From Leptospiraceae bacterium (GTDB lineage: Bacteria; Spirochaetota; Leptospiria; Leptospirales; Leptospiraceae): a stretch of 34,680 nucleotides of DNA. The DNA lies in the NCBI GenBank assembly GCA_947458405.1, contig CANGZW010000029.1, positions 1 to 34,680 on the forward strand. The letters run 5' to 3'. Under the pieces are notes generated by a model. That model saw only the letters and a program-made list of their open reading frames with translations, made no database searches and was not told the origin of the DNA. Made by a program: the position numbers and the translations under genes. Below are positions 1 through 34,680 of the stretch, in pieces. The stretch's first letter is position 1. Every line of letters begins with the position of its first letter.

Positions 1-861
1 ATATCCATAGATAATGCCCTTCTCTACTCCAATATGGAACATAGAGTTGAGGAAAGAACAAAAGAATTAAAAAAGGCTAATGATGAATTAGCAGATAAAA
101 ATAAGCATATAACAGATAGTATTCAATATGCAAAAACAATCCAAGAGGCAATTCTTCCCTCTAAGTCTTTTATAAAAACAAAATATGACGATTTCTTTAT
201 TAGTTTTTTTCCTAAGGATATTGTATCTGGAGATTTCTTTTGGTTCGCCGAGAATGGAGAATCTAGTTTTATAGCGGCTGTAGATTGCACGGGTCATGGA
301 GTTCCCGGTGCCTTCATGTCTATGATAGGATCTGCAATACTCAATCAAATAGTAAAGGAACTCAAGATTTATGAACCGGCAGATATATTAAACCACCTAA
401 ATCGGAATATTAGAATCGCCCTAAAACAAGATGTCAAAGAGGATGCATCTAGGGATGGAATGGAAATTTGTCTCTGTAGAGTTGATAAAGACAGGGTTGT
501 TTTCTCGGGTGGACATAGACCATTATTTATGGTAAAAAATGGAGAATTTCACACTTATAAAGGAGATAAGGACTCTATTGGTGGAAAACAAAAAACAGAT
601 GACAAATTTTTCACAAATACAGAAATCCCAATAGAAAAAGGCAAACGTACTGCAATATACTTAACAACAGATGGATTCCAGGATCAACCCAATTCAGAGG
701 GTAAAAAAATAGGGTCCAAAGGACTCCATGAAGTAATCATGAGATACAGTAATCTTGATGGAGAGACACAAAAATTAAAATTTGCCGAAGAGCTAAAAAA
801 CCATTCGGGAATTGAGCCCCAAAGAGATGACATTACTGTCATTGGAATTTTGTTTAATTGA
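1..861 (+). CDS. PP2C-type (SpoIIE) phosphatase, C-terminal part; SiaA-like
   Basis: The frame is open from base 1, so the N-terminus lies outside the window; the ATG at base 34 is internal. The first residues (IDNALLYSN) look like the last helix of a GAF domain. A coiled coil follows (EERTKEL to about base 125), then a SpoIIE/PP2C phosphatase domain. Acidic metal-site motifs are present: SGDFFW (about base 229), VDCTGHGVPGA (about base 280), TTDGF (about base 667) and the final DDITVIG. In this family such enzymes dephosphorylate Ser/Thr on a small switch protein. The next two genes encode a SiaB-like kinase and SiaC, so SiaC is the likely substrate; this is inferred from context. Pseudomonas SiaA is a HAMP membrane protein, whereas this one has a GAF-like input. 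The missing front may carry more domains, possibly a kinase/ATPase-GAF chain. Confidence 0.9.
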   Translation: MSIDNALLYSNMEHRVEERTKELKKANDELADKNKHITDSIQYAKTIQEAILPSKSFIKTKYDDFFISFFPKDIVSGDFFWFAENGESSFIAAVDCTGHGVPGAFMSMIGSAILNQIVKELKIYEPADILNHLNRNIRIALKQDVKEDASRDGMEICLCRVDKDRVVFSGGHRPLFMVKNGEFHTYKGDKDSIGGKQKTDDKFFTNTEIPIEKGKRTAIYLTTDGFQDQPNSEGKKIGSKGLHEVIMRYSNLDGETQKLKFAEELKNHSGIEPQRDDITVIGILFN

Positions 862-865
862 GGAT

Positions 866-1462
866 ATGGAAAAGTATATGGTTGACAGAATAAAAAGTAT
901 AACAGGGAATGTAAACGTGAATTCAGTAGATCTCTACGAGCAATATGAAGCAATTAGAGACCATAAAATCCTTTTATCATTCAAAGGTGCTATTTCTCAA
1001 GAAGTGGTAACTGAATTTGGCTCAATGATTCGTTCTTCTCTGAGTACAGAAACAAATACAAAAAAGATTTTTGCAGTATTTATCGAATTAGCACAAAATA
1101 TAGTAAGATACTCTGTTGAAAAAGAACTCAGTTCTGATGGCAACTCTGGAGTAGGAATCATCATCTTGAGAGAGAAAAAAGACTTTTTTTATCTGAGTTC
1201 GGGTAATTTAGTCTTAAAAGATAAGGTTCAGAAGATAAAAGATCGTTGTGAAACTGTTAATAAAATGAATAAAGACGAGTTAAAGGCTTATTATCAAGAA
1301 AAAATCCGTAATCCTACCGATGCTGATAGTAAGGGTGCAGGAGTGGGCTTAATTGATATTGCTAGAAAATCTGAAAATCCCCTACAGTGTGATATTACAC
1401 CTGTGGATGACTTCAATTCCTTTATGGCTCTAACAGTAACATTTAAAAAGGAAAATCAATAA
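866..1462 (+). CDS. siaB: SiaB-like protein kinase (DUF6272, GHKL-type fold)
   Basis: A 198-residue soluble protein. The stretch LYEQYEAIRDHKILLSFKG (from about residue 23) followed by ISQEV is typical of SiaB-family kinases. An N-box-like helix, ELAQNIVRYS (E74, N78), and a glycine-rich GAGVGLIDIA (157-166) outline a GHKL ATP-binding fold. In Pseudomonas aeruginosa, SiaB phosphorylates the switch protein SiaC, opposed by the PP2C SiaA. Here the gene begins 4 nt after the phosphatase stop, and its stop overlaps the siaC start by one base (TAATG). The start is uncertain: ATG 866 is very close to GAGG (860-863), ATG 878 is also in frame, and ATG 812 would overlap the phosphatase gene by 50 nt. 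The family assignment rests on motifs and gene order. Confidence 0.82.
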   Translation: MEKYMVDRIKSITGNVNVNSVDLYEQYEAIRDHKILLSFKGAISQEVVTEFGSMIRSSLSTETNTKKIFAVFIELAQNIVRYSVEKELSSDGNSGVGIIILREKKDFFYLSSGNLVLKDKVQKIKDRCETVNKMNKDELKAYYQEKIRNPTDADSKGAGVGLIDIARKSENPLQCDITPVDDFNSFMALTVTFKKENQ

Positions 1463-1833
1463 TGGAAAAAATAGTAATCCCAAGATCAAAATCCTCCCCG
1501 GAAGTAATAATGGATTATGATAATGGACTTTTGGAAATCATTGGAGAATCATATCCAGAAAATTCTTTGGGTTTTTATAAACCCGTTTACGATTGGTTAA
1601 ATAAATGCATTCAAGATAAAATTCAATTAAAGGTTAATTTTAAATTAAATTACTTTAATACCAGCTCTTCTAAATGTGTTATAGATATTCTTGATTCTTT
1701 AGATAAGTATTTTGTTAATGCAGGAAAAGTAGAAATCAATTGGTACTATGAAGAAGATGATGACGACATGAAAGAAACAGGAGAAGAATTCTCTAGCGAT
1801 CTAAAAGTTCCATTTCAACTAGTCTATTTCTAA
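1462..1833 (+). CDS. siaC: SiaC family switch protein (DUF1987)
   Basis: A 123-residue protein matching DUF1987 along its whole length. It opens IVIPRSKSSPEV, followed by GLLEIIGESYPEN, FYKPVYDWL and the core NFKLNYFNTSSSK. Thr67 in NTSSS lies one residue from the position of the regulated Thr68 of P. aeruginosa SiaC and is the likely phosphorylation site. In the known system, unphosphorylated SiaC binds and activates the diguanylate cyclase SiaD; SiaB phosphorylation blocks this and SiaA reverses it. The C-terminus carries an acidic run (EEDDDD). The start ATG overlaps the siaB stop, with AAGG about 9 nt upstream. A class III nucleotide cyclase, not a GGDEF protein, follows 6 nt downstream. 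Confidence 0.92.
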   Translation: MEKIVIPRSKSSPEVIMDYDNGLLEIIGESYPENSLGFYKPVYDWLNKCIQDKIQLKVNFKLNYFNTSSSKCVIDILDSLDKYFVNAGKVEINWYYEEDDDDMKETGEEFSSDLKVPFQLVYF

Positions 1834-1839
1834 ATTTTC

Positions 1840-3294
1840 ATGGAGAAACATGGAGATTCGGTAGAGGATTTTTTTAAAGATGAGCAGGATCTCCTTTTAC
1901 GGTTTAAAGAAAACTTAAATAATGATCTCGGTTTAGATACTCTCTCTGAAGAGTATAGACTCATGGGATCTAAGTACAATGCACTCTTAAAACAATCAAT
2001 TAAGTTAATGAAAATTGGCGATTCCAATCAGAGACGCCTAATTAAAACACAAAATGACTTAGTGGATACCAATTCTAAGTTAGAACTTTCCTATAATAAT
2101 TTAAAATCTTTGAGTCAATTGGGACAAACATTGACCTCCACTCTCGATACAAAAGAAATCATTTTAACTATTAATGAGCACATCGAAGATATCATGGAAT
2201 CAGATATCATAACAATAGGTATGTATGAAGAGGATAAAGGACTAATCAAATATAAATTTTTAGTAAAGAACCACAAATATATCCCATCCATGGCTTTTGA
2301 GAATTTGAATGAAGATAATCTATCTGCAAGATGTATCAAGAGTAATCATGAAATCATAATCAAAGACCTTGATAATGAATATCCCGACTTTGTAACACAA
2401 ATTCATAATTTATGGGATGAGATAACTCATTCTTTAGTATATTTACCTTTACAGGTTGAAAATAGATTAATCGGTATTTTTAGTGTACAGAGTTATAATA
2501 TAGATGCTTATAACTCGAATCAATTAAGTGTACTACGAACAATGGCATCATATATTGCTATTGCAATTGACAATGCAAATGCTTATAAACTACTTTCCAA
2601 AAAAAATAAACAGTTAAACGAACATCTTGAAAAAATACGTATTTTAAATAATCAACTCGAAGAAGAGATGAATAAATCAGAAAAGCTTCTGTTAAATATC
2701 TTACCAAAGAGTATAGCTGAAAGACTAAAAAAAGGCGAAAACATTATCTCGGATTATTTTCCGGAAGCGAGTGTTCTCTTTGCTGATATCGCAGGGTTTA
2801 CTAAAATGAGTTCCAAAATGTCCTCACAGGAAAAATTAGTAGATATATTAAATGAAATTTTTTCAAGTTTTGACAGGGTAGTTAATAAGTATGGTTTAGA
2901 AAAAATAAAAACAATTGGTGATTGCTATATGTTAGCAGGTGGAATTCCTGTTGCTAGTCCTGATCATTTAGAAAGAACATGTGATGCTTCTTTGGAAATG
3001 ATAGATACTTTCAAAAAACTTCAAGAAGAACTACACATTGAAGTTGCGATACGAATTGGAATAAATGCAGGTCCCATAGTAGCAGGTGTGATTGGTAAAA
3101 ATAAATTTGTGTACGACTTATGGGGTGATACAGTAAATATTGCTTCCCGCATGGAATCATATGGATTTATTGGAAGAATTAATTGTTCAGAATATGTATT
3201 TGAAAAACTAAAAGATAAATATACTTTTGAGGATCGCGGAGAATTTGAAGTAAAGGGGAAAGGCACTATGAGAATGTACTTCCTCAATAGATGA
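1840..3294 (+). CDS. GAF-class III adenylate cyclase, putative SiaC target
   Basis: A 484-residue soluble protein. Residues 1-90 are helical and charged, ending in a coiled coil, and include YNALLKQSIKLMKIGDSNQR (46-65). A GAF domain spans about 95-245, a signalling coiled coil 250-280 and a class III cyclase 285-484. The cyclase has metal aspartates D316 (LFADIAGFT) and D361 (TIGDCY), base-selecting K357 and D426 (VYDLWGD), and transition-state N433 and R437. The Lys/Asp pair predicts ATP and therefore cAMP production. All catalytic residues are present. The gene starts 6 nt after siaC with no clear Shine-Dalgarno, so it may be translationally coupled. It occupies the place of SiaD in the Pseudomonas operon. 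That SiaC binds residues 1-90 is an inference. Confidence 0.92.
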   Translation: MEKHGDSVEDFFKDEQDLLLRFKENLNNDLGLDTLSEEYRLMGSKYNALLKQSIKLMKIGDSNQRRLIKTQNDLVDTNSKLELSYNNLKSLSQLGQTLTSTLDTKEIILTINEHIEDIMESDIITIGMYEEDKGLIKYKFLVKNHKYIPSMAFENLNEDNLSARCIKSNHEIIIKDLDNEYPDFVTQIHNLWDEITHSLVYLPLQVENRLIGIFSVQSYNIDAYNSNQLSVLRTMASYIAIAIDNANAYKLLSKKNKQLNEHLEKIRILNNQLEEEMNKSEKLLLNILPKSIAERLKKGENIISDYFPEASVLFADIAGFTKMSSKMSSQEKLVDILNEIFSSFDRVVNKYGLEKIKTIGDCYMLAGGIPVASPDHLERTCDASLEMIDTFKKLQEELHIEVAIRIGINAGPIVAGVIGKNKFVYDLWGDTVNIASRMESYGFIGRINCSEYVFEKLKDKYTFEDRGEFEVKGKGTMRMYFLNR

Positions 3295-3296
3295 CA

Positions 3297-3328
3297 CTAA
3301 GACAAAACTGGCTTAGATAAACTTTTTA
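3297..3328 (+). terminator. weak terminator-like hairpin after the sia-cyclase operon
   Basis: CTAAG (3297-3301) pairs with CTTAG (3312-3316). After an A-G mismatch, CA (3303-3304) pairs with TG (3309-3310), leaving a 4-nt loop. A short T run (3323-3327) follows. The stem is AT-rich and the T tract broken, so termination may be inefficient. Confidence 0.35.
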
Positions 3329-3483
3329 AATATTTACAAAAAATAATCTCCTCTCGAATCTAAAATTGAATCACAACCATTTGTAATCCTTCTCAATTAA
3401 AGCTAGAAAATACTTAATTCTTTATTATTGATAATTATAAATATTATTTGACTTTAAAACTTTGCTTATATTCATTTAAAATC

Positions 3484-3798
3484 ATGACACATAGAGAAGC
3501 ATTTATAATTACCTGTATTGAATTGACAAGAATGGATGGAGAGCTCTCCCCTGCTGAAATGAATCGTTGTTTGGGAGTTTTAAAAGCATTGGGATTTACT
3601 AATTCTGAATTTGATAATGTTGAGAATAATTTAGACCAATTCACCGAAGAAGAATTAATTGCCTCAATTAAAGATATGGCAGTTATCATGAAAAAGAATT
3701 TACTTTTGGCAATGCAAGAGATAGCCGGTTCGGATGGAGCGGATGAATCAGAATTAGAATTTATTACAACAATAAGAGAGATTATTAAGCAAAATTAA
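3484..3798 (+). CDS. TerB-like small acidic protein
   Basis: A 104-residue all-helical, soluble, acidic protein. RMDGELSPAEMNRCL near residue 17 and a second acidic segment GSDGADESELEF near residue 84 resemble the paired Asp/Glu helices of TerB/DjlA-N domains, which bind divalent metal. The biological role is unknown. ATG 3484 is preferred over the in-frame TTG at 3448, because TerB homology begins right after it. A TTGACT at 3448-3453 could be a -35 box, but no convincing -10 follows. The gene stands alone, about 190 nt after the cyclase operon, and ends in a strong bidirectional terminator. Confidence 0.65.
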   Translation: MTHREAFIITCIELTRMDGELSPAEMNRCLGVLKALGFTNSEFDNVENNLDQFTEEELIASIKDMAVIMKKNLLLAMQEIAGSDGADESELEFITTIREIIKQN

Positions 3799-3803
3799 AA
3801 GAA

Positions 3804-3828
3804 GGGATTCCAAGAATCCCATTTTTTT
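3804..3828. terminator. bidirectional intrinsic terminator
   Basis: GGGATTC (3804-3810) and GAATCCC (3814-3820) form a perfect 7-bp stem with a CAA loop, followed by seven T (3822-3828). On the other strand an A-rich stretch (3791-3800) gives a U-rich tail. It sits between the convergent terB-like gene and uppP; the last uppP codons lie at the edge of the T run. Confidence 0.85.
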
Positions 3829-4669
3829 ATTTCAAATAGAATAAGTATAGTACAACAGAACCCAATACGATTCTATAAATACCAAAGGCTTCAAAAGTAT
3901 GTGTTTTTATATAAATTAAAAACAATCGTATTACTAAAACACAAAAAATAAAGCTAAGTGAAAAACCCATCGCTAAAAATGGAATATTCTCTGTATTTAA
4001 TATAGCCCTATATTTTATTAATTTGTAAGCACCTGCCGCAAATAAAACCGGTATAGCTAAAAAGAATGAATATTCCGCCGCTTCCCTTCGACTCAATCCA
4101 AGAAGTCTTCCACTGAGAATTGTTGCAGCACTTCTAGATACTCCGGGAATAAGTGCAATGCATTGAAATATTCCAATGAATATACTTTTTTTTCTGTTAA
4201 GAACATTAAAATCTGGATTGTTTTCGGTCTTAAAAAAACGCTCTACAACTACAATCATTATTCCACCCACTAACCAAGACAGAGATAGTATTACCAAAAG
4301 ATACTCTCCAGACTTTACAGTGTCTAAGAATTTCTTGAATATAAATCCAAATATCATAATTGGTAAACATCCGATCACTATATTTTCAAGAAATTGGTAA
4401 CTTCTAATATCACCCCCTTTTTTAAGGGCATATAGAAGACCAGAGGATATCCTGTCTTTTAAGAGGGCAAAATAAATCATTACAACTGAAAGAATTGCAC
4501 CACTTTGAATAAAAATATCAAATAAATCCTCGAATTCTTCCCCTCCCGATATGTTCTGAAAGGGAAAGTATTTTCCAAATAAAAATAAATGTCCCGTCGA
4601 AGAGACGGGTAAAAATTCTGTAATGGATTCAATAATACTTCTCAGTACTACGTTTATAATATCACTCAT
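3827..4669 (-). CDS. uppP: undecaprenyl-diphosphate phosphatase UppP (BacA)
   Basis: A 280-residue polytopic membrane protein. It dephosphorylates undecaprenyl diphosphate to regenerate the lipid carrier for peptidoglycan and O-antigen synthesis. The N-terminal motif ESITEFLPVSSTGHL carries the essential glutamates, and PGVSRSAAT, followed by GLSRREAAEYSF, is the second active-site motif. The length is normal for the family (about 265-280). It starts at ATG, 8 nt after the preceding lipoprotein gene, and is the last gene of the hisD-panC-mfd-lipoprotein-uppP run. uppS, the synthase for the same carrier, lies in the other minus-strand cluster. Confidence 0.96.
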   Translation of the reverse strand: MSDIINVVLRSIIESITEFLPVSSTGHLFLFGKYFPFQNISGGEEFEDLFDIFIQSGAILSVVMIYFALLKDRISSGLLYALKKGGDIRSYQFLENIVIGCLPIMIFGFIFKKFLDTVKSGEYLLVILSLSWLVGGIMIVVVERFFKTENNPDFNVLNRKKSIFIGIFQCIALIPGVSRSAATILSGRLLGLSRREAAEYSFFLAIPVLFAAGAYKLIKYRAILNTENIPFLAMGFSLSFIFCVLVIRLFLIYIKTHTFEAFGIYRIVLGSVVLYLFYLK

Positions 4670-4677
4670 GCAAATTT

Positions 4678-5376
4678 TTATTTAGGAGTTTCTATTTTTT
4701 TGGTATCAGGGTCTTTTAAATCGGATTCATTTTTTAGATACTGGTCTAAATCAAATTTATCATTGTGTTTGATTTCAACTCTCTCTTTAATTCTCTCCAT
4801 AACTCTTTGAAACTCGGCCTGAGATTGATTGGATTTTAAATAACCTCTTGCAATTAAAGTACACTTATCAAGAGGAAGTGATACAAATCTTTTATCAGTA
4901 GTACGAAGTCTGGTGCATTCATTTTGAGCATCTTCATCTGATATTTTAATTTTTTTTTCAACTTCTTCTTGAATATAAAGCTGTGCAATAGTTTGGGTTT
5001 CTATGTATTTAATAATATCTTTAATTTCAGGTCGATTGGAAAAACCAGTTTTATCAGCGGCACTTCTAACAATTACCGAGTTTCTATAATTATCATAGAA
5101 ATTCTTTTTTTGAAATTTTTGCTGAATTGGTTTGAGTTGTTCATCTAATTCATCCACATCTTTATTGATAATTTCAATTAAATTCTTTTTTTCTAAATTT
5201 TGCATTCTACTAAAATACTCGATTTCAGTTTCAAATGCAGACTTAATTCTATTTGTTGTTATTTTATCCCCACCAATAGTTTCAATTAGTTGGGAATTAT
5301 CTTCATTACAATTTAAGACAATTAAGATTAGGAAAAGTATGGTAGCTAAATGAAGGGATATTTGTTTTAATTTCAT
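4678..5376 (-). CDS. lipoprotein with SurA/PrsA-N-like helical domain
   Basis: A 232-residue protein with a lipoprotein signal peptide: KLKQ, a hydrophobic core, then LIVLNC with Cys23 followed by NEDNS, a loose spirochaete-type lipobox. The mature part is highly charged and helical. GGDKITTNRIKSAFE resembles the opening of SurA/PrsA N-terminal chaperone domains, and KIKISDEDAQNECTRLR resembles their 'is deeaka' helix. No parvulin PPIase domain is visible. Two extra cysteines (near residues 149 and 162) could form a disulfide. A periplasmic folding or outer-membrane biogenesis role is an inference. It starts 44 nt after mfd, with AGG about 7 nt before the ATG, and is cotranscribed with uppP. 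Confidence 0.72.
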   Translation of the reverse strand: MKLKQISLHLATILFLILIVLNCNEDNSQLIETIGGDKITTNRIKSAFETEIEYFSRMQNLEKKNLIEIINKDVDELDEQLKPIQQKFQKKNFYDNYRNSVIVRSAADKTGFSNRPEIKDIIKYIETQTIAQLYIQEEVEKKIKISDEDAQNECTRLRTTDKRFVSLPLDKCTLIARGYLKSNQSQAEFQRVMERIKERVEIKHNDKFDLDQYLKNESDLKDPDTKKIETPK

Positions 5377-5420
5377 GTTTCGGCCTGAGAGTTGTTTTTG
5401 AAGTCTATCTTTTTATTTCC

Positions 5421-8400
5421 CTATTTTCCTGCAATTTTTTTCAGTAAATCGAGGAGACTTCGAATCTTCTCTTCTTCTGAGGAAGGAAAGGGTTTAAATC
5501 GTAAAATTGCGGGCTCATTGGGTAAAATATAAAGCCTACTCTCTTTTTTAGAAAGTAGGGAAATGATTTTCGAAGGATCCCCTTTGAACACATTGCCAGA
5601 TTTTAGTTTTATATCACCATTGTCTTCCACAACTGACTCAAATCCCATTTGGCTTGAAAATGCTCTTACTTTTTCTAATAAAATGAAAGTGTTTACTTCT
5701 GGAGGAAAGTAGCCAAATCTATCCTGCATTTCTTTAGATAAATCATCAATTTCTTCTAAGGTAGAGGCGCCCTCAAATCTTTTATAAAATTCAATTTTTT
5801 GTTTTGAATCGGGAATGTAGGCTTCTGGAATGTAAAAGTTTGCAGATAGATTGATAATTGTCCTAGTTTCAATTTCAATATTTTCATTTTTTAATTTACT
5901 AACAGCTTCATTTAAAAGTTGAACATAGAGATCAAAACCAATATCCATTATGTTTCCACTCTGTTCCTTGCCGAGTAAATTACCAGCACCCCGTATCTCA
6001 AGATCCCGCATAGCAACCTTAAATCCAGAGCCGAGCTCCTGGTATTCATAAATGGTATTTAACCTTTTTTCTGCCGTCTCCGTCAATGCCCTATCCGCTG
6101 GATAAAAAAGATACGCATAGGCTTTTCTTCCACTCCGACCTACTCTTCCCCTTATTTGGTATAGTTGTGATAGTCCAAAAGTGTCTGCCCTCTTAACTAA
6201 AATTGTATTTACGTTCGGCATATCTATTCCCGATTCAATGATAGTTGTTGTAATTAAAACGTCGTACTTCTTATGAAAAAAGTCCATTAGGGTCATTTCT
6301 ACATCTTCTTCAGAAAGCTGACCATGTAAAATTCCAATAGAGATATCAGGCAATAATTTTCCTAAGTAATGTGCCTCCGATTCAATAGTTTCCACTCTAT
6401 TGTGAAGATAAAAAACTTGACCGTCCCTTTCAAGTTCTTTACGGATAGCAGAAATAATGATTTCATCATTTTCCTCTAATACATAGGTTTCAACGCTCTG
6501 TCTATTCTTGGGGGGTGTTTCTATTATAGATAAATCTCTAATACCAGTCAAAGACATATGTAGTGTCCTTGGAATGGGTGTAGCACTGAGAGTGAGAACA
6601 TCGACTAAATTTTTATATTTTTTAATAGTATCTTTTTGGTTTACTCCAAATCTCTGTTCTTCGTCTATAATCAATAATCCTAAATTTTTTGGTTTTAAAC
6701 TTGCACTCAATAATGAATGAGTTCCTACCAATAAATCCAATTCCCCTTTAGAGAATTTTAATATACTTTCTTTAATTTCTTTTGTTGTTTTAAATCGTGA
6801 TACCATATCCAACTTGATTGGATAATTTTTATATCTTTCTTTTAGATTATTGTAATGTTGTAATGTTAAAATTGTTGTGGGTGTAATTAACATTACCTGC
6901 TTACCCGCCATTATTACCTTAAAAGCAGCCCGTATCGCAATTTCTGTTTTACCATACCCCACATCCCCACAAACCAATCTATCCATGGGTCTGTGCGATT
7001 CCAGATCTGATTTTACTGCTTCAATTGCACTCAATTGATCGGGAGTCTCTTCATACTCAAACTCTGCTTCAAATTCTTCCTGCCAGATTGTATCCTGCGG
7101 AAAAGTATACCCCTGTAATTTCATTCTATTTGCATACATAACAAGAAGCTCTTCGGCAAGTCTACCTACTGCTCCCTTAGCCCTATCTAATTTTTTCTTC
7201 CACTGACTTTTTCCTAAAGAATCTAGTTGTGGATTCTCGGATCCCCCTACAAATCTTTGAACGAGAGATATTTGATCCAAGGGAACAAATAATGTATCAC
7301 CTCCACTATAGGTCAATTTAATAAAATCACGAGTTTTTCCATCAGCTAAAACTTTTTCAATACTTGTAAATTTACCTATACCATGATTTACATGTACTAC
7401 GTGGTCTCCTTCTTTTAAATCAATAAAACTTTCAATTGCTTTGGATGATTTTCTTTTAAATCTGGATTTTTTCTTATAATCCCTTCCAAAAATATCATTA
7501 TCCGTCCATACATGGAGATTATATTCTGGAATTATAAAACCATTTCTAATTTCAGATAAAACTAAGGATAATGTCGGACCTTTCAAGGGTTGTTCAAAAG
7601 GAGTGATCTCTTCTGGATCTTCTTGAATTAACTTAATATTTTCTTCTTGGAATAAACCTGAAAGTCTGGAGGTTTGAGCTGAAAAAGAGGACGTTATTAG
7701 TATATTAGAATTTTCTAATTCTCTAAGTTCAATAATTTTTTCACGAACATCCCTAATTTTTCCCCGAAAAGAGTCCACTTCTTTTATAGTGCTCACTAAA
7801 TCATCCTCATTAAAGGGAGGAAGGTTGGAAAATTGTATTCCATTTCCAGTTGCAAGTAATTCATATTCTTCCGAAAAACTTATTAATTTTTCTGGAGAAA
7901 GACAAATTATTTCTTTGGATCTTCTATCAAATAGAATTTTATATTCTCTTTCTAACGCATGAAGTTTTTCTTTAGTTTCCTGATGATTTGGTAGTACAAC
8001 AAGAGGCATTTTTTCAAAATAGGAAAGTAACCCCGAAGGATTATGAACCAAGGCATTTAATTCCTCTAATAAATTCATAGAAGTAGAATCTGTATGTGGT
8101 CTTTTTAAGGATTTATCATAAGTCTCTAATTTTAATAAATATTCTTCCTTTTCAAAAGTATTTAGAATAAATTCATCAGCAGGTAATATAACTACTTCAT
8201 TTATTTCTTTTAATGATTTTTGTGTACTCGGATCAAAAAATTTTATTGATTCTAATGTATCACCAAAAAAATCTAATCGTATGGGCTCTTCCATAAAAGG
8301 AGTAAATACATCTATTATTCCCCCTTTTAGAGAAAAATGTCCATATTGCTCACAAATTTCATCTCTCTTATACCCGAGATTTACCAAATCTCTAGTTAAT

Positions 8401-8858
8401 TTCATTGGATCTATTACATCATCTTTTGTGATTTTTAAAGATTTATCGTATAAATTAGACTTTTCAGGTAAAAGCTGTATTACAGATGAAACAGATGTAA
8501 ATATAATTGAATAATTTCGATTCAATATTGAAGAGATAGCTTTAATTCGATCCCTTTTAATTTCGGGAGAATAATGAGCATATTCATAAGGTATTGCTTC
8601 TACTCCGGGGAAAAAAAGCAATTTTTCTTTGGGGAGATAGCTTAAGGCTTCACGAAAATATGATTCGGCTTCGGAATTTGAAGATAGAATGCATAAAATA
8701 TGATTAGTATTTTTTAAGTTAGTAAATATACAGGAAGTAATAAAGGAGGCAGAAGAATGTGGTACACTATATATTTTTTGTTTTACATTTTTTTTTAATT
8801 TTTTAATTAAATCTTCAAATAATGATTCTTTAGAGAAACTTTCTATTATATTTCGCAA
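5421..8858 (-). CDS. mfd: transcription-repair coupling factor Mfd
   Basis: 1145 residues, essentially full length (E. coli 1148). Mfd removes RNA polymerase stalled at DNA lesions and recruits UvrA. The N-terminal third is UvrB-like. The RNA-polymerase-interacting CarD-like module (EGDHVVHVNHGIGKF) is near residue 490. The superfamily 2 translocase has Walker A GDVGYGKTE near 632, the DEEQRFG box near 733, LSATPIPRT, and motif VI QIRGRVGRSG near 907. A TRCF C-terminal domain follows. The start is TTG (8856-8858): an in-frame TGA (8874-8876) lies just upstream, no early in-frame ATG exists, and GAGG is 13 nt away, so initiation looks weak. The gene begins 8 nt after panC. Confidence 0.98.
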   Translation of the reverse strand: MRNIIESFSKESLFEDLIKKLKKNVKQKIYSVPHSSASFITSCIFTNLKNTNHILCILSSNSEAESYFREALSYLPKEKLLFFPGVEAIPYEYAHYSPEIKRDRIKAISSILNRNYSIIFTSVSSVIQLLPEKSNLYDKSLKITKDDVIDPMKLTRDLVNLGYKRDEICEQYGHFSLKGGIIDVFTPFMEEPIRLDFFGDTLESIKFFDPSTQKSLKEINEVVILPADEFILNTFEKEEYLLKLETYDKSLKRPHTDSTSMNLLEELNALVHNPSGLLSYFEKMPLVVLPNHQETKEKLHALEREYKILFDRRSKEIICLSPEKLISFSEEYELLATGNGIQFSNLPPFNEDDLVSTIKEVDSFRGKIRDVREKIIELRELENSNILITSSFSAQTSRLSGLFQEENIKLIQEDPEEITPFEQPLKGPTLSLVLSEIRNGFIIPEYNLHVWTDNDIFGRDYKKKSRFKRKSSKAIESFIDLKEGDHVVHVNHGIGKFTSIEKVLADGKTRDFIKLTYSGGDTLFVPLDQISLVQRFVGGSENPQLDSLGKSQWKKKLDRAKGAVGRLAEELLVMYANRMKLQGYTFPQDTIWQEEFEAEFEYEETPDQLSAIEAVKSDLESHRPMDRLVCGDVGYGKTEIAIRAAFKVIMAGKQVMLITPTTILTLQHYNNLKERYKNYPIKLDMVSRFKTTKEIKESILKFSKGELDLLVGTHSLLSASLKPKNLGLLIIDEEQRFGVNQKDTIKKYKNLVDVLTLSATPIPRTLHMSLTGIRDLSIIETPPKNRQSVETYVLEENDEIIISAIRKELERDGQVFYLHNRVETIESEAHYLGKLLPDISIGILHGQLSEEDVEMTLMDFFHKKYDVLITTTIIESGIDMPNVNTILVKRADTFGLSQLYQIRGRVGRSGRKAYAYLFYPADRALTETAEKRLNTIYEYQELGSGFKVAMRDLEIRGAGNLLGKEQSGNIMDIGFDLYVQLLNEAVSKLKNENIEIETRTIINLSANFYIPEAYIPDSKQKIEFYKRFEGASTLEEIDDLSKEMQDRFGYFPPEVNTFILLEKVRAFSSQMGFESVVEDNGDIKLKSGNVFKGDPSKIISLLSKKESRLYILPNEPAILRFKPFPSSEEEKIRSLLDLLKKIAGK

Positions 8859-8866
8859 TTTAAACG

Positions 8867-9718
8867 CTAAACCTCAAATCTTATATTATCAATCAGTCTT
8901 ACATTTCCTAAAAAAACAGCAATGGCTATCAAAATTTTACCAGAAACAAATTCTTTATTTTCAAGGGTATCAGGATCGAGTATTTCTATATAATCAATTT
9001 TTATCATATTAGAAGAAAGTAAAATTTCTTTGATTATTTCTTTTAATGTTGGGATTGTTATATTTTTTTTCCCTGAATTTTTCTCTGCCATTTTCATTGA
9101 CCGATAAACTAAGGTTGCATCTTCTGACTCTTCTTTGGTCAATCTAGAATTTCTTGAACTCATTGCAAGCCCTGATTTTTCTCTGACAGTTTCTACTCCA
9201 ATTATTTCAATTGGAAAAGATAAATTATGAATTAATTCTTTAATTATCAGAAATTGTTGGTAATCTTTTAATCCAAAATAGACTTTATCGGGTTGTACAT
9301 AGTTAAATAGTTTTGAAACTATATGAATTACTCCTTCAAAATGACCTATCCTAGAAGGAGCACATAAGTTTTTCATTAGGGCAGGAATCTTCATTTCTAT
9401 TTTTGCTTCTCCAACTTGTCCATAAATTTCCTCTGAAGAAGGTAAAAACAATATATCAATGCCCAATTTAGTTAGACTCTCTATATCCCCTTCTTCGTTT
9501 TTAGGATATTTTTCAAAATCTTTTATATCATTGAATTGTAAGGGATTAACAAATATTGATACAACTGTAATATCATTTCTTTTTTTGGACTCTTCCATTA
9601 GATTAAAATGTCCCTCATGCAAATAGCCCATTGTAGGAACAAAACCAATAGTTTGATTTTTTAATTTATATTTTTTTAAAGACTCCCTTAGCCCCTTAAC
9701 TGTACTATGTATTTCCAT
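8867..9718 (-). CDS. panC: pantothenate synthetase PanC
   Basis: A 283-residue cytosolic enzyme condensing pantoate and beta-alanine with ATP to give pantothenate, the coenzyme A precursor. The nucleotidyltransferase motifs are intact: VPTMGYLHEGH with the HxGH-type signature near residue 28, FVNPLQF, YFGLKDYQQ, and TVREKSGLAMSSRNSRL carrying the KMSKS-like loop. The length is normal. The ATG start overlaps the end of hisD by 14 nt and mfd follows after 8 nt, so it is mid-operon. No panB, panD or panE is nearby, so clustering is not by pathway. Confidence 0.97.
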   Translation of the reverse strand: MEIHSTVKGLRESLKKYKLKNQTIGFVPTMGYLHEGHFNLMEESKKRNDITVVSIFVNPLQFNDIKDFEKYPKNEEGDIESLTKLGIDILFLPSSEEIYGQVGEAKIEMKIPALMKNLCAPSRIGHFEGVIHIVSKLFNYVQPDKVYFGLKDYQQFLIIKELIHNLSFPIEIIGVETVREKSGLAMSSRNSRLTKEESEDATLVYRSMKMAEKNSGKKNITIPTLKEIIKEILLSSNMIKIDYIEILDPDTLENKEFVSGKILIAIAVFLGNVRLIDNIRFEV

Positions 9719-11003
9719 TCTTTGTCCTAATCTTTACGGAAGTTCCATGCTCTTCTTCGAGTCCTTCGATTTCACTCATTAACTTTACATGAGGATAAAG
9801 TAATTCCAAAGATTCGGGAGTTATCTCTTGATATGTAATCCTTTTTAAAAAAGTATCTACACCCAAACTGGAGTAAATTCTACTCAACCCAGCAGTCGGT
9901 AGCACATGATTCGTTCCACTGATATAGTCGCCCATGGCTACAGGAGAATAATTTCCTAAAAACACTGATCCTGCATGTTGGATATTTTTAAAATCTTCAT
10001 TAAAATCTTTTGTCTGAATTTCAAGATGCTCTGGTGCATATAAATTTGAAAATGAAATACACTCTAATATATTAGGAAATACTAATATATAACTATTTTC
10101 ATAAATTGCATTAGATTTCATTTCAATTCTTCCCTTTCTCGTTTTAAGGGCTTTATCAAGTTCAATGGAAACATTTTGGGCTAGATGAATAGAATCGGTA
10201 GCTAATATAGCCACGCTATCCTCACCATGCTCTGCTTGGGATAACATATCACAGGCAATCCATTCAGGGTTAGCAGTTTCATCAGCAATTATAAATACTT
10301 CTGATGGTCCTGCAATACTTTCAATTCCAATCTGACCTATGCTGGATAAATAGGCTTTAGCAGCGGCAACATACCTATTTCCGGGTCCAACCACAAAATC
10401 ATGTTTGGGTACTGATTCAGTTCCAAAACCAGCTGAACCAATTGCCTGTGCTCCACCAATTGTATAAATATTATTTATTCCAGAAATTTGTGATACATAC
10501 ATTAAAATATCATTAATTTTTCCATCCAAAGAAGGAGGTGTAAATAAATTTATTTGTTTTACACCTGCAAGTTTCGCGGGTATTGCTCCCATCAATACAG
10601 AAGAAGGATAAAATGCTTTCCCTCCGGGAGCATAAACTGCGACTGATTCCACAGGGGTATATTTAATTCCCAATCTATTTCCGCTAACACTTACTTCAAA
10701 ACCTTTATGAATTTGGTGTTTGTGAAAATTTTCAATATTTTCTTTGGCTTTTAAAAATGCTTGTTTTACATTTTGAGAAAGTTCTATTTCTCCCGAAAGT
10801 ACCTCTACCTTAAAATTTTCAATATCAATCTTATCAAATTTTTTTGTATATTCCCTTACAGCAATATCTCCTCTGTTTGAAATATCATTTAGAATTGGAA
10901 CTACTGTGCTCACAGCAGTACTTAAATCATTTTTAGCTCTATTCAAAATCATTGCATATTCTGAAGGCTTAGAAATAGTAACCTGTAACAATTTTATTGC
11001 CAT
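9705..11003 (-). CDS. hisD: histidinol dehydrogenase HisD
   Basis: A 432-residue enzyme (E. coli 434) catalysing the last two NAD-dependent oxidations of L-histidinol to L-histidine. The NAD-binding region YAPGGKAFYPSSVLMGAIPA and GPGNRYVAAAK are present. Zinc ligands appear in DMLSQAEHGEDS (Gln, His), PVAMGDYISG (Asp) and the C-terminal EEEHG (His). The catalytic Glu-His pair is in YAPEHLEI. The gene starts at ATG with AAAAGG about 5 nt upstream, is the first gene of the run down to uppP, and is divergent from xth. No other his genes are present in the window. Confidence 0.98.
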   Translation of the reverse strand: MAIKLLQVTISKPSEYAMILNRAKNDLSTAVSTVVPILNDISNRGDIAVREYTKKFDKIDIENFKVEVLSGEIELSQNVKQAFLKAKENIENFHKHQIHKGFEVSVSGNRLGIKYTPVESVAVYAPGGKAFYPSSVLMGAIPAKLAGVKQINLFTPPSLDGKINDILMYVSQISGINNIYTIGGAQAIGSAGFGTESVPKHDFVVGPGNRYVAAAKAYLSSIGQIGIESIAGPSEVFIIADETANPEWIACDMLSQAEHGEDSVAILATDSIHLAQNVSIELDKALKTRKGRIEMKSNAIYENSYILVFPNILECISFSNLYAPEHLEIQTKDFNEDFKNIQHAGSVFLGNYSPVAMGDYISGTNHVLPTAGLSRIYSSLGVDTFLKRITYQEITPESLELLYPHVKLMSEIEGLEEEHGTSVKIRTKNGNT

Positions 11004-11044
11004 AAAAACCTTTTCCCCCGATTGGGCGTGGGTGAAAATGAAAA

Positions 11045-11051
11045 AAAGGAG
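11045..11051 (+). promoter_or_regulatory. Shine-Dalgarno fixing the xth TTG start
   Basis: AAAGGAG lies 6 nt before TTG 11058. It selects this start over in-frame TTG 11022 and GTG 11028, which would add unconserved residues. Confidence 0.8.
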
Positions 11052-11057
11052 TATGCT

Positions 11058-11819
11058 TTGAAGATTCTATCATTAAATTGTAATGGAATTCGTTCTGCAA
11101 CAGAAAAGGGACTACACTCATTTATCACAGAAAATACCTTTGACTTGATTGGTTACCAAGAAATCAAAGCTCTAGAAAAAGACATAGACATTCCATTTTA
11201 TAAAAATTTGGGTTATGAGTCCTATATCTTCCCCGCAGAAAAAAAAGGATATAGTGGTACAGCAATATTTTCAAAGATACCCAAGGATAAAATTAAGTTT
11301 GGGATTGATGATTCCTTATTTGATACAGAGGGAAGAGTGATTACATTACAAACAAAATATATCACATTTATAAATGCCTATTTTCCTTCGGGAACTAGTG
11401 GAGAAGAGAGACAGGGTTTAAAAATGATATTCTTGGATAAAATTTTTATCTACATTAATAAACTAAAAAAAAATAAAAAAGTCATTTTAATGGGGGATAT
11501 AAACATAGCCCATACAGAGATCGACATACATGATCCCAAGGGAAATAAAAAAAACAGTGGTTTTTTACCCGAAGAAAGGGAATGGATTGATAAATTACTC
11601 CAGAATAATTGGGTCGATGGTTTTAGGATCGTATCACCAAATGTTATAGATAAATACTCTTGGTGGACATATCGATCTGGCGCAAGGAAAAAAAACAAAG
11701 GGTGGCGAATTGATTCTTTTTTCTTAACGGATAATCTAAAGCATCAGATCAAAGATTGTGGTATTTATACTGATTTAGTATTTTCAGACCATGCACCAAT
11801 CTATTTGGAAGTAGAATAA
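11058..11819 (+). CDS. xth: exodeoxyribonuclease III / AP endonuclease (Xth family)
   Basis: 253 residues from the TTG at 11058. The resulting N-terminus MKILSLNCNGIRSA matches the family start MKI-S-NVNGIRA. It cleaves 5' of abasic sites and has 3'-5' exonuclease and 3'-phosphodiesterase activity in base-excision repair. The EEP-fold motifs are present: IGYQEIKA (metal Glu), GYSGTAIFSK, GDINIAHTEID (catalytic Asp/Asn), WWTYRSGARKKNKGWRIDSFF and SDHAPIYLEVE (catalytic His). The length matches E. coli Xth (268) and Bacillus ExoA (252). It is divergent from hisD over about 50 nt and convergent with the following gene one base away, with no visible terminator hairpin between. Confidence 0.96.
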   Translation: MKILSLNCNGIRSATEKGLHSFITENTFDLIGYQEIKALEKDIDIPFYKNLGYESYIFPAEKKGYSGTAIFSKIPKDKIKFGIDDSLFDTEGRVITLQTKYITFINAYFPSGTSGEERQGLKMIFLDKIFIYINKLKKNKKVILMGDINIAHTEIDIHDPKGNKKNSGFLPEEREWIDKLLQNNWVDGFRIVSPNVIDKYSWWTYRSGARKKNKGWRIDSFFLTDNLKHQIKDCGIYTDLVFSDHAPIYLEVE

Positions 11820-11820
11820 G

Positions 11821-13383
11821 TTATTTAGGCCAGAGAAGTTTTACTTCCCTTTCCCTTTTGGAATCTAAATGTTTTTTAAGCCTGTTTTGAGGAACTAATA
11901 TATTATCAATCATAACTTTAGATTGATTGTAATCCGATAATAACGGCTTTATACTTTTGTAAACTTCCTCGTTTAAAAATTCTCCATTTTTCTTCTCTTT
12001 TTCAATTTTTTTCCATTCACTTATGGCAAGTTCAAAATTTTCTATCTTGTTTTGTTTTACAGCATTTTCCCAATAAATACGTCCTTTTTCAAATAAAATA
12101 TCTTTTTTTCGGTAGGAATTAGGAGAGTTTTTTAGCATAAAATTTGTAAGACTAATAATTTTTTTAAAATATAAATTCTGAATATCATCATAAGAGTTTA
12201 TATTTTTATCCTTGAATATTGAAGAGTACTTTTTCAAAACAAGTCGAATTGTTTCATTTCGTATCTCTTTTTTACCCTCAGGGCTTAGATTTCTTTGAAT
12301 TTCTAAATTTTTATAGTATTCTCCAATTGCTCTTTGTTGTATCTCATAAATATCTAATATACTAAATAAAATTTCAGTAGATGTTTTTTTACCCTTCCAT
12401 TTAGAGGCAAGTGCCATTGAGTTTCTTAAATAATCTTCTTTGTTAAGATTTTCTTCAAAATAGTCAGCTGTAAAATAAGTAGTGTCACTACTAAAACCAT
12501 ATGCTATTCTTTGAAGATTTTTGTAGTACAAATCTCGAAATACAAGAGGGAGATCTCCTTCTTGTGGATCGTACCCTGAAAATTTATTTAAAAAGTCAGA
12601 GAGTTGATTTTCTTTGGATTTAGTTAAACTTGAATCAAAATAAGAATCTCTTTCTTCTTTACTCATTTTTAAGATGGGTTTTTTGCGATTTTTTTTATTA
12701 GATACATTTTTAGAAATTTCAATCTCAACGCGCTCTTCTTGGTTTTGATTTCTGAACTCTTCGATAATTTCATTCCGGGTATTATGATTTTCTAATACTT
12801 GTTTACTTAAGGTTATTTCTTCTGAAAAATCCTTTTCAATAGAATTGATAGTTGGAAAAACATCCTTAACTACCATATCCTCAAAATGCCGAAATCTTTT
12901 GATATACTTAGGACCAATAATTCCCTCTGGATAGATATTGTCGTAGGATTCTGAAAAGTTTTTTCTGAGATCTTTGGTGGCTTCCAAATTTTGAACTAAG
13001 TCCTTCCATTCTCCCTTTTTATATTTGGAGGTATCAAACTTTCCCTTCTCTTGGGTTTCTTTGTCGCCCTCTTCTCCTGCCTTATTTTCGGGCTTTTTCT
13101 GAAACCCCAAATTAAAATTAGGAGGGAGATCCTTTAAATCAAAGTCCCCACCCGCCAAATCGAATTCAATATTTAACTCTTTGGTTTCCATTTCTTCTTC
13201 GACCCCACAATACAATTCATCCTCGGGAATCAGTGGCAGGAGTGCGAGTATCAAGAGAAATATATGGACAATAAAGGAAAAATAAAAGGCAATGTAGGTT
13301 CGCCTGCCAGGATGAGCCAAAGCATATAGAATATTGTTTCTCAATTTCTTTAACATTCTATATTCATTCGAAAGCATCCACAT
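11821..13383 (-). CDS. membrane-anchored charged protein of unknown function
   Basis: Not recognised. 520 residues. A short basic cytoplasmic N-terminus (HPGRR) precedes one transmembrane helix (about 30-52, YIAFYFSFIVHIFLLILALL). After that comes an acidic, low-complexity stretch (EEEMETKELNIEFDLAGGDFD, then Lys/Glu-rich to about 130) and a long Lys/Glu-rich helical region to the end (REREVKLLWPK). An N-in single anchor followed by a charged linker recalls TonB/TolA-type proteins, but no TonB C-terminal domain is evident. The C-terminal 200 residues could hold divergent helical repeats. ATG 13383, ATG 13377 and ATG 13353 are all possible starts, and none has a good ribosome-binding site. It is divergent from the DUF1499 lipoprotein gene. 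Confidence 0.8.
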   Translation of the reverse strand: MWMLSNEYRMLKKLRNNILYALAHPGRRTYIAFYFSFIVHIFLLILALLPLIPEDELYCGVEEEMETKELNIEFDLAGGDFDLKDLPPNFNLGFQKKPENKAGEEGDKETQEKGKFDTSKYKKGEWKDLVQNLEATKDLRKNFSESYDNIYPEGIIGPKYIKRFRHFEDMVVKDVFPTINSIEKDFSEEITLSKQVLENHNTRNEIIEEFRNQNQEERVEIEISKNVSNKKNRKKPILKMSKEERDSYFDSSLTKSKENQLSDFLNKFSGYDPQEGDLPLVFRDLYYKNLQRIAYGFSSDTTYFTADYFEENLNKEDYLRNSMALASKWKGKKTSTEILFSILDIYEIQQRAIGEYYKNLEIQRNLSPEGKKEIRNETIRLVLKKYSSIFKDKNINSYDDIQNLYFKKIISLTNFMLKNSPNSYRKKDILFEKGRIYWENAVKQNKIENFELAISEWKKIEKEKKNGEFLNEEVYKSIKPLLSDYNQSKVMIDNILVPQNRLKKHLDSKREREVKLLWPK

Positions 13384-13431
13384 TGATTGTCAAGAGGATT
13401 GCTCTGTCAATTCTGAATGATTCAAATCCTT

Positions 13432-13450
13432 ATTTACAAATTTTGTAAAT
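13432..13450. promoter_or_regulatory. perfect inverted repeat, possible operator
   Basis: ATTTACAAA, one T, then TTTGTAAAT: a 9+1+9 perfect palindrome. It lies in the 83-nt gap between the divergent genes starting at 13383 and 13467, 17 nt before the latter. The size and symmetry suit a dimeric repressor. It has no T tract and is not a terminator. The regulator is unknown. Confidence 0.5.
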
Positions 13451-13466
13451 TTGATACTTTTGGAAA

Positions 13467-13910
13467 ATGAATAAACTAATAATCCTAACAATTTTTTTTA
13501 TGACAATCTTCAACTGCAGTGGAAATAAGCCAGATGATCTGGGTGTTAGAGAGGGAAAATTAAAAATTTGCCCTGATAAACCAAATTGTGTTAACTCTCA
13601 GTTAAAAGATAATGATTCCCATTATATTGAGCCAATAACCTTTATAAGCCCAAAATCTGAAGAAAAGAAAAAGCTAAAATCAATCATAGCCAATCTTCCC
13701 CGAACACAACTCATAAAAGAAGAGGATGGCTATTTATATTATGAATTTACATCTATGTTGATGAGATACGTTGATGATGTAGAATTTTATTTTGATGACA
13801 CCACAAAACTCATTCATGTTAGATCGGCTTCACGCCTCGGTCATTCTGATTTAGGGGTTAATCGAAAAAGAATTGAAACGATCCGTCAAAATTTATTCAA
13901 AGAAAGATAA
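13467..13910 (+). CDS. DUF1499 lipoprotein
   Basis: A 147-residue protein with a short signal peptide and lipobox (TIFNC, Cys17 then SGN). The mature part is a DUF1499 domain: LKICPDKPNCVNSQ near residue 32, the middle YLYYEFTSMLMRYVDDVEFYFD, and the family signature HVRSASRLGHSDLGVNRKRIETIR near the C-terminus. DUF1499 proteins have no agreed biochemical function. Location on a periplasm-facing membrane is inferred from the lipobox. A perfect palindrome stands just upstream, so expression may be repressor-controlled. The gene is convergent with the next, 4 nt apart. Confidence 0.9.
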   Translation: MNKLIILTIFFMTIFNCSGNKPDDLGVREGKLKICPDKPNCVNSQLKDNDSHYIEPITFISPKSEEKKKLKSIIANLPRTQLIKEEDGYLYYEFTSMLMRYVDDVEFYFDDTTKLIHVRSASRLGHSDLGVNRKRIETIRQNLFKER

Positions 13911-13914
13911 AGAT

Positions 13915-14859
13915 TTACTTAATAGGGGTATTCGTCAGAAATGATGATACCTCTTTAAAATCATCAACCATTTCTGTAAAAGAATAATTAGGGTTTCTAT
14001 CCTTATCTATCCAATTTGCCATGGAGATAATATCTTCTTTAGAAACTTTATTTTTTTGAATAGATGCAATTATAATATAATTCCCTGAATTCTTTCGATT
14101 TATAATATATAAATTAGGAAAATATTCAGCAATTGATTTAATATCTTTATCAAAGTTTAAATAATGATTAATGTTAAATACAACCATTCCCTCTACTGTT
14201 ATATGATTTTTTAGATTTTCATAAAAACTTTTTTCTTTAAATTTAAAAGAAATACCAGTTTCATCAGTAGACTTAGAAGGCTTTAAAAATGCATCCATAA
14301 ATATAATATCATATTTATCTGTACTATTTTTTAAATAAAGAAAAGCATCATCAATAATAATATTTTTTATTATTTTATCATTTATAAAAAATAATTTTTG
14401 AGATACATTAACTATTTCTTTATCTATCTCAATTATTTTCATATTTACCTCGGGAAAATAATGATTTAAAAAAAGAGGCATTCCACCACCACCCAAGCCA
14501 ATAAGTAACGTATTACCGGGCAATCTTTTTTTAAAGAGAAAACTACCAAACATAGCCTGTGTGTATTTCAACTGTAAATACTCAGGATGAAGAATATCTA
14601 TTGAGGATTCCACAACCTCATCCCCATTGTCTCTTACAAAACATAAAAATCTTTTTTTGTTTTCATCATAAACTTTTATATGAGAGTATTGTGATTTAAT
14701 TTCATATTTTAATTGCTTGGAAAAATTATTTTGTGTTTGCTCTTCATTTTGAATTGTTTCAGTTTTATTTTCTTTGCAAAAAAGAAAGAAAGAATTTGAA
14801 TAAAATATTACAATTATTAGAAATTCAAATTTTAAGTTAAGAGTTAATGGTAATTTCAT
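13915..14859 (-). CDS. spermidine-synthase-fold protein with signal/lipobox-like N-terminus
   Basis: 314 residues. The C-terminal 210 form a Rossmann methyltransferase fold of the spermidine synthase type: LLIGLGGGGMP (motif I, near residue 119), the acidic KIIEIDKEIV, IIIDDAFLYL, and YDIIFMDAF followed by FYENLKNHITVEGMVVFNIN. The polyamine-synthase signature D-S-T-D-P is replaced by MDAF-LKPSK, so aminopropyl transfer is doubtful. The N-terminus has a hydrophobic stretch (10-28) ending FFLFC-KENK, which reads as a signal peptide with a lipobox-like Cys or as a membrane anchor. It is followed by a Gln/Asn/Glu-rich linker. A SAM-binding fold outside the cytoplasm would be odd, so an N-in anchor is possible. 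Substrate unknown. Confidence 0.72.
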   Translation of the reverse strand: MKLPLTLNLKFEFLIIVIFYSNSFFLFCKENKTETIQNEEQTQNNFSKQLKYEIKSQYSHIKVYDENKKRFLCFVRDNGDEVVESSIDILHPEYLQLKYTQAMFGSFLFKKRLPGNTLLIGLGGGGMPLFLNHYFPEVNMKIIEIDKEIVNVSQKLFFINDKIIKNIIIDDAFLYLKNSTDKYDIIFMDAFLKPSKSTDETGISFKFKEKSFYENLKNHITVEGMVVFNINHYLNFDKDIKSIAEYFPNLYIINRKNSGNYIIIASIQKNKVSKEDIISMANWIDKDRNPNYSFTEMVDDFKEVSSFLTNTPIK

Positions 14860-14912
14860 ATTATAATTTTATTCTTGCCATTAAATAGTACTACAAAGAA
14901 TACTAAAACTTA

Positions 14913-15389
14913 TTATTTTGAGAGTAATTCTTCTCTAAGTTTTAATGCTTCTGTAAAATTTGGTTCAAGCCCAATTGCATGGTGTAGATATTGAAGAGAT
15001 CTTTCAGGACGATTCCATAACTTATAAAGTGTAGCTAAATTATAATAGGCAATGTGCCGTGCATCATTTAATTTACAACGAATAGATTTTTTTAGCCAAT
15101 AAACTGCTTCCTTCTCTCTGCCATGCCTGAGAAGAATTACACCGATTTCATTGCAAGGATTACCATAATCGGCATTTTTTTGAATTGATTTATAAAAATA
15201 GCTCAGTGCTTCTCTAATTTTTTTACTTTGATTAGATATAAGACCTAAATAAAAATAAGATTCTTCATTTTCATCTTGCTCTAAGGATAATGTGAAATGA
15301 TAAACAGCTCTCTCTAAGTTACCATTTTTAAAGAAATGTCTTCCCATCTCATTATTTTCTCTTGTAAATTCACCAGCAAAATTATCCAA
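14913..15389 (-). CDS. TPR-repeat protein
   Basis: A 158-residue soluble protein made of about four tetratricopeptide repeats: RHFFKNGNLERAVYHFTLSLE, YFYLGLISNQSKKIREALSYF, GVILLRHGREKEAVYWLKKSI and YYNLATLYKLWNRPERSLQYL, with a final AIGLEPNF. Such repeats bind protein partners; the partner is unknown. The TTG start at 15389 is supported by GAGG 7 nt upstream. The next in-frame Met is at residue 15, which would cut into the first repeat. There is a long intergenic region before it and a 53-nt gap before the next gene. Confidence 0.85.
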   Translation of the reverse strand: MDNFAGEFTRENNEMGRHFFKNGNLERAVYHFTLSLEQDENEESYFYLGLISNQSKKIREALSYFYKSIQKNADYGNPCNEIGVILLRHGREKEAVYWLKKSIRCKLNDARHIAYYNLATLYKLWNRPERSLQYLHHAIGLEPNFTEALKLREELLSK

Positions 15390-15739
15390 AGTCTTTCCTC
15401 ATCAAGAGAAATAACACAAAAGCAACGAGGAAATTCCTTAACTTTTAAATTACTCTTCTCTTTATAAATTTTCGGATTTTACCTTATATGATATTGAATT
15501 TTTGCAATCGAATTTTATTGTTCTTATGTCCCAAAATAGCGATTTAATTGATTTTTTTTTAATTTAATCCTCAATGAGACAAATTCTTTTTACATAACTA
15601 CTTCTTCATTCTTAAAAATATAAATCTAGAGATTGCAAAAGGGAGAATTCGTGATACATATTAATAATATATCTCATTCTATATTAGATTTTCATTAAAT
15701 TAAAAAAATTTATACATAATGAGACAATTTACAGAAAAG
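15390..15739. other. 350-base intergenic region, AT-rich, no gene seen
   Basis: This lies between dxs (ending at 15740) and the TPR gene (starting at 15389), both on the minus strand. It should hold the dxs transcript end and the TPR promoter, but no hairpin with a T tract and no clear -35/-10 pair could be picked. The 10-mer AATGAGACAA occurs at 15573-15582 and 15718-15727, and a 7-base inverted copy (TCTCATT) at 15672-15678. The GAGG at 15397-15400 is the TPR gene's Shine-Dalgarno. No tRNA or conserved RNA was recognised. Confidence 0.6.
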
Positions 15740-17629
15740 CTATGATTTTGTAGGTTTTAAAAGCGTAACAATCTCTTTAGATATTGCCGATGGGGTAAGA
15801 TTGTATTTGTTAAGGATCTCATTTCTTTCCCCATGTGGAATGATCTCTGGAGGCAGTGCATACGTCTTAAGATACCCGCTGAGAAGGTTTCTCTCTAGTT
15901 TGGTTAGAATATAACCTGTGACCCCAGAATCCATATAGCTTTCATCTAATATTATAAAATTCCCGGTAAGTTTTATTTCGGTATTTAGAGTTTCGAGATC
16001 AAGGGGTCTTACCCAGGCAAGATCCAGAATTGTAGAATGAATTTCTGACTTTTTCAATTCTTCTTCAATTTTTTGGGCAAGGCTTAAGAAAGTTCCCACG
16101 GAAATTATGGTTAAATCTCTTCCTTTTTTTAATACTCTGGATTTTCCAAAAACTAAAGGTTCAATTTTTTCCAATGAAAACTTATCAGCCTCTTCACTTC
16201 CCTTCGGAAATCGGATTGCAATTGGACCCTTATCATAATCCTTCATAAAAAACATAGAATTAATCAAATCCTGTGCATTTGTTGGTACATAAATTGACAT
16301 GTTCGGCAGAGCACACAAAAACCCTAAATCAAAGAGACCCTGATGAGTCTCTCCATCTGCCCCTACAATTCCCGACCTGTCGATTACAAATCGAACGGGT
16401 AGATTCATCAAGGAAACATCATGAACCATTTGATCCATAGCACGTGTCAAAAAAGTAGAATAAATGCACATAAAGGGAATGACTCCCCCTGCTACTAAAC
16501 CTGCCGCAAAAGTTACGGAGTGTTGCTCGGCTATCCCCACATCAAAGGTATTTTTGGGATACAATTCAGAATAAGCCTTTAAACCACTCCCTTCTATCAT
16601 TGCTGGGGTGATCGCTACAACTCTAGAGTCTTTTTTTGTCAATCGAATGAGACTCTCCCCCACTATCTTACTATATCCTACCTTTGAGTCCTGGCTCATT
16701 TTCCCAGATTCTTTTTGAAAGGGAGTAACCCCATGGTATTTAATTGGATCTGATTCAGCAGGGCTGTAGCCCCTTCCTTTTTGAGTTAAAATATGAAGGA
16801 GAATCGGTCCCTCTTTTTCTTTGAGTTTTTCTAAAATTTCAATTAACTTATTTATATCATGACCATCTATTGGCCCGAAGTAATTAAAACCCAAATCTTC
16901 AAATAATCCTCCGGGTGTTAAAAATAACTTAAAAGACTTTTCGATTTTTTTGGAGAAACTCACCAGAGCGGGCCCAATGAAAGGTAACCATTTTAATATC
17001 TCATAATAAAGTTTTGTATATTTAGAATAATAATGAGATGTAATTACTGTATTTAAATAATTACTAATACTTCCAATATTTTTAGAGATGGACATATAAT
17101 TATCATTTAGTATCACAAGACAATTTGGTTTAATCTCACCCCCATGATTTAATGCCTCAAGAGCCATACCACATGCAATAGATGCGTCCCCTATCACTGC
17201 CAGACATTTATATTTTTGGTTTGTGAGATCTCGTGATACAGCTTCGCCGAGTAATTGGGAGATGGAAGTGCCAGCATGTCCGGTATTATATAAATCATAC
17301 TCGGATTCTTCCCTCTTTGGAAATCCAGATATGCCTCCAAATTTTCTTACAGTATTTAACTTTTCTCTTCTGCCGGTCAGTATTTTGTGGGGATAAGTCT
17401 GATGTCCTACATCCCAAATTAATCTATCTATGGGGGTGTTATACACATAGTGTATTGCTACCGTAAGTTCAACTGCCCCTAAGTTACTGGAAAAATGTCC
17501 ACCCACATGTGAAAGTGTATCAATGATATATTCTCTAATTTCTTTACAGACTTCCGGAAGCTCATTTATAGGAATTTTCCTTAAATCATCGGGAGAATTG
17601 ATTTTTTCTAATAAGGGATATTTATTCAT
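15740..17629 (-). CDS. dxs: 1-deoxy-D-xylulose-5-phosphate synthase Dxs
   Basis: 629 residues (usual 620-640). It joins pyruvate and glyceraldehyde-3-phosphate using thiamine diphosphate, the entry step of the MEP isoprenoid pathway. Visible are SHVGGHFSSNLGAVELT, WDVGHQTYPHKILTGR, the ThDP motif region GDASIACGMALEALNH to LNDNYMSIS, DGHD, AEQHSVTFAAG, DRSGIVGADGETHQG and RFPKGS. The third residue of the usual GDG of the ThDP motif is Ala here; the rest is intact, so activity is expected. It is the last gene of the long minus-strand chain, 3 nt after the CHASE2 cyclase. dxr lies about 9 kb upstream in the same chain. Confidence 0.97.
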   Translation of the reverse strand: MNKYPLLEKINSPDDLRKIPINELPEVCKEIREYIIDTLSHVGGHFSSNLGAVELTVAIHYVYNTPIDRLIWDVGHQTYPHKILTGRREKLNTVRKFGGISGFPKREESEYDLYNTGHAGTSISQLLGEAVSRDLTNQKYKCLAVIGDASIACGMALEALNHGGEIKPNCLVILNDNYMSISKNIGSISNYLNTVITSHYYSKYTKLYYEILKWLPFIGPALVSFSKKIEKSFKLFLTPGGLFEDLGFNYFGPIDGHDINKLIEILEKLKEKEGPILLHILTQKGRGYSPAESDPIKYHGVTPFQKESGKMSQDSKVGYSKIVGESLIRLTKKDSRVVAITPAMIEGSGLKAYSELYPKNTFDVGIAEQHSVTFAAGLVAGGVIPFMCIYSTFLTRAMDQMVHDVSLMNLPVRFVIDRSGIVGADGETHQGLFDLGFLCALPNMSIYVPTNAQDLINSMFFMKDYDKGPIAIRFPKGSEEADKFSLEKIEPLVFGKSRVLKKGRDLTIISVGTFLSLAQKIEEELKKSEIHSTILDLAWVRPLDLETLNTEIKLTGNFIILDESYMDSGVTGYILTKLERNLLSGYLKTYALPPEIIPHGERNEILNKYNLTPSAISKEIVTLLKPTKS

Positions 17630-17632
17630 AAT

Positions 17633-19912
17633 TTATTTTACAATTTGAATGTATTTACTAAAATCCGAATCGTCAACCAGTCCCAAAAGTTCATATATTT
17701 TTACCTGCATATTCTTTCCCTTCACTTTTACAATATCCAATTCTCTAGCGTATATTCTATCTTTTACTCTTTGGTAGGTAAATTCAGAAATAATAATTTT
17801 GGTTGAATAATTTTTATTTATCTGTTCTAAACGAGAACCTAAATTTACAGAATCCCCCATACATGTATAATTCATTCGATGATTACTTCCCATATTTCCT
17901 AAGATTGCTAATCCAGTGTTTATACCTATTCTAATCTCTAACTTTGGCAAACCCCTACTATCCCAATTGTTCCTTAATTCTTCCAATTTTTTTATTTGAG
18001 CCAAAGCAGCCACACAACAATAATAAGGATGCTCTTCTAAATAGAGGGGAGCACCCCAAAAAGCCATGATTGCATCTCCCATATATTTATCGATTGTACC
18101 CTTATATTCTATTATAGAATCAGTCATAACAGATAAATATTCATTTAATTGACTGACCAATTCTTCAGGACTCATCGCTTCAGAAAGAGAGGTAAATCCA
18201 ACAATATCTGAAAAAAAAACAGTGACTTCCCTCTTTGCTCCACCGAGCTCTGCCTTTTCGGGATTTTTTAATAATTCATCTACAATTTCTTTGGATACAA
18301 ACTTGGAAAATGTACTACGAATATATTTAACATTCTCCTCTTCGGTCATAATTTTATATCCATTTAAAGAAACCAATATTGTAAAAATATTTAATATTAC
18401 ACTTGGAATTTGAAGTATGTAAGTATATTTTAAAAATAAAAAAATGGACAGAACAAAATATGAGATCATAATTATAAAAAACAATAAAAAACTCAAATTA
18501 GTAGAGTATTTGTATAAACTAAAGGTAACTAAAAATCCCATAAATAATAGAATTAATAATTTTTCCAATTCAGTTGGATTTTTAACAAAATTTTGATTTA
18601 AAACTGTATTTAATGTATGAGCATGATGCTCTATGCCAGACATTTCCCCGTAAGGTGAAAGATGAGTATCTTTTGCTGTACCCATACCAGTTGCGTAGTA
18701 CATTGCTAATAAAAAAATATTTTTTTCATAGATAGCTACTGATTCATTTGACCAATCATTTGCTACATCATATAAATCTTCGTCCCGAAAACAAAACAAT
18801 GATCCAGAGAAGTTAATTTCCACCTGTCCACTCAAATCTATGGGTATCACAATTTCTCTTTGGGGATTAGGAAATTTCATTATATCAGACTCAATTCCAG
18901 CTCTATCCACAATATTAATTTTTGGTATATTTTTTAATTTGATGTATTTCCCTATGACAACTTCTGTATCCTTAACTAAATCAATATTAAAATATTTACA
19001 TAGTATCACAAGATCAACAGAAGGATAGTAGATATAAGAATTTTTGCTATAAATTTTTGCTACTAATGGCATTCTTCTATTCACTAAATTTTCTATTTTT
19101 TTTATATTTGCAAAACCCAAACCGGCTACGTTTTGTGAAACTCCCAATATAGGAGGACTCGGGGATTCCAACCAGACGATTCCAGAATTATTTGTATCAA
19201 TTACATTAGTGAGTTTAAATTTATTTAATACTTGAACTTTTAAGTCATAATCTTCGATGGAATATCGTGTTACAGAGGATGTCTCAATGCTATAATCTAC
19301 AATTATATTTTTACTACCCTCTAAGGAATCAGCGAGAATAGTAGCCTCCTCGCCTTTTTCATCCAGGAAAAATATGTCCAAAAAGAGTAAATTATTAGTA
19401 TTTTTAAATTTATTTATAACTTTAGCATACTCTTGCCAATTAATAGGCCATTTTCCATCTAGTTTTTCAATAGTCTCTGTTTTAATTCCAATAATTTGAA
19501 TGTCTTTGCGGGTATTTTCAGGAGGGTCAAACTTTTCAATGTAACCCTGCTCGGTATCAAAGATACTTTTGCCTTTTTTATTCCTAAATGCTTTGTACCT
19601 CCAGGAAATAGAGCTTTCTTCAATATTTATTAATAGAGGTAAAAAATGGCCTGTTGAATAAATTAAAAAAGTTACAAATGTACTGATCCATAAAAAACCA
19701 GAGACCTTAGTATTTAATGAAAAATTGCGTAAAGCCTTATAACTTCCATATGAAAATAATATAAAAACGATATAAAATAAATAAAAATAAATTTTAGATT
19801 CAATATAAGCAGTTGTAATACTAATTATAATTCCTAAAATAGAAAAGAGATAAACATAAAAAATAAAAACATGTAATATCTTTTTTATTTTGGAAATATT
19901 ATCCGTTTTCAT
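17633..19912 (-). CDS. CHASE2-domain membrane adenylate cyclase
   Basis: 759 residues. N-terminal hydrophobic segments (about 11-35, 41-58, 72-95) precede an extracytoplasmic CHASE2-type sensor (about 100-440, including IEKLDGKWPINW and FLDIFFLDE). Three further transmembrane helices follow (about 451-470, 474-495, 498-517), then a class III cyclase (about 560-745). Catalytic residues are complete: D569 (FFSDIVGFT), D613 (YMGDAIM), K609, T683 (NYTCMGD), N690 and R694. The Lys/Thr pair is the common bacterial adenylate cyclase variant. The ATG overlaps the end of trpA by 14 nt, with AGGA close upstream, and dxs follows after 3 nt. It lacks the TPR-like tail often found C-terminal in CHASE2 cyclases. 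The sensed signal is unknown. Confidence 0.95.
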   Translation of the reverse strand: MKTDNISKIKKILHVFIFYVYLFSILGIIISITTAYIESKIYFYLFYIVFILFSYGSYKALRNFSLNTKVSGFLWISTFVTFLIYSTGHFLPLLINIEESSISWRYKAFRNKKGKSIFDTEQGYIEKFDPPENTRKDIQIIGIKTETIEKLDGKWPINWQEYAKVINKFKNTNNLLFLDIFFLDEKGEEATILADSLEGSKNIIVDYSIETSSVTRYSIEDYDLKVQVLNKFKLTNVIDTNNSGIVWLESPSPPILGVSQNVAGLGFANIKKIENLVNRRMPLVAKIYSKNSYIYYPSVDLVILCKYFNIDLVKDTEVVIGKYIKLKNIPKINIVDRAGIESDIMKFPNPQREIVIPIDLSGQVEINFSGSLFCFRDEDLYDVANDWSNESVAIYEKNIFLLAMYYATGMGTAKDTHLSPYGEMSGIEHHAHTLNTVLNQNFVKNPTELEKLLILLFMGFLVTFSLYKYSTNLSFLLFFIIMISYFVLSIFLFLKYTYILQIPSVILNIFTILVSLNGYKIMTEEENVKYIRSTFSKFVSKEIVDELLKNPEKAELGGAKREVTVFFSDIVGFTSLSEAMSPEELVSQLNEYLSVMTDSIIEYKGTIDKYMGDAIMAFWGAPLYLEEHPYYCCVAALAQIKKLEELRNNWDSRGLPKLEIRIGINTGLAILGNMGSNHRMNYTCMGDSVNLGSRLEQINKNYSTKIIISEFTYQRVKDRIYARELDIVKVKGKNMQVKIYELLGLVDDSDFSKYIQIVK

Positions 19913-20720
19913 AATTCCTATTCTTTTTTACTATTAAGGAATTTTTTATTTCCTGAGTATATTGAGATAGTTTTAAACTACAAAGAGTTGGATCCTTTGA
20001 CTCTTCTTCAATTATTTTTTGTATTTTAGAACCTATAATAATTCCATCTGAATAGGCTGAAATTTTCTTTGCCTGTTCTGCTTCAGAAATTCCAAACCCG
20101 GCAAATACTGGAATTTTTAATACATCTTTTACCATTTTAATTCTTTCTTCAATTTTAGAATCAAAATCACTTCTAGATCCTGTAACACCAAATGAAGTCA
20201 CATAATAAATAAATCCTGTAGAATATTTCTTCATTGATTTAATCCTTTCTTTAGAGGATGCAGGAGTTATTAAATTAATAATGGAAATATTATTTTTTTG
20301 TGAGATAGTAAAAATAGATAAATACTCTTTTGTATCAAAAGGGAGATCAGGTATCACTATTCCTCTTACTCCAGAATTATAAGCATTTTTAAAAAAATTT
20401 TCCAGTCCATAACTAATTACAGGATTTAAGTAAGTAATATACACAATTGGTTTTTGAATAATCTCATATATTTTTTTTGTAGTTTCTAAAATAGTTTCCA
20501 TAGAAAAAATCTGATTATCCAATGCACGTTTATATGATTTTTGTATTACAGGACCATCTGCAACCGGATCAGAGAATGGTATTCCTAATTCTAGTATATC
20601 ACAGTTTGGAGAAATAGCTTCTGCCCATTTGATAGATAAATCATAGCTCGGGTCACCCAAAGAAATATAAGGCATAAAAATTGAATCTTTCTTAAGTATG
20701 TATTTACTTAATTCATTCAA
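19899..20720 (-). CDS. trpA: tryptophan synthase alpha subunit TrpA
   Basis: 273 residues (usual 260-270). It cleaves indole-3-glycerol phosphate to indole, which is channelled to TrpB. The catalytic Glu is in [17 protein letters not shown], which also carries the catalytic Asp (FSDP). [30 protein letters not shown] and [12 protein letters not shown] form the TIM-barrel phosphate site. The start is TTG 20720, overlapping the trpB stop as TTGA, with AGGAG 7 nt upstream. The ATG at 20716 is out of frame and meets a stop at once. Confidence 0.97.
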
Positions 20721-21913
20721 AGGTTATCTCCTAAAAGTCTTTTTACTTCGGAAACATCCTTGTCACCCCTACCCGATAGACAGATAATTAGATTTTTATT
20801 TTTACCTAACTCTTTAGCCAATTTTTTTCCATAATAAAATGCATGGGCTGTTTCTAGGGCAGGAATAATCCCTTCTAATCTACATAATTCTTTAAATGCT
20901 TCTAAGGCTTCTGAGTCACTAACACTAACATACTCAACTCTTCCGATAGAGGCTAAATAGGCATGCTCGGGTCCCACCCCGGGATAATCCAAACCAGCAG
21001 AGATAGAATGGGCAGGAACGATCTGACCCTGTTCATCTTGAATGATGAGTGTCTTAGTTCCATGAAGATACCCTATTTTTCCCTGTGAAATAGTTGCAGA
21101 GTGCTCTCCGGGCAAATTACCCCTTCCACCTGCCTCAACTCCAATCAATCGCACATCTTTATCTTTTATAAAACCATAGAACATACCAATTGCATTTGAA
21201 CCACCCCCCACACAGGCTACCACAGCAGATGGAAGTTTATTCGTTAATTTTTTAAATTGCTTTCTAGACTCAATTCCAATGATACTTTGAAAATCTCTAA
21301 CAATTGTGGGAAATGGATGTGGTCCAATTGCAGAACCAACTATATAATGAGTATGTGATACATTTAAAGCCCAATCACGCATAGCTTCACTTGTAGCATC
21401 TTTTAAGGTAGCCGTACCACTGCTTACACCAATTAAATTGGCACCGAGCATTTTCATTCGTATTGCATTCAATTCCTGACGGCGTAAATCTTCATTCCCC
21501 ATGTAGATTACAGTTTCTATGTTAAACATAGCACCTACAGTCGCAGTAGCTACACCATGTTGACCTGCACCGGTTTCAGCTATAATTCTTTTTTTTCCCA
21601 TCTCCAAAGCCAAAAGAGCCTGTCCGATGGTATTATTAATTTTATGGGCTCCAGTATGATTTAGATCTTCTCTTTTTAAATATACATTACAGCCCCATTC
21701 TTTACTGAGTCTTTCGGCGTAAGTTATAGGGGAAGGTCTTCCTACATAATTTTTTAGATAGTAATTTAATTTATCATTAAATTTTTTATTATTCTTAAAT
21801 TTTTTATAAACTTCCTCTAGCTCTATTAATGCTGATGTTAGAATTTCAGGAGCATATCTGCCCCCAAATTCACCAAAATATCCCTTTTTTTCGTTATATT
21901 CTATATCTTTCAT
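20717..21913 (-). CDS. trpB: tryptophan synthase beta subunit TrpB
   Basis: 398 residues, the normal TrpB1 length. This PLP enzyme condenses indole and serine to tryptophan. Visible are [12 protein letters not shown], the PLP lysine in [14 protein letters not shown] (near residue 91), [13 protein letters not shown] with the catalytic-site Glu, the phosphate loop [12 protein letters not shown], and LSGRGDKD at the C-terminus. It is the canonical TrpA-partnered form, followed directly by trpA (4-nt overlap). It starts at ATG 5 nt after proS. No other trp genes are in the window. Confidence 0.98.
20728..20732 (-). promoter_or_regulatory. Shine-Dalgarno for the trpA TTG start
   Basis: AGGAG on the minus strand, inside the end of trpB, 7 nt before TTG 20720. 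It decides the start and indicates trpB-trpA translational coupling. Confidence 0.8.
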
Positions 21914-21918
21914 TTTTT

Positions 21919-23655
21919 TTATCCTGAAATCTCTAAATAAAGATCATTTCTTAATTTTAAAATTTTATCTCTCAATGTTTCATTTGAATCAAAGATAAAT
22001 GTTTCTTCTATACCGGATTTTCTATTTAAAATAGAAATTTCTTTTTTTTCAAAATAATTCTTACCTATTGTAATACGAATTGGAAAGCCTATGATTTCAG
22101 AATCCTTAAATTTAAAACCAGGTCCCAGATCACGATCATCCCAAAATATTTCTATTGATTGACTTTTTAAATAATTATAGATATTTTCTACTGCAATGCG
22201 ATCCTTCTCTTCTTTTGTAATACTAACCAAGGAAACCTCGAATGGTGATATAGAAATAGGCCAGAATATACCTTTTTGGTCATTACATTGTTCAATTACT
22301 GTCGCCATTGTTCTATTTACACCTATTCCATAACATCCCATTGTTGGAGTGAATAGCTTCCCATTTTTATCCGTAATTTTTAGCTCAAATGCTTTTGTGT
22401 ATTTATCTCCCAATTTAAAAATATGTCCAACTTCGATACCTTTTTCTTGGGTGAGAGAGGATTTACAATTTGGGCATAAATCCCCCTCAACAGACTTTGT
22501 AAAATCCCTATATTTAATTTCTGTTGAAACGTCTCTAGATATTACAAAATCTTTATTATGATGATTCGTTTCATTGGCTCCAACAATATAAGATTCATTT
22601 GGATCAAGTGTAATATCATAAAATACTTTAATATCTTTATGAAACTCTTTTTTGGGTCCTGTATAACCTGGAACTAATTCCAATTCAGTACATTCCTTCT
22701 CGGAAAGGGGTCTAAGCTCAGTTGTATTTAAAAAATTATTTAATTTAACATCATTGACTTCTCGATCTCCACGGATGAATAGTAGTACATTAAATTTATT
22801 ATCCGCCTTTAGATACACAGCTTTTATAAAATTTTCACTTTTAGTTTTAAAAAATTCAGATAATTTATCTATTGAAAAAATATTCTCAGTGAATATCTTT
22901 TCAAACTTTGTAGATTTATGAGATGTTTTATATTCAATAATTACGGGAGTTTTTTCAACATTTCCAGAATAGTCACACTTTCCACAGAGAGAAAGGGTTT
23001 CTTCTCCGATTGGAGAAACAACCATAAACTCTTCCGAACCACTCCCTCCCATACTTCCAGAATCTGCCTGAACCGGAATAGTCTTTAGTCCGCATCTCTG
23101 AAAAATCTTTCTGTATGTCTTTCTCATAACTTCATAAGTTTCATCTAAAGATACATTATCATTATGAAAAGAATATGCATCTTTCATTATAAATTCACGA
23201 GATCGTATTACGCCAAATCTTGGTCTAATCTCATCTCTAAATTTTGTATGAATTTGATATACATTTTTGGGTAGATCTTTGTATGATTTAAAAATAGGTT
23301 TTAATAATGAAGTAAAAGACTCTTCATGGGTAGGTCCAAGAGAGTAATTGACATCATGTCTATCTTTTATTCGAAACATTTCTTTGCCCATTCTCTCCCA
23401 TCTACCACTCTCTTCCCAAATTTCTGCGGGTGTTAGTATAGGGAGTTGAAACTCTAGGGCTCCGGATAAATCCATTTCTTCACGAATAATATTTTCAATT
23501 TTTTTTAAGACTCTAAATCCAAGAGGTAAGTAATGATACAAACCTGATGCACTTTTCCTAATTAAGCCTGCCCTCATCATTAGTTTATGTGATGCAACAA
23601 CTGCATCATTAGGATCTTCTTTTGCAGTTGGTAAAATATAATTAGAAGCTTTCAT
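21919..23655 (-). CDS. proS: prolyl-tRNA synthetase ProS (bacterial type with INS domain)
   Basis: 578 residues (E. coli 572). A class II synthetase charging tRNA-Pro. Motif 1 lies around [23 protein letters not shown]. The ATP/proline loops are [36 protein letters not shown] (motif 2) and [17 protein letters not shown] (motif 3). The segment of about 160 residues between motifs 2 and 3 is the INS editing domain, which hydrolyses Ala-tRNA-Pro. An anticodon-binding domain follows (PFEVSLVSI to the end). The start overlaps the rseP stop (ATGA). Confidence 0.97.
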
Positions 23656-25310
23656 CTAAATAACCTTAAGAAATCATTAAAGGTAACGAATAAACCTAAA
23701 GATAGTAAAAATACTAGAGCAATTTTAAAAATCACTTCTATGACATTAGCGGGAATTGGTCTTCCTGCTACCGCCTCATAGAGGTACATAACAATATGTC
23801 CTCCATCAGCTATTGGAATAGGAAGTAAATTCATAATCATAAGTGCGATACTAATTCTTGCAGTAAAATCTAGATAAGTAAAAAATCCATACTCAAGTGT
23901 GATACCTGCAATTTGAACTATTCCAATTGGTCCGGATAAATTATCTTTCACTGATAATATTCCAGTGAAAACCATCTTTAATCCTTTTAACGATGAGCTA
24001 ACATTATCTCCAATTCTTTCAAAAGCAATCAATACAGCTCCTAAAATTGAAACTTTTTCGACTTTTTTTTCAACTTCAAATTTCATAGAAGGCCGAAAGC
24101 CTAATAGACCAATAGGCCTTACCATTACTTCTGCTGAGTAATTTAAACCCTGAACATCTAGTGATACTTTTCTCTTAGTCGCAAGGTCAGATTTTAAAGA
24201 ATTAAAGTCGTCATACATTTTTCCATCTATTTTTAGATTACTTAATTTTTGAGCTATCTTTGGATCATAACCCGCAATTGATAAATTTTTAATAAATAGA
24301 TTTGAAATTTTACTATCAGTTATATTATATAATTCTAATATATCCGCACCCAAAACAGGAACATCCACAGTAGTCTGTTCTTTAATCCAAGGAGTTAGAA
24401 GTGGGTATTTTTTTCTTAATAATTTTATTTTTACAGTTTTATTTTGATAATTTCCTAATATATTTTGTAATTCAGAAACTGTCGATACCTGCTTATTCTC
24501 TACTTCTAAAATTTCATCCCCATCATTTAAATAAGCTATTGCCCGAATGGGAGAAAACCCTGATTTTTGAGACGGTATGGAGTCTGAAAATTCAGATTTA
24601 GTTTTTTCTACTTCACTGCCGAGTATTGATTTTACATAGCTTCTGAATTGCTCTCCGTATGTAAAAGTAACTACAACATTTCTTTTTCCATAAGGCTCAA
24701 CTCCAATTGTGGGCCTTCCTCCCCCGGAGTAGATATCAGGAGCAAACTTTACTTTGTTTAAAATATTGTCACGAAGATACTCAACTTCTAAGTCTCCTCC
24801 ACCGGAGAGGCTAACGTAATTAAAAATATCTTCAAAGTAAACTATTTCTTTTCCATTGATTTTGACAATTTCATCTCCCGTTCTAAGTCCTGCTTTATGT
24901 GCGGGCATAAAATCATAAGTGGGATCAATAAATATTTTATTAGACGGGGGTGTATCTCCGAGAAGAGCTAAAATAAAAAATATAAAAAATCCCATAATTA
25001 AATTAAAGAGAGGACCCCCTATGACAGGAATGATTCTTTTTAATGGTGGAGTAGAAAGCAATTCACCGGGCTTTCCCTTTAATCTCTTGGTGTATTGATC
25101 CCCTTTAAACATAACATAACCCCCCACAGGGAATCCAGTTATTTGGTAGGTAGTCTCTCCAATTCGTTTTTTCCAGATTCCTTTTCCATACCCGATTGAA
25201 AAAATTCTAGCTTTTACTCCAACGAGCATTCCACAGAGTAAGTGTCCCAATTCATGAATAAATATTGAGACGCCTAACATGACAATCGCACCGAGAATTA
25301 TTAGTAACAT
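23652..25310 (-). CDS. rseP: RseP-family site-2 protease with PDZ domains
   Basis: 552 residues, about 100 longer than E. coli RseP. This membrane zinc metalloprotease performs regulated intramembrane proteolysis. The first helix holds the zinc motif HELGH (residues 20-24), then GYVMFKGDQ. The C-terminal metal motif is NLLPIPIADGGH (normally NxxPxPxLDGG; the Asp is kept). Between them PDZ1 starts at FMPAHKAGLRTGDEIVKING and PDZ2 at FSPIRAIAYLNDGDEILEVEN. A third, degenerate PDZ-like segment (NLKIDGKMYDDFNSLKSDLA, then VMVRPIGLLGFRP) explains the extra length. The ATG overlaps the dxr stop (TAATG). Substrates are unknown; no anti-sigma factor gene is adjacent. Confidence 0.94.
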   Translation of the reverse strand: MLLIILGAIVMLGVSIFIHELGHLLCGMLVGVKARIFSIGYGKGIWKKRIGETTYQITGFPVGGYVMFKGDQYTKRLKGKPGELLSTPPLKRIIPVIGGPLFNLIMGFFIFFILALLGDTPPSNKIFIDPTYDFMPAHKAGLRTGDEIVKINGKEIVYFEDIFNYVSLSGGGDLEVEYLRDNILNKVKFAPDIYSGGGRPTIGVEPYGKRNVVVTFTYGEQFRSYVKSILGSEVEKTKSEFSDSIPSQKSGFSPIRAIAYLNDGDEILEVENKQVSTVSELQNILGNYQNKTVKIKLLRKKYPLLTPWIKEQTTVDVPVLGADILELYNITDSKISNLFIKNLSIAGYDPKIAQKLSNLKIDGKMYDDFNSLKSDLATKRKVSLDVQGLNYSAEVMVRPIGLLGFRPSMKFEVEKKVEKVSILGAVLIAFERIGDNVSSSLKGLKMVFTGILSVKDNLSGPIGIVQIAGITLEYGFFTYLDFTARISIALMIMNLLPIPIADGGHIVMYLYEAVAGRPIPANVIEVIFKIALVFLLSLGLFVTFNDFLRLFR

Positions 25311-26458
25311 TATGATTCCTTTCTAATCTTTGCCGTTTTTCTGGCAAGTGAATCTATTTCGAGAAATTCCTCCAAGGATTCCGGATAACTAATAGGTATT
25401 TTGTTTAAGGTTTTTTCGATTATTTCTGTTATTTCTAAAAATTTGATTTCCTGTTTTAGAAAAAGTTCAACAGCAACCTCATTAGCGGCATTATAGATAC
25501 AGGGAGCCGTTCCACCCATTTTTCCTGATTGAATGGCAAGAGGTAATGCCGGATATCTTTTATAATCAACCTCTTTAAATGTTAAGTTTTTAAAGGATGC
25601 CGGTTTTCTTTCTATCAGTATTTCAGGAGTGGGATTAGGATAAAAAATGGAGTGTGCTACAGGAAAAATCATATCCGGGTGGGATGCATACATTTCCACT
25701 GACCCATCTTTATTTTCTACAATTCCATGAACTATACTTTCAGGATGTATTACGATTTCAATTTTTTCATAGGGCATGTCAAACAAAAAATGTGCTTCAA
25801 TTACTTCTAAACTTTTATTTACCAAAGAGGCTGAATCTATTGTAATTTTCGGTCCCATTTTCCAGGTCGGATGTTTGAGTGCCTGTTCTACTGTTACATT
25901 TTTTAAGTCTTCGATTGGAAAGTCACGAAAAGATCCACCTGATGCAGTAAGTGTAATACAATTTATATTTTCTTTTTTCTTATGATTAATTAATTGGAAA
26001 AGTGCGTTATGTTCTGAATCTACAGGAATCAATTCTGATTTACTTTGTTTTAATAATGATTTGATGTAAGGACCGAAAGTCACCAATGTTTCTTTGTTGG
26101 CTATTCCGATTTTTTTATTGGCTTGTATTGCAGAAATCGTCGGATGGATTCCAATAGCTCCAACAATTGCAGTAACTACAATATCAATTTCATTGAATGA
26201 AACTATTTCTTTTAAAAAAGAATCTCCATATAAAATTATCGTATTACTTTTTTTTGTTCCGAGAAATCCTCTATCTACATTCGAATCTGTAATAACTAAA
26301 TATTCAGGGGAATATTTAGTTATAATTTCCAGACCTTTTTTAAGATTAGAGTGAATACTACAATTTAGTAATTTTAATTTATCCGGAAATCTATCAATGA
26401 CTTTCAGGCAGGATTCTCCGACAGAACCCGAGGCTCCCAAAAGAGATATATTAATCAT
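25310..26458 (-). CDS. dxr: 1-deoxy-D-xylulose-5-phosphate reductoisomerase Dxr
   Basis: 382 residues (usual 390-400). It converts DXP to 2-C-methyl-D-erythritol 4-phosphate, the second MEP step and the target of fosmidomycin. NADPH site LGASGSVGESCL; GIANKETLV; metal/substrate residues in PVDSEHNALFQ; LTASGGSFRD; HPTWKMGPKITIDSASLVNKSLEVIEAHFLF; HPESIVHGIVE; and GGTAPCIYNAANEVAV. All are intact. It starts at ATG one base after the cdsA stop, in the order cdsA-dxr-rseP that is common across bacteria. Confidence 0.98.
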   Translation of the reverse strand: MINISLLGASGSVGESCLKVIDRFPDKLKLLNCSIHSNLKKGLEIITKYSPEYLVITDSNVDRGFLGTKKSNTIILYGDSFLKEIVSFNEIDIVVTAIVGAIGIHPTISAIQANKKIGIANKETLVTFGPYIKSLLKQSKSELIPVDSEHNALFQLINHKKKENINCITLTASGGSFRDFPIEDLKNVTVEQALKHPTWKMGPKITIDSASLVNKSLEVIEAHFLFDMPYEKIEIVIHPESIVHGIVENKDGSVEMYASHPDMIFPVAHSIFYPNPTPEILIERKPASFKNLTFKEVDYKRYPALPLAIQSGKMGGTAPCIYNAANEVAVELFLKQEIKFLEITEIIEKTLNKIPISYPESLEEFLEIDSLARKTAKIRKES

Positions 26459-26459
26459 T

Positions 26460-27374
26460 TCAGATAGTAAATCCTAATACTTCTTTAATACACAAATAAT
26501 AATAACTGCATGGCATTACAATAAGCAAAGCATCTGCTAAATCTAAAACACCACCATGTCCGGGTACTACAGAAGCTGAATCTTTAATCTTAGCATCCCT
26601 TTTCATAGCAGACTCTGATAAATCTCCTATAACACTTATTACACTAAATATTGGTGTAAATAAAAAAAGCTCAGCATAGGAAAATGGAGGCATTACACCC
26701 GTGATCTTTTCAAAACTAAAAGTTACACCTATTGTATATATCAGGGCAGTAATCATACCCGTAATATATCCTTCCCATGTTTTTTTAGGGGATATTTTTA
26801 ATCCTGCGGGATGTCTTCCAAAAAATCTACCACCGAAATACGCTCCACCATCAGTAATAAATACAGTCCCTGAAACAATCCATATGTAATAAATACCATT
26901 CGTTTGTTGTAGAAGTTTGAAGAAATGTGCATTTGTAAGACCCAAATATATTGAGGCTATTACTGTTGTAGAGACTGATAGTATTGCACCTTCGAGGGGT
27001 CGTGTAATTAATTGTATTACAAAAGAGTGCACAAATAAAATAAAAATCAATGGTGTTATTAAATTAGCATCAGGGGGAATATACTTTAAAAATGATTTCA
27101 ATCCTTCTGGTATGGGGTTATGGGTTTGCACTTGGATAAATTGTAAATAGCTAACAAAAAATATCATAATTCCATAAAATAAAGCAATTTTAACGAAAGG
27201 TTTCCCTTCATCTCCTTTATCACTAAAAGAACAAAATTCAACTATTCCTAAATAAATAACACTAACACCAAGCAGGAATAGTTGAAAGTAATACCATCCT
27301 GAATAATGAAAACTAAATATAAAGAGAGGAACTAAAATCATTGCTGATATTAATCTTTTTAATGTTTCACCCAC
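26460..27374 (-). CDS. cdsA: phosphatidate cytidylyltransferase CdsA
   Basis: A 304-residue integral membrane protein with about seven to eight hydrophobic helices. It makes CDP-diacylglycerol from phosphatidic acid and CTP, the branch point of phospholipid synthesis. The signature is present as ESAMKRDAKIKDSASVVPGHGGVLDLADAL. The usual DR-x-x-D reads DLADA here, while the KRD, KD and GHGG elements are kept. ISPKKTWEGYITG is also typical. The GTG start (27374) overlaps the uppS stop by one base and has a strong GGAGG 6 nt upstream. Confidence 0.95.
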   Translation of the reverse strand: MGETLKRLISAMILVPLFIFSFHYSGWYYFQLFLLGVSVIYLGIVEFCSFSDKGDEGKPFVKIALFYGIMIFFVSYLQFIQVQTHNPIPEGLKSFLKYIPPDANLITPLIFILFVHSFVIQLITRPLEGAILSVSTTVIASIYLGLTNAHFFKLLQQTNGIYYIWIVSGTVFITDGGAYFGGRFFGRHPAGLKISPKKTWEGYITGMITALIYTIGVTFSFEKITGVMPPFSYAELFLFTPIFSVISVIGDLSESAMKRDAKIKDSASVVPGHGGVLDLADALLIVMPCSYYYLCIKEVLGFTI

Positions 27375-28081
27375 TATAGGCCTCCAAATTTACGAACCCT
27401 ATTATTGTACCATTCCAATGCGGTCATTAGGGCTTCCTTATTAAAATCAGGCCAAAGGGTATTTGTAAAATATATTTCTGCATATGCGATCTGCCAGAGC
27501 AAAAAATTAGAGATTCTTTGTTCCCCAGCAGTTCGGATCAAAAGATCCACTGGAGGCAGTGGATATGTATAAAGATTTTTTTCAATATCTTCAATTGTGA
27601 TCTCTTTTTCCAAAATTTCATTTAATTTAATTCTATTTTCTAATATTTTATTAAATGATTGAATAATTTCCTCATGTCCACCGTAATTAAGGCAAAAATT
27701 GAGATTTAATTTTGTATTATTTTTGGTTTCTTCGATCGCATTTTCAATTTTTTTATTACTTAGTATTGGAATTTTTGATTTTGCTCCTGAATGTAAAACA
27801 CGAATGCCCTTTTCCTTTATAAAAGTTAATCTATCTTCTATAAAAAAATTAAGCAATTCAAAGATGGCATTTATTTCTGAGATGGGTCGTTTCCAATTTT
27901 CTGTGGAAAATGCATAGAGGGAGATATTCTTGAGTCCGAGTTCTAAACTTATTTCAAGGAGTCTGTCAATAGCAAATGAGCCTTCTTTATGACCATCTTT
28001 TCGGGGAAGTCCTTTAGAAGTAGCCCATCTACCGTTGCCATCCATTATAATGGCAACATGTTCTGGAAGATTAGAAAACAT
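27374..28081 (-). CDS. uppS: isoprenyl transferase / undecaprenyl diphosphate synthase UppS
   Basis: 235 residues from ATG 28081. An in-frame TTG one codon upstream is less likely, because the ATG overlaps the frr stop as TGATG. UppS adds isopentenyl units in cis to farnesyl diphosphate to make the C55 cell-wall lipid carrier. HVAIIMDGNGRWATSKGLPR holds the catalytic Asp, then GHKEGSFAID, YAFSTENWKRP, NFCLNYGGHEEI, DLLIRTAGEQRISNFLLWQIAYAE and the final TLWPDF. All conserved regions are present. It works in series with dxs and dxr upstream and uppP downstream in the pathway. Confidence 0.98.
   Translation of the reverse strand: MFSNLPEHVAIIMDGNGRWATSKGLPRKDGHKEGSFAIDRLLEISLELGLKNISLYAFSTENWKRPISEINAIFELLNFFIEDRLTFIKEKGIRVLHSGAKSKIPILSNKKIENAIEETKNNTKLNLNFCLNYGGHEEIIQSFNKILENRIKLNEILEKEITIEDIEKNLYTYPLPPVDLLIRTAGEQRISNFLLWQIAYAEIYFTNTLWPDFNKEALMTALEWYNNRVRKFGGL
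27381..27385 (-). promoter_or_regulatory. Shine-Dalgarno for the cdsA GTG start
   Basis: GGAGG on the minus strand, within the last uppS codons (encoding Gly-Gly), 6 nt before GTG 27374. Confidence 0.8.
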
Positions 28082-28629
28082 CAAACAGTCTGAATTTCTT
28101 TTTCTTTTTGATCGGCAATTTCTGTAATTTTTAAAATATAACCATCTGTAACTTTTTGAATTTGATCGGAAATATTTTTCATTTCATCCTGAGATGCGTT
28201 TGCCATTTCTTTTTTTATATCATCCATTATATCTCTGCGAATATTACGAATAGCAACTTTCTTTTCCTCGGCTTTCTGCTTCACCACTTTTGAAAGTTCT
28301 TTTCTTCTTTCCCCAGTCAATTCAGGCAAAGGTATTCGTATTACAACTCCATCATTTGATGGGGTCAAACCCAGACCAGAACTTTGAATAGATTTTTCTA
28401 TGCTTTTGATAGTAGAACTGTCGTACGGCTTTATTACAATTAATCTCGGTTCAGGAGTGCTGATTGTTCCCATTTGATTCATGGGTGTCATTGCCCCGTA
28501 GTACTCAACTTTTATATCTTCCACCATAGCAGGATTGGCTCTTCCTGTTCTAACCTGAGAAAGATCTTTTTTAAAGACTTCAATGGTCTTTTCCATTTTT
28601 GTTTTAGTATTTAATATAAAATCACTCAC
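28081..28629 (-). CDS. frr: ribosome recycling factor Frr
   Basis: 182 residues (E. coli 185). With EF-G it splits the post-termination ribosome. Visible are [65 protein letters not shown] and the C-terminal coiled coil. The start is GTG (28629), overlapping the pyrH stop by 8 nt, with AGGTGG about 9 nt upstream. It is in the usual pyrH-frr-uppS order. Confidence 0.98.
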
Positions 28630-29383
28630 CTTCTATTTCCACCTCTTCAGAATTTGAGATCAATGTTCCGATTTTTTTACCTTCGATTAAATCCTTTAAA
28701 TTCCCTTTTTTAAAAATATCAAAAACTATGATAGGCATATCATTTTCCATACATAGACTCAATGCGGTTTGATCCATAACTTTTAATCTATTTTTTATGG
28801 ACTCACTAAAGGATATTTGCAAGTATCTTTTTGCGGACTTATCTTTTTTGGGATCGGAAGTATAAACACCGTCCACTTTTGTAGCTTTTAATATTACATC
28901 ACAACCCACTTCAACTGCTCTTAGGCTAGCCGTAGTATCTGTAGTAAAGTATGGATTTCCGGTGCCGCCGGCAAATATAACTACACGCATTTTTTCTAAA
29001 TGGCGAACTGCCCTTCTTCGAATGTATGGTTCAGCAATTGAGTTGATTTCGATAGCGGACTGAACTCTTGTAAAGAGTCCAACTTTTTCGCAGGCCGCCT
29101 GTAGGGCGAGTCCATTCATGATAGTTGCCAACATACCCATGTAATCGGCTGTTGCTCTATCAATCCCTGTTTCTACACCTTTGACACCCCTAAATATATT
29201 TCCACCGCCAATTACAATGGCAATTTCAATATTTTGCTTGTGGATCTCCAAAATTTCTTTGGCAAGAGAGCTTATTCTCTCACCATCGATTCCATATTCA
29301 CCTTCTCCGGCTAATGCCTCACCAGAAAGTTTAATTAATATTCGCTTAAACGGATTTTTTCTCTTGGTAGGGTCCTCATCCAC
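28622..29383 (-). CDS. pyrH: uridylate kinase PyrH
   Basis: 253 residues. Phosphorylates UMP to UDP; the bacterial type belongs to the amino-acid-kinase fold. Motifs are [73 protein letters not shown] and [13 protein letters not shown]. The N-terminus has about 12 extra residues before the usual KRILLKLSGE. The start is GTG 29383, because no in-frame ATG occurs near and GAGG lies about 10 nt upstream. It overlaps tsf by 8 nt. Confidence 0.98.
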
Positions 29384-29969
29384 CGATTTGATACCTCGTG
29401 AATTTTCCTATAGTGATATTTTCTCCAAATTTTGCTATAAATTCAGAAATCATCTCTCTAATTATTTTTTTATTGTCTTTAATATGAATTTGCTCTAAAA
29501 GACAAACTTCAGTGTAGTAACTATTCAGCTTACCGGGGATAATTTTATCAATTTGCTCGGGCTTTTTTCCCTGTTCAATCAATTGGGATCTTAAAATAGA
29601 AGATTCCTTTTCGATAATATCCGCTGGAACAGATTCTTTTGTAATATACAGGGGAGCAGATGCAGCAATTTGTAAGCAAAGCTCTCTCCCCAGTTCCTCA
29701 AAAGATTCATTTTTAGCAACAAAGTCTGTTTCGCAATTCAATTCCAAGAGAACTCCAATTTTTCCATTGGAGTGAATATAGGAGACAATTCTTCCTTCTT
29801 TAGTTTCCTTATCTCCCCTCTTAGCCGCTTTTGCGAGACCTTTTTCTCTGAGAAAATCCATTGATTTTTCAATATTTCCGCCGTTTTCCTGGAGTGCTTT
29901 TTTGCAGTCCAGCATACCGGCTCCGGTACGCTCGCGTAATTCTTTGATTAAATCTGTGCTAATTTCCAA
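29376..29969 (-). CDS. tsf: elongation factor Ts (short type)
   Basis: 197 residues. The guanine nucleotide exchange factor for EF-Tu. It has the N-terminal UBA-like module ([19 protein letters not shown]), then a single core with [23 protein letters not shown]-like [13 protein letters not shown] and the C-terminal helix pair with FTRYQIGG. E. coli EF-Ts is 283 residues; this is the short form known from several phyla, not a truncation, because the ends match. The start is TTG 29969, with GAGG 7 nt upstream at the very end of rpsB. Confidence 0.97.
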
Positions 29970-29971
29970 AA

Positions 29972-30913
29972 TTATTCCTCACTTGGTTTTGCTACTGCAG
30001 GTGCAGGCACTACTACAGGTGCTGCTGAAGGGGTTTCCGATGTGGTTACAGCAGGTGCTACTGCGGCATCGGTTGTTGTTCCGGGTTTTGGTCCTGTAAA
30101 TTCTTTTGAAAATGTAGAATCATCATCTTCTATGAATCTTCCCATTTCATCGTATTCACCCCGATAGTTCATATTATTGATATCTTCTTCATCCATTTCA
30201 TCACTAAACTTGGGTTGAACCACTTCTCCACCCGTTCCCTCTATGACTGCATTCGCCATAGTTTCGAGAAAAAGTGTAATGGCTCGAATTGCATCATCAT
30301 TGCCTGGAATGGCATAGTCAATCATCTCGGGATCACAATTTGTATCTATCACTGCAAATACTTTTAATCCTAATGACTTGGCTTCTTTTACAGCAATTTC
30401 TTCTTTTTTCGGATCAATTACAAATAGAATATCAGGAACACCATTCATATCTTTGATTCCACCAAGAGTTTTTCTAAGTTTTTCCAGCTCTCTTTGGAGA
30501 CCCAATTGTTCTTTTTTGGTTCTGGCTTCTTGCTCAAAGGAATTATTTTCAAGCATTTGTTCCAATCTTTTAAGTCTGGCAATGCTCTTTTTCACTGTAT
30601 TCCAGTTGGTAAGTAATCCTCCCAACCATCGATTGGAAACATAATACATTCCACAACGTTTTGCTTCTCTCTCGATAGCACCCCTAGCTTGTTTTTTGGT
30701 TCCCACAAAGAGAACTTTTTTGCCATTGGAAGAGTATTTTTTCAAAGCATCATAGGCCTCTTTGGCTTTTTGAACTGTTTTTTGCAGATCAATGATGTGA
30801 ATCCCATTTCTGGCTGTAAAAACATAAGGTGCCATCTTAGGATTCCATTTTCTGGTCTGGTGTCCGAAGTGAACTCCTGCTTCGAGGAGATTTTTCATGG
30901 AAATAACTGACAT
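29972..30913 (-). CDS. rpsB: ribosomal protein S2 with long C-terminal extension
   Basis: 313 residues; the usual S2 is 230-260. The core is standard: [97 protein letters not shown]. After about residue 235 comes an acidic segment ([15 protein letters not shown]) and then a Pro/Ala/Val/Thr-rich low-complexity tail to SEE. S2 sits on the small subunit near S1. The role of the tail is unknown. The ATG has GGGG 5 nt upstream. The gene begins 2 nt after the DUF4321-like gene, so no private promoter fits in the gap. Confidence 0.97.
29977..29980 (-). promoter_or_regulatory. Shine-Dalgarno for the tsf TTG start
   Basis: GAGG on the minus strand inside the last rpsB codons, 7 nt before TTG 29969. 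It fixes the start of a highly expressed gene at TTG. Confidence 0.75.
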
Positions 30914-30915
30914 AT

Positions 30916-31146
30916 TTACCCCTTTTTTATCACGAGATATCCCGATACCACAAGTCCAACTAGACTTGCAGGGGTGATTTGTATCTCGATCTTAATAATG
31001 TAGAACTCTATAAATAAGGCTTCTTTCAAAAGATTGGCTCCTAATAGATGAACTCCAAAGATTTTATCCAATAAAACCCCGGAAACTGCACCGATTAAAA
31101 GTCCCAAACCAATTGCGAGGAGGAATTTTGATACTGAAATGTTCAT
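30916..31146 (-). CDS. small two-helix membrane protein, DUF4321-like
   Basis: 76 residues. A transmembrane helix at about 7-28 ([23 protein letters not shown]), a middle amphipathic part ([19 protein letters not shown]) and a second helix at about 57-73 ([14 protein letters not shown]) ending in KKG. The layout and the '[20 protein letters not shown]' end resemble DUF4321 proteins, whose function is not known. ATG has GGGG about 5 nt upstream. It sits between bactofilin and rpsB with 84- and 2-nt gaps. Confidence 0.7.
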
Positions 31147-31230
31147 TCCTACCCCAGCTTAAATTAAATTGTTCCCAAAGACCATCTCATTGGAGAAAGC
31201 CATTCCGTCAAATTGAAAATAGCTATCTTC

Positions 31231-31593
31231 CTATTCGGACTGTATCATTTCGCAATTGCCATCAAAAATAACACCATCAGCAATTTGCAATTTAGCTGTT
31301 TTTATGTTTCCATTCACTTTTCCCGTGGAAAGCATCTCCAGTCTATCAGTTGCTATTACATTTCCTGTAACCTGTCCTCCCACAACAACTGTGTGAGCTT
31401 TAATATTTGCTTTTACATTTGCCGTTTCACTGATCAATAGAAAACCATCTGAGATGATCTCTCCATTGAATTCTCCCGCAATCTGAAGGGGTTTTTTAAA
31501 GGTTAAGGTTCCGGTTAGAGATGTTTCTCTTCCTAGAATGGTTGAAATCTTACCATGCTCGGTGACCATAAATTGATTTGATTTTTTGGACAT
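31231..31593 (-). CDS. bactofilin (DUF583)
   Basis: 120 residues. Bactofilins are beta-helix proteins that polymerise without nucleotide into cytoskeletal filaments. The single domain has repeating strands: STILGRETSLTGTLTFKKPLQIAGEFNGEI, then LLISETANVKANIKAHTVVVGGQVTGNVIATDRLEMLSTGKVNGNI. Short, disordered termini are typical. It starts at ATG one base after the stop of the small TPR gene, so it is probably translated from the same message. An 84-nt gap follows, the largest in this chain. A role in cell shape or curvature is known for some relatives; here it is inferred. Confidence 0.93.
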   Translation of the reverse strand: MSKKSNQFMVTEHGKISTILGRETSLTGTLTFKKPLQIAGEFNGEIISDGFLLISETANVKANIKAHTVVVGGQVTGNVIATDRLEMLSTGKVNGNIKTAKLQIADGVIFDGNCEMIQSE

Positions 31594-31594
31594 T

Positions 31595-31813
31595 TTATTT
31601 TGTCTTCATTACATAAACACCATCCCAATTGCTGGGTGGATCTAGAATGAACTCCTTACAACGTTTAATATATACCTGCGTGGGACCATCTGTCGGAATG
31701 ATTTCCAATGCTTTTTCAAATTCGACAAGGGCAGACTTAAACTCAGCCTTTTTATATTTTTTGAGCCCTTCATTGTAAAACTTTAATAGCTCTAACATTT
31801 CCCCTGAAATCAT
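31595..31813 (-). CDS. orphan TPR-like 'cyclase tail' protein
   Basis: A 72-residue soluble protein. One TPR-like helical hairpin (FYNEGLKKYKKAEFKSALVEFEKALEIIP) is followed by DGPTQVYIKRCKEF, DPPSNWDGVYVMKTK. From memory, this same block ends many bacterial class III adenylate cyclases of the CHASE2 type, after the catalytic domain. Here it stands alone: an in-frame TGA (31826-31828) lies five codons upstream of the ATG, so it is not the end of a longer frame. Neither cyclase in this window carries such a tail. It lies between acpS (37 nt) and bactofilin (1 nt). The start could also be the Met at residue 6. Function unknown. Confidence 0.8.
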   Translation of the reverse strand: MISGEMLELLKFYNEGLKKYKKAEFKSALVEFEKALEIIPTDGPTQVYIKRCKEFILDPPSNWDGVYVMKTK

Positions 31814-31850
31814 ATTTCTTTTGGATCAGTCCTCAATTAAAATTATGATA

Positions 31851-32231
31851 CTATTTTTCATATAAAATTACAACAGCTCCAGAGACTGTATCCGTGTGGG
31901 TTACGGAAACCGAATGCTCTGAAAAACCCTGAGACAAGTAAAACTCTTTTGCTTTTCCAAACAAGGAAAGTTTTTTTTTCCCGAAATTAGAACCGGAAAG
32001 CTCAATTTCTCGAAAATCAATGGATACCCCATCAGGCAAATCAATGGCTTTAATAAATGCCTCTTTGCATGAAAATCGAGCGGAGAGATGGGGGATGGGA
32101 TCTTTTTTGTTCATACAATATTCTATTTCGGAAGGGGTAAAAACTTTTTCTAAAAATCTGTCCCCAAATTTATCAAGGGCTTCTTTTATTCGACTGTTTT
32201 CTATGAGATCATTTCCAACATTTATTTTCAT
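31851..32231 (-). CDS. acpS: holo-[acyl-carrier-protein] synthase AcpS
   Basis: 126 residues. Transfers 4'-phosphopantetheine from CoA to acyl carrier protein. The magnesium-binding NDLIENSRI (usually G-T/I-D) is near residue 7 and the second motif ARFSCKEAFIKA near residue 52. VSVTHTDTVSGAVVI matches the C-terminal SxSH-like strand. The length is normal. The ATG overlaps the ybbR stop (ATGA). Confidence 0.95.
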   Translation of the reverse strand: MKINVGNDLIENSRIKEALDKFGDRFLEKVFTPSEIEYCMNKKDPIPHLSARFSCKEAFIKAIDLPDGVSIDFREIELSGSNFGKKKLSLFGKAKEFYLSQGFSEHSVSVTHTDTVSGAVVILYEK

Positions 32232-33319
32232 GGGTAACGTGGATCTTCCTTAGGAGAGTCCGGCCAAATTATATCATCAAAGGCGGGATCATCCTGTAGT
32301 CTATTCTCATCATAGTCTTTTTGTTTTATTCTATATTGTATAGTAACTTTTTCAGGTATCACAGAAAGTATCTCAATCGATTTTAAATTATTGGATTTTG
32401 TTACCCTCACTTTTCCACTGACGGGTAGATTATTGGGGATGATTTTTTTTGTGCGGAAGTCATAAGAATAATTACAGGGAACTGTAGCTTTAATTCCTTG
32501 AAAAATTTCTATATTATTGAATGGGGTAGATGAATTAAATTTAATTGATACCTCATCCTGTGATAGTATTGCAATGAGATTATCATTTTTACCCTCACAA
32601 CGTAGAGGAATTCCCCCAAAAATTTGCTCACCAGTTCCACTAGAGACACGAAGTATGTTAATTCTAAGTTGATAATCCCTAATTCCTCCTATGATTGTAA
32701 TACCTTTGGGAGGTTCGAGGGGTCGAAGACTTTGGATTGAGGACTCTTTTGTATTACCTAAATTAACTTTTCCTAAAGAATATTTGGAAATTGTATCCAG
32801 AATTTCTTTTGTTCCACTCAATGTTATCATATTCGGTTTAATCGAGTAGGATGTTTTTACTAAATTGGGAGGAAGATCCCCTTCAAAATTTACATCTACG
32901 GGAACACTCTTAGAAAAAGAATGTTCAACATTTACAGGAATGGTCTCATTTTCCGGAACAACTTTTATTCGGGGAGAAGTCCCCCAAAATTTTTTGACTT
33001 CAATAATATTCTCTCCCACTCTTAAGTCATTTTGGTCTATGGTGACTTTTAAAAATTGAGAATGATAATTAACGAGATCTTTAAATCCTTCTACCTTAAC
33101 TTTTAGGGTTTTGGGATTATTTTTTCCATAGATAAAGGAAGCTGAAAGACGGGGATATTCGATGGGAACTTCTATTGTTTTGACTGTCAATTTTGATGCT
33201 TGTAAATTTAAATAGAATATTGCAGCAACAACGAAGGATAAGACTTTAGCAATCCAATTATGAAAAATAATTTTTAATATAAATTTTAGACCCGATGAAA
33301 TCTTAGATAAAAAACTCAA
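32228..33319 (-). CDS. cdaR: YbbR-domain protein CdaR, regulator of CdaA
   Basis: 363 residues. An N-terminal transmembrane helix (about 23-41, WIAKVLSFVVAAIFYLNL) is followed by several YbbR repeats: TVKTIEVPIEYPRL, VKVEGFKDLVNY, HSFSKSVPVDVNFEGDLPPNLV, MITLSGTKEILDTISKYSLGKVNLG, and a third set ending VRVTKSNNLKSIEILSVIPEKVTIQY. The C-terminal tail is acidic and Pro-rich. In Firmicutes CdaR binds and modulates the diadenylate cyclase CdaA. The TTG start overlaps the cdaA stop as TTGA, with GAGG 7 nt upstream. Confidence 0.9.
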   Translation of the reverse strand: MSFLSKISSGLKFILKIIFHNWIAKVLSFVVAAIFYLNLQASKLTVKTIEVPIEYPRLSASFIYGKNNPKTLKVKVEGFKDLVNYHSQFLKVTIDQNDLRVGENIIEVKKFWGTSPRIKVVPENETIPVNVEHSFSKSVPVDVNFEGDLPPNLVKTSYSIKPNMITLSGTKEILDTISKYSLGKVNLGNTKESSIQSLRPLEPPKGITIIGGIRDYQLRINILRVSSGTGEQIFGGIPLRCEGKNDNLIAILSQDEVSIKFNSSTPFNNIEIFQGIKATVPCNYSYDFRTKKIIPNNLPVSGKVRVTKSNNLKSIEILSVIPEKVTIQYRIKQKDYDENRLQDDPAFDDIIWPDSPKEDPRYP

Positions 33320-34170
33320 ATCAATTCCTCAACTTTTTTGATAGATTGATTTTTAGATTCATCATTATTACTGCTTTGATTTGATTTAACCCTTGCCTGT
33401 AAATAAGTAAGTAATAATGTTTTTAATTCAAAGGGCTTGATAGGATGAATCATTTCTCCATTAAAACAAATAGAAATTTCTCCCCTTTCTTCCGAGGTCA
33501 CTATGATCACTGCGTCCGTTTCTTCGCTAAGACCGAGAGCTGATCTGTGTCTTGCGCCCATAGTTGCGGCTCTTTCTAAATTATCACTTAAGGGTAAGTA
33601 GGAGGAGGCAGAGGCAATTCTATTTTGTTCAATGATTACTGCACCATCATGGAGGGGAGAATTTTTTTTGAATATAGTTAAAATAAGGCTCGAGGAGACA
33701 ATAGCATCCAACTGTACTGATCTTTCTACTATATCTCTTAAACTAATATCTTTAGTTATTGCAATGATGGCTCCCGTTTTGGAGTTTGCCATTGTCTTTA
33801 CGGCATCTACTATCTCATCTAATTCAAAACTGGGCTTCATTAAAAATATTTTAATTAGTTTTGATTTTGTAAAATCCGAAAATACCCTTCGCAGTTCAGG
33901 CTGAAGTAATACAATAACAAGAAATAATAATGCAGGTCTAAAACTATCTATTAACCAATCCAATAATTCTAATTCATAATAAGAACTGACAGCTCCTAAT
34001 AATAGTATCACACCAAGACCGATAAATAATTGCAATGCTCTAGTTTTACGTAGAGTAATGTATAAAAAGTAAAAAATTACACTTACAATAAATATATCAA
34101 TGAATGTTCTATTAAAGGAAATATTATAAAAATCTAGATAAAATATATTTCTTAGATTGTCTAAATCCAA
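33316..34170 (-). CDS. cdaA: diadenylate cyclase CdaA (c-di-AMP synthase)
   Basis: 284 residues. Three transmembrane helices at the N-terminus (about 22-100) precede the DisA_N/DAC domain, which condenses two ATP into c-di-AMP. The catalytic motifs are present: SPLHDGAVII (DGA) and GARHRSALGLSEETDAVIIVTSEE (RHR). The usual GTRHRAA reads GARHRSA. A Ser/Asn/Lys-rich tail follows. The start is TTG 34170 with GGGG about 9 nt upstream and 3 nt after the dapB stop. Pairing with cdaR matches the Firmicutes arrangement; glmM is absent. c-di-AMP typically controls potassium and osmolyte balance and the cell wall. Confidence 0.96.
   Translation of the reverse strand: MDLDNLRNIFYLDFYNISFNRTFIDIFIVSVIFYFLYITLRKTRALQLFIGLGVILLLGAVSSYYELELLDWLIDSFRPALLFLVIVLLQPELRRVFSDFTKSKLIKIFLMKPSFELDEIVDAVKTMANSKTGAIIAITKDISLRDIVERSVQLDAIVSSSLILTIFKKNSPLHDGAVIIEQNRIASASSYLPLSDNLERAATMGARHRSALGLSEETDAVIIVTSEERGEISICFNGEMIHPIKPFELKTLLLTYLQARVKSNQSSNNDESKNQSIKKVEELI
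33327..33330 (-). promoter_or_regulatory. Shine-Dalgarno for the cdaR TTG start
   Basis: GAGG on the minus strand, 7 nt before TTG 33319, inside the cdaA end. It indicates cdaA-cdaR coupling. Confidence 0.75.
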
Positions 34171-34173
34171 TTT

Positions 34174-34680
34174 TTATATCCCCAGCACATCAAACATTGT
34201 GTAAAATCCTTTGGATTGGAGAACTAAAAAATCAGCAGCTTTTACAGCACCCACTGCAAAAGTTTTTCTATCTTCTGCTCTGTGAGAAATTTCTATTCTT
34301 TCTTCGGGAGAAATAAAATAAACAGTATGTTCTCCGATTACTTCCCCTGCCCTCATGGTATGTATTGCAATTTGTTTAGGATCCCTTTCTCCATAATTCC
34401 CATGTCTCCCATAAGAAACATTCGATTCGGAACGGGAAAGTGATTTTAGTAGTACATTTTTAAGTGCCTGAGCCGTACCGGAAGGTGCATCTTTTTTATG
34501 CCTATGATGTATATCCAATAGCTCAATATCAAAATGCTCTCCAAGAGCGGGTGCGGCTAGTTCAATAAGTTTAAAGAGTAAATTTACACCCACGCTCATG
34601 TTAGGAGAATGAATGAGTGGAATTTTTTCTGAGTATGACTTAATCTTTTTTGATTGGTCTTCGCTGTGACCCGTCGAACC
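34174..34680 (-). CDS. dapB: 4-hydroxy-tetrahydrodipicolinate reductase DapB, C-terminal part
   Basis: The gene runs off the right end; about 168 residues are visible. It reads in frame through [25 protein letters not shown], so the Met at 34599 is internal. It catalyses the NAD(P)H-dependent reduction step in lysine and diaminopimelate synthesis. The family signature [15 protein letters not shown] holds the catalytic His and the substrate Lys and Ser-Gly-Thr. Further motifs are [33 protein letters not shown] and [19 protein letters not shown]. It precedes cdaA by 3 nt. Confidence 0.97.

Follow-up and report, generated by a model that had tools for sequence, protein, structure and literature searches.

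The window analysed here, a stretch of 34,680 bp, is the entire contig C29 of a 3.94 Mb draft genome. Its first 3,294 positions hold a run of four genes, SiaA-SiaB-SiaC-cyclase, with the following features.

1..861, + strand: SiaA-like PP2C phosphatase, C-terminal part only (SpoIIE, 63.6 bits; 5' end cut off where the contig begins)
866..1462, + strand: SiaB-family anti-sigma-type kinase (Pfam DUF6272, 145.5 bits; start uncertain)
1462..1833, + strand: SiaC (DUF1987) phosphoprotein switch (PF09345, 145 bits, cut-off 24.5)
1660..1662, + strand: codon for the predicted phosphosite of SiaC, Thr67 (alignment with Thr68 of P. aeruginosa SiaC)
1840..3294, + strand: stalk-GAF-class III adenylate cyclase (Guanylate_cyc, 198 bits; GAF_2, 56.5 bits; catalytic residues)
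1933..2136, + strand: predicted continuous stalk helix of the cyclase, aa 32-99 (AF2 secondary structure)
1975..2055, + strand: putative SiaC-docking motif within the stalk, cyclase aa 46-72 (held-out profile, PDB match to SiaD, conservation peak)
2143..2571, + strand: GAF domain of the cyclase, aa 102-244 (Pfam GAF_2)
2758..3288, + strand: class III cyclase catalytic domain, IIIa-like, with K357/D426 (PF00211)

The initial annotation had described a PP2C phosphatase, SiaB, SiaC and a GAF-class III cyclase as adjacent plus-strand genes. This held against Pfam, NCBIfam and the coordinates, with no intergenic gap longer than 6 nt. The SiaC start codon overlaps the final base of the SiaB stop (1462), and the cyclase starts 6 nt past the SiaC stop. 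Two of the four genes had to be amended. The SiaA gene is truncated at the 5' end, since the window is the whole of the contig. The SiaB start is ambiguous and may be TTG812, within SiaA, or ATG866.

The identities of the genes are established by sequence comparison; NCBIfam names the first three products SiaA, SiaB family and SiaC. The SiaA-like fragment covers residues 384-655 of the 658-position NCBIfam model. Its SpoIIE/PP2C domain spans aa 89-283 (Pfam) and has the metal-binding motifs SGD, DCTGHG, TDG and RDD. The complete gene is seen in a sister genome (L034), where it encodes a 1,775 aa protein kinase-AAA ATPase-GAF-PP2C protein, whereas SiaA of P. aeruginosa is a HAMP membrane protein. 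SiaB scores 185 bits with the NCBIfam SiaB_fam_kinase model (cut-off 85) and 125 bits with the strict SiaB equivalog, under the cut-off of 225. SiaC likewise stays below the cut-off of its NCBIfam equivalog (110 bits against 150), and is therefore regarded as a member of the SiaC family and not as a strict orthologue. It matches P. aeruginosa SiaC at 3e-20, with Thr67 paired to Thr68, the residue that is phosphorylated in P. aeruginosa (PMC8457831), and its AF2 model superposes on SiaC structures at 1.0-1.6 Å.

The claim that the cyclase has a full catalytic set together with the Lys/Asp pair for ATP was also confirmed. The class III set is complete: the metal-binding residues Asp316 and Asp361, the adenine pair Lys357/Asp426, and the transition-state pair Asn433/Arg437. 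As Lys357/Asp426 is the ATP-selecting pair, we infer that the product is cAMP. The top PDB matches are class III adenylate cyclases such as mycobacterial Cya and mammalian AC5, which have the same catalytic domain and ATP-selecting residues. The alignments with PDB class III cyclases are limited to the catalytic and linker regions, and none extends over the stalk.

The locus has much in common with SiaABCD of P. aeruginosa (7E6G): a PP2C domain (in the window from a truncated gene), a SiaB kinase, a SiaC protein bearing the NTSS phospho-Thr motif, and an output gene that comes next. The difference is in the output enzyme, which is the GGDEF diguanylate cyclase SiaD in SiaABCD and a GAF-class III adenylate cyclase here. 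No GGDEF domain was found in the window cyclase with Pfam, its output domain being PF00211. Lacking a GGDEF output, the locus belongs to the SiaABC family but stands outside SiaABCD. The earlier suggestion that the output enzyme has been replaced thus held, but the cyclase proved to be only one of at least five stalk-bearing output classes.

The N-terminus of the window cyclase contains YNALLKQSIKLMKIGDSNQ (aa 46-64), which aligns with the SiaC-binding stalk motif of P. aeruginosa SiaD. An N-terminal stalk carrying this motif is thus common to both enzymes, with one motif per chain in the window cyclase against two in SiaD. Ser82 of SiaD, which touches SiaC Thr68, corresponds to Gly60 in the window cyclase, and Gln86 of SiaD is retained as Gln64. 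We built a held-out profile from 13 non-cyclase stalk segments, all from SiaC loci (histidine kinases, PP2C, GGDEF and one lone stalk). It gives 33-51 bits for eight SiaC-linked cyclases and 32-63 bits for nine stalk cyclases identified afterwards. NCBIfam's SiaD model matches two other SiaC-linked cyclases, in the stalk only. The homology of the stalks is thus shown.

One could object that the stalk is a generic coiled-coil dimerisation helix and that the neighbourhood of SiaC reflects loose co-regulation without binding. In favour of this, the stalk region is predicted as a single long helix. An AF2 model of the in-frame read-through of SiaC and the cyclase consists of SiaC plus a long helix (mean pLDDT 87.7, pTM 0.58), with pLDDT of 91-97 in blocks from cyclase aa 65 onward and lower values upstream. 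Four observations speak against the objection. First, the held-out profile misses the remaining 24 class III cyclases encoded in this genome, which score at most 2.3 bits. Second, when a profile of all 20 stalks, SiaD excluded, was compared with 177,635 PDB sequences, SiaD (7e6g) was the top match and the only significant one (E 1.2e-5; the runner-up had 0.083). Third, in an alignment with two relatives 74% of aa 46-72 are invariant vs 11% of aa 1-45, and the best 20-residue windows (within aa 51-74) reach 90%, equal to the active site. Fourth, the distribution of the stalk over genomes follows that of SiaC. Strong SiaC genes were found in 15 of the 296 genomes of the phylum, and the stalk is present in 14 of these 15 compared with one of the 281 others. 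The former figure is partly in-sample because several of those genomes supplied stalk seeds; the latter is not affected. A generic coiled coil is therefore very unlikely, and we regard the stalk as a putative SiaC-docking segment.

The contact between the two proteins was assessed by covariation. For P. aeruginosa, PMC8457831 names R103 of SiaC and D91 of SiaD as bonded residues, taken here as a salt bridge. Among 29 non-redundant SiaC-stalk pairs, the columns of these two residues rank third of 2,610 column pairs (charge anticorrelation r -0.65, permutation p 3e-4; the permutations are uncorrected for shared ancestry). The top-ranked pair again involves SiaC R103, here with a stalk column at one helix turn's distance. 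An Asp in SiaC goes mostly with Lys or Arg in the stalk, and an Arg in SiaC with Asp, Glu or a neutral residue there. Covariation of the interface is thus shown from sequence. The window pair has the charges swapped in comparison with P. aeruginosa: Asp102 in SiaC and Lys69 in the cyclase. Among 24 SiaC-stalk pairs collected later, ten have opposite charges and none has like charges (p 0.2). This set is consistent with the trend but not significant by itself because it varies too little. Direct binding of SiaC to the cyclase is strongly supported by the conserved Thr together with the stalk and the charge-swapped salt bridge, but this is an inference from sequence alone, with no biochemistry and no coordinates of the complex.

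Two conditions that would have refuted the initial annotation were checked, and neither did so: that the pairing exists only in this genome, and that SiaC acts on a distant GGDEF protein instead of the cyclase. The first is not the case, since the recurrence of the pairing in other genomes and phyla is shown. There are exactly two strong SiaC genes in the window's genome, each directly followed by a class III cyclase. The second locus, on contig C66, is SiaB-SiaC-cyclase, and its cyclase (326 aa) has no GAF domain. Given 26 class III cyclase matches and about 3,800 genes (an estimate), the probability that both SiaC genes adjoin a cyclase by chance is near 5e-5. The order SiaA-SiaB-SiaC-stalk-GAF-cyclase is kept in another genus of the same family, in three genomes (L034, L036 and L037 in G004, G005 and G007). 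SiaC-cyclase pairs occur also in three other families of Spirochaetota (L035, L038 and L039 in G133, G019 and G078). Beyond this phylum, SiaC-linked stalk cyclases were found in the Bacteroidota/Chlorobiota sample of G298, a Chlorobiales MAG (L230, L231, L232), and in the Acidobacteriota sample of G299 (L255), which shares genomes with the sample of the Chloracidobacterium genome G296. A stalk-GAF-cyclase without SiaC linkage is present in two sister genomes, G006 and G007 (L173, L177).

Chance neighbourhood, contamination and misassembly were considered as well, and were ruled out because the synteny is identical in the three genomes of another genus.

Lone SiaC genes without an adjoining SiaB were observed at L043, L044 and L045; G006 and G007 are among the genomes concerned.

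The second possibility amounts to a rival explanation, namely that the cyclase is a passenger and SiaC of this operon controls a distant diguanylate cyclase. In its support, proven control by SiaC is limited to diguanylate cyclases (PMC8457831, PMC7647112). However, a recognisable stalk was found in exactly two proteins of the window's genome, both of them SiaC-linked cyclases, and in no other protein, GGDEF or otherwise. Hence there is no stalk-bearing GGDEF protein that could serve as an alternative target. The recurrence of the SiaC-cyclase linkage across unrelated lineages also counts against a passenger, and we consider this explanation very improbable.

The best explanation of the locus, and a likely one, is a SiaABC partner switch with a cAMP-forming output; binding, phosphorylation, cAMP production and activation are all inferred. 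Unphosphorylated SiaC would clamp the cyclase at aa 46-72 of its N-terminal coiled-coil stalk, as SiaC does on the SiaD stalk. SiaB would phosphorylate SiaC at Thr67 and release it from the cyclase, which is the off state, and SiaA would dephosphorylate SiaC and turn the system on again. SiaC stabilises the parallel active dimer of SiaD (PMC8457831). By analogy, its binding to the cyclase may stabilise a parallel dimer, align the two catalytic domains and raise cAMP. With one motif per chain, two SiaC molecules per cyclase dimer are predicted, vs four on SiaD. The GAF domain may provide a second input, and 29 matches to cNMP-binding domains in the genome are possible readers of cAMP. The proposal of the initial annotation that SiaC tunes cAMP is thus supported at the level of predicted binding; the effect on cAMP and its direction are inferences.

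The sign could be the opposite: docked SiaC would keep the cyclase inactive, or merely tether it, and phosphorylation would free the enzyme. Indeed, activation rests on the analogy with SiaD alone, and either sign is conceivable for the histidine kinases, Ser/Thr kinases and phosphatases that bear the stalk. Against this stand the SiaD precedent (PMC8457831) and the fact that class III cyclases are active as parallel dimers. We therefore consider the opposite sign unlikely and prefer activation by unphosphorylated SiaC.

The stalk is not restricted to cyclases. It is found, usually near SiaC, N-terminal to GGDEF, histidine kinase, SpoIIE-type PP2C, Ser/Thr protein kinase and class III cyclase domains. 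Pseudomonadota were covered by five plasmid loci and not by whole genomes, and one Bacteroidota plasmid locus was also included. In four of the Pseudomonadota plasmids a stalk-bearing GGDEF gene lies downstream of SiaC, with a histidine kinase in addition in Azospirillum; in the fifth an annotated GGDEF gene follows SiaC. Because the same stalk heads several enzyme classes, SiaABC can be described as a modular switch with exchangeable outputs.

Stalk cyclases include both IIIa-type (Lys/Asp) and IIIb-type (Lys/Thr) enzymes. On the tree of catalytic domains the stalk must have been gained or lost eight times, and for four of these changes well-supported branches leave no alternative. The closest relative of the C66 cyclase on this tree is an unlinked cyclase from its own genome (support 100/97). 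It follows that the stalk has apparently been joined to cyclases more than once. A bolder reading, which we also find likely, is that SiaABC is a general plug-in switch, in which one short docking stalk has been repeatedly joined to unrelated outputs, so that c-di-GMP, cAMP or a phosphorelay is controlled in different bacteria. The outputs would be diguanylate cyclases, class IIIa and IIIb adenylate cyclases, histidine kinases, Ser/Thr kinases, PP2C phosphatases and free-standing stalks; an HD phosphodiesterase can be added only as a possibility.

Phosphorylation-controlled small switch proteins that act on nucleotide cyclases are known from HsbA-HsbD and BgrV-BgrR (cited in PMC8457831). Unlike SiaC, these switches are STAS and not DUF1987 proteins, and their product is c-di-GMP, made by diguanylate cyclases. 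The one paper found that mentions DUF1987 suggests in a general way that these proteins modulate adjacent ones. In the literature searched, which did not cover a 2020 EMBO J paper, we found nothing that connects SiaC with an adenylate cyclase, histidine kinase or Ser/Thr kinase output, in agreement with the initial annotation, which knew of no such system. SiaC appears in the literature found only as the activator of one diguanylate cyclase. Sequence evidence from several phyla now connects it with cAMP synthesis, and the enzymes that it controls can be predicted from the sequence of a single docking helix. This suggests a function for many DUF1987 proteins and a testable partner-switch route to cAMP and phosphorelays, with the stalk as a transferable part that could couple one switch with different enzymes.

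A scan of the collection with a narrow SiaC profile returned mostly Bacteroidota SiaB-SiaC loci without an adjoining output. SiaB-SiaC pairs at L060-L133 (mostly Bacteroidota) have a GRSIPENS motif in SiaC and likewise no output gene next to them. No stalk protein was found in the three genomes of this type that were checked (L069, L098, L125), so SiaC may possibly act differently there.

Several other arrangements were observed. In Acidobacteriota-type genomes SiaC occurs with stalk-bearing PknB-type Ser/Thr protein kinases (L189 1429-2664, L185, L186, L196, L198, L203, L204), apparently an undescribed kind of SiaC output. Stalk-only proteins of 77-99 aa adjoin SiaC among L235, L237, L239, L248, L040 (1212-1487) and L236, and one protein of this group has a stalk followed by hydrophobic, membrane-like segments. 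All these might be free adaptors or decoys. In genome G011, which has no recognisable SiaC, a stalk-like helix is fused to an HD domain (HD_5, HD-GYP-like; L174 871-1743, - strand), and the gene adjoins STAS-like and HATPase-like genes.

The window contains two further cyclase genes. A second class III cyclase, linked to CHASE2 and without the SiaC stalk, lies at 17633-19912 (- strand) in an operon-like housekeeping run (dxs, trpA, trpB, proS, rseP, dxr, cdsA, uppS). At the far end of the contig, a CdaA-type diadenylate cyclase gene is found together with YbbR (33316-34170, - strand), and thus one contig is inferred to code for the synthesis of both cAMP and c-di-AMP.
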